From Streptomyces asoensis (GTDB lineage Bacteria; Actinomycetota; Actinomycetes; Streptomycetales; Streptomycetaceae): 64,000 nt of DNA. Positions 1 to 64,000 of this stretch are shown piece by piece (position 1 is the stretch's first letter; the number at the start of each line of letters is the position of its first letter). Where the stretch lies: NCBI RefSeq assembly GCF_013085465.1, contig NZ_CP049838.1:6076001-6140000 (forward strand), read 5' to 3'. A program made the position numbers and the translations under genes. The notes beneath the pieces were generated by a model, which was given only the letters and a program-made list of their open reading frames with translations, had not been told where the DNA came from and did not search any database.

Positions 1-1440
1 GGCGCACCGTATGCCGCCCCTCCGGCGTCGCACCCGCCGCTCATGCCCGTCCCCGGCACTCAGGTCCCCGTGCAGGGGCAGGGCCAGGGGCCGTCGGGTG
101 AGGTGCGGGGCGGGGCCCGGTGGGACGAGCTGGTCGCCGGGGCGCCCGGGAGCGTCGCGCGGCGCGGGCCCGCCACCGCGTTGGCCGCCGAGCGGGCGCG
201 TCAGGCGCGGATGGCCGTGGTCGGTCCGGTCACCGAGCGGTGGGCGCCCGAGCAGGCCGGGCCGGTGCACGAGAACTGGCAGCTGGCCGCGCCGATCGGT
301 CCCGCGACCGACCTGTGGGCGCTGGGCGCGCTGCTTTTCCGGGCCGTACAGGGGCATGCGCCCTACCCGGAGGAGTCGACGGCCGAGCTGGTGCAGATGG
401 TGTGCGCCGAGCCGCCGGCCTTCGCCGAGGAGTGCGGACCGCTCAGGCCGGTCGTGGAGTCGCTGCTGCGCCAGGACCCGACCGAGCGCCTCGGCTACGA
501 GGAACTGCGGGGCTGGTTGCGCTCGCTGGTGCGGTCCGCGCCGGAGCCGGAGGCGGGCACGTATGTCGTCGCCGCGCCGCCGACCGATCCGCGTCGGCTG
601 CCGATCGTCCGCCGCCGGGGCGAACTGGTGCGCAGACGGCGTGCCGGTCTGCCCGCCACCCACGGGCGGCACAAACGCGGCCGGCCGGAGACGAGCGGTT
701 CGCCCCGCAGCCTGGGCCGCACCCTGCTGGTGCTGATATTGCTCCTGCTGGCCGGGGCGATCGCGTACGCCCTGCTGTTCATGCCCAAGGCGGACGAGGA
801 GGGCGCGGCCGGTACGGACGGCTCCCAGCGGACCGGGGCCACCGGGACACCGGGCGGCCAGGCCCCCGAGGCGAGCAGCGAACCCCGGCCCGACCAGACC
901 TCGCCGGGCACCGGCGCCTCCCCGTCCTCCGCGTCCTCGGGAGCGGAGGCCACCCAGACGCAGACCGGCGGGGCCGGGACGGACGTCGCCGACGGGTTCA
1001 CCGTTCGCGCGGACGACGCCGGCTTCCGGGTCGCCGTGGCCAACGGCTGGGACCGCACCCCGAAGAACGGGCGCGGCCAGGTCGTGTACGCGCACGGCGA
1101 CTTCGAGCTGATCGTCGTACCCGGCCGCGACAGCGCGTCGTCGAACGGCAGCGACCCGATGGTCTACCAGCGGGAGAAGGAGAGCGAGCTCCAGCCGTAC
1201 CGTGACTCCAGCTGGGCGACGGCCTCCGGGCTGCGCACGACGACGGTGGGCACGCGGACCATGGCCGAGGGGCAGTTCACCTGGACCGACGGCGACGGGC
1301 GGGCGCTGTACGTCCGCAATGTCGCGATCCTCATCTCGGGGCGGTACCACATCGTGCAGGTCAGGGGGCCGGAGGCTGAGCGGGACGAGGTCACCCGGCT
1401 GTTCGAGCAGGCGTCGGCCACCTACCAGTACACCGGCTGA
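1..1440 (+). CDS. Ser/Thr protein kinase-like membrane protein, 5' end outside window
   Basis: The reading frame is open at base 1, so this is the C-terminal part of a longer protein. The visible part begins in a Pro/Gly/Gln-rich stretch, followed by the end of a kinase activation segment (RWAPEQ), then PATDLWALGALLFRAVQG and LLRQDPTERL, which are the helix F to helix H signatures of a Hanks-type kinase C-lobe. The HRD and DFG motifs would lie upstream of the window, so activity cannot be judged. About 75 visible residues before APEQ hold no DFG, so the activation segment carries a long insert or the kinase is degenerate. One TM segment is encoded near 718-783 (VLILLLLAGAIAYALLF), followed by a Ser/Thr/Pro-rich linker and an extracytoplasmic domain of about 140 residues. 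It is the first of five tandem paralogues. Confidence 0.85.
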   Translation, partial: GAPYAAPPASHPPLMPVPGTQVPVQGQGQGPSGEVRGGARWDELVAGAPGSVARRGPATALAAERARQARMAVVGPVTERWAPEQAGPVHENWQLAAPIGPATDLWALGALLFRAVQGHAPYPEESTAELVQMVCAEPPAFAEECGPLRPVVESLLRQDPTERLGYEELRGWLRSLVRSAPEPEAGTYVVAAPPTDPRRLPIVRRRGELVRRRRAGLPATHGRHKRGRPETSGSPRSLGRTLLVLILLLLAGAIAYALLFMPKADEEGAAGTDGSQRTGATGTPGGQAPEASSEPRPDQTSPGTGASPSSASSGAEATQTQTGGAGTDVADGFTVRADDAGFRVAVANGWDRTPKNGRGQVVYAHGDFELIVVPGRDSASSNGSDPMVYQREKESELQPYRDSSWATASGLRTTTVGTRTMAEGQFTWTDGDGRALYVRNVAILISGRYHIVQVRGPEAERDEVTRLFEQASATYQYTG

Positions 1441-1600
1441 GCGCCCGTCCGGCCCCTCCCGGTCCCGCCCCGGTTCCGTTTGGTTCACTCCTGGCCGTGG
1501 AAGCGACAACCGTCACAGTGCTGTCACCTTGGCACCCCGCCGGTTCCCCGGGAGCTGCCCGGTCTTTAGGCTGGCGAGGTCAAGAGCATTGCGGGGCAAC

Positions 1601-3310
1601 GTGAATCAGATGCAGGGCCTGCTCCTGGCGGGTCGCTACCGGCTCGCCGACGCCATCGGGAGCGGCGGTATGGGCCGGGTGTGGCGTGCGCACGACGAGC
1701 TGCTCCACCGGGCCGTCGCCATCAAGGAGTTGACGGCGGCGCTCTATGTCGCGGAGGGCGACCAGGCCGTTTTGCTGGCGCGGACCAGGGCGGAGGCCCG
1801 TGCGGCCGCGCGGATCAACCACTCCGCCGTGGTCACCGTGCACGACGTGCTCGAGCACGACGGCCGCCCGTGGATCGTGATGGAGCTCGTCGAGGGCCGC
1901 TCGCTGGCCGACGCCGTCAAGGAGGACGGGCGGGTCGAGCCCACCGAGGCGGCCCGGATCGGTCTGTGGGTGCTGCGTGCCCTGCGCGCCGCGCACTCCG
2001 CCGGAGTCCTGCACCGTGACGTCAAACCCGGCAACGTGCTGCTCTCGCACGACGGCCGGGTCCTCCTCACCGACTTCGGCATCGCCCAGATCGAGGGCGA
2101 CAGCACCATCACCCGGACCGGGGAGGTCGTCGGCTCGGTCGACTACCTGGCCCCCGAGCGGGTGCGCGGCCAGGACCCCGGCCCGTCCTCCGACCTGTGG
2201 GCGCTGGGCGCGACGCTGTACACGGCGGTCGAGGGACGGTCGCCGTTCCGGCGCACCTCGCCGCTGACCACCCTTCAGGCCGTCGTCGAGGAGGAGGCCG
2301 CCGACCCCGGGTACGCCGGCCCGCTCGGCCCCGTCATCACCGCCCTGCTGCGCAAGGACCCGGCCACCCGTCCCGACACCGCCGAGACCGAGCAGCTCCT
2401 CGCGGAGGCGGCAGAGGGCCGGCGCCCCGACGGGGCGCAGGCGTACGTGCCGACGCAGTACGGAGGGCCCGACCGGGCCTCGGGCGATCGCCACCCCGCG
2501 GGGCACCCGCTGTCCCACCCGACGGCCGGCACCGCGTACGTTCCGGTGGCGCCGGAGGCGGCGACGCCCGTACCCGGTCACCCCGTGACCGCGGCGACCG
2601 CCGTGGGGCCGACGCACATCGGTGGGGGCCCGGACACGCGGCCGTCCCGGCAGTCCCAGCCGCCTCGGCGCCGTCGTCGGGTGCTGGCGCTCGTGGTCGT
2701 CCTCGCCGCGCTGGTCGGCGGGGGTACGGCGGTGGCGTGGCAGAAGTGGGACGAGGGGCGGCAGGACACCGGCGGGTCCGCGTCCACCTCGCCGAGCCCG
2801 AGCACCCCCGCAGGGACGAGCACCCCCGGCGAGCAGGGCGCCGACTCCTGGCAGGAGATCAACGACCCGCTGGGCTTCGGGCTCTCGCTCCCCAAGGGCT
2901 GGGAGCGGGAGGTGTACCAGGACGACGGCGACCTCAAGCAGATCGACTACACCCCCGACGGCGGCGAGCACTTCATCCGTATCGCCCTCGACAAGTCCCC
3001 CGACTTCAGCGACCCGTACGCGCACCAGGTCGACCTCGAGCAGCAGCTCAAGCGGCTGGTCGCCTACAACCGGGTCACCCTGGAGAGGAACGTCTACCGG
3101 GACCGGGACGGCTCCGAGTGGGAGTACACCTGGACCGCGCTGGCGAAGGACACGGACTTCCCCGGGCCGCGCCGCGCGATCGAGGAGACGTACGTGGCCC
3201 GTGACGGATCCGAGTACGTGATCTACATGTCCTCGCCCGCCGAGGACTGGACCGAGGCGGCCAAGCAGTTCAAGTCCGTACTACAGAGCTGGCGGGAGCC
3301 GACTTCGTAG
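1601..3310 (+). CDS. Receptor-type Ser/Thr protein kinase
   Basis: This is an intact 569-residue Hanks-type kinase. Visible elements are the Gly loop GSGGMGRVW (about residue 20), catalytic Lys42 in AIKEL, HRDVKPGN with Asp140, DFG at Asp158, and an APER segment preceded by Thr-rich TITRTGEVVGS, the usual autophosphorylation loop. A Pro-rich cytoplasmic linker follows, then a basic patch and one TM helix near 361-381, then an external domain starting with DPLGFGLSLPKGW. GTG at 1601 is chosen because the kinase fold begins within 10 residues; ATG at 1610 is the alternative. The 160-base gap from the previous kinase holds a possible -10 (TTTAGGCT near 1565). The protein probably phosphorylates cytoplasmic substrates in response to an envelope cue; the ligand is unknown. 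Confidence 0.92.
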   Translation: MNQMQGLLLAGRYRLADAIGSGGMGRVWRAHDELLHRAVAIKELTAALYVAEGDQAVLLARTRAEARAAARINHSAVVTVHDVLEHDGRPWIVMELVEGRSLADAVKEDGRVEPTEAARIGLWVLRALRAAHSAGVLHRDVKPGNVLLSHDGRVLLTDFGIAQIEGDSTITRTGEVVGSVDYLAPERVRGQDPGPSSDLWALGATLYTAVEGRSPFRRTSPLTTLQAVVEEEAADPGYAGPLGPVITALLRKDPATRPDTAETEQLLAEAAEGRRPDGAQAYVPTQYGGPDRASGDRHPAGHPLSHPTAGTAYVPVAPEAATPVPGHPVTAATAVGPTHIGGGPDTRPSRQSQPPRRRRRVLALVVVLAALVGGGTAVAWQKWDEGRQDTGGSASTSPSPSTPAGTSTPGEQGADSWQEINDPLGFGLSLPKGWEREVYQDDGDLKQIDYTPDGGEHFIRIALDKSPDFSDPYAHQVDLEQQLKRLVAYNRVTLERNVYRDRDGSEWEYTWTALAKDTDFPGPRRAIEETYVARDGSEYVIYMSSPAEDWTEAAKQFKSVLQSWREPTS

Positions 3311-3382
3311 AGTTCCGCCCGTCCCGGTAGTTGGCCGGACGGCGCCCCGGAGGCGTGACGTCCGGTGGGGCATGATGAGCCC

Positions 3383-5035
3383 ATGGGGACCGAGGGGACC
3401 GAGGGGAGCGGGGACGGCGTACGGGTCATCGCGGGCCGTTACCGGCTGGACGCGAGGCTCGGGCGCGGGGGCATGGGGGTCGTGTGGGGCGCCACCGACC
3501 AGCTGCTGGGACGGCGTGTCGCCGTCAAGGAGCTGACCCGGGACGACACGCTCTCCGACGAGGAGGCGCGAGGCCGCCGTGACCGGACACTGCGCGAGGC
3601 CCGCGCGGTGGCCCAGTTGAGCCACCCGCACATCATCGTCGTGCACGACGTCGTCGAGGACGGCGAACGCCCGTACATCGTGATGGAGTTGATCGACGGC
3701 GGCTCGCTCGCCGACCGGATCGCCGCGCGGGGTCCGATCGAGCCGGCCGAGGCGGCCCGGATCGGCATCGCCCTGCTCGGGGCCCTGCGCGCCGCGCACG
3801 CGGCCGGGGTCCTGCACCGGGACATCAAGCCCGCCAACGTCCTGCTCGAAGGCGACAGCGACCGCGTCGTCCTCACCGACTTCGGCATCGCGCAGGTCGC
3901 GGGCGCCACCACGCTCACCGAGACCGGGTCGTTCGTCGGCTCGCCCGAGTACACCGCGCCGGAGCGGATGTCCGGGACGCGGACCGGCGCGGAGGCCGAC
4001 CTGTGGTCGCTGGGCGCGCTGCTGTGCACGGCGCTGAGCGGCGAATCCCCCTTCCGGCGCGACTCGTTGGGCGGCATCCTGCACGCCGTCGTCTTCGCCG
4101 AGATCCGGACACCCGCGCAGGCCGAGCCGCTGCTGCCCGTCGTGCGGGGGCTGTTGGAGCGCGATCCGGACCGGCGGCTGGGCGCCGCGGAGGCGGAGCG
4201 GCTGCTGCGCGCCTACCTGGACACCGGGTGTACGCCCACGCCGGTGTCGTCGGGGTACACGCCGACCCAGGCGGACCTGCCCCGGCCGCGGTGGGAGCCA
4301 CCGGCCCGGGAGCGCTCCACGCGGGGTGTGCTCGTGGCCGCGCTGCTGGTCGCCGCGATGGCGGGGGCGGGCGTGTCGGCGGCGGCGCTGCTGCTGAACG
4401 GTGACGGCGACGGCGGGCGCACACCCACGAGTTCGGCGCCGGGGTTCTCCGCGAGCGGCTCGACGAGCCCCACGCCCACCGGGACCCCCTCGGCCACCCG
4501 TTCCCCGTCCGGTTCCAGCACGTCACCCACGTCGTCCCGGCCCTCCCCGTCCGCTTCCCCCGCCTCGGACGACCGTCCCGGTACGCCCACCGCCCCCTCC
4601 GGCTACCGCGTGGCGGTGGATCCCGCCGGGTTCTCGCTCGCCGTGCCGGAGGACTTCACGCGCCTGCCGCAGGGCGAGCGGGTCTTCTACATGTCCCCGG
4701 GGCAGGTCTTCCGGCTCGGCATCAAGGTCGCCGCCGCACCACCCGGCGGCCCGCTCGCCGTGATGGAGTCCGCCGCCGCCAAGGGCCCGGACACCAACCC
4801 GGGTTACCACGACGGCCGGGTCACCGAGACCGGTCACGGCGGGCGCCCCGCCGCCCTCTGGGAGTTCACCTGGAACGGTTTCACCGCGGCGGAGGGGCCC
4901 CGGCACACGTATGACCTGTGCTGGGAGGAGGGCGGGCTGCTGTACGACGTGTGGGTGTCGGCGCCGGTCGGGAAGGTGCGGGAGGCGCGGGAGTACTTCG
5001 ACGTCGCGGTCGACACGTTCGCCGTATCGACCTAA
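3383..5035 (+). CDS. Receptor-type Ser/Thr protein kinase
   Basis: A 550-residue kinase of the same architecture: Gly loop GRGGMGVVW near residue 27, catalytic Lys49, HRDIKPAN with Asp147, DFG, an activation loop TLTETGSFVGSPEY and APERM. The cytoplasmic linker is shorter than in the preceding paralogue. A hydrophobic TM stretch lies near 315-338, followed by a Ser/Thr/Pro-rich stalk and an external module starting DPAGFSLAVPEDF. ATG at 3383 is preferred over the in-frame GTG at 3365 because a GGGG ribosome site sits about 12 bases upstream and the extra residues look non-conserved. All catalytic residues are present, so it is likely active. It lies 72 bases after the previous kinase, with a short inverted repeat in the gap (CCGGACG/CGTCCGG). 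Confidence 0.92.
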   Translation: MGTEGTEGSGDGVRVIAGRYRLDARLGRGGMGVVWGATDQLLGRRVAVKELTRDDTLSDEEARGRRDRTLREARAVAQLSHPHIIVVHDVVEDGERPYIVMELIDGGSLADRIAARGPIEPAEAARIGIALLGALRAAHAAGVLHRDIKPANVLLEGDSDRVVLTDFGIAQVAGATTLTETGSFVGSPEYTAPERMSGTRTGAEADLWSLGALLCTALSGESPFRRDSLGGILHAVVFAEIRTPAQAEPLLPVVRGLLERDPDRRLGAAEAERLLRAYLDTGCTPTPVSSGYTPTQADLPRPRWEPPARERSTRGVLVAALLVAAMAGAGVSAAALLLNGDGDGGRTPTSSAPGFSASGSTSPTPTGTPSATRSPSGSSTSPTSSRPSPSASPASDDRPGTPTAPSGYRVAVDPAGFSLAVPEDFTRLPQGERVFYMSPGQVFRLGIKVAAAPPGGPLAVMESAAAKGPDTNPGYHDGRVTETGHGGRPAALWEFTWNGFTAAEGPRHTYDLCWEEGGLLYDVWVSAPVGKVREAREYFDVAVDTFAVST

Positions 5036-5127
5036 ACGGGAGATAAGGAACGTTGCGCGTCACGGGTCTGTGACCGGTGGGCGGCGCCGGTGGATACCGG
5101 CCTGCCTGGCGCGATATGGATGGACCC

Positions 5128-6735
5128 ATGAGTTTCGACGGGGGCGCCGGCCACGAGGCCGACGAGACGACGAGTTTTGTTCTCCAGCCGCCCAGGCCGG
5201 CGCCGCAGCAGGCCGCGGTGCCCGTCCAGGTCGCCCCGCCGCAGGAGCCGGGCGTCGGGCGGCTCATCGCGGGACGCTACCGGCTGCTCGCCAAGCTCGG
5301 GCACGGCGGCATGGGCACGGTGTGGCGCGCCAAGGACGAGACGGTGGACCGCGAGGTCGCCGTCAAGGAACCCCGCGTACCGGACCACCTTCCCGAACGT
5401 GAACGGGCCAACGCGTTCGAGCGGATGCGCCGCGAGGCGCGGGCCGCCGCCAGGCTGGACCACCCGGCCGTGGTGAACGTGCACGACGTGGCGGTCGTCG
5501 ACGGCCGGCCGTGGATCGTGATGGAGCTGGTCCACGGACGCTCGCTCGGCGACGCCCTCCAGGAGGGCACGCTCAGCGCTCGCGAGGCGGCCAGGGTCGG
5601 CCTGGAGGTGCTCGGCGCGCTGGAGGCCGCGCACGCGGCGGGCATCCTGCACCGGGACGTGAAGCCGGACAACATCCTCCTCGGCCGCCACGACCGGATC
5701 GTCCTCACGGACTTCGGCATCGCCCAGATCGAGGGCGAGACGAACCTGACCGACACCGGCGGCATCGTCGGCTCGCCCGAGTACATCGCCCCCGAGCGGG
5801 TGCTGGGCCAGCGACCCGGCCCGGCCGCCGACCTGTGGTCCCTGGGCGTGGTGCTGTACGCGGCGACGGAGGGCGTCTCGCCGTTCCGCCGCAGCAACAC
5901 CCCGGCCACGCTCCAGTCCGTACTCAACGCGGTGCCCGCGCCGCCCGCCGCCGCCCAGGGTCCGCTCGCCGAGGCCGTCAACGGACTGCTGGAGAAGGAC
6001 CCGGCGCGCCGCCCGGCCGCCGCACGGGTACGGGCCCTGCTGGAGGCCGCCGCGAACCCGCCCGCGCCTCAGCCCACCCAGGTCGTGCGGCAGGTCGAAG
6101 TCCCGCGCGCCCGGCGCAGGTTCGGCCGCGCGGTGTGGACCGGGCTCGGCGCGGCGGTCGTCGCGGCGGCGGTGACGGCGTACCTGGTGGTCGCCGACCC
6201 GTTCGCCGGGCCGCTGCCCGACGACTGGAAGACGCCCCACGTGAAGGACGTCACCGCGAAGGTGGCGGTCCCCGACAGCTACAAGCAGGGCCTCCCCGAC
6301 CGGGAGTCGGACGACAGCCACTGGGTCAGCTACACCGACCCGAGCGGCGCCATCTCGGTGGTGCTGTCGGTGGCCCGCAAGGCGGAGGACACCGGCAAGG
6401 AGATCAAGGCGTCCGCCGCAGCCGAGATGTACGCCGACGACGGCGACTTCAAGGAGAACGGCAGCTACAACCTCGACATGCCGAAGTCCCCGAAGACCCA
6501 GCCCGACGACAACACCACGTTCCACGAGCAGAAGGCCGCCGGGAACACCGTCAGCTACACCACCGACGACACCCAGGACCCCCGCCCGCGCGAGCTGCGG
6601 ATCCTCTACTACAAGTCCGCCGCCGGCGACATGTACCGGCTCACCATCGCCTACCCGGGCGCGGGCGACTTCACGGCGCGGGGCCGCGAGGTGGCCCGCA
6701 CCGCGATCGCCAACCTGGACCTCGACAAGCTCTAG
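5128..6735 (+). CDS. Receptor-type Ser/Thr protein kinase
   Basis: A 535-residue kinase with a 48-residue Pro/Gln-rich N-terminal extension that its neighbours lack. Then come Gly loop GHGGMGTVW, catalytic Lys80, HRDVKPDN with Asp177, DFG, activation loop NLTDTGGIVGSPEY and APERV. The TM helix is near 335-356 and follows an Arg-rich stretch. The external domain is about 180 residues (VAVPDSYKQGL, then YTDPSGAISVVLSV) and lacks the Ser/Thr stalk of the other copies. The start at 5128 has GGATGGA just upstream; ATG at 5116 is in frame and also possible. It probably belongs to the same stress or envelope signalling set as the flanking kinases, but no substrate is indicated. Confidence 0.9.
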   Translation: MSFDGGAGHEADETTSFVLQPPRPAPQQAAVPVQVAPPQEPGVGRLIAGRYRLLAKLGHGGMGTVWRAKDETVDREVAVKEPRVPDHLPERERANAFERMRREARAAARLDHPAVVNVHDVAVVDGRPWIVMELVHGRSLGDALQEGTLSAREAARVGLEVLGALEAAHAAGILHRDVKPDNILLGRHDRIVLTDFGIAQIEGETNLTDTGGIVGSPEYIAPERVLGQRPGPAADLWSLGVVLYAATEGVSPFRRSNTPATLQSVLNAVPAPPAAAQGPLAEAVNGLLEKDPARRPAAARVRALLEAAANPPAPQPTQVVRQVEVPRARRRFGRAVWTGLGAAVVAAAVTAYLVVADPFAGPLPDDWKTPHVKDVTAKVAVPDSYKQGLPDRESDDSHWVSYTDPSGAISVVLSVARKAEDTGKEIKASAAAEMYADDGDFKENGSYNLDMPKSPKTQPDDNTTFHEQKAAGNTVSYTTDDTQDPRPRELRILYYKSAAGDMYRLTIAYPGAGDFTARGREVARTAIANLDLDKL

Positions 6736-6970
6736 GCCGGTACCTGAGGGCGTGCGAGACGGCGGCCCGAGTGCAGCAGCTGCTTCTGCCTCGACCCCGG
6801 ACTCGCGACGACTCAGCGTGCCGGGATCCTTGAACGGGCAGTGGAAGGCAGGGAGTCGGTGATACCTGCGCGCTTCGCCGGGCAGGGCGCGGTGGAGGTG
6901 CGACGGCTGGAAACGGGACGGTTCGCCCTGGGCAGGTGAGGGCGCCGGAGATCGTGGTAGTCATGGAGGC

Positions 6971-8851
6971 ATGAGCAACGACGGGGGCCCCGGCGGCGCC
7001 GAAAGCCGGACGGTGGGCGGGCGCTACCGGCTGCTGGAACGTATCGGCTCCGGCGGGATGGGCACCGTCTGGCGGGCCCGCGACGAACTCATGGAACGCG
7101 AGGTCGCCGTCAAGCAGCCCCGGTTGCCCGGTGATCCCGAGGACGACTTCCACCGCCGGGCCGCCCACCGCCTCCACCGCGAGGCCAGGGCCGCCGCCCG
7201 CGTCGACCACCCCTCCGCCGTCGCCATCCACGACGTCGTGGTGGAGGAGGGGACGGGCGCCGACGCCGAGGGCGGCCTCCCCTGGATCGTCATGGAGTTG
7301 GTCCGCGGCGAGTCCCTGCACGAGGTGCTGAAGCGCGGCCCCCTCGAGCCGGCCGAGGCCGCCCGGATCGGCCTCGCCGTCCTGGGCGCCCTGCGTGCCG
7401 CGCACGCCGTCGGCATCGTCCACCGGGACGTGAAGCCCGCCAACGTCCTGGTCGGCCCTCACGGCCGGGTCGTCCTCACCGACTTCGGCATCGCCCATAT
7501 CCAGGGCGAGGAATCCCTCACCGTCAGCGGCGAGTTCGTCGGCTCGCTGGAGTTCGTCGCGCCCGAGCGGATGTCCGGACGGGGCGGCGGCCCCGCCTCC
7601 GACCTCTGGTCCCTGGGCGTCCTGCTGTACGCGGCCGTCGAGGGCTGGTCCCCGTTCCGCCGTACGACGGTGGAGTCCACGCTCGCCGCGATCATCGCCG
7701 CGGACCCCCCGGAGCCCAAACAGGCCGGCCCGCTCGGCCCGCTCGTCGTACGGCTCCTGGTACGCGACCCGGTACAGCGGCCCGACCCGGCGGAGGTCGC
7801 CGAGATCCTCGCGGCGGTCACAGAGGGCCGACCGGTCCCGGCCCCGGCCGGGGAGCGCGGGGAGGACACGGAGGCCGTGGAGCGCGGGGAGCGCGGGGAG
7901 CACGGGGAGTACAGGACAGGAGAAGCGGAGAAGGCGGAGAGGGCGGAAGAAGCGGCTAAGGCGCCAGAAGAGGAGAAGACGGAGGACGAGGAGAAGGCGG
8001 AGGAGGCCGAGCCTCAGGACGTTCGGGCCTTACAGGAGTTCGGCGAGGACGCGGGAACGGTGCGAGTGGGGGCGGCGCGGCGGGACCCGGCGCAACCGAG
8101 CGCACCGCCGACGGCGACCGACCGCCCCGGACCACAGCCCGACCCGGCCTCGGCCTCGGCCTCGGCTCCCGCCTCGGCCCCGGCCCCGGCCACCGAGCCC
8201 GGGTCGGTCGGCGCGGGCCGCGTCCGGCGGTCACTGAGGCGTCGCTCGCCGGTTCTGGCCGTGCTCGGCGGGCTGCTCGTCGGCGGTACCTGGTGGGGCA
8301 GCGCCTGGCTCGGCGGGGCCGACAGCGGAGCGGGGGAGCGGCCGGTGACCTACGCCGGCTCGGCGTCGACGGAACCGTCCGCCTCCGCCGTCACGGGGGC
8401 GCGGTGGGTCGCTCACCGCGAGGCCGGACTGGACGCCGTCCTCTCCCTCCCGAGCCGGTACCGGCAGTCGGCCCGGCAGGGTGGCGCGGACCAGCAGCCG
8501 CGCCTGGTGGTCTACTCGGCGGGCTCGGTCGACGTACGCCTCACCCTGTGGGACCAGGCGCCCGCCGCCCCGATGGCCAGGGCGGCCCAGGCGCACGAGA
8601 CCTGGAACGGCTACGCCCTGGACGCGCGCACCCAGACCACCCGCAGCAGCTTCCACGGCGACGAGGCCGCCCTCGCCGACACCACCTACGGTCTGGACGC
8701 CACCCCGACCCGTGTCATGGAACTGTTCGTCCTCACCGCCGACGCCCGCATGTACGAGCTGCGCGTCGACATGCCCAAGGGGACGCCGGAGGAGAAGCAG
8801 GGCACGGCGGTGTTCAAGGAGGCGCGCGACCGCCTGGAGATCGGTAAATGA
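6971..8851 (+). CDS. Receptor-type Ser/Thr protein kinase with acidic linker
   Basis: A 626-residue kinase, the longest of the five. It has Gly loop GSGGMGTVW, catalytic Lys48, HRDVKPAN with Asp153, DFG, activation loop SLTVSGEFVGSLEF and APERM, so it should be active. Between the kinase and the TM helix (near 428-447) lies a low-complexity linker of about 50 Glu/Lys/Arg-rich residues (about 297-347; 7860-8010), then an Ala/Pro/Ser stretch. This acidic/basic tract is unique to this copy and looks like a disordered or coiled spacer. The external domain begins with REAGLDAVLSLPSRY, as in its paralogues. The ATG has GGAGG directly upstream. A gap of 235 bases separates it from the previous kinase, so it may have its own promoter. 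Confidence 0.92.
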   Translation: MSNDGGPGGAESRTVGGRYRLLERIGSGGMGTVWRARDELMEREVAVKQPRLPGDPEDDFHRRAAHRLHREARAAARVDHPSAVAIHDVVVEEGTGADAEGGLPWIVMELVRGESLHEVLKRGPLEPAEAARIGLAVLGALRAAHAVGIVHRDVKPANVLVGPHGRVVLTDFGIAHIQGEESLTVSGEFVGSLEFVAPERMSGRGGGPASDLWSLGVLLYAAVEGWSPFRRTTVESTLAAIIAADPPEPKQAGPLGPLVVRLLVRDPVQRPDPAEVAEILAAVTEGRPVPAPAGERGEDTEAVERGERGEHGEYRTGEAEKAERAEEAAKAPEEEKTEDEEKAEEAEPQDVRALQEFGEDAGTVRVGAARRDPAQPSAPPTATDRPGPQPDPASASASAPASAPAPATEPGSVGAGRVRRSLRRRSPVLAVLGGLLVGGTWWGSAWLGGADSGAGERPVTYAGSASTEPSASAVTGARWVAHREAGLDAVLSLPSRYRQSARQGGADQQPRLVVYSAGSVDVRLTLWDQAPAAPMARAAQAHETWNGYALDARTQTTRSSFHGDEAALADTTYGLDATPTRVMELFVLTADARMYELRVDMPKGTPEEKQGTAVFKEARDRLEIGK

Positions 8852-8973
8852 CCGGGCACAACGTCCTGATCAGCAGGTTTGTTGCCAGTGAACGCTGGCG
8901 CCATGTGTGCGGTCGGTGAAACCGTATTACCGGCGGGTACCCAAAGTCTTCCCCACGTCATACCCTGCGCCTC

Positions 8974-10617
8974 ATGACGGACTCGCAGGCCCCGGAAAAG
9001 ACCGGCACCGAGATCAGTGGGAAGACCACGACCGGTACCAACCCCCTCGCCCCCGCCCCCACCGGCGTCCGTACCGCCGAAGACGTGGTCACGCCGGAGC
9101 TGGTCGCCCAGCTCACCAAGGGGGTGACCGGCTCCGGCCGTACCGCCAACCACACGCCCTTCACCGGCGGGAAGCTGGCCGACCTGCCCGAGTCCACGCC
9201 CGACGACGTACTGAAGGCCTTCGAGGCGGCTCGCAAGGCGCAGGCGGTCTGGGAGCGGACGCCCGTGCGGGAACGCGCCGCCGTCCTGCTCCGCTTCCAC
9301 GACCTGGTGCTGGAGCGCCAGGCCGAGGTGCTCGACCTCATCCAGCTGGAGACCGGCAAGGCCCGGCTGCACGCCCACGAAGAGGTGCAGGCGGTGGCCG
9401 TCGCCGCCCGGCACTACGGCCGCAAGGCCCCCGCCTACCTCCGCCCCAAGCGGCACGCGGGCGCCATGCCGACGCTGACGAAGGTCACCGAACTGCGCCA
9501 CCCGCGCGGTGTCGTGGGCCAGATCGCCCCCTGGAACTACCCGCTGGAGCTGTCGGTCGGCGACGCGCTGCCGGCGTTCGTCGCGGGCAACGCGGTCGTG
9601 ATGAAGCCGGACACGGAGACCTGCCTGACCGCTCTCTGGGCCCGTGACCTGCTCGTCGAGGCGGGTCTGCCCGCCGAGGTCTTCCAGGTCGTCCTCGGCG
9701 AGGGTCCCGTCGTCGGCCCGGAGGTCGTCCGGCACGCCGACTACGTCTCCTTCACCGGCTCCACCCGCACCGGCCGCGAGGTCGCCCAGGGCGCCGCCGC
9801 CCGTCTCGTCGGTGTCTCCCTCGAACTCGGTGGCAAGAACGCCATGCTGGTCCTCGAGGACGCCGACATCGAGAAGGCCGCGGCCGGCGCCGTCCGCGCC
9901 TGCTTCTCCTCGGCGGGCCAGCTCTGCATCTCCATCGAGCGGCTGTACGTCCACGAGTCGATCGCGGACGCCTTCGTGGAGCGCTTCGCCGCCCGCACCA
10001 AGGCCATGCGGCTGGGCACCTCCCTGGCGTACGGCGCCGACATGGGCTCCCTGGTGGGCGAGCGCCAGCTGGAGACGGTGACCCGGCACGTGGAGGAAGC
10101 CGTCGCCAAGGGCGCCAAGGTCGTCGCCGGTGGGGTCGCCCGCCCGGACATCGGCCCGTACTTCTTCGAGCCGACGATCCTCGACGGAGTGACGGAACCC
10201 ATGTCCGTCTGCACCGAGGAGACCTTCGGCCCGGTCGTCTCGATCTACCGCTTCAAGACCGACGACGAGGCCGTCGAGCAGGCCAACTCCACGCCGTACG
10301 GCCTGAACTCGTCGGTGTGGACGAAGGACGGCCGCCGCGGCCGGGAGGTCGCCTCCCGCCTGCGCACCGGCACGGTGAACGTCAACGAGGGCTACGCCCC
10401 GGCCTACGGCAGCGTCCAGTCCCCGATGGGTGGCATGAAGGACTCCGGTCTCGGCCGCCGCCACGGCTCCGAGGGCATCCTCAAGTACACCGAGGCCCAG
10501 ACGGTGGCCCAGCAGCGCCTCCTCCCGATGGCTCCGGCCTTGGGCATGAACGACGAGAAGTACGCGGAGTTCATGAGCCGGAGTCTGAGGCTGATGAAGG
10601 CGTTCCGGTTCAGGTAA
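8974..10617 (+). CDS. gabD: Succinate-semialdehyde dehydrogenase (NADP+)
   Basis: A 547-residue aldehyde dehydrogenase of the GabD/SSADH type that should oxidise succinate semialdehyde to succinate in the GABA shunt. Visible are the Rossmann segment IAPWNYPLELSVGDAL, VMKPDTET, SFTGSTRTG, the general base Glu near 284 in ELGGKNAM and the catalytic Cys near 318 in AGQLCIS. An N-terminal extension of about 35 residues precedes the family fold. The ATG lacks a clear ribosome site. TACCCT ends 7 bases before it, so the message may be leaderless. The next gene, a flavin oxidoreductase, follows 98 bases later on the same strand and could share the transcript. Substrate assignment follows the family and is not proven here; another semialdehyde is possible. 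Confidence 0.85.
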   Translation: MTDSQAPEKTGTEISGKTTTGTNPLAPAPTGVRTAEDVVTPELVAQLTKGVTGSGRTANHTPFTGGKLADLPESTPDDVLKAFEAARKAQAVWERTPVRERAAVLLRFHDLVLERQAEVLDLIQLETGKARLHAHEEVQAVAVAARHYGRKAPAYLRPKRHAGAMPTLTKVTELRHPRGVVGQIAPWNYPLELSVGDALPAFVAGNAVVMKPDTETCLTALWARDLLVEAGLPAEVFQVVLGEGPVVGPEVVRHADYVSFTGSTRTGREVAQGAAARLVGVSLELGGKNAMLVLEDADIEKAAAGAVRACFSSAGQLCISIERLYVHESIADAFVERFAARTKAMRLGTSLAYGADMGSLVGERQLETVTRHVEEAVAKGAKVVAGGVARPDIGPYFFEPTILDGVTEPMSVCTEETFGPVVSIYRFKTDDEAVEQANSTPYGLNSSVWTKDGRRGREVASRLRTGTVNVNEGYAPAYGSVQSPMGGMKDSGLGRRHGSEGILKYTEAQTVAQQRLLPMAPALGMNDEKYAEFMSRSLRLMKAFRFR

Positions 10618-10715
10618 GGGCTTTTGGGCGCGCGGGGCTGTATCGCATACGGCTCCGCGCGCCTGAGCGCGAGCAACCACGTACCACCCGCACGGACACT
10701 CAAAGAGGAGCAAAC

Positions 10716-12494
10716 GTGCCCCAGGACACCTACGACTACGACGTCCTCGTCGTCGGCTCCGGCTTCGGCGGCTCGGTGACCGCCCTGCGCCTGACGGAGA
10801 AGGGCTACCGAGTCGGTGTCCTGGAGGCGGGCCGCCGTTTCACCCGGGAGTCGCTGCCCAGGAACTCCTGGGATCTGAAGAACTACCTCTGGGCTCCCAG
10901 GCTCGGCATGTACGGCATCCAGCGCATCCATCTGCTGGGCAACGTCATGGTGCTGGCCGGCGCGGGCGTGGGCGGTGGCTCCCTCAACTACGCCAACACC
11001 CTCTACGTACCGCCGAAGCCCTTCTTCGACGACCCCCAGTGGCGTGACATCACCGACTGGCAGGAGGAGCTGAAGCCGTACTACGACCAGGCGCGCCGCA
11101 TGCTGGGCGTACGGCTCAACCCGACGACGACCCCCTCCGACGTGCATCTGAAGGCGGCCGCGGAGCGGATGGGCGTCGGCGACACCTTCCACATGGCGCC
11201 GGTCGGGGTGTTCTTCGGCGACGGCGAGGACGCCGACGGGACGGCGAAGGCCGAGCCGGGGGAGCAGGTCGCCGACCCTTACTTCGGGGGCGTCGGCCCG
11301 GCCCGCAAGGCCTGTACCGAGTGCGGCGAGTGCATGACCGGCTGCCGGCACGGCGCGAAGAACACCCTGAACGAGAACTACCTCCACCTGGCCGAGAAGG
11401 CCGGCGCGGTCGTGCACCCGCTGACGACGGTCGTGTCGGTCACGGACGACTCGCAGGGCGGCTACGCGGTCGCCACGCTCCCCACCGACGGCCGCCGCAA
11501 GGCGAAGGGCAGGGTCTTCAAGGCCCGCCGCGTGGTGCTCGCCGCGGGCACCTACGGCACCCAGACGCTGCTGCACCGCATGAAGGCGAACGGTCAACTC
11601 CCCTACCTCTCCGACCGGTTGGGCGAGCTGACCCGCACCAACTCGGAGGCGCTGGTCGGCGCGCAGACCGACGACCGCCGCTATCGCAAGGTGACGGGCG
11701 CGGCGAAGGTGGACTTCACCCGCGGAGTCGCCATCACCTCCTCCGTCCACCCGGACGACAGCACCCACATCGAGCCGGTCCGCTACGGCAAGGGCTCCAA
11801 CTCGATGGGCGGTCTGTCGATCTTGCAAGTGCCGTACGCGGAGGGTTCGTCGAGGGTCGCCGGCTGGCTGGCGAACGCGGCCCGCCACCCGCTCCTCGTC
11901 CTGCGCTCGCTCTCCAACCGCCGCTGGTCGGAGCGGACCATCATCGGCCTGGTGATGCAGTCCCTGGACAACTCGCTGACGACGTATCTGAAGCCGACGG
12001 GTGTGGGCCGGGGCCTGCTGACGGCACGCCAGGGTCATGGCGCCCCCAACCCCAAGCAGATCAGGGCCGCTTCCGAGGCCGCCTCCGCGATCGCCGCCGA
12101 CATCAACGGCTTCGCCGGCTCCAACGTGGGCGAGCTGATGGGCACCCCGCTCACCGCGCACTTCCTCGGCGGCTGTCCGATCGGCGACTCGCGCGAGACG
12201 GGTGTCATCGACCCGTACCACCGCCTCTACGGCCACCCCGGCATCTCGGTCGTCGACGGTGCCGCGGTCTCGGCGAACCTGGGCGTGAACCCGTCGCTCA
12301 CCATCACCGCCCAGGCCGAGCGCGCGATGTCGTACTGGCCGAACAAGGACGAGACGGACCCGCGTCCGACGCAGGGCGCGGCATACGAGCGGCTGAAGCC
12401 GGTGGAGCCGGTCAGCCCGGCGGTGCCGGCGGACGCGTTCGGCGCACTGCGCCTGCCGTTCCTGGGAATGCCGACCGTCCCGCCCAAGCAGTAG
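10716..12494 (+). CDS. GMC-family FAD oxidoreductase (cholesterol-oxidase-like)
   Basis: A 592-residue flavoenzyme. The N-terminus holds the FAD dinucleotide motif VVGSGFGGSVTALRL and the adenine-ribose acidic residue in VLEAGRRF. AGAGVGGGSLNYAN and the C-terminal GVNPSLTITAQAERAM are typical of the glucose-methanol-choline and cholesterol-oxidase branch. A Cys-rich segment, CTECGECMTGC, lies near residue 200; homologues in this branch have a similar cluster that may bind iron-sulfur. GTG at 10716 has AGAGGAG five bases upstream. No signal peptide is seen, so it is probably cytoplasmic. The substrate is unknown: a sterol or an alcohol is suggested by the family. It sits downstream of the semialdehyde dehydrogenase, which could consume an aldehyde product; that link is inference. 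Confidence 0.85.
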   Translation: MPQDTYDYDVLVVGSGFGGSVTALRLTEKGYRVGVLEAGRRFTRESLPRNSWDLKNYLWAPRLGMYGIQRIHLLGNVMVLAGAGVGGGSLNYANTLYVPPKPFFDDPQWRDITDWQEELKPYYDQARRMLGVRLNPTTTPSDVHLKAAAERMGVGDTFHMAPVGVFFGDGEDADGTAKAEPGEQVADPYFGGVGPARKACTECGECMTGCRHGAKNTLNENYLHLAEKAGAVVHPLTTVVSVTDDSQGGYAVATLPTDGRRKAKGRVFKARRVVLAAGTYGTQTLLHRMKANGQLPYLSDRLGELTRTNSEALVGAQTDDRRYRKVTGAAKVDFTRGVAITSSVHPDDSTHIEPVRYGKGSNSMGGLSILQVPYAEGSSRVAGWLANAARHPLLVLRSLSNRRWSERTIIGLVMQSLDNSLTTYLKPTGVGRGLLTARQGHGAPNPKQIRAASEAASAIAADINGFAGSNVGELMGTPLTAHFLGGCPIGDSRETGVIDPYHRLYGHPGISVVDGAAVSANLGVNPSLTITAQAERAMSYWPNKDETDPRPTQGAAYERLKPVEPVSPAVPADAFGALRLPFLGMPTVPPKQ

Positions 12495-12540
12495 GCGATC
12501 CGCCCGGGCGGAAGCAGTAGGCCATCCGACCGGGCAATAG

Positions 12541-12582
12541 GCGAAGGGACCTGCGCCCCCCTCCGAGCGCAGGTCCCTTCGC
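12541..12582. terminator. Bidirectional terminator hairpin
   Basis: A perfect 16-bp inverted repeat (GCGAAGGGACCTGCGC and its complement) with a 10-base loop lies between two convergent genes. It should end transcripts of both the oxidoreductase and the surface protein. Confidence 0.9.
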
Positions 12583-12597
12583 TGGTCTCGATACGCG

Positions 12598-13629
12598 TTA
12601 CGCGTGCGTGCCGACCTTGCGGCGACGGACCGCGAACACCGCACCGGCGCCGGCCACCACGGCGACCCCGCCGACGAGTCCGATCATCGGCAGCGCGGAG
12701 TTCGAACCGGTCGAGGCGAGGCTGCCGCTGATCGGCTTGGCGCTGCCCTGGGGCTTGGCGCCGTCGGTGGGCTTGTCGCCGTTCGGCTTGGCGTCGTCGA
12801 CACCGTCCGCGGAGCTGCCGGCGGCGAGGATCTCGATGTCGTACAGGTCACCGTTGCCGTAGCAGGCGGAGTCCTTGCCCGCGTAGACGGCCTCGCTGAA
12901 GGCGAGCGAGGAGCCCGCGGGCGCGGAGGACTTGACCTTCAGTCGCAGGTCGAGGGTGGCGGAGGAACCCTTCTCCAGGGAGTCGAGCAGACCCACGAAG
13001 GAACTCGTGAGGTTGACCGGCTTGCCGTTCTCGTCCTCGTAGTAGTCCTGGAAGCTGTCGGTCCACTTGCCGTCCTCCTTGACCTGGATGACGGCGAGGC
13101 CCTCGGACAGCCACTCGTCCGTGTTGTCGCCGTACTCCATGAAGGAGTCGATGTACACGTTCTTCAGGTCCTTGTCGGAGTCGTTCTCGACGACGAACTT
13201 GAAGTCGTGCCAGCCGGAACCGGCGACGATCTTGCTCGGCAGACCCTTGATCTGGGCGGTGAGCTTCTCGTCCAGGTCGAAGGACTTGCAGTCCGTGTAC
13301 GGGTCGAACCCGTCCTCGCTCTCGCTCGCCGACGGGCTCGCGGAGGCCTTGCCCGAGCCGGACGCCGAAGGCGACGAGCTGCCGGACGGGGAGCTGGAGG
13401 CGCTCCCGCTCTGCGACCCGGAGGCCGACGGGGACGAGGTGTCGGACTCGGAGGCCGACGCGCTCGCGTCGCTCGAACCGGACGGCGAGGCGGAGGTGTC
13501 GTCCGACGCGGACGCGCTCGCGGACGGCGAACCGCTCTCCTCCGCGAAGGCGGCGGGCGCGGACAGCAGGGCGAGCGGCGCGAGGACGGCCGTCGCGGCT
13601 GCGAGGACGAGTGTGCGGCGAAGCTTCAT
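12598..13629 (-). CDS. Cell-wall anchored surface protein (LAxTG sortase substrate)
   Basis: A 343-residue secreted protein. The N-terminus is a clear Sec signal peptide (basic MKLRR, hydrophobic core, cleavage near APAAFA-EE). A long Ser/Ala/Asp/Glu low-complexity stalk follows (about residues 30-105), then a soluble domain of about 160 residues that begins around FDPYTDCKSFDLDEK and has two Cys. The C-terminus is a wall-sorting signal: LASTG, a hydrophobic span and the basic tail RRRKVG. LAxTG is the motif read by class E sortases in Streptomyces. The ribosome site is GAGGT four bases before the ATG. The stalk suggests the domain is held away from the wall. The ligand or role of the domain is not known. 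Confidence 0.9.
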   Translation of the reverse strand: MKLRRTLVLAAATAVLAPLALLSAPAAFAEESGSPSASASASDDTSASPSGSSDASASASESDTSSPSASGSQSGSASSSPSGSSSPSASGSGKASASPSASESEDGFDPYTDCKSFDLDEKLTAQIKGLPSKIVAGSGWHDFKFVVENDSDKDLKNVYIDSFMEYGDNTDEWLSEGLAVIQVKEDGKWTDSFQDYYEDENGKPVNLTSSFVGLLDSLEKGSSATLDLRLKVKSSAPAGSSLAFSEAVYAGKDSACYGNGDLYDIEILAAGSSADGVDDAKPNGDKPTDGAKPQGSAKPISGSLASTGSNSALPMIGLVGGVAVVAGAGAVFAVRRRKVGTHA

Positions 13630-13788
13630 GGAGACCTCGGTGGATCTGGTGGGGAGGCCTTCCGCATGGGGGTGTGGGAGTGGGCCTTGGTTCGGTAGGT
13701 GTGACAGGCGACGGCTGTGAACAGTTGTATTCAGCTCACAGGATCTTTATATGGCGCGCGTCACACCTGCCGAAGCCGAGACCTCCGC

Positions 13789-14127
13789 TCAGCCCTCCGA
13801 GCCCCCGTCGGCGCCCGCGTCCCCCTCTGTGTCCGTCGCGAGAAGGTCTCCCACGTCGGTCCCGCACTCCTGCTCGATCCTGGTGACCGAGGCCTTGCGG
13901 GCGGTGTCGTCGACCGACGCGGAGGTGCCGGCACCGGCTTCGAGCGACGTCGCGTACGCGCGCAGCACCGAGGCGTCCTTCCCGGCCAGTCCGGCGAGGT
14001 CGGTGAGGACGGAGGCGAGCTCGTCCGGCGTGTGACGGCTGTCCTCGGACACCGCGAGCGGCGCGGCGACGGAGCAGAAGGTGTCGGCCGGCTCACCGAC
14101 TCCAGCGACCTTCTGGTGAGGCGGCAT
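13789..14127 (-). CDS. Small hypothetical protein, probably 5'-truncated
   Basis: The frame encodes a plausible helical protein of about 112 residues: GEPADTFCSVAAPLAVSED, then PDELASVLTDLAGLAG, then ending in an acidic Gly/Asp tail. The central part resembles small secreted proteins or lipoproteins with a mature N-terminus of CGxP type, but no signal peptide is encoded. The first codons (from ATG 14127, or ATG 14160) read like noncoding sequence, and a hairpin stands directly upstream. The antisense frame shares the same wobble positions, so third-base GC does not settle the strand; I chose this strand for its balanced composition. It may be the remnant of a gene that lost its 5' end. No function can be assigned. 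Confidence 0.45.
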   Translation of the reverse strand: MPPHQKVAGVGEPADTFCSVAAPLAVSEDSRHTPDELASVLTDLAGLAGKDASVLRAYATSLEAGAGTSASVDDTARKASVTRIEQECGTDVGDLLATDTEGDAGADGGSEG

Positions 14128-14163
14128 TCCGCATCGGGCGGCGCAGTCTCGCGTGGGCATGAC

Positions 14164-14198
14164 GAAGGGCCCCGCGGGACGGATCCGCGAGGCCCTTC
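14164..14198 (+). terminator. Terminator-like hairpin
   Basis: Arms 14164-14177 and 14185-14198 pair over 14 bases with one mismatch, followed on the plus strand by CTTTATC. There is no clear plus-strand gene just upstream for it to serve, so it may be left over from a rearrangement or end an unrecognised small RNA. Confidence 0.5.
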
Positions 14199-14686
14199 TT
14201 TATCGTCAGCACCGGCGTCAGGGCAGCGCCGGTGCCTGGGAGCGGCGCCGGGGGGTCGCGCCGCTGGCCTGGACCTTTGGCAGTGCGGGCAACGCACGGA
14301 AGGTGGTTGCCGGAGGGGGACTTGGGGCTGTTCGGGGTCTTTCTACGCATCGTGCTGGATGAGCGCGGCGCCCGCAACCGTTTGACCCAGCCCTTGTGCA
14401 TTTTTGCATTTTTCGCCGGTCGGCTCGGCCTCGGGCGTCCCCGAGGCCGGCCGTTCTCTTGGGTGACCGGGCTGCTGTCCCCTGCCGTCCGGTCACTTGT
14501 CCGGAGCGAGGTCCCACGGCGCACGGCGTGATCCGTACGCCTCATCGCTCCAGCGAGCCACGCGTGGTTATTCCGGGCCCGCCCCTGGCTGGAACGGACA
14601 CCGGGACCAACGAAGGCGCCGGGGAGGCGGTCACGCGCCCGTACGGGTGAGAAGAGGGCCGAAGGGGGGCGAACTGACGCCCGACC
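14199..14686. other. Intergenic stretch without a recognisable gene
   Basis: About 490 bases with open frames on both strands but none with convincing protein character. It holds a 10-bp hairpin (14426-14435 with 14440-14449), an 8-bp inverted repeat GTGACCGG/CCGGTCAC around 14463-14507, and an AT-rich direct repeat TGCATTTTTGCATTTTTC near 14397-14414 that stands out in this GC-rich sequence. A small RNA or a control region is possible; nothing proves either. Confidence 0.4.
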
Positions 14687-14968
14687 TCAGACGCGACCCC
14701 GGCACAGTTCGAGCAGCGTCATCGCCAGGGACGTACCGGGCTTGCCGAGGGCGTCCCTGTAGTGGCCGAGGATCTCCATCTCACGGGAGAGATTCACGCG
14801 CCGGCCGCCGGAGGTGATCCGCGCTTCCTGGATGACGGCGGAGACGGCCATCCGTTCCTGGATCAGACCGATGATCCGGTCGTCGAGCGAGTCGATGCGC
14901 TCACGGGCGCCGGTGATCACGTCGGCGGCCTCGGGGGTGCGGGCGCCGGTCACGTCGATGGTGGTCAT
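14687..14968 (-). CDS. Chorismate mutase (AroQ class)
   Basis: A 93-residue all-helical chorismate mutase of the AroQ fold, which converts chorismate to prephenate for Phe and Tyr synthesis. The helix-1 signature ARERIDSLDDRIIGLIQERM gives the active-site Arg and the LIxER element; RVNLSREMEILGHYRDAL covers helices 2-3. The length fits a stand-alone monofunctional domain. GGAG lies just upstream of the ATG. The leader transcript of about 180 bases carries a short ORF with Phe and Tyr codons and a terminator hairpin, so the gene is probably controlled by attenuation. guaA is divergent upstream. Confidence 0.9.
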   Translation of the reverse strand: MTTIDVTGARTPEAADVITGARERIDSLDDRIIGLIQERMAVSAVIQEARITSGGRRVNLSREMEILGHYRDALGKPGTSLAMTLLELCRGRV

Positions 14969-15015
14969 GGGGGCTCCTGTGGTGGATACGGGTGCCCCGG
15001 AGCGGCAGGACCCGG

Positions 15016-15059
15016 GAAAAACGACAGGCGCCCCGGGCCTTGTCGGCCCGGGGCGCCTG
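15016..15059 (-). terminator. Attenuator hairpin in front of chorismate mutase
   Basis: Arms 15025-15039 and 15045-15059 form a perfect 15-bp GC-rich stem with a 5-base loop. On the minus strand it is followed by GTCGTTTTT, an intrinsic terminator. It lies inside the leader, between the short leader ORF and the chorismate mutase ATG, so it must be read through or avoided for expression. An alternative pairing of CGGCCC in the upstream hairpin with GGGCCG in its 5' arm could act as antiterminator. Confidence 0.75.
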
Positions 15060-15079
15060 GGAAGTCGCTTGTCAGTTGC

Positions 15080-15151
15080 TCAAGCAGCACGACCATGGCA
15101 GCCGGTGGGCCGGTTGCCATAGGTAAAGACGAAGGTCGGGTGCGTGAGCAT
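15080..15151 (-). CDS. Leader peptide with Phe and Tyr control codons
   Basis: A 23-residue ORF reads MLTHPTFVFTYGNRPTGCHG then RAA. The codons TTC GTC TTT ACC TAT give F-V-F-T-Y, the end products of the chorismate mutase pathway. The TAT codon runs into a hairpin (ATGGCAaCCGG with CCGGcTGCCAT) that would be segments 1 and 2 of a classical attenuator. A -10 (CATACT) places the start of transcription on or next to the ATG, so the peptide would be translated from a leaderless message. The assignment is inferred from position, codons and RNA folding. Confidence 0.6.
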   Translation of the reverse strand: MLTHPTFVFTYGNRPTGCHGRAA

Positions 15152-15157
15152 GGGGTC

Positions 15158-15186
15158 AGTATGCAGGGTCGTCGGGTGAGGTCCAA
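15158..15186 (-). promoter_or_regulatory. Promoter of the chorismate mutase leader
   Basis: On the minus strand TTGGAC (15181-15186) and CATACT (15158-15163) are separated by 17 bases. Transcription would start at about 15151, the first base of the leader ATG. Confidence 0.5.
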
Positions 15187-15311
15187 GGCGGTTCGCGAGG
15201 CGGTTCGCATCCTGAGACGCCGGGGGTGGGTCCGGTGCCGGGACCGGTCCCACGTCCACCTCGGTAGAATCGGGTTACACAGAGACCCCGCCCCACCGCC
15301 GGAAGGCCCCC

Positions 15312-16892
<1,581 letters not shown>

Positions 16893-16910
16893 TCCTTCCG
16901 GTTTCGACGG

Positions 16911-17384
16911 TCATGTCCGTTTGAGAGTGCGTACCGGCTCTCCGGGCTGCCAGACCTGGGCGACCAGATACGTGTCGTCCTCGACGTAGGTCCGTACGAC
17001 CTCCGTCAGCTCGGTGCGGAAGAGGTGGAACGGCTGCGGCGGTTCCACCTCTTTCACATACGCCGCCCTCGCCTCCCCGTCCGCCACCTCGACGGCCCGG
17101 CCCGCGACCCGTACGTCGCCCCCGCCCATCCCGGTGCCCTCGCCGGGGTTGGCCTGGAGGCAGAAGCGTGCGTCACGGCGCAGATCGAGGGCCTTGAGCG
17201 AGCCCGGCATCATGCCGAGCCACAGCTCACCGCCGAGGAAACGCACCTCGATGCCGCTGGTGCGGGGGGAACCGTCCCTGCGGAGCGTCGCGAGAACGTG
17301 ATGCGTGAAGGCTCCGAAGCGCGCCTCGGTGATCTTCGCGAGTGCGGGTTCGGCTGCGGCGAAGGCCGCCCAGTTCGCTGTCAT
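16911..17384 (-). CDS. PPOX-family (pyridoxamine phosphate oxidase-like) protein
   Basis: A 157-residue split-barrel protein of the pyridoxamine 5'-phosphate oxidase/general stress group. THHVLATLRRDGSPRTSGIEV, LWLGMMPGSLKALDLRRD and VRVAGRAVEV are the typical strands that hold flavin (FMN) or F420. Actinobacterial members often use deazaflavin F420, but the sequence alone does not decide the cofactor. It is short enough to be only the barrel, with no extra domain. Convergent with guaA; 57 bases separate its ATG from the end of the next gene upstream on the same strand, so the two may be co-transcribed. Confidence 0.75.
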   Translation of the reverse strand: MTANWAAFAAAEPALAKITEARFGAFTHHVLATLRRDGSPRTSGIEVRFLGGELWLGMMPGSLKALDLRRDARFCLQANPGEGTGMGGGDVRVAGRAVEVADGEARAAYVKEVEPPQPFHLFRTELTEVVRTYVEDDTYLVAQVWQPGEPVRTLKRT

Positions 17385-17441
17385 ACGGCGAGTGTGGCCC
17401 CGATACCCGACATCCGCTGTCCGGTATTGCCGGGCTGGGGG

Positions 17442-18068
17442 TCAGGAGCCCTGAGGCACCGGCCGTACGTACCGCTCCAGCCCCGCCGCGTCCCGTACCG
17501 GTGTGCACCCGGCCGCCATGAGCCTCTGGGCCAGCTTCGCGCGCCGGTTCGTGTTCACCTTGAGGGAGCCCAGCATGAACAGCGGCATCAGCACGGCGAG
17601 CGGGAGCAGCACGGCGTACTTGCCGGTCAGTACGGCCATCAGCAGGAACAGCACCGCCGAGCCCCAGCCGATGGCCAGCAGCTGCTTGCGGTTGGCGGCC
17701 GCGCCGAGGGCGTCGTGGCGGATGAGCGCCGTGATCACGTCGACTTCCGCCTGCACCTCGGGGACCGGGGTGAGCGAGCCCAGGTACATGCCCGGCACCG
17801 GGCGGCCGGGGCCCGGGTCGGGGAAGGCCGCCGAGTTCGCCGCGGCCCGCTGCCGCGCCCAGGTGCTGGGGTCGCGGACCAGCTGGACGTGCATGATGCG
17901 GTGCTTGCCGACGAGGCGCACGCTCTCGTACCGGAAGCCGTAGCACTCGGCTACGTAGACCAGCGCGCCGAACGTGTCCAGCTCCGCGAAGGGGTGGACG
18001 AGCTCGATGTCGTTGCGCGTCGTGATCTGACGCATGAGGGCGGTGACGTGCCGCTCGGCAAGGCTCAA
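17442..18068 (-). CDS. Membrane protein of unknown function
   Basis: A 208-residue protein I do not recognise. The first 150 residues are soluble and mixed (ALVYVAECYGFRYESVRLVG, then MHVQLVRDPSTWARQ). Two adjacent hydrophobic segments follow near 150-190 (WGSAVLFLLMAVLTG and VLLPLAVLMPLFML), then a basic tail with LAQRLMAAGCTP. The topology suggests a cytoplasmic domain anchored by a helical hairpin. It is divergent from the class II aldolase with 110 bases between, which include AT-rich TTTACATAACGG, a likely promoter zone. Confidence 0.7.
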   Translation of the reverse strand: MSLAERHVTALMRQITTRNDIELVHPFAELDTFGALVYVAECYGFRYESVRLVGKHRIMHVQLVRDPSTWARQRAAANSAAFPDPGPGRPVPGMYLGSLTPVPEVQAEVDVITALIRHDALGAAANRKQLLAIGWGSAVLFLLMAVLTGKYAVLLPLAVLMPLFMLGSLKVNTNRRAKLAQRLMAAGCTPVRDAAGLERYVRPVPQGS

Positions 18069-18178
18069 GGTGTGCTCCGAAGGTGACGGAAATCGTCATC
18101 TTTACATAACGGCTCTGCCCTTTTGCACTGACCGACGGTAACTTCCGCGTCGTAAAGCAACCCAGTGCTGGAGGACCG

Positions 18179-18973
18179 ATGCACGGGCCCACGCCGCCTG
18201 CCCCCCTGCCCACCGACCGGCTTCAGTTCGCGATGCCGCCGATGCACGACTCGGTGGAGGACGAGCGCCGACACCGTAAGGAACGGCTGGCGGGCGCGGT
18301 ACGCATCTTCGGGCGGCTCGGCTTCGAGGACGGTGTCTCGGGGCACATCACCGCCCGCGACCCGGAGTTCGACGACTGCTTCTGGGTCAACCCGTTCGGG
18401 ATGCCCTTCAAGCACGTCACCGTCGGCGACCTGGTGCTGGCCAACGCCGACGGACAGGTCGTCGAGGGCCGCTACCACGTCAACCAGGCCGCCTTCACCG
18501 TGCACGCCCAGGTGCACGCCGCCCGCCCGGACGTCGTCGCGGTCGCCCACTGCCATTCGGTGCACGGCCGTGCCCTCGCCGCGCTCGGCGAGCTGCTCGA
18601 CCCCATCACCCAGGAGAGCTGCGCGTTCTACGAGGACCACGCGCTCTACGACGCCTACACCGGCGTGGCCGTCGACGCGGAGGAGGGACGGCGTATCGCG
18701 TCCGCGCTCGGCTCCCGCAAGGCGCTCGTGCTGCGCAACCACGGGCTGCTGACGGTCGGCGACTCGGTGGACGCGGCCGCCTGGTGGTTCCTGTCGATGG
18801 AACGCTCCAGCCAGGTCCAGCTGACCGCGCGGGCGGCGGGCCGGCCCGTCCTGATCGACCACCGGGCGGCGGTCGCCACCCGGGAACAGCTCGGCGGCGA
18901 CCTCGTGGCGTGGATCAACTACCAGCCGCTGTGGCAGGACATCAGCCGCAGCGAGCCGGACCTGCTGAGCTGA
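18179..18973 (+). CDS. Class II aldolase/adducin family protein
   Basis: A 264-residue protein of the L-fuculose-phosphate aldolase/adducin family. The zinc ligands are visible as the His pair in AHCHSVHG and the later His in NHGLLTVG. The N-terminal segment GRLGFEDGVSGHITARDPE fits the family. The acidic residue expected after the His pair is present near CAFYEDHA. Members cleave sugar phosphates or decarboxylate related acids; the substrate cannot be read from the sequence. ATG at 18179 follows GGAGG. It stands alone, with an intergenic tandem repeat downstream. Confidence 0.85.
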   Translation: MHGPTPPAPLPTDRLQFAMPPMHDSVEDERRHRKERLAGAVRIFGRLGFEDGVSGHITARDPEFDDCFWVNPFGMPFKHVTVGDLVLANADGQVVEGRYHVNQAAFTVHAQVHAARPDVVAVAHCHSVHGRALAALGELLDPITQESCAFYEDHALYDAYTGVAVDAEEGRRIASALGSRKALVLRNHGLLTVGDSVDAAAWWFLSMERSSQVQLTARAAGRPVLIDHRAAVATREQLGGDLVAWINYQPLWQDISRSEPDLLS

Positions 18974-18998
18974 GACCCCCGCCCTGGCGGTCGCGCCC

Positions 18999-19080
18999 CG
19001 GAGGCCGTGTCCCGGAGGCCGTGTCCCGGAGGCCGTGTCCTGGGGGCCGTGTCCTGGAGGCCGGGTGTGCAGGAGGCCGT
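18999..19080. repeat. Imperfect 14-bp tandem repeat
   Basis: Units of the form CGGAGGCCGTGTCC recur at a 14-base period, three nearly exact and then two to three diverged copies, in the gap between two convergent genes. It probably arose by slippage. Confidence 0.8.
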
Positions 19081-19097
19081 GTGCCGGTGGTCGCGTC

Positions 19098-20021
19098 CTA
19101 GAAGCCGCGCAGGACGACGGCCTTCGTCCGCGCGAACTCCTCGTCGGTCAGCACCCCGTCCCGGTGCAGCTCGCCCAACTCGCGCAGTCGGCGCAGCAGT
19201 ACGTCGTGGTGGTCGGCAGGGGGCGGGACGGACGCCGTGAGCCCGCGCCTGCGGGCCACGTCCCCGTACTCGCCTTCCCGCTCGCGCTCGTGCTCCCGCT
19301 GCGCACCAGCGTGTGCGGAGGGGTGCGGGAGACGCGCGGTGACCGCGGTCGCGACCAGGGCCGTCAACAGGTCACGGTTCACGTTCCCCCACAGGTCCAG
19401 GGCGTACGGGTCCTTCTCGGCCGGCAGTTTCGAGAACACCGTCTCGCGGGTCACGAAGCGCAGGAAGCCGTCCTCGTAGCCGGAGTTGGGCAGCCACTCG
19501 ACCCGCACGACATCGCCGACGTTGATCACACGCGGGCCCGTCGCCCGCTTCACCCGGTCCGAGGTGTCCGCCCAGTCGACCCGCACCTGGGTGCCGTCGA
19601 AGGAGACCGTGCCGTCGGAGGAACGCACGGAGACCGGAACCGGCGGACCCGGCAGGAGGTAGGCCTTGGTCGGCTCGCCCGGGATCTGGTCGAGCAGCAG
19701 CGCGTGCCGGATCTCCTCGGCGAGGTACTCGGCGACCCCGGAACGGTCCACGTCCACGGTGAGCCGGTAGGGATCGGCCGGATCGGGCAGCCGCCCGCCG
19801 GTCGCGTGCAGCAGCGGATCCGCCCCCTCGCGCAGCCGCATCCGCAGCCGCCCGCGCTTGCGTTCGGGCTCGTAGACGATCCCGGCGACCGCCTCCAGGG
19901 GCACGGTGATCTCCCCGTACGTCTGCCGGAACAGCGGTACGGAGCGGTGGAGTCCCGGGGTGATCCTGACCGATGTGCCGTCGAAGGCCCAGGTCCCGTC
20001 ACGCTGGATGATCTCGGCCAT
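19098..20021 (-). CDS. DUF4429 protein with C-terminal SHOCT domain
   Basis: A 307-residue protein built of two PH-like DUF4429 repeats. The first starts with GTWAFDGTSVRITPG and the second with GTVSFDGTQVRVDWAD; both continue with a basic beta-rich stretch, such as RLRMRLREGADPLL. The last 30 residues, LRELGELHRDGVLTDEEFA, form a SHOCT short helical domain, common at the C-terminus of bacterial proteins and thought to aid oligomerisation. No signal peptide or membrane segment is seen. The tandem fold suggests lipid or protein binding, but no role is established. It is convergent with the aldolase. Confidence 0.85.
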   Translation of the reverse strand: MAEIIQRDGTWAFDGTSVRITPGLHRSVPLFRQTYGEITVPLEAVAGIVYEPERKRGRLRMRLREGADPLLHATGGRLPDPADPYRLTVDVDRSGVAEYLAEEIRHALLLDQIPGEPTKAYLLPGPPVPVSVRSSDGTVSFDGTQVRVDWADTSDRVKRATGPRVINVGDVVRVEWLPNSGYEDGFLRFVTRETVFSKLPAEKDPYALDLWGNVNRDLLTALVATAVTARLPHPSAHAGAQREHEREREGEYGDVARRRGLTASVPPPADHHDVLLRRLRELGELHRDGVLTDEEFARTKAVVLRGF

Positions 20022-20222
20022 ACGGAAATTCTCGCAGCCGGGTCAACACGGCCCTGCCCGCTTCACCCGCGCTGACCCGGCCTGCCGGGAACGAGGGGTG
20101 TGCCGTAGGGCACAATTCGCTGTCATTGCGGGGGAGTTGTTCACAGTGCGGCGGCCGGGATCCACAGAGGGTCCTTCGAGGGTCGCCATCCGATCGGGTC
20201 GTGGGGAAGGCGGGCGTCGGAC

Positions 20223-21512
20223 ATGGCGGTGCAGGAGGCGAGACAGAGCACGGAGTCGAGCAGGGGGCCGGGCACCCACGAGGGTGGCTGTACCTGCGGG
20301 GACTGCCCCCACGGGGCCCGCGCGGGACACCGGCGAGCGGTGGCCGAGTTCCTGGTGCAGCGGGACGGGTTCGCGGCCGGGCACGGCCTGCCGGCCGCCG
20401 TCGCCCACTCCGTCTCGGCCTCCCGCCAGTGGGTCTCCGAGGAGCTCACCCAGTCCGCGGAACTCGTCGCGGAACGCGGCCGCGCCGAGGGCGAGGCCTG
20501 GCTGTCCCGTCTGTGGCTCCGCACAGCGGTCACCGTGTGGGTGTCGGTCGTGGCGCTGTTGCTGGTGCAGTCCCTGACCGCCATCGGCGCGGGCTGGACC
20601 GACGCCCGCACCGCCGGACTCCTCGCCGCGCTGGTCGTCGCCGGCGCGCTGACCGCCGCCTCCTGGTTCCACCGGGCGCGCGGCGGGGCGCTCGCCCCGG
20701 TGATCGGCGAGGACAACCGCCTCTCCACCTCCCGCGCGGTCGCCGTCGGCTGGGTGCTGCTCGTGGCCTACGCGGTGCTGGTCCTGGTGGGCCGGCTCGC
20801 CGCCGCCTCCGGCCACGCCGAACGCGACGCGCTGCTCGCCGGGCTCGACCTCTCCCGCGGGGCCGGCGTGGTGACCGTCCTCGCCGTCGTCTGCGGGATC
20901 GCCGTGCTGGTGCGCCGGGTGGTCGGGCTGCGGGTCCTCGGCCAGCGGCTCCAGAAGGTCCGCGCCCACCGCCCCCGGGCCGCCGACCTGCTGACCGACG
21001 ACGCCGGCCGCGGTACCTTCGCCGACATCCAGTACGTCGTGATCGGCGCCGTCGCCCTGGCCTTCGCCGCGGTCCGGCTGGCCCGCCGCCCCGACCAGTT
21101 GCCCGACCTCCCCTGGGGCCTGGCGGTCGTGGTCCTGGTCTCGGCCGCGACCTACCTCGCCGGCAAGTACGCGGAGGGCGGCCGCCCCGTCATCCTCTCC
21201 GTCGTCCGCTCCCGCGAGGCCGGCGACCTCGACGCCCCGATCCGCACCGGCGACGACATCGAGATCCGCGGCGCCGGATTCGTCCCGCCCGGCGCCCAGA
21301 CCGCCGACTGGCTCTCCCGCATGGTCGTCCGTATCGGTCCGGTCCATGTCCACGTCCCCCTCGTGCCGGTCACCGGTGGCTTCAGCAACCCCACCGACGC
21401 CGTCCTCACCGTCCCCGTCCCGGCGGACGTGGAACCGGGCCGGGTGGACGTGCAGGTCGTCACGGCCGCGGGTGTGGAGACGAACCGGTACGCGATCGAC
21501 GTCACGGACTGA
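20223..21512 (+). CDS. Multi-pass membrane protein with C-terminal IPT/TIG-like domain
   Basis: A 429-residue protein of unknown function. The N-terminus has a small Cys motif (CTCGDC) and a polar helical stretch. About six hydrophobic segments follow between 95 and 300 (VWVSVVALLLVQSLTAIGA, AALVVAGALTAASW, AVGWVLLVAYAVLVLVG, VVTVLAVVCGIAVLV and others). The C-terminal 110 residues (DDIEIRGAGFVPPGAQTADW, then VPADVEPGRVDVQVV) read like an immunoglobulin-like IPT/TIG fold on one side of the membrane. The start ATG has only a weak ribosome site. No operon partners: the DoxX gene follows 200 bases later. Confidence 0.75.
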   Translation: MAVQEARQSTESSRGPGTHEGGCTCGDCPHGARAGHRRAVAEFLVQRDGFAAGHGLPAAVAHSVSASRQWVSEELTQSAELVAERGRAEGEAWLSRLWLRTAVTVWVSVVALLLVQSLTAIGAGWTDARTAGLLAALVVAGALTAASWFHRARGGALAPVIGEDNRLSTSRAVAVGWVLLVAYAVLVLVGRLAAASGHAERDALLAGLDLSRGAGVVTVLAVVCGIAVLVRRVVGLRVLGQRLQKVRAHRPRAADLLTDDAGRGTFADIQYVVIGAVALAFAAVRLARRPDQLPDLPWGLAVVVLVSAATYLAGKYAEGGRPVILSVVRSREAGDLDAPIRTGDDIEIRGAGFVPPGAQTADWLSRMVVRIGPVHVHVPLVPVTGGFSNPTDAVLTVPVPADVEPGRVDVQVVTAAGVETNRYAIDVTD

Positions 21513-21710
21513 ACCGGCGGGCTGGAGCGGACCCCGGGTGGAGTGGACCCCTCGGGCCCAGGGGGGTCGACGGGCCGGAGTGAATCGATCGGGCGAAGTG
21601 AACCAGTGGTGCCGGGAGCTCGTGCAAACAGTTGAGCGCACCCCCCATTTCGTACGTATGGTCTGTTGAGGGGTGGTCCCACCACTCCGGGCGAGAGGCG
21701 GCTACGGGCG

Positions 21711-22247
21711 ATGACTCATGGCATGCGGACGGATACCTACCCCCCCTATCTCGACGGCGGCGGCCGCGACTGGCGGGACACCGCCACCCGGTACGCCCTC
21801 CTTCCCCTGCGCATCTTCCTCGGCGTCACCTTCATCTACGCAGGCCTCGACAAACTCACCGACGGTGCCTTTCTGAAGGACAGCGGCGCCGGCTCGATCG
21901 GCGACACCATGCGCGCCGTCCGTGACTCCTCGGCCATCCCGGCTCTGGTCGACATGGCCCTGAAGAGCCCCGTCGGCTTCGGCTACGCGATGGCCTTCGG
22001 TGAACTCGCCGTCGGTATCGGCACCCTGCTGGGCGTCCTCACCCGGCTCGCCGCGCTAGGCGGCGCGCTGATCTCGCTCAGCCTGTGGCTGACCGTGAGC
22101 TGGGCCTCGGACCCTTACTACTACGGCAACGACCTCGCCTACCTCATGGCCTGGCTGCCCCTGGTTCTCGCCGGTGCCCCCGTCCTCTCCCTCGACGCCG
22201 CCTGGCGCTCCAGGCGGCGACAGCGGGCGGGGACCCGGGCCAGGTAG
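21711..22247 (+). CDS. DoxX-family membrane protein
   Basis: A 178-residue DoxX protein with four TM helices: LPLRIFLGVTFIYAGLDKL, the central GFGYAMAFGELAVGIGTLLG, LAALGGALISLSLWLTVSW and a last one ending in PLVLAGAPVL. The motif F-x-G-x-x-K (here IYAGLDKL) is the family mark. Members influence redox and sulfur balance in the membrane in several bacteria; the exact role here is open. ATG at 21711 is preferred to an upstream TTG because the extra residues are charged and GAGAGG is nearby. A second in-frame ATG exists at 21723. Confidence 0.8.
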   Translation: MTHGMRTDTYPPYLDGGGRDWRDTATRYALLPLRIFLGVTFIYAGLDKLTDGAFLKDSGAGSIGDTMRAVRDSSAIPALVDMALKSPVGFGYAMAFGELAVGIGTLLGVLTRLAALGGALISLSLWLTVSWASDPYYYGNDLAYLMAWLPLVLAGAPVLSLDAAWRSRRRQRAGTRAR

Positions 22248-22323
22248 GCCCCACGACCGGCCGGCCCCTCCGACGCGTGGACCGCGCGGTCAGCCGGTCA
22301 GCCCATCTCGGTCGACTGGGCGA

Positions 22324-22569
22324 TCAGGCGGCCGGGTTCGGGCCGGTCCCGGCCGGGGTGGTCCGGCGGGACGGGCCTCGTCGTCTGCGTATGCTCCTCG
22401 CCACGAGGCCCGTCGCGCCCGCCAGGCAGAGGCCGGCCGTGACGACAGGGATCACCACGAACCACGGCGTTTCCCAGAGGCCGCCCGCGTCACCTGCGTA
22501 GATGACGCCCGCGAGGGTGAAGAAGGCGCCGGCGACCAGCCTGCCGGGCCGGAACTCATGACGCAGCAC
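22324..22569 (-). CDS. Small two-helix membrane protein
   Basis: An 81-residue protein with two hydrophobic segments (LVAGAFFTLAGVIYAGDAG and WFVVIPVVTAGLCLAGATG) and a very basic tail, RSIRRRRGPSRR. Its start overlaps the end of the PspC protein by 14 bases, so the two are translationally coupled. That makes it a probable accessory of the envelope-stress module. I do not recognise the family. Confidence 0.7.
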   Translation of the reverse strand: MLRHEFRPGRLVAGAFFTLAGVIYAGDAGGLWETPWFVVIPVVTAGLCLAGATGLVARSIRRRRGPSRRTTPAGTGPNPAA

Positions 22570-24226
22570 GGGCCACCTCCGCCTGTCCCACTCCGACCTG
22601 GAGGTCGAGGTCGATGGTCCCGGCGTCCTTGCCGCCCGAGACCGGCGACAGGGTCACCTCCTTGTGCTTGCCCGGCTGCACGTCCACATCCTTCTCGTCG
22701 TCGCCCGGCAGCTGGATGTCTCCCAGCCCCACGTCGATCCTCACCTTCACGGTCACATCCGGCGGGACGATCACCCGCAGTCGGCCCGCCCCCACCTCGG
22801 CGTTGGTGCTCACCGTCTGTCCCTTCGCGAGTTCCAGCCGGGACAGGTCCAGGGTGCCGTCCCCGGTGCCCAGGTCGTAGGCCGTCCGTACGTCCGCCAC
22901 CGCGGCGGGCTGCCACACCGTGTCGATCCAGTGCGTCCCGATGTCCTTGGGCAGGACGGTCGTACCGGCCAGCAGGCCCGCCGTGACGATCGCCAGGAAC
23001 ACCGACCCCGCTCCGGTCCGCCCCAGGAACGAGCTGACCGAGATTCCCACGCCGAGCACGATGAGCGCGGCCGCGAGCCCCGCCTGAAGGCTGGTGCCGA
23101 GCGGGTGGTCGTCCCAGGTGAGCCGGGTGACGAGGCCGCCCGCGAGCGCGGCGAGCAGGAAGAGCCAGCCGCCGATCCAGCGCGGGCCGCGCGGTCCGGC
23201 GTACGGCTTGTGCGGGGCCCGTATGTCCTCGGGGCGGCGCGTGTGGCCGACGAGGTCGACGTTGATGGTCGCTGTGATGTCCCGGGCGCGGGCGTCCCAC
23301 GGGCCCCACAGATAGCCGGTGCCGCCGTCGTGCGTGCCGTCCTTGACTATGGGGTCGCGCCACCACGAGGGGTAGGCGGAGGGGACGGGAGGCGCCTGGG
23401 CCTCCGGCGGGGCGTCGGCCGCGGCCTGCGCGGCCAGCGGGTCGGGGTCCGAGGAGTCCCGGTGCCGTGACCAGTAGCCGGCGCCCGCCAGGAGAAAGGA
23501 GACGACGACGGCGAAGGTCAGCACGCTGCCGTTGTTCAGCATCGACAGAAACACCCCGCAGCCGACCAGCGCGAACAGCACGGCCGCCAGGGCCTGGCCG
23601 TCGACCCGTCCGGTCAGGAGCTTGCGCACCTCGTTCTGCTCGTCGTCGGCGTAGGGGACGAAGAGCCAGGCGAAGCCGTAGAAGATGAGGCCGATGCCGC
23701 CGGTCGCGGAGAGCACGGCGAGCGTGATCCGGAAGATCACCGGGTCCATGTCGCACTGCCGCCCGAGGCCCGCGCACACCCCGGCGAGCACCTTGTGCTC
23801 GCGGTCCCGCCGGAACCTGGGCGGAGGCCCGACCGCTTCGGCCCCGTGCGGTGCCCGGGGGCCTCCCGGACCCTGGCTTCCGCCCGGCCTCTGGCTTGCT
23901 CCCGGTCCTCGGATTCCCTCCGGCGAACCGTCGTCGGGTCCCGTGCCGCCGTTGCTTCCCGCGCCGGTGCGGGCCGCCGCGGCGGCGGCTGTCGCGGCCT
24001 CCGTGGCCGCCTCGACCACTGTCCTGTCGTCCGCATCCGCGTCCGGGCCGGCGCCCTCCGACGGGCCGCGTCCCGCGCCCTCTCCCTGTTTCTCGTGCGC
24101 GCCCGCCCGCTCGTGCGCGCGAGTTTCCTCACCCGCGGCACCCCGGGCGCCGGAGGACGGGGCGGCCGCGTCGGACGCGGTGCCCCCGTCGGGCACGGCG
24201 TCCGCGGCGTGCTGGTGATCTGTCAT
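22556..24226 (-). CDS. PspC-domain membrane protein, LiaF-like
   Basis: A 556-residue protein. The first 135 residues are a disordered Ala/Gly/Glu/Pro-rich tail. The PspC domain follows with HKVLAGVCAGLGRQCDMDP and IFRITLAVLSATGGIGLIFYG. Several further TM helices lie between 200 and 400. The last 130 residues are beta-rich (TAYDLGTGDGTLDLSRLEL, GRLRVIVPPDVTVKVRIDVG, GDIQLPGDDEKDVDV), the repetitive strand pattern of LiaF/VraT-type sensors. It is divergent from a PspC histidine kinase, so it probably tunes that kinase's response to cell-envelope damage. ATG at 24226 begins the disordered tail; the upstream extension has no coding character. Confidence 0.85.
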   Translation of the reverse strand: MTDHQHAADAVPDGGTASDAAAPSSGARGAAGEETRAHERAGAHEKQGEGAGRGPSEGAGPDADADDRTVVEAATEAATAAAAAARTGAGSNGGTGPDDGSPEGIRGPGASQRPGGSQGPGGPRAPHGAEAVGPPPRFRRDREHKVLAGVCAGLGRQCDMDPVIFRITLAVLSATGGIGLIFYGFAWLFVPYADDEQNEVRKLLTGRVDGQALAAVLFALVGCGVFLSMLNNGSVLTFAVVVSFLLAGAGYWSRHRDSSDPDPLAAQAAADAPPEAQAPPVPSAYPSWWRDPIVKDGTHDGGTGYLWGPWDARARDITATINVDLVGHTRRPEDIRAPHKPYAGPRGPRWIGGWLFLLAALAGGLVTRLTWDDHPLGTSLQAGLAAALIVLGVGISVSSFLGRTGAGSVFLAIVTAGLLAGTTVLPKDIGTHWIDTVWQPAAVADVRTAYDLGTGDGTLDLSRLELAKGQTVSTNAEVGAGRLRVIVPPDVTVKVRIDVGLGDIQLPGDDEKDVDVQPGKHKEVTLSPVSGGKDAGTIDLDLQVGVGQAEVARAAS

Positions 24227-24271
24227 GAGTCCATGGTGGCGGGCGAGCCGCCCTCGCGGCAGTCGGAATGA

Positions 24272-24371
24272 CCCTGGTCGGACCCTGATATCGGCCCTGA
24301 TCCGGGGCGGGGGAGGCGTTCGACGGGCGAGGACCTCGGAGATCAGGGGCGTCTCGGGGGCGAACCCTGAT
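24272..24371. promoter_or_regulatory. CCCTGAT repeat array between divergent PspC genes
   Basis: CCCTGGT (24272) and CCCTGAT (24283, 24295, 24365) lie on the plus strand, and ATCAGGG (24342) faces the last one. The first three are 11-12 bases apart, one helical turn. The arrangement looks like binding sites for a dimeric regulator, most simply the LuxR-type regulator encoded downstream. Confidence 0.6.
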
Positions 24372-24405
24372 GCCCGGGACCGGCGCCCGTGTGACCATCG
24401 TTGGC

Positions 24406-25698
24406 ATGCCGGAAGCCGCAGCAGTCCCACTCGTCGAACCGCGGCCGCCGCGCAAGCTCTACCGCAGCAGTGACGGACGCTGGCTCGGTGGCGTGGCGCG
24501 GGGGCTCGCCGGGCATCTCGGGCTGCCCGTGGTGTGGGTGCGGCTCGTCTTCGCCGGCCTGTTCATGGCGGATGGCCTCGGCGCCCTGCTCTACGCGGCC
24601 TTCTGGTTCTTCGTGCCGCTCGGGGTCGGCGGGGTCGGCGGCCAGAAGCCCCCGGCGCTCGTCGGCACCGAGACCGCGCCCGACGGCCGTCGCAGGCTCG
24701 TCGCCCGCAAACCGGACAAGGGGCAGATCGTCGCGCTGCTCCTCATGGTCGTCGTCGCCATGGTCTTCGTGGGCAATGTGAATCTGGGCAGTGGCGCCAA
24801 GGCGTATCTGCTGCCCGCCGTTCTCGTCGGCGCGGGCGTCGCCCTCGTCTGGCGCCAGGCGGACAACGCGCGCCGGGCCCGCTGGGTCGAGGTCGGCCGC
24901 AGACGCCGTACGCTCACGCTCCTGCGCGCGGGCGCCGGCGTCCTGCTCGTCACGGCCGGTGTCTCCGGCATCTTCGTCCTCCAGGGCTCCGCCGCCCACC
25001 TCGGCTCCGTGCTCCAGGCGGCCCTCGCCGTCCTCGTCGGCATCACGCTCCTCGCCGGTCCCTACCTGGTCCGCATGACCCAGGACCTCTCCGAGGAGCG
25101 CCTGATGCGCATCCGGGCCCAGGAGCGCGCGGAGGTCGCCGCCCATGTCCACGACTCGGTGCTGCACACCCTGACCCTGATCCAGCGCAACGCCGAGAAC
25201 GCCGGGGAGGTGCGTCGCCTCGCCCGCGCCCAGGAGCGTGACCTGCGCACCTGGCTGTACAAACCCGAGGGCACCGGCAAGGAGGAGGCCGACGAGCCGA
25301 CCACGGTCGCCGACGCGGTGCGGCGCAACGCCGCCGAGGTCGAGGACAAGCACGGCGTCCCCATCGAGGTCGTGGTCGTCGGCGACTGCCCGCTCGACGA
25401 ACGGGTCGGGGCACAGATGCAGGCCGCGCGTGAGGCGATGGTGAACGCGGCCAAGTACGGTGGCGAGGGCGGCGCCGTGCAGGTCTACGCCGAAGTCGAG
25501 GGCAGGACGGTCTTCGTGTCCGTCCGGGACCGCGGGCCCGGCTTCGACCTCGACTCGATACCCGCCGACCGCATGGGCGTCAGAGAATCGATCATCGGCC
25601 GTATGGAGCGCCACGGCGGAACGGCGCGGCTGCGGGCCGTCCCGGACGGCGGCACGGAGGTCGAACTGGAGATGGAGAGGGCGGAGAAGACGTCATGA
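24406..25698 (+). CDS. PspC-domain sensor histidine kinase
   Basis: A 430-residue membrane kinase of the NarX/LiaS type. The N-terminal PspC domain (RWLGGVARGLAGHLGLPVVW) includes the first TM pair; about four more hydrophobic segments follow to residue 220. The HisKA_3 dimerisation helix has the phospho-accepting His249 in AHVHDSVLHTL. The HATPase domain shows the N box EAMVNAAKYGG and G box RDRGPGFDL. The C-terminus overlaps the response-regulator start by four bases (ATGA), so the pair is coupled. ATG at 24406 is chosen; ATG at 24370 would overlap the last CCCTGAT site. It should sense envelope stress with the divergent LiaF-like protein. Confidence 0.93.
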   Translation: MPEAAAVPLVEPRPPRKLYRSSDGRWLGGVARGLAGHLGLPVVWVRLVFAGLFMADGLGALLYAAFWFFVPLGVGGVGGQKPPALVGTETAPDGRRRLVARKPDKGQIVALLLMVVVAMVFVGNVNLGSGAKAYLLPAVLVGAGVALVWRQADNARRARWVEVGRRRRTLTLLRAGAGVLLVTAGVSGIFVLQGSAAHLGSVLQAALAVLVGITLLAGPYLVRMTQDLSEERLMRIRAQERAEVAAHVHDSVLHTLTLIQRNAENAGEVRRLARAQERDLRTWLYKPEGTGKEEADEPTTVADAVRRNAAEVEDKHGVPIEVVVVGDCPLDERVGAQMQAAREAMVNAAKYGGEGGAVQVYAEVEGRTVFVSVRDRGPGFDLDSIPADRMGVRESIIGRMERHGGTARLRAVPDGGTEVELEMERAEKTS

Positions 25699-26441
25699 GC
25701 GACCCGACCGACACGAACGGCACAGGCGGAGCGGCGGAGGCGGCCGAGCCGGCGAAGTCCTCCGGCGGCGGCACGGGCGGGCGCCATGTGCGCGTGGTCC
25801 TCGTCGACGACCACCGTATGTTCCGTACGGGAGTGCAGGCCGAGATCGGCCAGACCGAGCAGACCGGCGTCGAGGTCGTCGGTGAGGCGGCGGACGTCGA
25901 CCAGGCGGTCACGGTCATCACCGCGACCCGGCCCGAGGTGGTCCTCCTCGACGTCCACCTGCCGGGCGGCGGCGGGGTCGAAGTGCTGCGCCGCTGCGCT
26001 CCGTTGATGGCCGACGCCGAGCAGCCGGTGCGCTTCCTCGCCCTGTCCGTGTCGGACGCGGCGGAGGATGTGATCGGGGTGATCAGGGGCGGCGCCCGCG
26101 GCTATGTCACCAAGACGATCACTGGCACCGACCTGGTGAACTCCATCTTCCGGGTGCAGGAGGGGGACGCCGTGTTCTCGCCGCGGCTCGCCGGGTTCGT
26201 CCTCGACGCCTTCGCCTCGACGGACGCCCCGCCGGTCGACGAGGACCTGGACCGGCTCACCCAGCGCGAGCGCGAGGTGCTGCGGCTCATCGCCCGGGGC
26301 TATGCCTACAAGGAGATCGCCAAGCAGCTCTTCATCTCCGTCAAGACGGTCGAGTCGCATGTCTCGGCGGTGCTGCGCAAGCTCCAGCTGTCCAACCGGC
26401 ACGAGCTGACCCGTTGGGCCACGGCACGACGGCTGGTGTGA
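25695..26441 (+). CDS. NarL/LuxR-type response regulator
   Basis: A 248-residue regulator. The receiver starts with VRVVLVDDHRMFRTGVQ; the phospho-acceptor is Asp86 in VVLLDVHLPGGGG; Lys follows in GYVTKTITG. The C-terminal LuxR HTH reads LTQREREVLRLIARGYAYKE and SVKTVESHVSAVLRKL. A disordered 30-residue Gly/Ala tail precedes the receiver, longer than usual. It overlaps the kinase gene by four bases. The cognate sites are probably the CCCTGAT repeats upstream of the kinase, which would make the system autoregulated. Confidence 0.95.
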   Translation: MSDPTDTNGTGGAAEAAEPAKSSGGGTGGRHVRVVLVDDHRMFRTGVQAEIGQTEQTGVEVVGEAADVDQAVTVITATRPEVVLLDVHLPGGGGVEVLRRCAPLMADAEQPVRFLALSVSDAAEDVIGVIRGGARGYVTKTITGTDLVNSIFRVQEGDAVFSPRLAGFVLDAFASTDAPPVDEDLDRLTQREREVLRLIARGYAYKEIAKQLFISVKTVESHVSAVLRKLQLSNRHELTRWATARRLV

Positions 26442-26454
26442 GGGACGGGCGGTC

Positions 26455-27540
26455 TCACACCACCCGCGTCGCGCCCGCGAACGGCATCTCGTCGATGGGC
26501 GCCACGCGCACCGGAGCCGACGGGTTCGGGGCGTGGATCATCTGGCCGTCGCCGATGTAGAGGCCGACGTGGGTGATGCCGGAGTAGAAGAACACCAGGT
26601 CGCCCGGGAGGAGTTCGGAGCGGGAGACGCGCTGTCCGGCGCCGATCTGGGCGTAGGTGGTGCGGGGCAGGGAGACGCCCGCGGAGCGGTACGACGCGAG
26701 GACGAGGCCTGAGCAGTCGAAGGCGTTCGGCCCGGTCGCGCCCCACACATAGGGGCTGCCGAGCTTGGAGTATGCGTAGGAAACAGCCTCCGCGGCACGG
26801 GAGTTGGGGGCTTGGCCGGTGGCGGAGCCGGGGGCCTGGAGGCCGTCGCGTCCGTCTGTCGAGGAGCGTGAGGCGCGGCCGCTCGCGGTGCCGGTGCCGC
26901 TGCTCGATCCTTCGCCGATCCGGGACCGCTCCGCCGTCGTCATCTGGTTCAGCAGGCGGCGCGCCGCGTCGAGTTTGCCGGTGATCGTCTTCTTGTGGGT
27001 CTTCAACTCGGCCTGGCGCGTCTTGAGCGAGGTCAGTTCGACACGCGCGGCGCCGCGCAGCTGCTCGATCTCCCGCAGCTGTCTGCGTACTTGGGTGACG
27101 GCGGCCGACTGGCGGTCCCCGGCCCGTTCGGCGAAGGCGGCGCCGTCGAGATACCGGTCGGGGTCGTCGGAGAGCGCCAGTTGTACGGCCGGGTCGAGCC
27201 CGGTGCTGCGGTACTGCGCCGCCGCCATCGAACCCAGCGTCTCCCGCGACGCGTTGAGCTTCTCCTCCTTGCGCGCCGCCTCGTCCCGCAGGCTCTCCAG
27301 CCGTTGCTCGGCCGCCGTCGCCTTCTCCCGGGCGCCGTTGTACTTCTCGGTGGCTTCTTCCGCTTCCTGGTAGAGCTTCGCCACCTTCGCCTTGACCTGG
27401 GCCGGAGTCAGGTTCGGTTCGGCCTGTCCGGTCCCGTCGAAGGCCGTCGCCGTCGCGGCGCCCGCGAGAGCGAGGGTGAACGCCGTGCGGGCCGTCTGGC
27501 CGCCGAGCGAGCGCTGTCGGGGCTTGCGGTGCGCTGCCAC
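26455..27540 (-). CDS. Secreted NlpC/P60 peptidoglycan hydrolase
   Basis: A 361-residue cell-wall endopeptidase. The N-terminus is basic (HRKPRQR) with a weak hydrophobic stretch ending near GQAEP, an export signal. A long coiled coil follows (about 35-200: KVAKLYQEAEEATEKYNGAR and later segments), then a Ser/Gly linker. The C-terminal NlpC/P60 domain has nucleophile Cys276 in FDCSGL, His in ITHVGLYIG and the final polar residue near MIHAP. It should cut the D-Glu to diamino acid bond in stem peptides. GTG at 27540 is chosen by likeness to its paralogue at 29625. Unlike that paralogue it has no ydaO element upstream. Convergent with the response regulator. Confidence 0.9.
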   Translation of the reverse strand: MAAHRKPRQRSLGGQTARTAFTLALAGAATATAFDGTGQAEPNLTPAQVKAKVAKLYQEAEEATEKYNGAREKATAAEQRLESLRDEAARKEEKLNASRETLGSMAAAQYRSTGLDPAVQLALSDDPDRYLDGAAFAERAGDRQSAAVTQVRRQLREIEQLRGAARVELTSLKTRQAELKTHKKTITGKLDAARRLLNQMTTAERSRIGEGSSSGTGTASGRASRSSTDGRDGLQAPGSATGQAPNSRAAEAVSYAYSKLGSPYVWGATGPNAFDCSGLVLASYRSAGVSLPRTTYAQIGAGQRVSRSELLPGDLVFFYSGITHVGLYIGDGQMIHAPNPSAPVRVAPIDEMPFAGATRVV

Positions 27541-27987
27541 GTGGGACTGCACGTCCTTTCGTACGACCGCCTCGTCCGTCCGTACCGCTACCGGAGAGCC
27601 GTCGGGGGAGCGGACGGACGGCCCCGGAGGGCGGCTGACGCGTCCGGCGACGGCCCGCACAGGGGGAGCGGGACGCCGCCGGACCTTCTCGGCGGTGGTG
27701 GCCGACTGCCGCCCCTGGCCCGGGCGGCGGTGGGGAGCCGGTCACCTGGGGGAGGACGCTAGGCCCGGCTGTGACAGTCCGGTAACGCGAAGTGCGGAAG
27801 TGACACGAGCGGACCGCGTCATGATCACAAATGCTCGAAAACCCGGACCCGGGCCGTCGGATTCGCGCGGCGCGCTGACCGAAACGGCGATTTCGGGACA
27901 CGTTGGAGGGGCGGGGTGCTATGGGACGCATATATGCATGTGCGGCCGAAGGGGAGGGCCGGTGGTGAGTGGCCCCGCACGGCTCGT

Positions 27988-27993
27988 TAGCAT
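27988..27993 (+). promoter_or_regulatory. -10 element of a leaderless transcript
   Basis: TAGCAT ends 8 bases before the ATG at 28002, so transcription would start at about the ATG. An identical TAGCAT lies 7 bases before the ATG of the TDT transporter (29348-29353, minus strand). Confidence 0.5.
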
Positions 27994-28001
27994 CCGGCTC
28001 C

Positions 28002-28355
28002 ATGGACGTACTCATCCATCTTTTCGTCGGCCTGCACATCATCGGCATCGCCGCGCTCCTCGGCGGCTTCCTCACGCAGATGAAGGCGATGGGCCAGGGC
28101 ACGGCCCGCTTCGTTCCCGCGATGCTCCACGGCGCGGCGACGATGCTGGTCACCGGCGTGATCCTGGTCGGCCTCAACCAGGCGGACGACCAGCACGTCA
28201 ACAACATCAAGATCGGCGTGAAGCTGGCCCTGTTGATCGTGATCCTCGGCCTCGTCTATGTGAAGCGGGACGACGAGACGGTGGAGAAGCCCCTGTTCGG
28301 CCTGGTCGGGCTGCTGACCGTGGCGAACATCTTCATCGCGGTGCTCTGGACCTGA
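28002..28355 (+). CDS. Small integral membrane protein
   Basis: A 117-residue protein with four predicted TM helices: LFVGLHIIGIAALLGGFLTQ, FVPAMLHGAATMLVTGVILV, IKIGVKLALLIVILGLVYV and LFGLVGLLTVANIFIAVLW. The last three bases of the third helix are followed by a short charged loop KRDDETVEK. No family with known function is recognised. The start at 28002 fits a leaderless message; the in-frame GTG at 27969 has no support. Its 3' end overlaps that of the convergent transporter gene by 23 bases. The upstream 460 bases hold the promoter of the NlpC gene on the other strand and nothing else evident. Confidence 0.8.
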   Translation: MDVLIHLFVGLHIIGIAALLGGFLTQMKAMGQGTARFVPAMLHGAATMLVTGVILVGLNQADDQHVNNIKIGVKLALLIVILGLVYVKRDDETVEKPLFGLVGLLTVANIFIAVLWT

Positions 28356-29340
28356 CGGACGCCAGGGCCGTGGCCAGGGCCGCCGCGGCGACCGCCAGCC
28401 ACGCCGCCACCGCGACCCACAGCAGCACCTGCCCGGGCCCCTTCAGCGACGGCACGTCGACGGCGGCGGCGACGGACAGGGTCGCCGCCGCCGTCATCCC
28501 CATCGGGAACACGGTCGCCCAGCGGCGCAGGTCGTAGCGCGGCCGCGGCCACCGCACCTCGGCGACGAGCAGGACGATGTACCAGGCCAGGGAGAGCACC
28601 AGCAGGGCCACGGTCACCGTGCGCAGGACGCCGGTGTCGTCGACGTTCCACAGATACAGGCCCCCGTCGTCGGCCGCGAGGAGACCCGCCCCCGCCAGCG
28701 CCGAGATGGCGAGCGCGCCGCCCGCCACCCACTGGTCCCCGGCGCCCTCGGCCACCTGCCGCAGGTCGAAGAGGGCCAGGGCGACGCCGTAAAACACGAG
28801 CCCGAGCCAGAACAGCACGAGCGCGGTGTGCGCGAGCCAGGCCACCGCCTCCGCCTCGGCGAGCACCGCTCCCTGCACGGCGAGCCCCTGGGTGGCCACA
28901 CAGCACAGGAACACCACCCCCGGCATGCCCCGCTTCCACTGCCGTACGACGGTCACGAGCAGCACGGGCCACAGCACCGCCGCCGGCGCCAGCAGGGCCT
29001 CGGCGAGGGTGTGCCGGCCGAACGCGGTGACGCCCGTGCCGAGTACGGTCGTCGCCGCCACCGCGGTCAGCGCCCCGGGCGTGCCCGCCTCCGTCAGCCA
29101 CCGCTCGCGCGTGCGCAACAGCCGTACGACGAAGTCCGCGGCCAGCGCCACCCATGCGGCGCCCGCCATCGCCAGGGTGACGCGGGACAGGACGTCGTAC
29201 CCCGTCAGGCGCAGTCCGATCGACACGATGCCGGTCGCCATGACCGCGGCCCCCGCCGCCGGTGGCCGCTGCGCCCACCAGGCGCGGAGCGGGGAGCCGG
29301 GGGAGGGCGCCGGCGACGGGAGGGCGGGGGAGCCTGGCAT
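28333..29340 (-). CDS. TDT-family (TehA/SLAC1-like) transporter
   Basis: A 335-residue membrane protein with about ten TM helices, of the tellurite-resistance/dicarboxylate transporter fold. PPAAGAAVMATGIVSIGLRL is the conserved first helix. Later helices include FLCCVATQGLAVQGAVLAEA and ALVLFWLGLVFYGVALALFD, and WATVFPMGMTAAATL near the C-terminus matches the FPxG-type motif. Members move C4-dicarboxylates, sulfite or anions; the substrate is undetermined. ATG at 29340 with TAGCAT seven bases upstream fits a leaderless message, so the upstream GTG at 29361 is not used. Upstream lies a CG-alternating repeat region. Confidence 0.8.
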   Translation of the reverse strand: MPGSPALPSPAPSPGSPLRAWWAQRPPAAGAAVMATGIVSIGLRLTGYDVLSRVTLAMAGAAWVALAADFVVRLLRTRERWLTEAGTPGALTAVAATTVLGTGVTAFGRHTLAEALLAPAAVLWPVLLVTVVRQWKRGMPGVVFLCCVATQGLAVQGAVLAEAEAVAWLAHTALVLFWLGLVFYGVALALFDLRQVAEGAGDQWVAGGALAISALAGAGLLAADDGGLYLWNVDDTGVLRTVTVALLVLSLAWYIVLLVAEVRWPRPRYDLRRWATVFPMGMTAAATLSVAAAVDVPSLKGPGQVLLWVAVAAWLAVAAAALATALASVRSRAPR

Positions 29341-29515
29341 GCGGCCGATGCTAAGGAGCACGGCGCGCTGCGGAAGCGGGGCACGCGCGCGGGCGCGCAG
29401 AAATACGCGCGGGTGCAGGGCGCGGGGTGGGGGCGCAGGCGGGGGTGGTGCAGACGTGGGTGGTGCAGGCGTGGGTGGTGCGGCTCGCGGTGGATCATGT
29501 CGCTCGAGAACGAAG

Positions 29516-29603
29516 CCCCACGCGCGCGTGCCCGGCGTGCCCCCACGCGCGCGTGCACCATGTGTCCCACGCGGGGGCCCGTGTGTCCCACGCGCGCGTG
29601 GGA
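29516..29603. repeat. Alternating CG palindromic repeats
   Basis: The block CCACGCGCGCGTG occurs three times, the last as the perfect 18-bp palindrome TCCCACGCGCGCGTGGGA (29586-29603). Upstream (29430-29480) GGGTGGTGCAGACGT-like units recur at a 15-base period. It lies after the NlpC stop and may serve as its terminator; the alternation could favour Z-DNA. Confidence 0.7.
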
Positions 29604-29624
29604 CAGCCGCGCGTGCCCTCGTCG

Positions 29625-30800
29625 TCAGGCCGGGCGTACCAGGCTGTGGATGCCCGACTCGCCGTCGTAGAAGACGGACTCCTCGCGGACGTACGCGCCC
29701 GGCTTCGGGGCGTGGATCATCATGCCGTTGCCGATGTAGACGCCGACATGGCTGACGTCGTCGTAGAAGAAGATCAGGTCGCCGGGCCGGGCGTCGGCGA
29801 GGGAGACCGTGGTGCCCGCGTTCACCTGGTCGTAGGTGGTGCGCGGGAGGGTGACGCCGGCGGCCTTCCAGGCGGCCTGGGTGAGGCCGGAGCAGTCGTA
29901 GGAGTCGGGGCCCGTAGCACCCCAGACGTACGGCTTGCCGATCTGCGCGCGGGCGAAGGCGAGCGCCTTCTCGGCCTTGGTGGCGTACGAGGGGTCCTCG
30001 GAGGCGGAGGCGGAGGTGGAGGGGGCGGTCGAGGACGAACCCGTGCCCGGCGACGTGCCGCCGCTCTCCTGCTGGGCCGCGGCCTGCTCCGCCGCCTGCT
30101 GCCGGGCGAGCTCCGCCGCCTTGCGCGCGGCCTCCTCCTGCCGCTGCTTCTCGATCGCCGCGAGGCGCGCCTTCTCCTGGGCCGTCAGTCGGGACAGCAG
30201 CTCGCGCGCGTCACCGAGCTTCTTCTGGACGGTGGCCTTGGCGGTCTTCAGGTCCTTCTGCGTGTCGGTGAGCGTCGCGAGGCTCTCGGTGGCCTCCTGG
30301 CGCTGCTTCATCGTCGCGGACTGCTCGGTGACGTAGTCGTCGACCGCACCCTTCTGGCGGTCGGTCAGCCGGCTCATCAGATGGTTCTGGTCGAAGTAGT
30401 CCTGCGGGGTGTCCGCGAGCAGGAAGGCGGCCGTGTCGGGCGCCGAGGCGCCGGTTCGGTACTGGGCCGCGGCGTAGGAACCCAGCTCCTCCCGCGCCTC
30501 GTTGAGCTTCTGGGTGCGCTGGGCGACGTCGTCCAGGAGGCCGTCGGCGCGCTTGCGCTGCTTGGTCGTCTTCTCCTTGGCGGCGTTGTACTTCTCGGTC
30601 GCCGACTCCGCCTGGCGGTAGAGGTCGTCGACCTTCTTCTCGACCTCCTCCAGACTCGGCTTGCCGTCGTCCGACGGAGCGGCGTTCGCCGTCTGGGAGA
30701 GCAGGGCCACGGAGGTGAGGGCGGCGGTGGCGAGGGCGGGGGTGCGTATACCCGCCACGCGCGTGCCCGCGGAGCGCGGCTTGCGGTGCTGCGACGCCAA
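29625..30800 (-). CDS. Secreted NlpC/P60 peptidoglycan hydrolase under c-di-AMP riboswitch
   Basis: A 391-residue paralogue of the hydrolase at 26455. A basic N-terminus and hydrophobic core (ATAALTSVALLSQTANA-AP) form a signal peptide. A long coiled coil spans about 40-220 (VEKKVDDLYRQAESATEKYN and on), then an Ala/Gln/Ser-rich linker. The NlpC/P60 domain has Cys303 in YDCSGL and His in DVSHVGVYIG. The start is TTG at 30800 with GGAAGGAG nine bases upstream. The leader is a ydaO riboswitch, so expression should fall when c-di-AMP is high, as shown for Streptomyces cell-wall hydrolases in general. pcrA is divergent upstream. Confidence 0.93.
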   Translation of the reverse strand: MASQHRKPRSAGTRVAGIRTPALATAALTSVALLSQTANAAPSDDGKPSLEEVEKKVDDLYRQAESATEKYNAAKEKTTKQRKRADGLLDDVAQRTQKLNEAREELGSYAAAQYRTGASAPDTAAFLLADTPQDYFDQNHLMSRLTDRQKGAVDDYVTEQSATMKQRQEATESLATLTDTQKDLKTAKATVQKKLGDARELLSRLTAQEKARLAAIEKQRQEEAARKAAELARQQAAEQAAAQQESGGTSPGTGSSSTAPSTSASASEDPSYATKAEKALAFARAQIGKPYVWGATGPDSYDCSGLTQAAWKAAGVTLPRTTYDQVNAGTTVSLADARPGDLIFFYDDVSHVGVYIGNGMMIHAPKPGAYVREESVFYDGESGIHSLVRPA

Positions 30801-30819
30801 GGGAGGCGACTCCTTCCAG

Positions 30820-30985
30820 TGCTCCGCCTACCGGGTCAGCGGTGGGGGTCCCTCCCAGGCTGGTCGGGCACTGGGGGAGGGTTCGGGCAGGTACGTCGGA
30901 AGGGTTGCCCTACGGCCCGCCCCCGGAGGGGCGTCGGGCCGATTCACCCAAGGTCTCGGTGGGTCCCCGGTTCCGTCGGCGTGAG
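30820..30985 (-). promoter_or_regulatory. ydaO-type c-di-AMP riboswitch
   Basis: On the minus strand the conserved blocks appear in order: GAACCGGGGACCCACC, TTGGGTGAATCGG, a variable GC hairpin, GTAGGGCAACCCTTCCGACG, CTGCCCGAACCC and finally GCTGACCCGGTAGGCGG, only some 20 bases before the TTG start of the hydrolase. Order and spacing match the ydaO-yuaA family that binds cyclic di-AMP. A covariance-model scan would confirm it. Confidence 0.88.
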
Positions 30986-31224
30986 CGGACGCGTCGGACT
31001 CGGCGGAGGCCGTGCGGTCCGACGGGGTTCGCCGGTGGGGGTCGTACGGCCTGTTCGGCACGGTAGCCAACTCGTGTGGTCCGTGTGAAGGTTGATGGGC
31101 GATATGCCCGATACATTTTCGTGACCTTCGGCCGGGAGTCCGCGCCGCGACCGTGCGGATCGCGGATCGTGACAACGGGGCCCCGGAGGGTGAGGGTGGG
31201 GGATGTTCCCGGGACGGCGGCCGG

Positions 31225-31247
31225 TTGTCAGTGGCGCCCCCTAGACT
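31225..31247 (+). promoter_or_regulatory. DNA-damage (PafBC-type) promoter of pcrA
   Basis: TTGTCAGTG (31225-31233), exactly 8 bases, then TAGACT (31242-31247): a full match to TTGTCRGTG-N8-TANNNT, the RecA-independent damage promoter of actinobacteria. The start of transcription would be about 31254, only a few bases before the ATG. Confidence 0.85.
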
Positions 31248-31256
31248 CGTAGAGCG

Positions 31257-33752
31257 ATGAGCAGCCTCTTTGACGACAGCTTCCTGGCGAACCTCCAGGG
31301 CCCCCGTGCCCACGAGGAGGAACCCCCGCCACCGCCCGAGGACGATCACGGACCGGAGTCGGTTCCGGACGATCTGTTCGGCGGGAAGTTCGACGTGCCC
31401 CCGGACCGGGACACCCACTACCGCGACGGCGCCCCGCGCCCTGTGCTGGACGCGGCAGCGCTCCTGGAGGGGCTGAACGACAACCAGCGCGCGGCCGTCG
31501 CCCACGCGGGCTCCCCGCTGCTCATCGTGGCCGGCGCCGGCTCCGGCAAGACGCGCGTGCTCACCCACCGCATCGCCCACCTCCTCGCCGAGCGGCACGT
31601 GCACCCGGGGCAGATCCTCGCGATCACCTTCACCAACAAGGCCGCGGGCGAGATGAAGGAGCGCGTCGAAGCGCTCGTCGGCCCGCGCGCGCACGCGATG
31701 TGGGTGATGACCTTCCACAGCTCGTGCGTGCGCATCCTGCGCCGCGAGAGCAAGAGGCTCGGCTTCACGTCGTCGTTCTCGATCTACGATGCCGCCGACT
31801 CCAAGCGGCTGATGGCCCTGGTCTGCCGCGACCTGGACCTCGACCCCAAGCGCTACCCGCCCAAGTCCTTCAGTGCCAAGATCAGCAACCTGAAGAACGA
31901 GCTGATCGACGAGGAGGACTTCGCGGCTCAGGCCGCCGACGGTTTCGAGAAGACCCTCGCCCAGGCCTACGCCATGTACCAGTCCCGGCTGCGCGAGGCG
32001 AACGCCCTCGACTTCGACGACCTGATCATGACGACGGTCAATCTGCTGCGCGCCTTCCCGGACGTCGCCGAGCACTACCGCCGCCGGTTCCGTCATGTCC
32101 TGGTCGACGAGTACCAGGACACCAACCACGCCCAGTACGCCCTCGTACGCGAGCTGGTCGGCACCTCCGAGCACCCCGTCGACGTACCCCCGGGCGAGTA
32201 CGACGTGCCGCCGGCCGAGCTCTGCGTCGTCGGTGACGCCGACCAGTCCATCTACGCCTTCCGCGGCGCGACGATCCGCAACATCCTCCAGTTCGAGGAG
32301 GACTACCCGGACGCGACGACGATCCTGCTGGAGCAGAACTACCGCTCCACGCAGACGATCCTGTCCGCCGCCAACGCCGTCATCGAGCGCAACGAGTCCC
32401 GCCGCCCCAAGAACCTGTGGACCAACGCGGGCGCGGGCGCGCGCATCACCGGCTACGTCGCCGACACCGAGCACGACGAGGCGCAGTTCGTCGCCGACGA
32501 GATAGACCGACTGACGGACGCGGGCGACGCGAAGGCGGGCGATGTCGCCGTCTTCTACCGAACCAACGCCCAGTCCCGTGTCTTCGAAGAGATCTTCATC
32601 CGAGTCGGCCTGCCCTACAAGGTCGTCGGCGGGGTCCGCTTCTACGAGCGCAAGGAGGTCCGGGACGTCCTGGCCTACCTGCGCGTGCTGGCCAACCCGG
32701 AGGACTCGGTGCCGCTGCGCCGGATCCTCAACGTGCCGAAGCGGGGCATCGGCGACCGCGCCGAGGCGATGATCGACGCCCTCTCCCAGCGGGAGAAGAT
32801 CAGCTTCCCGCAGGCCCTGAAGCGCGTCGACGAGGCGTACGGCATGGCCTCGCGGTCGACCAATGCCGTGAAGCGGTTCAACGCGCTGATGGAGGAGCTG
32901 CGCACGATCGTCGAGTCGGGCGCCGGTCCGGCGACGGTCCTGGAGGCCGTGCTCGAACGCACCGGCTACCTAGCCGAGTTGCAGGCCTCCACCGACCCGC
33001 AGGACGAGACGCGGATCGAGAACCTCCAGGAACTCGCCGCCGTCGCCCTGGAGTTCGAGCAGGAGACCGGCGAGGCGGAGGGGGACGGTACGGCGCCGGT
33101 CGGGCTCTCCGCATTCCTGGAGCGGGTCGCCCTGGTCGCCGACTCCGACCAGATCCCCGACGAGGACGACGGCTCGGGCGTCATCACCCTGATGACCCTG
33201 CACACCGCCAAGGGCCTCGAGTTCCCGGTCGTCTTCCTCACCGGCATGGAGGACGGCGTCTTCCCGCACATGCGCGCCCTCGGCCAGACCAAGGAGCTCG
33301 AGGAGGAGCGCCGCCTGGCCTACGTCGGGATCACGCGCGCGCGGGAGCGGCTCTACCTGACGCGGTCCGCGCTGCGCAGCGCCTGGGGGCAGCCGTCGTA
33401 CAACCCGCCCTCCCGGTTCCTGGAGGAGATCCCGCCGACGCATGTGGACTGGAAGCGGACGGGGGCGACCGCGCCCGTGTCCTCCGGTCCCGTCTCCGGT
33501 GTGGCGGCCTCGCTGTCCTCGTCCCGCTCACGCTCCTCGGCCGCGGGCGCGTCCGGCTTCGCGACCCGCCGGTCCGCCGACAAGCCGGTGGTCACGCTGG
33601 CCGTCGGCGACCGCGTCACCCACGACCAGTTCGGTCTCGGCACGGTCGTCGGCGTGAAGGGCACGGGCGCGAACGCGGAGGCGACGGTCGACTTCGGCGA
33701 CATCAAGCCGAAGCGTCTGCTGCTGCGGTACGCGCCGGTGGAGAAGCTGTAG
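31257..33752 (+). CDS. pcrA: ATP-dependent DNA helicase UvrD/PcrA
   Basis: An 831-residue superfamily 1A helicase, full length. Motifs in order: Q motif LNDNQRAAVAH, Walker A AGAGSGKTRVL near residue 92, TFTNKAAGEMKERV, Walker B DEYQDTN, VGDADQSIYAFRGA, EQNYRSTQ, FYRTNAQSR, TLMTLHTAKGLEFPVVFLTG, and RRLAYVGITRARERL. The C-terminal basic domain ends with a VKGTGANAEATVDFG Tudor-like segment that binds RNA polymerase in PcrA proteins. It unwinds DNA in repair and clears stalled complexes. A preceding 75-residue acidic N-terminal tail is a Streptomyces trait. The promoter fits damage induction. A perfect 20-bp terminator follows. Confidence 0.97.
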   Translation: MSSLFDDSFLANLQGPRAHEEEPPPPPEDDHGPESVPDDLFGGKFDVPPDRDTHYRDGAPRPVLDAAALLEGLNDNQRAAVAHAGSPLLIVAGAGSGKTRVLTHRIAHLLAERHVHPGQILAITFTNKAAGEMKERVEALVGPRAHAMWVMTFHSSCVRILRRESKRLGFTSSFSIYDAADSKRLMALVCRDLDLDPKRYPPKSFSAKISNLKNELIDEEDFAAQAADGFEKTLAQAYAMYQSRLREANALDFDDLIMTTVNLLRAFPDVAEHYRRRFRHVLVDEYQDTNHAQYALVRELVGTSEHPVDVPPGEYDVPPAELCVVGDADQSIYAFRGATIRNILQFEEDYPDATTILLEQNYRSTQTILSAANAVIERNESRRPKNLWTNAGAGARITGYVADTEHDEAQFVADEIDRLTDAGDAKAGDVAVFYRTNAQSRVFEEIFIRVGLPYKVVGGVRFYERKEVRDVLAYLRVLANPEDSVPLRRILNVPKRGIGDRAEAMIDALSQREKISFPQALKRVDEAYGMASRSTNAVKRFNALMEELRTIVESGAGPATVLEAVLERTGYLAELQASTDPQDETRIENLQELAAVALEFEQETGEAEGDGTAPVGLSAFLERVALVADSDQIPDEDDGSGVITLMTLHTAKGLEFPVVFLTGMEDGVFPHMRALGQTKELEEERRLAYVGITRARERLYLTRSALRSAWGQPSYNPPSRFLEEIPPTHVDWKRTGATAPVSSGPVSGVAASLSSSRSRSSAAGASGFATRRSADKPVVTLAVGDRVTHDQFGLGTVVGVKGTGANAEATVDFGDIKPKRLLLRYAPVEKL

Positions 33753-33756
33753 CGGC

Positions 33757-33829
33757 TGGGCCTGGGACTGGGCCTGGGCCTGGGCCTTGGCCTGTGTCTG
33801 TGCCTTCAGCTGTGTCTGTGCCTGCCAGC
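33757..33829. repeat. CTGGGC-type short tandem repeat
   Basis: Six-base units (CTGGGC, then CTGTGT variants) recur from the pcrA stop to the terminator. Simple slippage repeat. Confidence 0.7.
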
Positions 33830-33833
33830 TGTG

Positions 33834-33880
33834 CGCATGAAGTGAGCCCCCGCTTCGACGGCGGGGGCTCACTTCATGCG
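33834..33880. terminator. Bidirectional terminator between pcrA and M23 peptidase
   Basis: A perfect 20-bp inverted repeat (33834-33853 with 33861-33880) and a 7-base loop stand between two convergent genes. It should terminate both. Confidence 0.92.
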
Positions 33881-33930
33881 GACACAGCGAGCGGAAGCGG
33901 TCGTGCTCGGGCTTACGTCGGGTCGAGCGC

Positions 33931-35457
33931 TTACGTCGGGCTGAGTCCGTGGCTGCGCAGCCACGGCAGCGGGTCGATCGCGGAGCCTCCCGCGGGCCGG
34001 ACCTCGAAGTGCAGGTGCGGGCCGGTGGAGTTGCCGGAGTTGCCGGAGTACGCGACCGGGTCGCCGGCCTTGACCGTCGTACCGGAGGAGACGCGGTAGC
34101 TGGAGAGGTGGCAGTACCAGGTCTCCGTGCCGTCCTTCGCCGTCACGATCAGCATGTTGCCGTAGGCGCTGTTCCACTGCGTCCGTACGGTGCCGTCAGT
34201 CGCCGCCATCACGGTCGTGCCGTAGGAGACGGGGAAGTCGATACCGGTGTGCTGGGACATCCAGTTGATGCCGGCCTGGCCGAAGTAGGCGCTGAGGCCG
34301 TGCTGTGCGACCGGGAGGGCGTACTTGGGGCGCAGCCGCTCCTTGCGGGCCGCCTCGGCCGCCGCCTTCTTCTTCTCGGCTTCCTGCTGCGTCTTGAGGT
34401 CGATACGTTCCTGCGTCCGGCTGGCCCGGTCGGCGAAGTCGTCGGCCTCGGCGCTGAGGGTCTCGAGCTGGGCGTCCAGCTTGTTGTTGGCGGCGGACGG
34501 TTTCACCGGCTGCGCGTCCGAGGCGGAGGCCGTGGTGTCCTTGTCGTCGCCGCCGGTCAGCGTGCCGACCGAGGCCGCGGCGATCCCGGCGACCCCCATC
34601 ACACAGACCGAGGGGACGGCCACGGTCAGCAGCGCGGAGCGCTTCGCGGGCATCCGGCGCCGGGAACGGTTCGCGTTGCGGGCGGCCGCCCGTCCGCCCG
34701 GCGCGGGGGCCGGGGCCGCCTCTTCCTGGTCGTCGAGGAGGGATAGCGGGGCACCGTCGGGCAACTCACCCTCGGCCGGGGCGTGTTCGTCGAGCCCGAC
34801 CTGTTCGAAGGTGGCGGTGGCCTGCTGGTCGAACGGGACCTCGGCCTGCTGCTCGTGCTCGTCGGAGGCCTGCTGGGCGCCCTCGCCGCCGTCCGAGTTC
34901 CACTGCGTGGCGTCGTAGGCGCCGGTGTCGAAGGCCTGCGTGCCCCATTCCCACTGCTGGGTCTGGTCGGCGGGGCTCACGGACTGGTCGGGCTGGAGCC
35001 AGGCGCTCGCATCCCACTGTCCGCTGGCATCCGGTGCCGTGCCCTGCTGCGGAACGGCGTTCAGCTGCTGGTGGTGGTCGGTGGACCAAGCGGTGGCGTC
35101 GTACGCGCCCGTGTCGTAGGCGGCATGGTGCTGGGCCGCGTACCCGTCGTAATTCAGGGTCTGGTGACTGCCCGTGTCCGGGGCCTGGTGGCCGCCGGTG
35201 CCCCACTGGGTGTTGTCGTACGTGCCGGTGGCGGCGACCGTGGCGTCGCCCGGAAGCTCGCCGAAGAGCGGGTCGGCCTGCGGGAAGTGGCCGGTGGCGT
35301 GGGCGCCGGCGTCGAAGGCGCCGGTCTCGTAGCCGTGGTACGTGGTGAAGCCGTCGTGCTGGGCTTCCTGGGTGCCGTACGACGCGTAGTGCGCCGAAGC
35401 GGCGTCGGAAGCCGGGGTCGGGGTGGTCATGATCCCCGACGGGTGACGGTCGTTCAC
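33931..35457 (-). CDS. Membrane-anchored M23 metallopeptidase
   Basis: A 508-residue protein. The first 270 residues are a cytoplasmic disordered tail rich in Tyr, Gln, Gly and Asp, with recurring FDTGAYDATQW-like segments (at least three copies). A basic stretch NRSRRRMPAKR leads into one TM helix (LLTVAVPSVCVMGVAGIAAA). A coiled coil (EAEKKKAAAEAARKERL) and the lysostaphin-type M23 domain follow: zinc ligands in HTGIDFP and PHLHFEV, with GYxxxxxH replaced by GTETWYCHL. It should cut peptidoglycan cross-bridges or activate amidases. GTG at 35457 has AAAGAGAAG upstream and is preferred over TTG 35478. Confidence 0.9.
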   Translation of the reverse strand: MNDRHPSGIMTTPTPASDAASAHYASYGTQEAQHDGFTTYHGYETGAFDAGAHATGHFPQADPLFGELPGDATVAATGTYDNTQWGTGGHQAPDTGSHQTLNYDGYAAQHHAAYDTGAYDATAWSTDHHQQLNAVPQQGTAPDASGQWDASAWLQPDQSVSPADQTQQWEWGTQAFDTGAYDATQWNSDGGEGAQQASDEHEQQAEVPFDQQATATFEQVGLDEHAPAEGELPDGAPLSLLDDQEEAAPAPAPGGRAAARNANRSRRRMPAKRSALLTVAVPSVCVMGVAGIAAASVGTLTGGDDKDTTASASDAQPVKPSAANNKLDAQLETLSAEADDFADRASRTQERIDLKTQQEAEKKKAAAEAARKERLRPKYALPVAQHGLSAYFGQAGINWMSQHTGIDFPVSYGTTVMAATDGTVRTQWNSAYGNMLIVTAKDGTETWYCHLSSYRVSSGTTVKAGDPVAYSGNSGNSTGPHLHFEVRPAGGSAIDPLPWLRSHGLSPT

Positions 35458-35503
35458 CAACTTCTCTTTCGCCGACAACAGGGGCTGCCAGAGCAGTGCG
35501 GCG

Positions 35504-35533
35504 ACTGTACCCGGCAGTACGCGGGCACGACAA
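35504..35533 (-). promoter_or_regulatory. Promoter of the M23 peptidase gene
   Basis: On the minus strand TTGTCG (35528-35533) and TACAGT (35504-35509) are 18 bases apart. A 7-bp inverted repeat CCGCAGG/CCTGCGG (35538-35558) lies just upstream and could be an operator. Confidence 0.5.
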
Positions 35534-35636
35534 TCTTCCGCAGGTTTCGTGCCTGCGGGAAAGGGGCATTCGGCCGTGTTTCGGGGGACGGCGGGCGCGG
35601 GTTTGGCCCTACGTTCGAATGACGTTCGATATCGGA

Positions 35637-35690
35637 CGGCGGTCGGACCGCGGTCGGACCGCGGCCGGACGGCGGTCGGATGGTCGTGAA
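35637..35690. repeat. GGTCGGACCGCG tandem repeat
   Basis: A 12-base unit, GGTCGGACCGCG, is repeated about four times with small changes in the gap between two minus-strand genes. Each unit contains the self-complementary GGTCGGACC. Confidence 0.75.
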
Positions 35691-35710
35691 GGGTGTCGGC
35701 AGGGGCGTTG

Positions 35711-36715
35711 TCAGGCCACGGTGAGGCCGTCGGTCTGGGTGCCTGTGCGGGTGCCGGCTCGGCCGCCGGTCCGAGCGCCTGCGGACGCTCCCGTACGCGC
35801 CGTGTCGAGGGCCTGCCGTATGCCGGTGGCGACGGCCGGGTGGACAGGCAGGGCGAGGTGGCCGATCCCGGTCACCCGGACGTTCTGTACCAACAGGTCG
35901 GGATGGTCGACGCAGGCGGTCTCCAGTGGGTCCATGAGGTGGTCGAGGTCGCTCCAGAAGCTGACGAACTGCGTACGGCAGCCCGGCGCCGGCCGGGAGA
36001 GTTCCTCGATCAGCGCGGAGCCCGGGCGCATCTGGCGCACGATCGGGTGCGCGTTCGCCAGCGGCGCCACCCGGGTGCCGGAGTGCGGGGTGCCCAGCGT
36101 GACGAGTGTCCTGACCCGGCCGTCACCGCCCAGCCGCTGCACGTAGTAGCGGGCGATGAGGCCGCCCAGGCTGTGGCCGACCACGTCGACCTGCGAGCTG
36201 CCGGTGCGCTCGCAGATCTCCTCTATGTGCCGGCCGAGCAGCTCGGCGGCTGTCCGGATGTCGCAGGTCAGGGGGGAGTAGTTGAGCGACTCCACCCGGT
36301 GCCTGCCGTGCTGGGCGAGGCTGCGGCGCAGCAGGACGAACACGGAACGGTTGTCGATGAACCCGTGCAGCAGGACGACCGGGAGCGGGGCCTTGGTCGG
36401 CAGCAGTGCCGGGTCCTCGGCGCCGGCCACCCTGGGCAGCGCGGGGCGGGCCGTGGCGCGGCGCTCCTGGGCGATGCCGGAGGGGTAGAGGAGCAGGTGG
36501 CCCGCGAGGATCGCGAGATCCAGGGCGGTCGCCTTGAGGAGGGTCAAGGAGAGTCCGGCCAGTCTGCTCGGCAGGCCGGGGAGGCCGGGGAGTCCTGGGA
36601 GGTTCGGCAGGGTCGGGAAGCTTGAGAGGTTCAGGATGCCCGGAAGGGTCCGCATGTCCGGCAGCAGACGCTGGCACAGCGGAAGAAAGGGCTGAAGTGC
36701 CCGGGTGACCTTCAT
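35711..36715 (-). CDS. Alpha/beta-hydrolase, lipase-like
   Basis: A 334-residue triacylglycerol-lipase type hydrolase (PGAP1/LipA group). The N-terminal 50 residues include a Leu-Pro repeat (FPTLPNLPGLPGLPGLPS), followed by a hydrophobic helix ATALDLAILAGHLLL that may anchor it. The oxyanion segment is VVLLHGFIDN near residue 117. Nucleophile Ser182 sits in GHSLGG; GTPHSGTR follows, and the catalytic His is in GIGHLALP. The Asp is probably in FWSDLDHLM. ATG at 36715 has AGGAGG six bases upstream. A C-terminal Thr/Gly/Arg tail of about 25 residues is low complexity. The substrate is likely a short- or medium-chain ester. Confidence 0.85.
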   Translation of the reverse strand: MKVTRALQPFLPLCQRLLPDMRTLPGILNLSSFPTLPNLPGLPGLPGLPSRLAGLSLTLLKATALDLAILAGHLLLYPSGIAQERRATARPALPRVAGAEDPALLPTKAPLPVVLLHGFIDNRSVFVLLRRSLAQHGRHRVESLNYSPLTCDIRTAAELLGRHIEEICERTGSSQVDVVGHSLGGLIARYYVQRLGGDGRVRTLVTLGTPHSGTRVAPLANAHPIVRQMRPGSALIEELSRPAPGCRTQFVSFWSDLDHLMDPLETACVDHPDLLVQNVRVTGIGHLALPVHPAVATGIRQALDTARTGASAGARTGGRAGTRTGTQTDGLTVA

Positions 36716-37217
36716 GGCCGACCTCCTGTCGGCACGCTGAGGACTTCTCTGTCCCCCGTGTGCCCTCGTGGAAGTCGCGGTGGAGGAGGTCGATCGGGCA
36801 CGGCAGGGAGTGGGGCGGGTGCGGCCTGGCGTGCGGGGCGTGTACGGCTTGTGTGACACCCGTTGCACCGATGACGTGACAAGGAACCCTGCCGGTCTGG
36901 CGACGAGGCTCCCCGCTGTCGTGCCTTACCTGTCCTACGTGCCCATCGTGCCTTCCGATGCGCCGTACCGCCACGCCAGCGGCCTGTGGCGTGACGGTAC
37001 GGCGACCTCTTTGCGGCTCCCGGTGCGACCGATCCCCCGTGGCGCGGGGGATCGGTGCGCGGTGAAAGTTTCCCTTCGTGTGATTTCCCCCTCGGTCCAC
37101 ACCGTGAAACTGCCGGTTGCGGGATGCTGGGGATAACGTTCGTTCACTTCCCCGGGCGGTCTGGCACGGGGTGTCCGTGCCGTTGAGGATGGACGTAGTC
37201 GCTTCATGGAGGCAGTG
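36716..37217. other. Intergenic control region with hairpin
   Basis: 500 bases between the divergent lipase and icmB genes. A 12-bp perfect hairpin (37028-37039 with 37045-37056) stands alone in the middle, followed on the plus strand by an A/T-rich stretch (GTGAAAGTTTCCC). It could end an unseen short transcript. No gene is evident. Confidence 0.5.
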
Positions 37218-37634
<417 letters not shown>

Positions 37635-37672
37635 GCGGGTTGTTGTGCGGGTGGCACGGGTGGGCGTTCTCC

Positions 37673-37742
37673 TGGGGGCTGCCGCCCCCTGACCCCCGCT
37701 TCGGCCCTGAAGGGGCCTCGTCCTCAAACGCCGGACGGGCTG
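37673..37742. repeat. Streptomyces dispersed intergenic repeat
   Basis: The sequence GGGGGCTGCCGCCCCCTGAC, continuing into CGTCCTCAAACGCCGGACGG, matches from memory a short element found between genes at many places in Streptomyces genomes. It can fold into two hairpins and lies between convergent genes, so it may act as terminator. Confidence 0.6.
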
Positions 37743-39382
37743 GTGGATGCCGGCCGGTGCGGTGAAGGCGTCCCCAGTTCCTGCGTCATCACCGCCCGCA
37801 GTCGCAGCGTCCTGCCCAGTCGTTGGAATGCCTCCGCCCAGTAGCCGCCGGCGCCCGGGGAGGCGTCTTCCGGTTCGTCCGGTACTGCCAGGAGGGCGTC
37901 GAGGCGGGTGGCCTCCCCGGGGTCGAGGCAGCGTTCTGCCAGGCCCATGACGCCGCTGAAGCTCCAGGGGTAACTGCCCGCGTCCCGTGCGATGTTGAGC
38001 GCGTCGACGACGGAACGGCCGAGCGGCGTGGCCCACGGCACGGGGCATACGCCGAGCAGTTGGAAGGCCTCCGAGAGTCCGTGGGCGGCGATGAAACCGG
38101 CGACCCACTCGGCCCGTTCGGCCACCGGAAGCGTGCCCAGCAGCTTGGCCCGTTCGGCGAGCGAGACCGCGCCCGGCCCGCCCGCGCCGGGCGCCGACGG
38201 CACCCCGAGCAGCGCACGCGACCAGTCGGCGTCGCGCTGCCGGACGGCGGCCCGGCACCAGGCCGCGTGCAGTTCGCCCAGCCAGTCGTCGGCCACCGGC
38301 AACGCCACGATCTGCTCCGGCGTACGGCCGCCCAGGCGCGCCGGCCAGGTGGCGAGCGGGGCCGCCTCCACGAGTTGGCCGAACCACCAGGACCGCTCAC
38401 CCCGGCCGGGCGGCGCCTTGGCCGACACGCCGTCGCGTTCCATGGCCGCGTCGCACTCGTGCGGGGCCTCCACGAGGAGCGTCGGTGTGTCCAGGGTGTG
38501 GTCGACGGCCACGCACGCGCCGGCCCTGACCGCCATCCGCGCGGCGAGCGCCGAACCCGGCAGCGCCGAGAGCAGCTCCGCGGCGGTGGCCCGCACGTTG
38601 CGGCTCCGGTCCGTCAGGGCCTGCTCCAGGAAGGGCTCGTCCCGCGGGCCGAGGCCGGTGCGCAGCGAGTCGAGGAACATCAGCCGGTCCTCGGCACGTT
38701 CTGTCGACCAGGACGCGGCCAGCAGTTCGCGGGCCGCGTCGGGGTCGCGGAAGCGGATCGACGCCAGGAGGGCGACCCGCTCGGCGAACAGGCCCTCCCG
38801 CCAGAGCGTTTCGGCGCGTTCGGTCTCCGCGGGACCCGGCAGCGAGGTGCCGCCGCCCGGGGTCGCGCGCAGGGCGAACCGCCAGTCGGGGTTCAGCCGG
38901 GCCAGCCACAGGGCGCGCGGTCCGGCGAACTCCAGCGCCGCCGGGCGCAGGTCCGTACGCCCGCGTGCCGCGTCGAGCAGCGCGGGGAGGGACTCGGCGG
39001 GCGCGGCGAACCCGCGGGCGTTCACCGCCGTCAGCCACTGGGGCAGCAGCTCCATGAGATCCGGTGCCGTGCCTCTGCGGCCGCCCGCGCCGGTGCCGGG
39101 GCGGTCGGCCAGCAGGAAGGCGAGCCGACGGGCCGCCGCGACGGGCAGTGCCGGACGGGGGTCCTCGGCGGTCGGCGCCGGCAGGGGGGCCGCCCGGCCC
39201 GGGCGCAGACCGGCCCGTCGGCGTACGGTCTCCGCGGCCGCCGCGTCCAACAGCGCGGCCGGCGCGGCCCGGCCGGGGGTCGCGCCCGGGGGCGTACGGC
39301 GATCCGTGCCGAGCAGGGCGGTGGTGACCAGGTCCTCCCAGGCGGGCAGCGGGGAGCGGGGTGGGGTCGGGGTGGCGTTCAT
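37724..39382 (-). CDS. DUF5691-type protein of the MoxR/SWIM cluster
   Basis: A 552-residue soluble protein, Ala/Arg/Leu-rich, with no signal or membrane segment. The N-terminus (WEDLVTTALLGTDRRTPPG) and HEAT-like helices in the middle (SRNVRATAAELLSALPGSAL) suggest a helical-repeat scaffold. From memory its family (DUF5691) co-occurs with SWIM, MoxR, DUF5682 and VWA proteins; that is the order here. AAGGGAG lies five bases before the ATG. It follows the SWIM gene by 82 bases and probably shares its damage-type promoter. Function unknown; a partner-binding role in the ATPase complex is inference. Confidence 0.75.
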   Translation of the reverse strand: MNATPTPPRSPLPAWEDLVTTALLGTDRRTPPGATPGRAAPAALLDAAAAETVRRRAGLRPGRAAPLPAPTAEDPRPALPVAAARRLAFLLADRPGTGAGGRRGTAPDLMELLPQWLTAVNARGFAAPAESLPALLDAARGRTDLRPAALEFAGPRALWLARLNPDWRFALRATPGGGTSLPGPAETERAETLWREGLFAERVALLASIRFRDPDAARELLAASWSTERAEDRLMFLDSLRTGLGPRDEPFLEQALTDRSRNVRATAAELLSALPGSALAARMAVRAGACVAVDHTLDTPTLLVEAPHECDAAMERDGVSAKAPPGRGERSWWFGQLVEAAPLATWPARLGGRTPEQIVALPVADDWLGELHAAWCRAAVRQRDADWSRALLGVPSAPGAGGPGAVSLAERAKLLGTLPVAERAEWVAGFIAAHGLSEAFQLLGVCPVPWATPLGRSVVDALNIARDAGSYPWSFSGVMGLAERCLDPGEATRLDALLAVPDEPEDASPGAGGYWAEAFQRLGRTLRLRAVMTQELGTPSPHRPASTSPSGV

Positions 39383-39464
39383 GAGACTCCCTTCTGTTGC
39401 CGTCGTCGTTGTCGTGTCGGCTGTTGTGGCTGTTGTGGCTGACGTCGCTGTTGCGGGGGGTCGT

Positions 39465-40817
39465 TCAGCACAGGCGTACCGCCTCTCCCGGGCCCGTCGG
39501 CCAGGCCGTCAGCGGGGTGAAGCCACGGTGGCCGCACTCGCCGAAGACCCGGACGGGGGCGCCGCCCGAGAGGGCGACCAGGCGCCACAGGCCAGGGCGG
39601 GAGACCGCCGCGAGCGTGAGCGGCAGCGCCGTGTCGCCCTCGGCGTCCGCCAGTTGCCAGAAGTCGCCGTCCGGGGTCGGTATGACGTTGTCCAGCGTCA
39701 CCGGGACGGAGTCCTGCCAGGGGTCGTGGCGCAGGGTTTCGCCGTAGCGGGCGGTCGCCTCGGTCGTCGTCATGCCCGGGGGACGGGTCCCGGTGAGGAC
39801 GGGTGGGGCGAACTGCTCGCCGAGGGAGACCCGTTGTTGTCCCGCGCCCGGGTGGCCGGACAGCTCGGCGTCCAGGGCGAGGCCGACGGGCAGGGTGAGC
39901 TCCGGTGCGCGGCCCGCGGCGCCGTAGGAGAGGAGGAGCGCCGTGCGGCCCGAGGCGGTGCCGTACAGCCAGATGCGGCGGGTCGTCAGTTTCGGGTCCG
40001 GCGTGTCGTACTGGGCGAGCACCAGCCAGTGGTCGCGAACCGGCGGACCCGTCGGCGAGGTCGGCAGACCCACGCGGGCGCGGACCGTCGCCGCCAGGGC
40101 GTCCGGCAGTCGCTCACGGTGCAGCCAGCCCTGGTCGAGGAGGTGGAGCAGCGCGCACTCCTCCAGCAATCGCACCGGCCAGTCCGGCCCGGACCCCGGG
40201 ACCGCCCCCAACTCCCGGACACGGGAGGCCAGTCCGGGTGCCTGCGCGTCGACCATGCGGGCCGCCGTCTCCTCCCACAGCGCATACCCCGACTGCTCGG
40301 CCGTGGCCAGGCCTGAGCGCAGGAGGTCGGCGAGCCGCTCCTCCAGTTCCGTCGCCCCCGCGGTGATCCGCTCGGCGCGCCGCTCGGCCCGGCGGCGCGC
40401 CCCCTCCGGATCGGCGGAGCCGGACCCGGAACCCGTGGCGCCCGCCTCCCGTTTCTCCTGTGCGCGCCTGCGTCCCGCGATCCACTGCTCGGCCCAGTCC
40501 GGCGCCCGCTCCGCCGGCGTGGCCCCCTCGCCGCCCGACCAGAGCAGCAGCAGCCCGAGCGCGTGCTTGCAGGGGAACTTACGGCTCGGACAGCTGCACG
40601 TGTACGCCGGGCCTGTCCCGTCCGCGGTGTCGACGACCGTCCGGTACGGCGTGCCGCCGCTGCCCTCGCACAAGCCCCATACCGCCCCCTCCCGCGAACT
40701 GCCCGTGCCCGACCACGGATCGGCCGTGCCGAGTTTGCTTCCCGCTTTGCGTGACGTGGAGTCAGGCGCCAGTGCCAGCACCTGGTCCGCCGTCCAGCGC
40801 ACCCCCTGCTGAGTCAT
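39465..40817 (-). CDS. SWIM zinc-finger protein (YehQ-like)
   Basis: A 450-residue protein with a SWIM zinc finger in the first 90 residues: YTCSCPSRKFPCKHALGLLL gives the CxC...CxH ligand set. The rest is helical with a later region LPVTLAAVSRPGLWRLVALS. SWIM fingers bind DNA or proteins in recombination-linked factors and occur in YehQ, the partner of MoxR-type YehL in E. coli. ATG at 40817 is 7 bases from a -10 (TACCTT), so the message should be leaderless. The promoter matches the damage-response motif. Divergent from the MoxR gene by 180 bases. Confidence 0.85.
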   Translation of the reverse strand: MTQQGVRWTADQVLALAPDSTSRKAGSKLGTADPWSGTGSSREGAVWGLCEGSGGTPYRTVVDTADGTGPAYTCSCPSRKFPCKHALGLLLLWSGGEGATPAERAPDWAEQWIAGRRRAQEKREAGATGSGSGSADPEGARRRAERRAERITAGATELEERLADLLRSGLATAEQSGYALWEETAARMVDAQAPGLASRVRELGAVPGSGPDWPVRLLEECALLHLLDQGWLHRERLPDALAATVRARVGLPTSPTGPPVRDHWLVLAQYDTPDPKLTTRRIWLYGTASGRTALLLSYGAAGRAPELTLPVGLALDAELSGHPGAGQQRVSLGEQFAPPVLTGTRPPGMTTTEATARYGETLRHDPWQDSVPVTLDNVIPTPDGDFWQLADAEGDTALPLTLAAVSRPGLWRLVALSGGAPVRVFGECGHRGFTPLTAWPTGPGEAVRLC

Positions 40818-40824
40818 GCCATCG

Positions 40825-40847
40825 AAGGTAGATCCCCCCACTGACAA
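40825..40847 (-). promoter_or_regulatory. PafBC-type damage promoter, SWIM/DUF5691 arm
   Basis: On the minus strand TTGTCAGTG (40839-40847), 8 bases, then TACCTT (40825-40830) match TTGTCRGTG-N8-TANNNT in full. Transcription would begin at or near the SWIM-protein ATG (leaderless). Confidence 0.8.
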
Positions 40848-40930
40848 TCGGTCCGGCGAGCGCCCGCCGGGCTGTCCGGCGGCCGCCCTGCGCGGGTGGC
40901 CGGAAGGACGTTTTCGCAGGTCGGATCGCA

Positions 40931-40953
40931 TTGTCAGTGGCGTGGTGCACGGT
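40931..40953 (+). promoter_or_regulatory. PafBC-type damage promoter, MoxR arm
   Basis: TTGTCAGTG (40931-40939), 8 bases, then CACGGT: the upstream half is perfect and the -10 deviates in its first base (C for T). With the opposite promoter it forms an inverted pair about 80 bases apart. Confidence 0.65.
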
Positions 40954-40997
40954 GGACACCAGATGCCGAACCGGCCGAGCTGGAGGGGGCCTCAGCC

Positions 40998-42140
40998 ATG
41001 TCCGTGTCCGTAGATCCGACGGCAGATCCAACGTCCGTGGAACCGAGTGGGAACGAGTCGGCGGAAGCATTGCGTCCGCACGCCGAGGACGCCTTCGCCG
41101 ACGAACTCGCCGCGCTGGCCGCGCAGGACGACCGCCCGCGCCCGGCCCGCTGGAAGCTGTCGCCGTGGGCCGTTGCCACCTATCTCCTCGGCGGTGTCCT
41201 CGCCGACGGCACGGTGATCTCGCCGAAGTACGTGGGCCCGCGCCGCATCGTCGAGGTCGCCGTGTCCACCCTCGCCACCGACCGCGCCCTACTGCTGCTC
41301 GGCGTCCCGGGCACCGCCAAGACCTGGGTCTCCGAACACCTGGCCGCGGCGGTCAGCGGTGACTCGACGCTGCTGGTGCAGGGCACCGCGGGCACACCGG
41401 AGGAGGCGATCCGCTACGGCTGGAACTACGCGCAGCTGCTCGCGCACGGGCCGAGCCGGGACGCGCTGGTGCCCAGCCCCGTCATGCGGGCCATGGCGGA
41501 GGGGGCGACGGTGCGGGTGGAGGAGCTGACCCGGATGCCGGCCGACGTGCAGGACACCCTCATCACCATTCTGTCCGAGAAGACACTGCCGATACCGGAG
41601 TTGGGGCAGGAGGTGCTGGCGGTCCGCGGGTTCAGTCTCATCGCCACGGCCAACGACCGCGACCGCGGGGTCAACGAACTGTCCAGCGCCCTGCGCCGCC
41701 GCTTCAACACGGTCGTGCTGCCGTTGCCCGAGAGCGTCGAGGCCGAGGTGGACATCGTCGCCCGGCGCGTCGACCAGATCGGCCGCTCCCTCGACCTGCC
41801 GGCCGCTCCCGACGGTATCGACGAGATCCGCCGGGTGGTGACGGTCTTCCGCGAACTGCGCGCAGGCGTCACCTCCGACGGCCGTACGAAGGTGAAGTCG
41901 CCGAGCGGCACGCTGTCCACCGCCGAGGCCATCTCCGTCGTCACCGGAGGTCTCGCACTGGCCGCGCACTTCGGCGACGGCGTGCTGCGGGCGGGGGACG
42001 TGGCCGCGGGCATCCTCGGCGCCGTCGTCCGCGATCCGGCGGCCGACCGGGTCGTCTGGCAGGAGTACCTGGAGGCGGTCGTCCGGGAACGGGCCGGCTG
42101 GACGGACTTCTACCGGGCCTGCCGGGAGGTGAGCGCGTGA
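40998..42140 (+). CDS. MoxR-family AAA+ ATPase (YehL-like)
   Basis: A 380-residue AAA+ ATPase. Walker A is GVPGTAKTW and Walker B is VRVEELTRM, with sensor 1 in LIATANDRDRGVNELSSAL and the Arg finger in RRRFN. The C-terminal lid follows. A disordered acidic N-terminus of about 50 residues precedes. MoxR proteins work as chaperones or remodelers with VWA partners that use a MIDAS metal site. ATG at 40998 has GGAGG eleven bases upstream. The stop overlaps the next small ORF by four bases, so the operon is tightly coupled. The damage-type promoter lies 45 bases upstream of the ATG. Confidence 0.92.
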   Translation: MSVSVDPTADPTSVEPSGNESAEALRPHAEDAFADELAALAAQDDRPRPARWKLSPWAVATYLLGGVLADGTVISPKYVGPRRIVEVAVSTLATDRALLLLGVPGTAKTWVSEHLAAAVSGDSTLLVQGTAGTPEEAIRYGWNYAQLLAHGPSRDALVPSPVMRAMAEGATVRVEELTRMPADVQDTLITILSEKTLPIPELGQEVLAVRGFSLIATANDRDRGVNELSSALRRRFNTVVLPLPESVEAEVDIVARRVDQIGRSLDLPAAPDGIDEIRRVVTVFRELRAGVTSDGRTKVKSPSGTLSTAEAISVVTGGLALAAHFGDGVLRAGDVAAGILGAVVRDPAADRVVWQEYLEAVVRERAGWTDFYRACREVSA

Positions 42141-42256
42141 ACGGGAGCGACGCAAGCAAGGGGAACGAGGAGATTCGGGCGTGGGCCCGCGGAGCGTGGA
42201 GGGTGGCTGTGGACGACGACACGAGGTGGCCCCGCAGGCGTGAGGCCAGGGGATGA
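42137..42256 (+). CDS. 39-residue bridging ORF between MoxR and DUF5682 genes
   Basis: GTG at 42137 overlaps the MoxR stop (GTGA), and its TGA overlaps the ATG of the next gene (ATGA), so the frame links the two exactly. GGGAGG lies seven bases before the GTG. The peptide is charged and Trp-rich: MNGSDASKGNEEIRAWARGA, then WRVAVDDDTRWPRRREARG. It may be a genuine small protein or only a ribosome-coupling device; conservation across species would decide. It is too short for common gene callers. Confidence 0.5.
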   Translation: MNGSDASKGNEEIRAWARGAWRVAVDDDTRWPRRREARG

Positions 42257-44943
42257 CGGGCGTCGCGGAGGGCGGCGGCCAGGGCGCGGGGGCGGGCCGG
42301 CCGTTGCTGCTCGGGGTGCGTCACCACGGGCCGGGGTCGGCGCGGGCGGTACGGGCGGCGCTGGACGCCGCCCGGCCCCGGACCGTACTGGTCGAGGGGC
42401 CGCCCGAGGCCGACGCGCTGATCCCGCTCGCCGCCGACGAGGACATGCGGCCGCCGGTCGCGCTGCTCGCCCACGCCGTCGACGAACCCGGCCGTTCGGC
42501 CTTCTGGCCGCTGGCCGAGTTCTCCCCGGAATGGGTCGCCCTCCGGTGGGCCCTGGAGCACGGCGTCCCCGCCCGCTTCATCGACCTCCCGGCCACGCAC
42601 ACACTGGCCTGGGAGAAGGAGGGCCAGAAGGAGGGGCCGCGACCCGAGGGACAGAACGAGGGCGAGAGCGGGGGCGGGAACGGGGGCGGGAACGGGGGCG
42701 GGAACGGGGGCACGAGCGGGGAGGACGCGCCCGGCTTCGGGGAGGGGGTGCGGGGAGACCCGCTCGGGCGGCTCGCCGCGGTCGCCGGGTACGACGATCC
42801 CGAGCGCTGGTGGGAGGACGTCGTCGAGCACCGGTCGACGGGGGCGAAGGACCCGTTCGCGCCGTTCGCCGCGCTCGAGGAGGCCATGGGGGCACTGCGG
42901 GAGGCGGGCGCAACCGAAGCGGGAGGGAACGGCGACGACCGGGAACTCGCGCGGGAGGCGTACATGCGCATCCAAGTGCGGGCGGCGCAAAGGGAGTTCG
43001 GATCGGACGGGGTGGCCGTGGTGTGCGGGGCGTGGCATGTGCCCGCGCTGCGCCGGAAGGTCGCCGTCGCCGCCGACCGCGCGTTGCTCAAGGGGCTGCC
43101 CAAGGTCAGGGTCGACCTGACCTGGGTGCCGTGGACCCACCGCAGACTGGCCCGCGCCGGGGGGTACGGCGCCGGTATCGACTCGCCGGGCTGGTACGCC
43201 CACCTGTTCGGTGCGCCGGACCGGCCGGTCGAGCGCTGGCTGACGAAGGTGGCGGTCCTGCTGCGCGCGGAGGACCGGGTCGTGTCCTCGGCGCATGTCA
43301 TCGAGGCGGTCCGGCTGGCCGAGACGCTCGCCGCGCTGCGCGGGCGGCCGCTGCCCGGTCTGAGCGAGACGACCGACGCCGTGCGCGCGGTGCTGTGCGA
43401 GGGCTCGGACGTTCCGTTGGCGCTGGTCCGCGACCGGCTGGTGGTCGGGGACGTCCTGGGGGAGGTGCCGGCCGGCGCGCCCGCCGTGCCGCTGGAGCGG
43501 GACCTCGACCGAGTTCAGCGCCGACTGCGGCTCAAGCCGGAGGCGGACGCACGCGAGTTGGCGCTCGACCTGCGCAAGGAGAACGACGCCGAGCGCAGCA
43601 GGCTCCTGCACCGGCTGCGGCTGCTGCGTATCGAGTGGGGCGATCCGGTCGCCTCGCCCGGCAGCACGGGGACGTTCCGGGAGACGTGGCGGCTGCGGTG
43701 GGAGCCGGAGCTGTCGGTGCGGACCGCCGAGGCCGGGGTGTGGGGGACGACCGTGCTCGCCGCGGCCACCGCCAAGGCGGAAGCGGACGCCGTCGCCGCG
43801 CGGGGCCTCGCCGAGGTGACCGGGCTCGCCGAGCGCTGCCTCCTGGCCGGGTTGCCGGACGCGCTTCCGACGGTGATGCGGGTCCTCGCCGACCGGGCGG
43901 CCCTCGACGCGGATGTCGGCCACCTCGCCCAGGCCCTGCCCGCGCTGGTCCGTTCGCTCCGCTACGGCGACGTACGCGGCACCGACACCGGTGCGCTGGC
44001 GGAGGTGGCCGCGGGCCTCGCCGAACGGGTCTTCGTCGGCCTCCCCCCGGCCTGCGCCTCGCTGGACGCGGACGCGGCGGACGAGATGCGGCGCCATGTG
44101 GACGCGGTGCACGGAGCGGTGGGGATGCTGGAGGAGACGGCGACGGCCCCGGGGCGGACCGGCGCACCGGCCGGGCCGGCGGCGGGGCCGGCGGCCGGGG
44201 CAGGGGCCGGGCCGGCAGCCGGGCCGGCGGAGGGGACGCCGGCCGGGGCGGCGGGGGGCCGCGCCGGGGCCGTGGAGACGGGCGGGGGCGGGGAACCGGC
44301 GGGTGCCTCCACAGCGGACGGCCGGGGCCTCGGCGGTGAGCTCCGCTCGGGCCACGGCGGTCTGCGGGCGCGCTGGCGGAGGGTGCTGCGGGTGCTCTCC
44401 GGGCGGGACACCGTGCCGGGGGTGATCAGAGGGCGGGCCGTGCGGCTGCTCCTGGACGAGGGGGAGTTGGACCAGGACGAGGCGGCGCGGCTCATGGGGC
44501 TCGCCCTGTCACCGGGGACACCGCCGGCGGACGCGGCCGCCTGGATCGAGGGCTTCGTCGGGGGCGGCTCCGGGGGCGGACTGCTCCTCCTGCACGACGA
44601 ACGGCTGCTCGGGCTGGTCGACGGATGGCTCACGGCGGTGCCGGCGGACGCGTTCACGGACGTACTGCCGTTGCTGCGGCGGACGTTCTCGGCGTACGAA
44701 CCGGGCGTGCGCAGAACGCTCGGCGAGCTGGTCCGGCGCGGCCTGGGGAAACGGGCCGGCGGACCGGGCACGGACTTCGGGACACCCGGGTTCGCGGCAG
44801 CGCTCGACGAGGTGCGCGCGGACGCCGTCCTGCCGGTGGTGCGGTTGCTGCTGGGCCTGGGCCTGGGCCTGGGACCGGAACCGGGGCCGGGGCCGGATCC
44901 TGGCATGGCCGACGACAACGAGTTTGCGGGGGTGGGTACATGA
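42253..44943 (+). CDS. DUF5682-family protein (YehM-like)
   Basis: An 896-residue soluble protein that matches, from memory, the DUF5682 family found beside MoxR and VWA genes. The N-terminus (LLLGVRHHGPGSARAVRAAL) with a conserved VLVEGPPEAD and VVCGAWHVPALR resembles the TraB/PrgY erythromycin-esterase-like fold, with His and Glu residues that could bind metal. A Gly/Asn insert of tandem GGGN units (42661-42720) and an Ala/Gly/Pro stretch (44160-44290) are low-complexity expansions. The last 250 residues are helical. It overlaps the VWA start by four bases. No activity is established; a partner in the MoxR/VWA complex is the best inference. Confidence 0.8.
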   Translation: MTGVAEGGGQGAGAGRPLLLGVRHHGPGSARAVRAALDAARPRTVLVEGPPEADALIPLAADEDMRPPVALLAHAVDEPGRSAFWPLAEFSPEWVALRWALEHGVPARFIDLPATHTLAWEKEGQKEGPRPEGQNEGESGGGNGGGNGGGNGGTSGEDAPGFGEGVRGDPLGRLAAVAGYDDPERWWEDVVEHRSTGAKDPFAPFAALEEAMGALREAGATEAGGNGDDRELAREAYMRIQVRAAQREFGSDGVAVVCGAWHVPALRRKVAVAADRALLKGLPKVRVDLTWVPWTHRRLARAGGYGAGIDSPGWYAHLFGAPDRPVERWLTKVAVLLRAEDRVVSSAHVIEAVRLAETLAALRGRPLPGLSETTDAVRAVLCEGSDVPLALVRDRLVVGDVLGEVPAGAPAVPLERDLDRVQRRLRLKPEADARELALDLRKENDAERSRLLHRLRLLRIEWGDPVASPGSTGTFRETWRLRWEPELSVRTAEAGVWGTTVLAAATAKAEADAVAARGLAEVTGLAERCLLAGLPDALPTVMRVLADRAALDADVGHLAQALPALVRSLRYGDVRGTDTGALAEVAAGLAERVFVGLPPACASLDADAADEMRRHVDAVHGAVGMLEETATAPGRTGAPAGPAAGPAAGAGAGPAAGPAEGTPAGAAGGRAGAVETGGGGEPAGASTADGRGLGGELRSGHGGLRARWRRVLRVLSGRDTVPGVIRGRAVRLLLDEGELDQDEAARLMGLALSPGTPPADAAAWIEGFVGGGSGGGLLLLHDERLLGLVDGWLTAVPADAFTDVLPLLRRTFSAYEPGVRRTLGELVRRGLGKRAGGPGTDFGTPGFAAALDEVRADAVLPVVRLLLGLGLGLGPEPGPGPDPGMADDNEFAGVGT

Positions 44944-46112
44944 CGACGGCCGACGCGGCGACGACCGAGGCCGGGCAGGAGCGGCTGCGGCGCTGGCGGC
45001 TGGTGCTCGGGGGCGACACGGCCGACGGCACCGGCCACGGGCTCTCCGGGCGGGACGCCGAGATGGACGGGGCGCTCGCCGCGCTCTACGGGAAGGAGAG
45101 CGGGGCGCGGACGGGGCGGGACCGCTCGGCGGGGCTCGGGGCCTCGGCGCCGTCGGTGGCCCGCTGGCTCGGGGACATCCGCACGTACTTCCCCTCCTCC
45201 GTCGTACAGGTCATGCAGCGCGACGCGATCGACCGGCTGGGGCTGTCCGCGCTGCTGCTGGAACCGGAGATGCTGGAGGCGGTGGAGGCCGACGTGCATC
45301 TCGTCGGCACGCTGCTCTCGCTGAACAAGGCGATGCCGGAGACGACGAGGGAGACGGCACGGGGCGTGGTCCGCAAGGTCGTCGAGGACCTGGAGAAACG
45401 GCTCGCCACCCGCACCCGGGCCGCCCTCACCGGCGCCCTCGACCGCGGCACGCGCGTCCACCGTCCGCGCCATCACGACATCGACTGGAACCGCACGATC
45501 GCCGTCAACCTCAAGCACTACCTGCCCGAGTACGGGACGGTCGTGCCGGAGCGGCTCGTCGGGTACGGGCGGGCGTCGCGGTCCGTCAAGAAGGAGGTGA
45601 TCCTCTGCATCGACCAGTCGGGATCGATGGCGTCGTCGGTGGTGTACGCGTCGGTCTTCGGGGCGGTACTGGCGTCGATGCGGTCGATCAGCACACGGCT
45701 CGTCGTCTTCGACACGGCGGTCGCCGATCTCACCGACCTGCTCGACGACCCGGTGGACGTCCTGTTCGGCACCCGGCTCGGCGGCGGCACGGACATCAAC
45801 CGGGCGCTCGCGTACTGCCAGACGCAGATCACCCGGCCCGCCGAGACGGTGGTGGTGCTCATCAGCGACCTGTACGAGGGAGGTATACGGGACGAGATGC
45901 TCAAGCGCGTCGCGGCGATGAAGGCGTCCGGCGTGCAGTTCGTCGCGCTGCTCGCGCTGTCGGACGAGGGGGCGCCCGCCTACGACCGGGAGCACGCGGC
46001 GGCGCTCGCGGCGCTGGGCGCACCGGCGTTCGCCTGCACGCCCGATCTGTTCCCGGACGTCATGGCGGCGGCGATCGAGAAGCGTCCGCTGCCCGTGCCG
46101 GACACCGCCTGA
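44940..46112 (+). CDS. VWA-domain protein (YehP-like)
   Basis: A 390-residue protein. The N-terminal 200 residues are helical; the C-terminal von Willebrand factor A domain has a complete MIDAS: DQSGSM near residue 223, a Thr in GGGTDIN and the distal Asp in VLISDLYEGG. This pairs with the MoxR ATPase in the same operon, as in YehL/YehP and other MoxR-VWA systems, where the ATPase remodels a VWA-bound client. ATGA overlap with the DUF5682 gene. The stop at 46112 is followed by 64 bases and a TTG-start secreted gene that may lie in the same transcript. Confidence 0.92.
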   Translation: MTTADAATTEAGQERLRRWRLVLGGDTADGTGHGLSGRDAEMDGALAALYGKESGARTGRDRSAGLGASAPSVARWLGDIRTYFPSSVVQVMQRDAIDRLGLSALLLEPEMLEAVEADVHLVGTLLSLNKAMPETTRETARGVVRKVVEDLEKRLATRTRAALTGALDRGTRVHRPRHHDIDWNRTIAVNLKHYLPEYGTVVPERLVGYGRASRSVKKEVILCIDQSGSMASSVVYASVFGAVLASMRSISTRLVVFDTAVADLTDLLDDPVDVLFGTRLGGGTDINRALAYCQTQITRPAETVVVLISDLYEGGIRDEMLKRVAAMKASGVQFVALLALSDEGAPAYDREHAAALAALGAPAFACTPDLFPDVMAAAIEKRPLPVPDTA

Positions 46113-46176
46113 CGCGACGCGGGACGCACATGCAAGGATCGGGGCACGTCGTCGCCGCACGGAGGAACCTCCCCCC

Positions 46177-47124
46177 TTGACCTGGCCCACCGCCCTGCCT
46201 GGTGCCGCTCTGCGCGTCCTGCGCGTCCTGCGTGGCGCGGCCGGGCGGCGTGTGCTGCAACTGGCGCTCCTGGTGGGCGGGTTGTTCGCGCTCGGGTTTC
46301 TCTGCGGGGAACAGGCACACGCGGCGGAGGGCCTGTCTGCACCGGCCCTGTCTGCACCGGCCCTGTCTGCACCGGCCCTGTCTGCACCGGCCCTGTCTGC
46401 GCCGGCCCTGTCCGCACCGGCCCTGTCCGCACCGGCCGCGGTGACCGACCAGGTCGAGGGACTGACTTCGGTTCCGGCGGTCGGTGATGTCGTGGTGGCG
46501 GCCGTGGGCGAGCAGCGTGAGCGGCTCTCGGCGCAGGTGCCGCTGCCCGCCTCGTCGTCGCCGAGACTGCCCATCGTGCCGGCCCTCCCCGAACTGCCCG
46601 ACCTTCCGGCGCTTCCCGAGCTTGCAGACCTTCCCAAGCTCCCCGACATCACCGGTCTGCCCGACCTCCCGAGTCTTCCCGCCCTCCCTGCCCTCCCTGC
46701 CCTCCCTGCCCTCCCTGCCCTCCCTGCCCTTTCCGACCTTCCGGCTCTCCCCAGCCTTCCGGCCCTTCCTGCGGCGGACATGACGGAGGCTGCGGATGCG
46801 GCGTCGTACGGCCCGGTGAGTACCGGCGTCGGCGGTTCGGTCGGCGTCATTCACCGCGTCGCGGCGGCCCGCACCGGTCAAGCTCCTGTCAACGCTCCTG
46901 CGCATGCTCCCGGGCCCGTGCGCCGTGGGCCCGCCGGTGACCGTGACGGCGTGCTGTGCGGCGGTGCGTCGGTGCTCGACGGCGGTGCGTCCCGGCACGG
47001 CGTCACACATGCCGTCACGCCGTGTCACCGGGTACCGCTGCGACTGGTGGCCCTCAGCGCCGTGCGCTCCGAGGCGGCCGGTACCCGGGACAGGCACCGG
47101 AACATCCCGGTCTTCCCCGGCTAG
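46177..47124 (+). CDS. Secreted Leu-Pro and Ala-Pro repeat protein
   Basis: A 315-residue protein with a signal peptide (hydrophobic core LQLALLVGGLFALGFLCG, cleavage near AHA-AE). It continues with seven copies of LSAPA, each coded by a 15-base unit (46333-46435), then a Leu-Pro-Asp/Ala repeat (LPDLPALPELADLPKLPD and LPALPALPALPAL). The last 120 residues are Arg/Ala/Gly-rich with three Cys. TTG start with GGAGGAA nine bases upstream. Such repeats suggest an extended, wall-spanning stalk. The lipase at 35711 has a similar Leu-Pro tract. No family function is known. Confidence 0.75.
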   Translation: MTWPTALPGAALRVLRVLRGAAGRRVLQLALLVGGLFALGFLCGEQAHAAEGLSAPALSAPALSAPALSAPALSAPALSAPALSAPAAVTDQVEGLTSVPAVGDVVVAAVGEQRERLSAQVPLPASSSPRLPIVPALPELPDLPALPELADLPKLPDITGLPDLPSLPALPALPALPALPALPALSDLPALPSLPALPAADMTEAADAASYGPVSTGVGGSVGVIHRVAAARTGQAPVNAPAHAPGPVRRGPAGDRDGVLCGGASVLDGGASRHGVTHAVTPCHRVPLRLVALSAVRSEAAGTRDRHRNIPVFPG

Positions 47125-47409
47125 GGGCAGTCGCTCCTCCCATCGCTCCTCCCATCGCTCCTCTCCTCGCGCCTGCGCCTTCTCCCTGGCCGACGGCTCT
47201 TCCGGCATTCGGGGCTGCGCGTGGATCGCGCGGGAAAACCACGTACTACGGCAGCGCGTCACGCGTCTGACCGGTTGACTCCGTGAGGTGGCAGGCCCCC
47301 GGACGGCCGAAAGCCACCGGCTTGTCCGACCAAAACCTCACGGATGGGGTCGAGTGGTCCTCATTGGGGTGAGGACCGACCGCCCTGTGCCCTCAAGGGG
47401 CTGCTCAAG

Positions 47410-47445
47410 GGGCCTCACCGGGTCAACCCCAACCCGGTGAGGCCC
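47410..47445. terminator. Terminator hairpin upstream of sucC
   Basis: Arms 47410-47423 and 47432-47445 pair perfectly over 14 bp with an 8-base loop, followed by TTCCCGTCTCCT. It should end the upstream transcript and insulate sucCD. The rest of the 580-base gap shows no gene. Confidence 0.75.
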
Positions 47446-47540
47446 TTCCCGTCTCCTCCTGATCTCCTCACATCCGGCACCGGGTGCCAGTGATCCCGGC
47501 ATCATGTGACAGGTATCACCGCTCAGGTGTGACCCTCGAT

Positions 47541-47570
47541 TTAGGGGCCTCCTGCAAGCAGGGATAACCT
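47541..47570 (+). promoter_or_regulatory. Putative sucCD promoter
   Basis: TTAGGG (47541) and TAACCT (47565) are 18 bases apart. The spacer contains the inverted repeat CCTGCaaGCAGG (47551-47562), which could be an operator. The leader would be about 130 bases long. Confidence 0.4.
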
Positions 47571-47705
47571 GCGAGACGGACATGCCGCGCGCTCGGACAC
47601 CGTGTGCGCCTCCCTTGTGACTGACAGACGGCGGACGTCACGTTGCCCTCGCGGCACGCCCACGCAGACAACGAACCGCGAGATCACTGATAGGGACGGA
47701 AGCGC

Positions 47706-48884
47706 GTGGACCTGTTCGAGTACCAGGCGAGGGACCTCTTCGCCAAGCACGATGTACCGGTGCTGGCCGGTGAAGTCATCGACACGCCTGAGGCGGCCCG
47801 CGCAGCCACCGAGCGTCTCGGTGGCAAGTCCGTCGTCAAGGCCCAGGTGAAGGTCGGCGGGCGTGGCAAGGCCGGCGGCGTGAAGCTGGCCGCGACCGCC
47901 GACGAGGCGGTCGAGCACGCGACCAACATCCTCGGCATGGACATCAAGGGCCACACGGTCCACAAGGTGATGATCGCCGAGACGGCCCCGGAGATCCTGG
48001 AGGAGTACTACGTCTCCTTCCTCCTCGACCGTGCCAACCGCACCTTCCTCTCCATCGCGTCCGTCGAGGGCGGCATGGAGATCGAGGAGGTGGCGGAGAC
48101 CCGCCCCGAGGCCGTCGCCAAGACGCCGATCGACGCCAACGTGGGTGTGACCCCCGAGGTCGCGCGCCAGATCGTCGAGGCCGCGAACTTCCCGGCCGAG
48201 GTCGCCGACAAGGTCGCCAATGTCCTCGTGACGCTGTGGAAGACCTTCATCGAGGAGGACGCCCTCCTCGTCGAGGTCAACCCGCTGGCGAAGGTCGCCT
48301 CCGGCGACGTCATCGCCCTCGACGGCAAGGTCTCGCTGGACGAGAACGCCGAGTTCCGTCAGCCGGGACACGAGGAGTTCGTCGACCACGCGTCGGCCAA
48401 CCCGCTCGAGGCCGCCGCGAAGGCGAAGAACCTCAACTACGTCAAGCTCGACGGCGAGGTCGGCATCATCGGCAACGGCGCGGGTCTCGTCATGAGCACC
48501 CTGGACGTCGTCGCGTACGCCGGTGAGGCGCACGGTGGGGTCAAGCCCGCCAACTTCCTCGACATCGGTGGTGGCGCCTCCGCCGCCGTCATGGCGAACG
48601 GCCTGGAGATCATCCTCGGCGACCCGGACGTCAAGTCCGTCTTCGTCAACGTCTTCGGTGGCATCACCGCCTGTGACGAGGTCGCCAACGGCATCGTCCA
48701 GGCGCTCCAGCTGCTCGCGGACAAGGGTGAGGAAGTCACCAAGCCGCTGGTCGTCCGTCTCGACGGCAACAACGCCGAGCTGGGTCGCAAGATCCTCTCC
48801 GACGCCAACCACCCGCTGGTCCAGCGTGTGGACACCATGGACGGCGCGGCCGACAAGGCCGCCGAGCTCGCGGCTGCGAAGTAA
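47706..48884 (+). CDS. sucC: Succinyl-CoA synthetase beta subunit
   Basis: A 392-residue ADP-forming succinyl-CoA synthetase beta chain of the TCA cycle, full length. [19 protein letters not shown] starts the ATP-grasp domain; [18 protein letters not shown] holds the nucleotide-binding Lys and Gly loop; EVNPLA gives Mg ligands; the C-terminal CoA-ligase domain begins around [15 protein letters not shown] and contains [18 protein letters not shown]. The GTG at 47706 has GGACGGA upstream. The subunit pairs with SucD 21 bases downstream to make the GTP/ATP-yielding heterodimer in the cytosol. Confidence 0.98.
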
Positions 48885-48905
48885 GGGAAGAGGGACAGAA
48901 CAGCC

Positions 48906-49793
48906 ATGGCTATCTTCCTGAACAAGGACAGCAAGGTCATCGTCCAGGGCATGACCGGTGCCACGGGCATGAAGCACACCAAGCTCATGCTGGCGGACGG
49001 CACCAACATCGTCGGTGGCGTGAACCCCCGTAAGGCGGGCACGTCCGTCGACATCGACGGCACCGAGATCCCGGTCTTCGGCACGGTCGCCGAGGCGATC
49101 GAGAAGACGGGCGCCAACGTGTCCGTCCTCTTCGTGCCGCCGGCCTTCGCGAAGGCCGCCGTCGTCGAGGCGATCGACGCGGAGATCCCGCTGGCCGTCG
49201 TCATCACCGAGGGCATCGCCGTCCACGACTCGGCCGCGTTCTACGCGTACGCCGTGTCGCAGGGCAACAAGACCCGGATCATCGGCCCGAACTGCCCCGG
49301 TCTCATCACCCCGGGCCAGTCGAACGCCGGCATCATCCCGGGCGACATCACGAAGCCGGGCCGCATCGGTCTGGTCTCGAAGTCCGGCACGCTGACCTAC
49401 CAGATGATGTACGAGCTGCGTGACATCGGCTTCTCGTCCGCCGTCGGCATCGGTGGCGACCCGATCATCGGTACGACGCACATCGACGCGCTCGCCGCGT
49501 TCGAGGCCGACCCCGACACCGACCTGATCGTCATGATCGGTGAGATCGGCGGCGACGCCGAGGAGCGGGCAGCGGCCTTCATCAAGGACAACGTGAAGAA
49601 GCCGGTCGTCGGCTACGTCGCGGGCTTCACGGCGCCCGAGGGCAAGACCATGGGCCACGCCGGCGCCATCGTCTCCGGCTCCTCCGGCACCGCCCAGGCG
49701 AAGCAGGAGGCCCTCGAGGCCGCCGGCGTCAAGGTCGGCAAGACGCCGACCGAGACGGCGAAGCTGGCCCGCGAGATCCTCGCGGCCGGCTGA
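48906..49793 (+). CDS. sucD: Succinyl-CoA synthetase alpha subunit
   Basis: A 295-residue alpha chain. The CoA-binding fold begins with [28 protein letters not shown] and SKSGTLTYQ follow. The phosphorylated catalytic His251 lies in [15 protein letters not shown]. It completes SucC for interconversion of succinyl-CoA and succinate with nucleotide phosphorylation. The gene starts 21 bases after sucC with a GGGAAGAGGG ribosome site, and a strong terminator follows 14 bases after the stop, so sucCD is a two-gene operon. Confidence 0.98.
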
Positions 49794-49807
49794 GTTCCAG
49801 GCTGAGT

Positions 49808-49848
49808 GCCGGTGGGCCCGTTCCCCTTGGGGGAGCGGGCCCACCGGC
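49808..49848 (+). terminator. Terminator of sucCD
   Basis: A 19-bp stem with a single G-U pair (49808-49826 with 49830-49848) and a tiny loop lies just after sucD. No T run follows, as is common in Streptomyces. It also stands before the end of the convergent regulator gene. Confidence 0.88.
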
Positions 49849-49884
49849 GTTTCCCGGCCGCGCGGGGGCCGGTCCTGGCCGGGT

Positions 49885-51036
49885 TCACTCGGGCAGCGGG
49901 ATCAGCCGTTGCGGGCCGTGCTGGATCTCGGACCTCAGCTTGGCGCGCAGGTCCAGTTCCGCGTCCGAGAGCGTGCCGGGGGCCGACCGCGGGGGGACGC
50001 CCTGCACCGTCTCGCCGGGGGGTACCGCGGGCTCGTACCGGGCGGGGGCCGTACGTACGGTCAGTGCGGTCGCGCTGATGATCGCGACCGTGAACGCGAT
50101 CGCCGCCCTGGTCCAGAAGCGGGCTCGCTGTTCGCTGCCCGCCCGCACGGTGGTCGGCTCTGCCGCGCGCAGCCGTTCGGCGGACGCCACCTCCGCCAGC
50201 CGCCGGTGCAGTGCGGCGGGGCTCGCCAGCTCGGGCAGCCGCGCGGCCACCGCCTCACGGGCGTGCAGCAGCCGGTTCGCCGCCGCGGGGGTGCTCGCCT
50301 CCGTCTCCGCCGCCGTCTCCGGGAGGTCGAGGCCGACACCGTCGTAGAGGAGAAGCGTGCGGCGGTAGGGCGCGGGGAGGGTCAGCAGGACGTCCAGCAG
50401 CACGCCGTCGGCGGCGTCGGCCGGAGGCGGCTCCGGGTGGCGGTAGCGGGGGCGGAACCGGTGCCAGGGGGAGAGCGCGTGTTCGTACGCCGTCGCCCGC
50501 ACCCAGCCCGCCGGGTCGCGGTCCACGGCCACCTCGGGCCAGCGCTGCCAAGCCAGTTGGAACGCCCGCTCCACCGATTCGCGAGCGAGTTCGCGGCGGC
50601 CGGAGAGCAGGTATGCCTGCCGTACGAGGGCGGGGGCGCAGAAGGCGTAGAGGGCGTCGAAGGCCTGAGCGGGCGTCAGGGGGGCGGGCTCGGTCTCGGG
50701 GGACGGGACGGAGACCGCGACCGGGGTGGGGGTGGGGGTGGGTGCCGATACCGCTCGGAGGGGGTCCGGCTTCCTGTTCAGGCACGCCGTCACCTGGGGT
50801 GGGGGCGCTGCTTCCTGGGTGTTCGTCACCATGTCCGCCTTGGTCAGCGATGCCAGCAGTGTCGCGTACGCCTCCCGCCTGCGGCCGCGCGGTGTCGTGC
50901 GCCCGGACTCCCACGCGCACACCGTCTCCCGGGCGACGCCCACCCGCTCGGCGACCTGAGCCTGCGTCAGCGAGGCCGCCTCACGCAGGTGTCGGCGCAG
51001 CTCGGGAGGGGGGAGTGGGGCAGGGCTCTGTGTCAC
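49885..51036 (-). CDS. XRE HTH / sigma-70-like / TM fusion protein
   Basis: A 383-residue protein joining three parts. Residues 1-65 are an XRE-type helix-turn-helix (ASLTQAQVAERVGVARETVC, then WESGRTTPRGRRREAY). A Pro/Thr linker follows. Residues about 120-270 resemble an ECF-type sigma factor: a region-2 helix set (LVRQAYLLSGRRELARESVE) and a region-4 like segment (LPAPYRRTLLLYDGVGLDLP). One TM helix (RAAIAFTVAIISATALTV) near 310 leads to a short outside tail. The combination suggests a membrane-tethered regulator. GTG at 51036 with AAGGG upstream. The -10/-35 zone is an AT-rich 40-base block shared with the divergent DUF6350 gene. Confidence 0.75.
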   Translation of the reverse strand: MTQSPAPLPPPELRRHLREAASLTQAQVAERVGVARETVCAWESGRTTPRGRRREAYATLLASLTKADMVTNTQEAAPPPQVTACLNRKPDPLRAVSAPTPTPTPVAVSVPSPETEPAPLTPAQAFDALYAFCAPALVRQAYLLSGRRELARESVERAFQLAWQRWPEVAVDRDPAGWVRATAYEHALSPWHRFRPRYRHPEPPPADAADGVLLDVLLTLPAPYRRTLLLYDGVGLDLPETAAETEASTPAAANRLLHAREAVAARLPELASPAALHRRLAEVASAERLRAAEPTTVRAGSEQRARFWTRAAIAFTVAIISATALTVRTAPARYEPAVPPGETVQGVPPRSAPGTLSDAELDLRAKLRSEIQHGPQRLIPLPE

Positions 51037-51132
51037 AGGGGAACCCTTCGCACGGAAATGTACATAAACGTATATTGAGCGACACAACGGAACTTCGCCT
51101 GTTACGACGGGAAAGCGCGTGTCGTTGGGAGC

Positions 51133-52836
51133 ATGACGGGCGTGACCCAGATGACCGCTCGCCGACTGTCGTTGTCGCCCCTGCTCAGCCGGATGCGTGA
51201 CCGATCTTCCGGGCTGGCCGCCGGCCTCCTGAGTGGTGCGCTCGCGGCCGGGCTCGGACTCGGTTCGTTCGTCGTGCTCGTGATGGTGCTGTGGATCAGC
51301 TCGCCGTACCCCGACAGCGGGCCGGACGGCGCGCTGCATGTCGCCGCCGCGCTGTGGCTGCTGGCCCATGGCGCGGAACTGGTGCGCGTCGACACGCTGT
51401 CCGGGGTCCCGGCGCCGGTCGGTGTCACCCCGCTGCTGCTGCTCGTACTGCCGGTGTGGCTGGTGCGGCGCGCCGCGCGGGACGCGGTGGACGGGGGCGG
51501 CGGTGACGACGAGGGCGCGGTGCTCGTGAGTGCCCGGACGGCCTGGGCGGGCGTCGTGCTCGGCTACCTCGCCGTCGGGACGGGCGTCGCCTGCTACGCC
51601 GCCACCGGTGGCGCGCTGCGGCCCTCGTGGGCGTGGACGGTGGTGTGCGTGCCGGCGGTCGCCGTGCTGGCCGCCGGGGCGGGCGTGTGGTCGGCCTACG
51701 GCTGTCCCCGCGGGCCTGTCGACAGCGCGCTGCTGGTGCTGCCCCGCGGGGTGCGGCGGCTGCTGCTCGGGGCGGACGGGCGGGAGCGGCTCGGGGTCGC
51801 CGGGCGGGCGGCGGGGGCCGGGGCGGCGGTGCTCTTCGGGGGTGGGGCGGCGCTGGTGGCGGTGTCCTCGGTGTGGCACCTCGGCGCGGCCCGTGAGGCG
51901 TTTCTCCAGCTGACGGAGGGCTGGTCGGGGCGGTTCGCGGTGCTGTTGCTGTGTGTGGCGCTGGTTCCGAACGCGGCGGTGTGGGGAGCGGCGTACGCCC
52001 TCGGGCCGGGGTACGTCCTCGGCGCCGGACATGTGGTGGCGCCGTTGTCCTCCGACCCGGCGCCGATGATGCCGCCGTTTCCGCTGCTGGCGGCGGTGCC
52101 GGAGGCGGGGGGCGGGACGCCGTGGAACTGGGCGGCGGGGGTGGTGCCGGTGGTCGCCGGAGTGACGGTGGGGGTGTTCGTGGCGCGGGGGGCAGGGGCC
52201 GGGGGCGTGTCCGGGGGTGCCTGGTCGCGCGGGCGGACCGCGGGGGGTGTGGTGCTGGCGGGGGTGTTGTGCGGGGTGCTGATGGGAGGGCTTGCGGGGT
52301 TGTCCGGCGGCCCGCTGGGGGTGTCCGCGTTGGCTCGGTTCGGGCCGGTGTGGTGGCAGGTGGGGGGCGCGGTGGTGTTGTGGATCGTGGGGGTGGGGGT
52401 GCCGGTGGCTCTGGTGGTGCGGGCGTGGCGGTGCTGGGGGCCCAGGGCGGGGAAGGCGGGCGCTGCCGTCGGCTCGGTGGTGGGGTCCGAGCTGTATGAC
52501 TTCTCGCCGGTGGGGCACGTCGACGCCGTGGCGCGGGCCGAATTCGTCGCGGCGGTACCGCCAGTACCGCCGGCGCCATCGGTACCGCCGGTGCCTTCTG
52601 TGCCGCCCCTGGCGCCGCCGGTGGAGCTGGTCGAGCCTTTCGACTCGGTGGGCCACCCGATGGAGCTCCTGGACTTCCTGGATCCCATCGACACCTTGGA
52701 CCACGTGGAGCCGGTGTGGCATGCGGATGTGACTCTGGAGGATCGTTGGACGGTCTTGCGGGAGATGCGGGAGATGAGGGAGGACGAGGGGGCGGAAGGT
52801 TCGGAGGGGAGTGAGGGGGGCGGGGCGGGTCGGTGA
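51133..52836 (+). CDS. DUF6350-family multi-pass membrane protein
   Basis: A 567-residue protein with about ten TM helices and a C-terminal acidic tail ([20 protein letters not shown]). Helices include [24 protein letters not shown] and [20 protein letters not shown] segments. In actinobacteria this family (DUF6350) lies beside purN and purH, as here, and has been proposed to act in cell division; that role is not shown by the sequence. A Pro-Ala-Val repeat ([20 protein letters not shown]) precedes the tail. Convergent with the membrane protein at 52878, about 40 bases apart. Confidence 0.8.
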
Positions 52837-52877
52837 CCGTCGAAGGGATCACGCCCCGGCCGCCCCTACCCGAAAGC

Positions 52878-53636
52878 TCAGGCGTTGGCGCCCAGGATGT
52901 TTTTCAGTTCCTTGGGGAGCAGGTCGTCGCACGACTGTTTGGCCTCGTTGGTGAGGGCGTCGTTCGTGCAGGTGTAGTAGTCGCTGTAGACCAGCTGCGC
53001 GGTGAAGCTCGCGGCGACCAGGGCCAGGGCCAGGGATGCGGTGACCAGGCCGCTGACGGCGGCGGTCTTCTGGGGGCGGCCGGTGGGCTCCGGGGCGGGC
53101 GGGGCGTCGGGGTCGGGGGTGCGGGGCTTGGCGCGCAGGGCGCTGATTCCCCAGTTCAGGGCCAGCGCGCCGAGCAGCAGGGCCACGTACGGCCAGCCGA
53201 AGAGCGCGAAGAAGAAGGCCCACATGCCGCAGAGCAGCGCGTAGCGCGCGTGGCGCTGGGCGGGGTCGGTGGGATCCCAGCGCTTGGCGGGGTCGGTGCC
53301 GGGGCCGCCGCCCTCGGGGGTGCCGCCGGGGCGCTCGCCGAAGCCGCCGGGGGAGCGGCCGGGCTGCTGGTCGCTCCACTGGCCGCCCCACGGTGTGCGC
53401 CCGCCCTCGGGGGCGCCGCCCGCCGGGCGTCGGGGCTGCCAGGGCCGGTCCGGGGAGCCCTCGGGGGGCGGGGCGAAGGGATTGTCGTCCTCGGGGGGCG
53501 TGTTGTCGCCCGAGTTGTCGCCCGAGGGGGCGTCGGGGGGAGAGGTTGGGCGCTCTCGCAGCAGCACGGCGCCGCGCTCCCCTCCCTGCCGTGACTGCGG
53601 GGGGAGCGTGAGGAGTCGCAGACTGCGGTCCGGCAT
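52878..53636 (-). CDS. Pro/Gly-rich membrane protein, DUF4190-like
   Basis: A 252-residue protein. The first 120 residues are disordered and Pro/Gly/Asp-rich. Two adjacent TM helices ([20 protein letters not shown], then [16 protein letters not shown]) resemble the DUF4190 double helix; a third helix ([20 protein letters not shown]) precedes an exported tail with two Cys ([20 protein letters not shown]) that may form a disulfide. ATG at 53636 sits behind GGGGAAGA. Divergent from purN. Two direct repeats of CTAGTGATCGG lie in its promoter region, 18 bases upstream. Confidence 0.7.
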
Positions 53637-53653
53637 CAAGTGGGCGTCTTCCC

Positions 53654-53675
53654 CTAGTGATCGGCTAGTGATCGG
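53654..53675. promoter_or_regulatory. Tandem CTAGTGATCGG repeat
   Basis: Two head-to-tail copies of an 11-base unit, 53654-53664 and 53665-53675, stand upstream of the DUF4190-like gene. A second, looser repeat (TTTGGCTGGTA, then TTTTGGGCTGGTA) follows at 20-base spacing. One helical turn between units fits a protein-binding array. Confidence 0.5.
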
Positions 53676-53886
53676 CTTTGGCTGGTAATGAACGGTTTTG
53701 GGCTGGTACTGCCTAGCTGGGCCGTCACTTGCAGAACGCACCGCATGGCCACCGCGTTCCCGAGCCCGCTCGCCCCAGACGCTACCTTCCGGCCACGCCC
53801 CCGTCCCGTGGGGGCCGTCCGGTGTGCCGGTATCGTTGCTGACGGTCGGCCGCTTCGTAGACTTCCCCGTATCCCGGGGCGCGAAG

Positions 53887-53906
53887 CATTCGTACGAATG
53901 TATAAA
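53887..53906 (+). promoter_or_regulatory. Palindrome and -10 upstream of purN
   Basis: CATTCGTACGAATG is a perfect 14-bp palindrome directly joined to TATAAA (53901-53906), a good -10. A repressor bound here would cover the promoter. No good -35 is present, so an activator is also possible. It is the likely control site of the purNH operon. Confidence 0.6.
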
Positions 53907-53945
53907 CCGGCCGTGCAAACGCTTCCCCGAGAAAGGGCCCCCACC

Positions 53946-54575
53946 GTGGCCGCCAAGCCCGTGGCCAAGCGCCTCGTCGTGCTGGTCTCCGGATCCGGTA
54001 CGAACCTCCAGGCTCTCCTCGACGCCATCGCGGCCACCGGCGTCGATGCCTACGGCGCCGAGATCGTCGCCGTCGGAGCCGACCGGGAGGGCGTCGAGGG
54101 GCTCGCCCGGGCCGAGCGCGCCGGAATTCCCACCTTCGTGCGGAAGGTCAAGGACTTCGGGAGCCGCGAGGAGTGGGACGCCGCGCTCGCCGAGGCGGTG
54201 ACCGCCCACGAGCCGGACCTCGTCGTCTCCGCCGGGTTCATGAAGATCGTGGGGAAGGAATTCCTGGCGCGGTTCGGGGGGCGGTTCGTCAATACGCACC
54301 CGGCCCTGCTGCCCAGCTTTCCCGGGGCCCACGGCGTGCGGGACGCGCTCGCGTACGGCGCCCGGGTCACCGGCTGCACCGTCCACTTCGTCGACGACGG
54401 CGTCGACACCGGACCGATCATCGCCCAGGGCGTGGTCGAGATCCGGGACGAGGACGACGAGAGCGCTCTGCACGAGCGCATCAAGGAAGTCGAGCGAAGG
54501 CTGCTCGTCGAGGTCGTGGGGCGGCTCGCCCGCAACGGCTATCGCATTGAGGGACGAAAGGTAGTTATCCAGTGA
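53946..54575 (+). CDS. purN: Phosphoribosylglycinamide formyltransferase
   Basis: A 209-residue PurN that transfers formyl from 10-formyl-tetrahydrofolate to GAR in purine synthesis. The N-terminal phosphate loop is [16 protein letters not shown]. The catalytic set is Asn116 and His118 in [15 protein letters not shown], with Asp in [13 protein letters not shown] at 53946 is chosen: an AGAAAGG site is near and the MAAKP start fits the family. ATG at 53899 would lie inside the palindrome. Its stop overlaps the purH GTG by four bases, so the two are co-translated. FolD in this window supplies the folate cofactor pool. Confidence 0.96.
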
Positions 54576-56155
54576 CCGCCGACAGCACTGTCACGGCAGA
54601 GAGCAGCAAGCGGGGCATCCGTCGCGCGCTCGTCAGCGTCTACGACAAGACCGGGCTCGAGGAGCTGGCCCGCGGGCTGCACGAGGCCGGTGTCGAGCTC
54701 GTCTCCACCGGCTCCACCGCCTCCCGTATCGCCGCCGCCGGCGTCCCCGTCACCAAGGTCGAGGAGCTCACCGGCTTCCCCGAGTGCCTGGACGGCCGGG
54801 TCAAGACCCTGCACCCCAAGGTCCACGCCGGCATCCTCGCCGACCTGCGACTCGACAGCCACCGGCAGCAGCTGGACGAGCTGGGCGTCGCGCCGTTCGA
54901 CCTCGTCGTCGTCAACCTCTACCCCTTCCGGGAGACCGTCGCCTCGGGCGCCTCCGAGGACGAGTGCGTCGAGCAGATCGACATCGGCGGGCCGTCCATG
55001 GTGCGCGCCGCCGCGAAGAACCACCCGTCGGTGGCCGTGGTCACCAGCCCGGCGCGGTACGCCGACGTCCTCGCGGCCGTGCAGGCCGGCGGCTTCGACC
55101 TGGCCGCCCGCAAGCGGCTCGCCGCCGAGGCCTTCCAGCACACCGCCGCCTACGACGTGGCCGTGGCCTCCTGGTTCGCGTCCAGCTACGCGCCCGTGGA
55201 CGAGTCGCGGTTCCCCGACTTCCTCGGCGCCACCTGGGAGCGCAAGAGCACCCTGCGCTACGGCGAGAACCCGCACCAGCCCGCCGCGCTCTACGTGGAC
55301 GGCAGCGGTGGCGGTCTCGCCGAGGCCGAGCAGCTGCACGGCAAGGAGATGTCGTACAACAACTACACGGACACGGACGCCGCGCACCGTGCCGCGTACG
55401 ACCACACCGAGCCGGCCGTCGCGATCATCAAGCACGCCAACCCGTGCGGGATCGCCTTCGGCGCGGACGTGGCCGAGGCGCACCGCAAGGCGCACGCCTG
55501 TGACCCGCTGTCGGCGTTCGGCGGTGTGATCGCCGTGAACCGGCCGGTCAGCAAGGAGATGGCGGAGCAGGTCGCCGAGATCTTCACCGAGGTCATCGTC
55601 GCGCCCGACTACGAGGAGGGGGCGCTCGAGGCCCTCACCAAGAAGAAGAACATCCGGGTGCTCAGGGCGCCGCAGGGCCCCGCGGGCGTAGTCGAGCTCA
55701 AGCCCGTCGGCGGCGGCGCGCTGCTCCAGGTCACCGACCGGCTCCAGGCCGACGGCGACGACCCGGCGAACTGGACCCTGGCGACCGGCGAGGCGCTCGG
55801 CGCGTCCGAGCTCGCCGAGCTGGCGTTCGCCTGGCGGGCCTGTCGGGCCGTCAAGTCCAACGCCATCCTGCTCGCCAAGGACGGCGCCTCGGTCGGCGTC
55901 GGCATGGGGCAGGTCAACCGGGTCGACTCGGCGAAGCTGGCCGTCGAGCGGGCCGGTGAGGAGCGGGCGCGCGGTTCGTACGCCGCCTCCGACGCCTTCT
56001 TCCCCTTCCCGGACGGGCTGGAGGTTTTGGTCGAGGCGGGCGTCAAGGCCGTGGTGCAGCCCGGCGGTTCGGTCCGTGACGAGCTGGTCGTCGAGGCCGC
56101 GAAGAAGGCGGGCGTGACGATGTACTTCACGGGGACGCGTCACTTCTTCCACTGA
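54572..56155 (+). CDS. purH: Bifunctional AICAR transformylase/IMP cyclohydrolase
   Basis: A 527-residue PurH covering the last two steps to IMP. The N-terminal MGS-like cyclohydrolase domain has [14 protein letters not shown] and [12 protein letters not shown]. The C-terminal transformylase domain has the catalytic Lys and His in KHANPCGIA near residue 287. The C-terminus [11 protein letters not shown] is the standard family end. GTG at 54572 overlaps the purN stop. A long hairpin follows 20 bases downstream, so purNH forms a two-gene operon. Confidence 0.98.
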
Positions 56156-56174
56156 TCTTCCCTGATCAACGCCG

Positions 56175-56220
56175 CGGCCCCGGTCGCCTCTCCTGGAGCC
56201 AGGAGGGGGGACCGGGGCCG
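56175..56220. terminator. Terminator of purNH
   Basis: Outer arms 56175-56185 and 56210-56220 pair over 11 bp; an inner CTCCTGG/CCAGGAG pair extends the structure. It lies between convergent purH and the RDD gene and probably serves both. Confidence 0.82.
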
Positions 56221-56263
56221 ACGTGCGTTCATCCGCGGCGCAACGAGTGCGTCAGTGCGTGCG

Positions 56264-56896
56264 TCAGTGCGTGCGGATCACGATCGAGCTGCACACCTTG
56301 TCGGCGAACGTCTGCTTCTTGGCGTCCCAGGCCGGCCACAGCCAGCCCAGGTAGCACGCCAGGCTGTCCAGGAAGTGGGCCAGTCGGCGGACGAACGCCA
56401 TGCCGACACCGAGCGGCTGCCCGTCGATCTCCCGCACCAGGCGGATGCCCAGCGCCTTCTTGCCGACCGTCTGGCCGGTGCGGCCCTCCTGGATCAGCTG
56501 CCAGATCGCGAGGCCGAGCAGGGCGGCGGCGCCGATGGCCATGAGCGCCGGAGTGTCCTTGCCGATGATGACGAGGGCGTAGGGCACCGCGAACACCAGC
56601 ATGTCGACCAGGGTGCCCAGGAACCGCTGGCCCCAGTTCGCGTACGGCGGCTGACCGCCGTAGCCGGGCTGCTGCGGGTAGCCGTAACCCTGCTGCGGAT
56701 AACCGGGCTGCTGCGGGTAGCCGGGCTGCTGGGGGTAGCCGGGCTGCTGCGGCTGGCCGTACCCCTGCGGGGGGACGCCCTGCGGCGCCTGCTGGCCGTA
56801 ACCGGGCTGGCCCTGCTGGGGGTAGCCGTAACCGGGCTGCCCCTGCTGGGGGTTCTGCGGCTGACCGTAGGGGTCGTTGGGCGGGCCGAAGCTCAT
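56264..56896 (-). CDS. RDD-family membrane protein
   Basis: A 210-residue protein. The N-terminal 85 residues are a Pro/Gln/Gly/Tyr repeat (QPGYPQQ units, about eight copies), then the RDD domain: [20 protein letters not shown] with the Arg-Asp start, [20 protein letters not shown], and [20 protein letters not shown]. Two or three TM helices. RDD proteins are small transporters or stress-linked membrane proteins; some exchange Na+ for H+. The Cys-containing end ([11 protein letters not shown]) is near the C-terminus. ATG at 56896 follows GGAGG nine bases upstream. Divergent from folD with 290 bases between. Confidence 0.85.
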
Positions 56897-57189
56897 GGTG
56901 ATTTTCCTCCGTTGCACAAGCGGGGACGACGCGGAGTGCGCGGAGGAACATCTTCAGATGAGCGGTTTGCCCCCCAACACCGACCGCATACTGCGGAGCC
57001 CCATCGTTCTTGGACAGGTGTGCTCCTGTCCAGCCGCATTCCGCAGGCTTTGTGCAAGTGCAACCTTCCCGATCATGGCCGAATCGGTACCGGGCGGAAC
57101 CGCCGAGGGACGTGGCCGGAGCCGGGTTCGCCGGTGCCCGGGTTCATCCGGATTGGAACCGGGGGGCCGTCATCCGGGAGGATGGGTCC

Positions 57190-58044
57190 ATGACCGCCCA
57201 GATTCTCGATGGCAAGGCCACCGCAGCCGCGATCAAGTCCGATCTGACCGCCCGGGTGGCGGCGCTGAGGGAGAAGGGCGTGACGCCCGGACTCGGCACG
57301 ATCCTCGTCGGCACCGACCCCGGCAGCCAGAAATACGTCGCCGGCAAGCACCGTGACTGCGCCGAGGTCGGCATCGCCTCCATCCAGCGCGAGCTGCCCG
57401 GCACGGCCACCCAGGAGGAGATCGAGGCGGTCGTCCGTGAGCTGAACGACGACCCCGCGTGCACCGGCTACATCGTCCAGCTCCCGCTGCCCAAGGGCAT
57501 CGACGAGAACCGGATCCTGGAACTCATGGACCCGGACAAGGACGCCGACGGCCTGCACCCGATGAACCTCGGCCGGCTGGTCCTGGGCGAGCCCGCCCCG
57601 CTGCCCTGCACCCCCAACGGCGTGCTCACGCTGCTGCGCCGGTACGGCGTCGAGATCAAGGGCGCCGAGGTCGTGGTCGTCGGCCGCGGGGTCACGATCG
57701 GCCGCTCGATGCCGCTGCTGCTGACGCGGCGCAGCGAGAACGCGACGGTGACCCAGTGCCACACCGGCACCCGGGATCTCTCGGCGCACCTGAAGCAGGC
57801 CGACATCATCGTCGCCGCGGCCGGTTCCGCGCACCTGATCCGGGCCGAGGACGTCAAGCCGGGCGCGGCCGTCCTGGACGTCGGCGTCTCCCGCAACGCG
57901 GAGGGGAAGATCGTGGGCGACGTCCACCCGGACGTCCGTGAGGTGGCCGGCTGGGTCTCCCCGAACCCCGGCGGCGTGGGCCCGATGACCCGTGCCCAGC
58001 TGCTGGTCAACGTGGTGGAGGCGGCGGAGCGCAGTGCCCACTGA
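57190..58044 (+). CDS. folD: Methylenetetrahydrofolate dehydrogenase/cyclohydrolase
   Basis: A 284-residue bifunctional FolD that makes 10-formyl-THF from methylene-THF via NADP+. The N-terminal domain has [13 protein letters not shown] (catalytic Lys), then [14 protein letters not shown]. The NADP domain shows [13 protein letters not shown] and the end [13 protein letters not shown]. The loop GRGVTIG differs from the more usual GRSxIVG, still within the family. GGGAGGA lies about seven bases before the ATG. The stop overlaps the next gene's GTG start by some eleven bases, so both are co-translated. Confidence 0.97.
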
Positions 58045-58621
58045 CGGAACCACCGGCAAGGCCGGGAACATCGACGAGACCGACAGCGCCGACAGCGCCG
58101 ACAGCGCCGACACCATCGACGTCACCGACGCCGGCGGCACCGACGGCACCGGCGGCGCCGACGTCACCGACGGCATCGACGGCATAGAGGTGCGGGACCC
58201 GGTCAGCGCGCCCGACGCCGACGGCGTACCGCGCCGCACCACCCGCCGCTTCCCGCTGTTCACCCGGGACACCGCGCGCCCCGAGGGCGGCGGCCGGGCC
58301 GCGCCCGGCGACGCGCTGGCCGCCCGGCAGTGGCCGATCATCGTCGTCCTGGGCATCGTCGCGCTCGGTCTGCTGGTGACCGCGCTCGACGTGTTCCGGA
58401 TCGGCACGATCCTGATCGGCGTCGGGCTGCTGGTCGGCGCGGTGCTGCGCTGGCTGCTGCCCGGGGTCGGCATGCTCGCCGTACGCTCCCGCTTCACCGA
58501 CATCGTGACGTACACCGTGCTGGGCACCGCGATCGTCCTGCTGTCGCTGATGGCGCAGCCCGAGCCGTGGCTTCAGATCCCCTTCCTGAAGGACACCCTG
58601 CACTTCACGGTCAGCAGCTGA
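58034..58621 (+). CDS. DUF3017-family membrane protein
   Basis: A 195-residue protein. The first 95 residues are acidic and Asp/Thr/Gly-rich with repeated DSAD units. The last 100 residues have three TM helices: [40 protein letters not shown] and [20 protein letters not shown]. The C-terminal domain is the small DUF3017 family, typical of actinobacteria and near folD or mdh. GTG at 58034 overlaps the end of folD. Function unknown; a membrane-stress or cell-envelope role is only guesswork. Confidence 0.8.
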
Positions 58622-58684
58622 GCCGAACCGAACCGAACCGAGCTGAGCCAGGCCGAGTCGAGCCAGGCCGAGCTGAGCGCAGCG
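58622..58684. repeat. CCGAA/GAGCCAGGCCGAG repeats
   Basis: Units of CCGAA (three copies) and GAGCCAGGCCGAG (two copies) fill the space just after the DUF3017 stop. Short slippage repeats before the terminator. Confidence 0.65.
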
Positions 58685-58685
58685 C

Positions 58686-58739
58686 AACGCGTCGACGGCC
58701 CGTCCTCATCCCCCGAGGAGGACGGGCCGCCGACGCGTT
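58686..58739 (+). terminator. Terminator of folD-DUF3017
   Basis: Arms 58686-58707 and 58718-58739 pair over 22 bases with one mismatch; loop of 10 bases. One of the strongest stems in the window. Confidence 0.9.
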
Positions 58740-58907
58740 CCACGTTCCACCCTCCTGAACTGCCTGTTCAACAGTCGGCGGGGCGCTGTGGCACGGAGGT
58801 GACCGTTCCGCCACGGTGTGCGCGCCCCGCCACAGCCGTCCCCACCCCGGGAACCGTCCGGCCGTCCCGAGTCGTCCCCTCAACGGATCGAAGGAAAGGT
58901 GGGCGGG

Positions 58908-59366
58908 ATGGGCGCCTGGCAGCCGCTGCCGGACGGGCTGCCGTCGGAGGTACGGCACTTCGTGGAGCAGTTGCGGCAGCTCAAGGACGGTACGGGCCTC
59001 AGCCTGGCCTCGCTCGGCGCGCGCACCGCGTACAGCAAGTCCTCCTGGCAGCGCTATCTCAACGCCGTCCAGCCGCCGCCCCGGCAGGCCGTCGCCGCGC
59101 TGTGCCGGGTGGCGGGCCTGGTCGGCGCGGACGCCGAACGGCATGTCGTGCGCTGGGAACTGGCCGTCGAGGCCTGGCCGCGGCCGGCGCCGGCGAACCC
59201 GGCCGAGGAGTACCGGGACGACCCGACGGTCCCCTGGTGGGACCGCCCGGAGGAGCCCGCTCCACCGGCCTCGCCACGGCCCGCCGGACGTCTGCTGCTG
59301 TATGCGGCCCTGCTTCTGCTGGCCCTGCTGTGCACCGCCGTCGGGGGAGCGGTCGTCTTCGGCTGA
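58908..59366 (+). CDS. XRE-type regulator with C-terminal TM helix
   Basis: A 152-residue protein. The N-terminal helix-turn-helix region (LPSEVRHFVEQLRQLKDGTG, then LSLASLGARTAYSKSSW and RYLNAVQPPPRQAVAAL) resembles the HTH of the DUF2690 protein that follows. A Pro-rich linker and a C-terminal TM helix (LLLYAALLLLALLCTAVGG) end it, so the DNA-binding domain faces the cytoplasm on a tether. ATG at 58908 is preceded by AAGGAAAGG. It lacks the DUF2690 domain; with its neighbour it looks like a duplicated pair. Target unknown. Confidence 0.78.
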   Translation: MGAWQPLPDGLPSEVRHFVEQLRQLKDGTGLSLASLGARTAYSKSSWQRYLNAVQPPPRQAVAALCRVAGLVGADAERHVVRWELAVEAWPRPAPANPAEEYRDDPTVPWWDRPEEPAPPASPRPAGRLLLYAALLLLALLCTAVGGAVVFG

Positions 59367-59408
59367 TGTGCGTTCGTCGTGCGGATGTGCGCTCGTCGTG
59401 TCGATACG

Positions 59409-59434
59409 TTGACAGTTCGGGTATGTGTCCCGAA
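59409..59434 (+). promoter_or_regulatory. Promoter with inverted repeat TTCGGG/CCCGAA
   Basis: TTGACA (59409-59414) is a consensus -35. Right behind it TTCGGG (59416-59421) and CCCGAA (59429-59434) form an inverted repeat with 7-base spacing, covering the spacer. It is a probable operator for one of the two flanking XRE regulators. Confidence 0.5.
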
Positions 59435-59494
59435 TCGTCTGGGCATCGGGTCTAACGTGGCCAATGGGGGACTTGGTGGAGGGAGGGGGGTTCG

Positions 59495-60484
59495 ATGCCT
59501 CGCTGGAGGGCTTTGCCCGATGAACTCGACCCGCAGGTAAGGGAGTTCGCCGAGCAGTTGCGCCGGGTCGTGGACCGCACGGGACTGAGTGTCGCGGCGG
59601 TGGCCGACCGTACGGGCTACAGCAAGACGTCCTGGGAGCGGTATCTCAACGGCCGGCTGCTCGCCCCCAAGGGCGCGATCGTCGCGCTGGCCGAGGTCAC
59701 CGGCACGCCTCCCATCCATCTCACCACCATGTGGGAACTGGCCGAGCGGGCCTGGAGCCGCTCGGAGATGCGGCACGACCGGACCGTGGAGGCCGTCCGG
59801 ATCTCCCAGGCGCGGGCCGCGCTGGGGGAGTTCGGGCCGCCGCCCGATGTGCGCGAGAGCGGTGCGGGCGAGAGCGATGTGGGCCGGATCGCGGTGACCC
59901 CGGGCATCGCGGGACCGGCGGGCGTGTCGCCGACGATGCCGGCGTCGCGGGACGCGCGCACCACGGCCGACGGCGCCCCGGGTGGTTCCGGCCCGCGGCG
60001 GACGACGCTGTTCCTCGCGGGGGTCGTGGGGGTGGTGACGATCGTCGTGGGCGCGTTCCTGCTGACCGACGGAGGGGACCCGCAGCAGGCGGTGGGCACC
60101 ACCGGCCCGTCCTCGCCCGCCTCGGCCGGGCCGAGCACCGCCCTGCCCTCCGGGGTGCTGTGCGGTGGCGCCGACTGCACGGGCCGGGACGCGGAGGAGA
60201 TGGGGTGCAGCGGCGACCTCGTGACGACGGCGAAGACCGCGACGGTCGGCGCGACCCTGGTCGAGGTCCGTTACAGCAGGACGTGCGGGGCGGCCTGGGG
60301 CCGGATCACCCAGGCCGCGCAGGGCGACGGGGTGCGGGTGACCGTGGGTTCGGTGCGGCAGACCGGCGCCATCACGGTGGCCGGCGACACGATCGCGTAC
60401 ACCCCGATGGTGGCGGTGAAGAACGCCGCGGACGCGACGGCGTGCGCGGTACTGGCGTCGGGACAGCAGGGGTGCACCCCCTGA
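59495..60484 (+). CDS. XRE-type regulator with TM helix and DUF2690 domain
   Basis: A 329-residue protein: an N-terminal HTH (VREFAEQLRRVVDRTGLSVA, then AVADRTGYSKTSWERYLNGR), a linker with HDRTVEAVRISQARAAL, one TM helix (LFLAGVVGVVTIVVGAFLL, near 172-190), and a C-terminal extracytoplasmic domain with four Cys (CGGADCTGRDAEEMGCSGDL, then CGAAWGRI) that fits DUF2690. The Cys pattern suggests disulfides outside. A membrane-spanning regulator that couples an external cue to DNA binding is plausible. ATG at 59495 is preceded by GGAGGGAGGGGGG. Confidence 0.82.
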   Translation: MPRWRALPDELDPQVREFAEQLRRVVDRTGLSVAAVADRTGYSKTSWERYLNGRLLAPKGAIVALAEVTGTPPIHLTTMWELAERAWSRSEMRHDRTVEAVRISQARAALGEFGPPPDVRESGAGESDVGRIAVTPGIAGPAGVSPTMPASRDARTTADGAPGGSGPRRTTLFLAGVVGVVTIVVGAFLLTDGGDPQQAVGTTGPSSPASAGPSTALPSGVLCGGADCTGRDAEEMGCSGDLVTTAKTATVGATLVEVRYSRTCGAAWGRITQAAQGDGVRVTVGSVRQTGAITVAGDTIAYTPMVAVKNAADATACAVLASGQQGCTP

Positions 60485-60705
60485 GACGGCCGGACGCCGG
60501 GCCCGGCGCTGGGCCGAACGGGTGAGGTGAGCGGCGTCGGCGGAACCGCGACAGCCCTGGCGCAAAAAAGTCGGAGCGGACAGGAATACCCGCCTCCGCC
60601 CCGGGCACGCGAACCGTACCCCCACGGGAGTCCGGCGCGACCCGGTACCCCCACCACGGCGGCCGCTCGGTTCCACCTCTCCCGGACCGGCGGCCGCCGC
60701 TTCCT

Positions 60706-60772
60706 GTACGGCCGGGGGCGCTCCGTCCGTACGGCCGGGGGCGCTCCGTCCGTACAGTCGGGGCCACTCTGT
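60706..60772. repeat. 23-bp tandem repeat
   Basis: GTACGGCCGGGGGCGCTCCG plus TCC is repeated exactly twice (60706-60728, 60729-60751) and a third diverged copy follows. It lies 150 bases upstream of mdh in a gene-free stretch. Confidence 0.85.
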
Positions 60773-60826
60773 GGGACGGGCCACACAACCCCGGCCGCCC
60801 GGGATCCCGCGGGCGCGATAGCCTGA

Positions 60827-61912
<1,086 letters not shown>

Positions 61913-61929
61913 GCCTCGCTCACCGCTTC

Positions 61930-61967
61930 ACCGGTCCCCGGACGGCTTCGGCCGCCCGGGGACCGGT
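61930..61967. terminator. Terminator after mdh with UUCG loop
   Basis: Arms 61930-61946 and 61951-61967 pair with one mismatch around a TTCG tetraloop. Between convergent mdh and the DUF397 gene; likely bidirectional. Confidence 0.9.
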
Positions 61968-61971
61968 GCGT

Positions 61972-62247
61972 TCAGCTCCGCTTGACGGCCCCTACGAACG
62001 CGGCCCAGGCACTCGCCCCGAACAAGAGGGCCCCCTGGGAGGGGGCCTTGCTGTCCCGCACGGGGACGAGAGCGGGGATGCCTTCGGCGACTTCGAGGCA
62101 CTCACCGCCGGTGGTGTTGCTGTAGCTGCTCTTGCGCCAGTTGGCGGTGCTCAGGAAGTCGTCGGAGACTTCGAGGCATTCGCCGGCATCCGAGTTGCTG
62201 TAGCTGGACTTGCGCCAGGTCACGTTGCTCAGGTCGAGGGCTCGCAC
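61972..62247 (-). CDS. DUF397 protein with two repeats
   Basis: A 91-residue protein with two DUF397 units: WRKSSYSNSDAGECLEVSDD and NWRKSSYSNTTGGECLEVAE. Ends with VRDSKAPSQGALLFGASAWA. DUF397 proteins pair with XRE/DUF5753 regulators in Streptomyces (WhiJ- and BldB-related loci) and are thought to modulate them. GTG start overlaps the end of the upstream regulator by 19 bases, so the pair is coupled. Confidence 0.92.
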   Translation of the reverse strand: MRALDLSNVTWRKSSYSNSDAGECLEVSDDFLSTANWRKSSYSNTTGGECLEVAEGIPALVPVRDSKAPSQGALLFGASAWAAFVGAVKRS

Positions 62248-63071
62248 GGCAATTCCTCCAAGAGCTGCATGATGAACTTTCGTGACTCGGCAGGGGAAAG
62301 CGCCTGGTCACGCATTGCATCGTAGCGCTGCAGAAGCAGCTCAACTGAGGAGGATTCCTGGATGAGTTGGCCTCTGTGAGCGTTCTCCGCGTGGGCGACA
62401 GTGGTTCCGTCGGGCATCCGGAGGAACATCAAGCTGGTGCTGGCCAGTCCATGGAGCCCGGCGTCGAACGGAAGCACCTGCACGGTGATGTTGGGGCGGT
62501 CGGCAGCTTCCAGCAGGCACTCCAACTGCTCCTGCCACGCCTTCGTGCAGCGCAAAGGCGTCCGTAGCACTGCCTCGGAGACGATGGTGCGGAACGGGGG
62601 TGCGTCGTTCCCCTCCAACAGCTTCTGCCGTCCGAGCCGGGCATTCACATGGTGCTCGAGTTCCGAGCCGCTGGAGCCATGCAGCGAGATGACCTCGCTC
62701 GCGTAGGCCGACGTTTGCAGCAGGCCGGGCAGCAAGCTGACGCTGAAGTGCCAGAGGGCGCGCGCTTCCGCCTCCCGGGCCATGTACTGCCGGTACCGCT
62801 CTTTGAACTGGCTGTTGTCCGCCAACGCCAGTTCCCACAGCGTCAGCAGCAACCCCGGCGTCCCGTAGTGCTGGTCGAGCGCCTCGACGATCTCGGGGCT
62901 GCCCAGTGACTCCCCGCTCTCCATCTTGCCGAACGTGGACGGGTCCCAGCCCAGCCGCTCGCCGACCTGGCGCAGACTCTCCCCGCGCCCGCTGCGCAGC
63001 AGCCGCAGCTCCTCGGCGAACCGGCGGCGCGGTTCCTGGCTCCGTCCGGTGACCACTCGTCGCGATGGCAT
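62229..63071 (-). CDS. XRE/DUF5753 regulator (WhiJ-like)
   Basis: A 280-residue regulator. The N-terminal HTH reads LRLLRSGRGESLRQVGERLG, then WDPSTFGKMESGES. The remaining 200 residues form the DUF5753 domain: ALWHFSVSLLPGLLQTSAYA, then RQKLLEGNDAPPFRTIVSEA, then NITVQVLPFDAGLHGLAS. With the downstream DUF397 gene it forms the common Streptomyces two-gene unit related to WhiJ, many copies of which are encoded per genome. ATG at 63071; the weak ribosome site is GGAGCGTGC. It probably binds its own promoter and another developmental or secondary target. Confidence 0.9.
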   Translation of the reverse strand: MPSRRVVTGRSQEPRRRFAEELRLLRSGRGESLRQVGERLGWDPSTFGKMESGESLGSPEIVEALDQHYGTPGLLLTLWELALADNSQFKERYRQYMAREAEARALWHFSVSLLPGLLQTSAYASEVISLHGSSGSELEHHVNARLGRQKLLEGNDAPPFRTIVSEAVLRTPLRCTKAWQEQLECLLEAADRPNITVQVLPFDAGLHGLASTSLMFLRMPDGTTVAHAENAHRGQLIQESSSVELLLQRYDAMRDQALSPAESRKFIMQLLEELPCEPST

Positions 63072-63112
63072 CGCACGCTCCTCGGTGTAACCCCTGGAAC
63101 ACGCAGAGTAAT

Positions 63113-64000
63113 TCAACGCCGTTCCGGGATCAGGTGATTCGCCGGTACTGCCTGGTCGGCAGCCGCCGCCCCCCGGTCGCGCAGGCCGGTCACGACCACG
63201 GCGGTCGCGGCCAGGACGACCACGGCGACCGTGCGCAGGGCCGGGCCCATGCCGTCCATGAAGTCGGTGTGACCGGCCAGGACCGTGCCGGTGACCGCGA
63301 CGCCCAGGGCCGCGCCGATCTCGCGGGCCGAGGTGCTGAGGCCGGAGCCGAGGCCCGCCTGGTGGTGGGGGAGCGAGGTGACGACGCCCAGGGTGAGGGC
63401 GGGCATCGACAGGCCCGTGCCCGCGGAGATGACCAGCAGCCAGCAGGCGTACACCGCGTAGGGCGTGCCGGCGTCCGCGGTGGACGCGCCGAGCAGGCCC
63501 AGGCCGATCAGGGCGAGTCCGGTGCCGATGACCGGGCGCGGGTGCGCCGACCAGCGGGCGGCGAGCTTCGGGACGAGGGCCATGCCGGTGATCAGGGGGA
63601 CGATCGCGAGCCCGGTGACGGCGGGCCCGTAGCCCTTCACCTCCTGGAGGTACTGGGAGTTGACGAAGAACAGCGCGAACAGGCCGAAGAAGCCCGTCGT
63701 CAGGCCGAGGCCGGTCGCGCGCAGGGCGGGGGAGCGGAACACGCGGGGGTCGAAGAGGGGTGCGCGGGAGCGCAGGGACTGGAGGGCGAAGGCGGCGATC
63801 AGGACGGCCCCCGCGCCGAACGAGCCCAGGATGCGCGGCGAGGTCCAGCCGTGGTCCGGTCCCTCGATGATGCCGAAGAGGACGGCGACCAGCCCGGCGG
63901 TGAGCAGCAGGGTGCCCAGCGGGTCGAGGTTGCTGTGCGCGGAGCGGTCGGTGCGCGGGGTGGTCAGTGCCACGGCGAGCGCCAGCAGGGCCGCCAGCGG
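63113..64000 (-). CDS. MFS drug exporter (DHA2 type), N-terminal part outside window
   Basis: The frame is open at the window end, so 295 C-terminal residues are visible. About eight TM helices, including LGTLLLTAGLVAVLFGIIEG, SFGAGAVLIAAFALQSLRSR, TGLGLTTGFFGLFALFFVNS and LITGMALVPKLAARWSAHPR. GLSMPALTLGVVTSLPHHQAGLG is the conserved motif region of 14-TM proton-driven multidrug exporters (EmrB/QacA). PLFDPRVFRSPALRA is a cytoplasmic loop typical of the group. The drug substrate cannot be inferred. It is upstream of the regulator pair by 40 bases on the same strand but is probably not co-regulated. Confidence 0.88.
   Translation of the reverse strand, partial: PLAALLALAVALTTPRTDRSAHSNLDPLGTLLLTAGLVAVLFGIIEGPDHGWTSPRILGSFGAGAVLIAAFALQSLRSRAPLFDPRVFRSPALRATGLGLTTGFFGLFALFFVNSQYLQEVKGYGPAVTGLAIVPLITGMALVPKLAARWSAHPRPVIGTGLALIGLGLLGASTADAGTPYAVYACWLLVISAGTGLSMPALTLGVVTSLPHHQAGLGSGLSTSAREIGAALGVAVTGTVLAGHTDFMDGMGPALRTVAVVVLAATAVVVTGLRDRGAAAADQAVPANHLIPERR

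Follow-up and report, generated by a model that had tools for sequence, protein, structure and literature searches.

A divergent MoxR, VWA and DUF5682 gene cluster with conserved PafBC-type promoters in Streptomyces suggests that an ATP-driven branch of the bacterial response to DNA damage has been overlooked

In the window analyzed here, a 64,000-nucleotide stretch of the 10 Mb chromosome of Streptomyces asoensis, five genes form two divergent arms, and Pfam matches place all five where the initial annotation had located them. On the reverse strand, a SWIM zinc-finger gene (CSCPSRKFPCKH, read against the SWIM consensus; 39465..40817, 450 aa, PF04434, E 3.4e-6) is followed by a DUF5691 gene (37724..39382, 552 aa, PF18944, E 2e-174). 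The DUF5691 protein also gave a weak HEAT-repeat signal (E 0.018, below the cut-off). The forward arm encodes a YehL-type MoxR AAA+ ATPase (40998..42140, refined ATG at 40998, 380 aa, AAA_5, E 1.1e-36), a YehM-type DUF5682 protein (42253..44943, 896 aa, PF18934, E 1.1e-298), and a CoxE/YehP-type VWA protein (44940..46112, 390 aa, VWA_CoxE, E 3.3e-59). The MoxR Walker A motif (GVPGTAKT) is kept in 74 of 75 relatives and Walker B (VEELTR) in all 75, while the MIDAS of the VWA protein is intact by sequence (DQSGS, GGTD, SDLYEGG), with the DxSGS motif present in 57 of 62 relatives. From its refined ATG at 44940, the VWA gene overlaps the DUF5682 stop codon by 4 nt, the commonest single spacing among relatives. 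A small ORF previously proposed between MoxR and DUF5682 (42137–42256, 39 codons) is probably not a genuine gene, because the spacing between its neighbors varies among 69 relatives and is most often a 4-nt overlap.

The SWIM and MoxR start codons are exactly 180 bases apart, and this gap holds the two RecA-NDp/PafBC-type promoters originally noted there. The one facing SWIM, TTGTCAGTG-N8-TACCTT (40825..40847, reverse strand), matches the motif exactly, and the one facing MoxR, TTGTCAGTG-N8-CACGGT (40931..40953, forward strand), has a variant −10 with a single mismatch, C for T at its first base. Since the refined SWIM start (ATG at 40817) lies 7 nt past the −10, a spacing similar to that of many relatives, the SWIM transcript is probably leaderless.

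Chance occurrence of the motif was ruled out by a reversed-pattern genome control, permuted motifs, within-operon controls, and a footprint analysis (of 123 loci given, 119 and 62 combined a single anchored match with sufficient flank). With up to two mismatches allowed, the window contained 5 matches against 1.30 expected, a number reached by 1 of 100 shuffles, and genome-wide there were 32 exact matches against none for the reversed pattern. These sites precede recA, uvrA, uvrB, pcrA, a HelY-like gene, and other repair genes, in a Pfam scan of site neighbors that covered 27 of the 32 sites (all but L009, L016, L020, L022, and L040); the names DinG and HelY for motif-bearing genes are presumptive, as is ssb, which we take to be among the motif-bearing frames read by eye. 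The site count in another genome, G154, is doubtful as a regulon because a single 23-mer, repeated identically, accounts for 32 of the 63 sites there. Regulation by LexA, which has several consensus forms, was rejected: the window contains no GAACN4GTTC, and only 3-mismatch sites lie near the promoters.

A PafB/PafC pair is encoded in the host genome, with some 3.5 kb separating it from the HelY-like gene. It also has nine WYL-domain matches, and the available text on ClgR reports that this regulator recognizes such promoters in M. smegmatis, so that the motifs could be served by another WYL protein or by ClgR instead of PafBC. We regard this as very unlikely, given that the motif also precedes recA, uvrA, uvrB, and the HelY-like gene, that PafB/PafC is encoded close to the latter, and that the part of the literature available to us equates RecA-NDp with the PafBC motif. 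In S. coelicolor, SCO6735, a member of the RecA-NDp/PafBC regulon, is five-fold UV-induced. A motif search in S. venezuelae published in 2022 reported the mycobacterial PafBC motif as unconserved there; our motif data support a PafBC regulon in Streptomyces, which that paper had left open.

Next, we evaluated motif conservation among relatives. Across 80 named Streptomycetaceae loci, the SWIM start could not be scored in 7 and the MoxR start in 2. The SWIM-facing motif was exact in 66 of the 73 scorable loci, with one mismatch in 6 and two in 1, i.e., at most one mismatch in 72 of 73; the MoxR-facing motif, written as TTGTCRGTG-N8-CANNNT, was found without mismatch in 75 of 78. A set of 39 of 40 Streptomyces genomes (G234, whose only match near the top was of type 2, was left out) gave the same picture: the SWIM-facing motif was exact in 35 and had one mismatch in 2, the remaining two rows being a spurious match (G163, whose locus L060 has the exact motif) and a cut contig (G199). 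Against the TA consensus, the MoxR-facing motif had one mismatch in 36 of these genomes and two in 3, its −10 being off consensus in all 39.

In a wider comparison, 44 type 1 loci, including 7 from Streptomyces, were scored in a 70-base upstream frame; loci whose tblastn match fell short of the gene start (15 for SWIM and DUF4132, 40 for MoxR) or that had no upstream sequence were left out, and the DUF5691 control had n = 0. In Streptosporangiaceae, the cluster genes are co-directional and a single drifting motif precedes SWIM, with at most two mismatches in 23 of 27 scored loci and more in the other 4. A motif within two mismatches was found in 1 of 3 scored loci of group f4, our guess being that this is the Nocardia group, in 0 of 6 of group f18, and in 0 of 1 of group f26. 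Two f4 loci have sites outside the 70-base frame that were not counted, one upstream of SWIM with one mismatch (L101) and one at −67 with two (L126). The expectation that the motif is conserved upstream of orthologous arms was thus borne out in Streptomycetaceae and Streptosporangiaceae, weakly in f4, and not in f18; as all these loci are related to one another, the counts lack independence. Overall, as far as sequence comparison can tell, these data strongly support the regulatory half of the initial annotation.

Two further cluster types, one of them in E. coli yeh order, carry the motif in Streptomyces. For type 2, all 5 loci outside Streptomyces were more than two mismatches away from it; among 8 type 3 loci, one lacked the motif, one had only a two-mismatch site inside the frame, and one had its site 2.2 kb upstream. 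The presence of one damage-type promoter on three differently built clusters provides a physiological context for the family.

DUF5682 was present in 284 of 295 Streptomyces genomes, and the neighbors of the cluster were constant, with a mutase C domain at 70 of 80 loci and sucC at 72 of 80 (in S. coelicolor we take sucC to be SCO4808, and pcrA SCO4797). This distribution is unlike that of patchy defense islands and bears on the suggestion that the cluster is an anti-phage or conflict system armed by damage signals, akin to the MoxR-vWA ternary systems described in the available text of Kaur et al. 2020 (PMC7159879). The MoxR and VWA components are present, effector proteins occur among those with a predicted fold similar to DUF5682, and a bpMoxR match was detected, albeit a weak one (E 5.6e-5; 22.7 bits against a cut-off of 27). 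However, PADLOC models matched none of 8 proteins at E ≤ 0.01, which also rejects a known defense system, and the Pfam matches of the five proteins include no VMAP, iSTAND, FtsH, or beta-propeller partner. The defense role originally considered is therefore disfavored, and we regard a conflict system as highly improbable.

For DUF5682, structure models (mean pLDDT 79.0 and 77.3) suggest that the N-terminal domain (residues ~15–300) is probably TIKI-type hydrolase-like, and the predicted C-terminal part (residues ~450–870) is an alpha-solenoid. TIKI proteins carry a pair of GX2H motifs. In DUF5682, H24, E48, R234, and H262 are invariant across 76 aligned sequences, and R234 lies 28 residues before H262, much as R4001 lies 29 before H4030 in the available description of RRSP; no counterpart of RRSP E3900 was recognized. 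The predicted fold probably resembles that of the TIKI superfamily (TIKI, TraB, EreC, BcR135, ChaN, HopBA1, RRSP), from which DUF5682 differs by its long alpha-solenoid fusion and its tie to a MoxR–VWA pair. Sequence similarity to this superfamily is under the usual thresholds: the TraB and ChaN models each matched 1 of 26 DUF5682 members (E 0.0095 and 0.21), the hhalign comparison with an EreA-type profile was weak (score 22.4, with 1 of 60 shuffles equally high), and that with E. coli YbaP gave a probability of 0.7%. A PDB profile search returned nothing relevant, and Foldseek with the DUF5682 models gave no PDB match at E ≤ 0.001 and none significant for the full model. The TraB and ChaN families themselves hardly occur in the class (0 of 118 and 1 of 148 genomes). 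The proteins of similar predicted fold include effectors.

An enzyme-like protein next to MoxR and VWA could also be the client of a maturation pair that, as in NorQD or CoxDE, puts a metal or cofactor into DUF5682 as the sole damage-response enzyme. The VWA protein belongs to the CoxE family, its gene overlaps that of DUF5682, and NorQD offers a precedent for metal insertion in the part of that literature available to us. We nevertheless consider this reading unlikely, as RRSP, a TIKI relative, is a metal-independent enzyme according to the available text, and SWIM and DUF5691 would be left unexplained.

Judged by size, mass, and gene spacing, the DUF5682 gene almost certainly corresponds to SCO4804 of S. 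coelicolor. In locus L299, one of five (L299–L303) that we infer to be close S. coelicolor relatives from their likeness to S. coelicoflavus, the DUF5682 protein has 815 aa and 86.12 kDa, with a 102-nt gap after MoxR and a VWA start codon, chosen among several candidates, 170 nt downstream; the values given for SCO4804 in the available text of PMC8120823 are 815 aa, 86.04 kDa, and gaps of 103 bp and 171 bp. That study (Gongerowska-Jac et al. 2021, PMC8120823) described SCO4804 as a hypothetical protein that activates topA indirectly, and its available text mentions no family, fold, partners, or promoter motif. The initial statement that the system had not been described needs this qualification. 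In the literature available to us, no paper uses the words DUF5682 or DUF5691.

As reported in the available part of that paper (PMC8120823), a Tn5 insertion in sco4804 reduced both the activity of the topA promoter and the amount of TopA, overexpression raised the topA promoter and, briefly, topA and gyrB transcripts, and TopA depletion raised sco4804 and the adjacent genes eightfold. These genes might then sense DNA topology itself, with DUF5682 raising topA transcription for supercoiling homeostasis and damage being secondary. Importantly, however, recA, recX, uvrA, and dnaE2 also rise on TopA depletion, which allows the response to be interpreted as damage signaling, and topology alone fails to explain the co-regulation with repair genes, which the motif does. 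In addition, the same text (PMC8120823) reports that purified SCO4804 bound DNA only non-specifically, with no specific binding to the topA promoter and none to TopA, and that its overexpression left plasmid supercoiling unchanged. We consider supercoiling homeostasis distinctly unlikely; the damage-promoter link offers another reading of these results, in which the topA effect of SCO4804 would be indirect.

Taken together, the damage-type promoter is conserved in most related species examined, which suggests that an ATP-driven branch of the bacterial response to DNA damage has been overlooked. The reading we favor, with somewhat better than even confidence, is a PafBC-induced MoxR–VWA machine that works at damaged or over-supercoiled DNA, with a TIKI-like protein as its target or its intermediary. 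We infer regulation by PafBC, assembly of the complex, its activity, and its target as follows. The cluster would be a core-genome member of a LexA-independent, PafBC-controlled DNA-damage regulon: single-stranded DNA would activate PafBC, and sigma adaptation at the two motifs would turn on both arms together. The MoxR ring would hydrolyze ATP, the MIDAS-bearing VWA protein would couple it to a client, and this client or effector would be DUF5682, with its TIKI-superfamily hydrolase-like domain on an alpha-solenoid. SWIM and DUF5691, or DUF4132 proteins in other cluster types, may serve as adaptors to DNA or nucleoprotein, and the likely task would be to remodel or cleave, driven by ATP, a protein trapped on DNA that is damaged or hyper-negatively supercoiled. 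The sources examined contain no case of a DNA-damaging agent inducing the cluster genes.

More tentatively, and perhaps with one chance in three, Actinobacteria may possess a core PafBC-response, ATP-gated hydrolase machine whose MoxR–VWA motor loads, activates, or threads substrates to DUF5682. The latter would act as a peptidase or esterase of the TIKI superfamily, and SWIM, DUF5691, or DUF4132 adaptors would bring it to damaged nucleoprotein. If so, the machine would join LexA cleavage and the Pup-proteasome as a third kind of protein-processing device linked to damage, with E. coli yehLMPQ as a related system.

The likeness to E. coli yehLMPQ, a widespread and unexplained gene set as is DUF5682, proved closer than initially stated, since YehM is itself a DUF5682 protein (E 2.4e-98), alongside YehP (VWA_CoxE, E 2.3e-72), YehQ (SWIM, E 1.2e-7), and YehL, annotated as MoxR. 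As in the window, MoxR, DUF5682, VWA_CoxE, and SWIM are encoded together in yehI-yehKLMPQ, and the Walker motifs of YehL (GEPGTAKS, FEEITR) share the Glu-Glu Walker B with the window MoxR. The E. coli genes, however, are co-directional with SWIM last and the DUF4132 gene yehI upstream, whereas in the window cluster the two arms diverge, each behind a PafBC-type motif; DUF5691 was absent among the four yeh proteins scanned, and the 22 kb yeh region contained no exact LexA-type box (CTGTN8ACAG), nor did allowing one mismatch reveal any ahead of yehI or yehL. Compared to the RecA-NDp/PafBC regulon known from mycobacteria, motif and spacing are equal, except for the CANNNT −10 of the MoxR arm, and the available literature on this regulon was not found to name MoxR, DUF5682, or DUF5691 genes as members. 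An NCBIfam ViaA match was weak (E 0.00081, below the cut-off). Like NorQD, CoxDE, CbbQO, and RavA-ViaA, the window cluster combines a MoxR AAA+ ATPase with a MIDAS-bearing VWA protein, but it differs from all four in its DUF5682 neighbor, its additional SWIM and DUF5691 genes, and its PafBC-type motif.

The S. asoensis chromosome is a single contig of 10.04 Mb, of which the window covers bases 6,076,001–6,140,000. Its divergent cluster comprises a leftward arm, with a DUF5691 gene (37724–39382, −) and a SWIM gene (39465–40817, −), and a rightward arm of MoxR (40998–42140, +), DUF5682 (42253–44943, +), and VWA (44940–46112, +) genes. The initial annotation had placed a damage-type promoter motif (TTGTCRGTG-N8-TANNNT) before each arm, and both were indeed located in the 180-base gap between the arms, as TTGTCAGTG-N8-TACCTT facing SWIM and TTGTCAGTG-N8-CACGGT facing MoxR. 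With 7 nt between the −10 and the SWIM start codon, the SWIM transcript is probably leaderless. Earlier studies equate this motif, RecA-NDp, with that of PafBC (PMC5656591, PMC8223512, PMC6789036), and report five-fold UV induction of S. coelicolor SCO6735 from a promoter of this kind (PMC5087735). As counter-evidence, however, a 2022 S. venezuelae paper states that an initial search suggested the mycobacterial motif was not conserved in that species (PMC9380542).

Across the S. asoensis genome, the exact consensus occurred at 32 sites and the reversed pattern at none; four further Streptomyces genomes carried 26–40 exact sites each (control 0). Pfam scans of one frame behind each of 26 of the 32 sites, plus SWIM, identified uracil-DNA glycosylase, a RuvA-containing frame, UvrA, UvrB, methylguanine methyltransferase, HelY-like DEAD, RecD2-like, UvrD/PcrA, and DinG-like helicases, RecA, and a beta-clamp (DnaN) family protein. 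Together with rpsF (ssb, read by eye, stands behind it), these account for 12 of the 32 sites, the remaining scanned genes being of other or no known kind. At ten sites (L014, L018, L019, L023, L026, L027, L028, L032, L033, and L034), the longest frame can begin 4–10 nt past the −10. PafB and PafC genes are adjacent in this genome, and both match the solved PafB and PafC chains. Within the window, an exact motif (31225–31247, +) lies 9 nt ahead of the start codon of the pcrA/uvrD helicase gene (31257–33752). The beta-clamp site (L030, 6234083) lies 31 nt ahead of the first possible start codon, and the adjoining sigma-factor gene has its own exact site (L029, 6232788). Another (L039, 9392077) precedes a WGR-domain beta-propeller protein; as WGR domains are found in eukaryotic DNA-damage proteins, this may be another adaptor of the damage response. 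The same exact motif, set in identical sequence, also lies close to either end of the linear chromosome (L009, 3976; L040, 10040303), with no clear gene behind it.

Within the class, 105 of 394 genomes encode DUF5682, as do 284 of 295 Streptomyces genomes. Among 80 named Streptomycetaceae loci, including S. griseus, S. coelicoflavus, Kitasatospora, Streptacidiphilus, and Actinacidiphila, the neighbors are conserved, with sucC in 72 and a gene for a methylmalonyl-CoA mutase C-terminal domain in 70; the cluster is part of the core genome and not a mobile island. The motif facing SWIM was exact in 35 of 39 Streptomyces genomes and had one mismatch in another 2 (a spurious match and a cut contig account for the last two), and the MoxR-facing motif had one mismatch in 36 and two in 3, its −10 beginning with C instead of T in all 39. 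The SWIM motif was exact in 66 of the 73 scorable named loci, with one mismatch in 6 and two in 1; scored with a CANNNT −10, the MoxR motif was exact in 75 of 78, with one mismatch in 2 and two in 1. Non-anchor core columns were 98% conserved for SWIM (119 loci) and 99% for MoxR (62 loci), the spacer 70% and 90%, and the 28 nt flanking the motif on its upstream side 50% and 48%.

In Streptosporangiaceae (f17), SWIM, DUF5691, MoxR, DUF5682, and VWA are all co-directional. The motif before SWIM was exact in 7 of 27 scored loci, one mismatch off in 8, two in 8, and worse in 4, and no motif preceded MoxR in 23 of 25 loci, the other two (L100, L103) having a one-mismatch site ~230 nt upstream. Contiguous genes thus have one motif and split arms two. 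Overall, 14 of 44 scored loci of this cluster type (type 1) were exact, 23 within one mismatch, and 31 within two, against means of 0.00, 0.02, and 0.16 (maxima 0, 2, and 6) for 100 permuted motifs; the same test gave 0/106 before DUF5682 and 0/102 before VWA. As these loci are related, the counts are not independent trials, and the family-level pattern with the rearrangement is the stronger argument. The proposed retention of the motif upstream of orthologous arms therefore holds for Streptomycetaceae and largely for f17, but not for families f18 (0/6 within two mismatches) and f26 (0/1), and for only 1/3 in f4. Part of these misses look like motif drift, judging from 14 recA loci: upstream forms include TTGTCGTAG-N8-TAGCGT in f17 and CTGTCGGAC-N8-TAACGT in f18, while all three f4 recA motifs are exact. 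SWIM sites in f17 and f18 retain TGTC and diverge downstream of it, although recA and SWIM deviations are not matched genome by genome; f17 genomes carry just 0–7 exact sites. Three f17 recA genes (L292–L294; G338, G171, G110) match as separated segments of a single long frame, the pattern that intein insertions would give. In G154 (f19), the identical sequence TTGTCGGTGCCCGCCCGTAGGGT makes up 32 of 63 motif sites, probably a dispersed repeat rather than a regulon.

The initial annotation regarded the cluster as not previously described as a DNA-damage induced ATPase machine. Searches of the openly accessible main-text literature on DUF4132, yeh, MoxR/SWIM/VWA/yehL, and PafBC in Streptomyces revealed, among the matches listed, no paper on it by title or abstract start, and none of the papers searched named DUF5682 or DUF5691. 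The DUF5682 gene, however, has almost certainly been published as SCO4804, in a paper retrieved through the locus number alone. The published SCO4804 measures 815 residues and 86.04 kDa, with gaps of 103 and 171 bp (PMC8120823). In five relatives (L299–L303) with DUF5682 88–90% identical, or nearly, to that of S. coelicoflavus, the protein has 814–815 residues (85.6–86.2 kDa) and both motifs are present (5/5); in L299, it has 815 residues and 86.12 kDa, starts 102 nt past MoxR, and is followed after 170 nt by a VWA start codon, one among several possible. In the SCO4804 study, disrupting sco4804 reduced sco4805 transcripts as well as the activity of the topA promoter, its overexpression raised that activity and, briefly, the levels of topA and gyrB transcripts, and TopA depletion raised sco4804 and adjacent genes eightfold; the protein bound DNA only non-specifically and did not bind TopA (PMC8120823). 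TopA depletion also induced recA, recX, uvrA, and dnaE2, which the authors linked to LexA (PMC6637917). Since ssDNA is described as activating PafBC (PMC11804915), a PafBC account of the cluster's rise would be natural. The kinds of parts are already known; what is new is finding them joined under damage-type control with a probably TIKI-like partner.

Related clusters are led by DUF4132. In S. asoensis, a second cluster (L127) encodes DUF4132, a ~1,700-residue protein (L127:2481–7607) with no Pfam family at cut-off, MoxR, and a DUF5682-VWA fusion; one of the 32 exact sites precedes its DUF4132 gene. Among 22 such type 2 loci, an exact motif lay ≤150 bases before DUF4132 in 12 and one within two mismatches in 17, all Streptomyces, with 0/5 outside the genus. 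The eight type 3 loci follow the E. coli order, DUF4132-MoxR-DUF5682-VWA-SWIM. In all three from Streptomyces, an exact motif opens 78 bases ahead of the earliest possible DUF4132 start; elsewhere, one-mismatch sites lie 106 bases ahead of that start (L149) or 203 bases within the longest frame (L147), an exact site lies 2.2 kb upstream (L146), the sole site is two mismatches off and inside the frame (L124), or no site was found (L125). No LexA box was found at the E. coli yeh cluster. The suggested likeness to E. coli yehLMPQ is borne out by the composition of yehI (DUF4132)-yehK-yehL-yehM-yehP-yehQ, in which YehM is a DUF5682 protein, as in the S. asoensis cluster.
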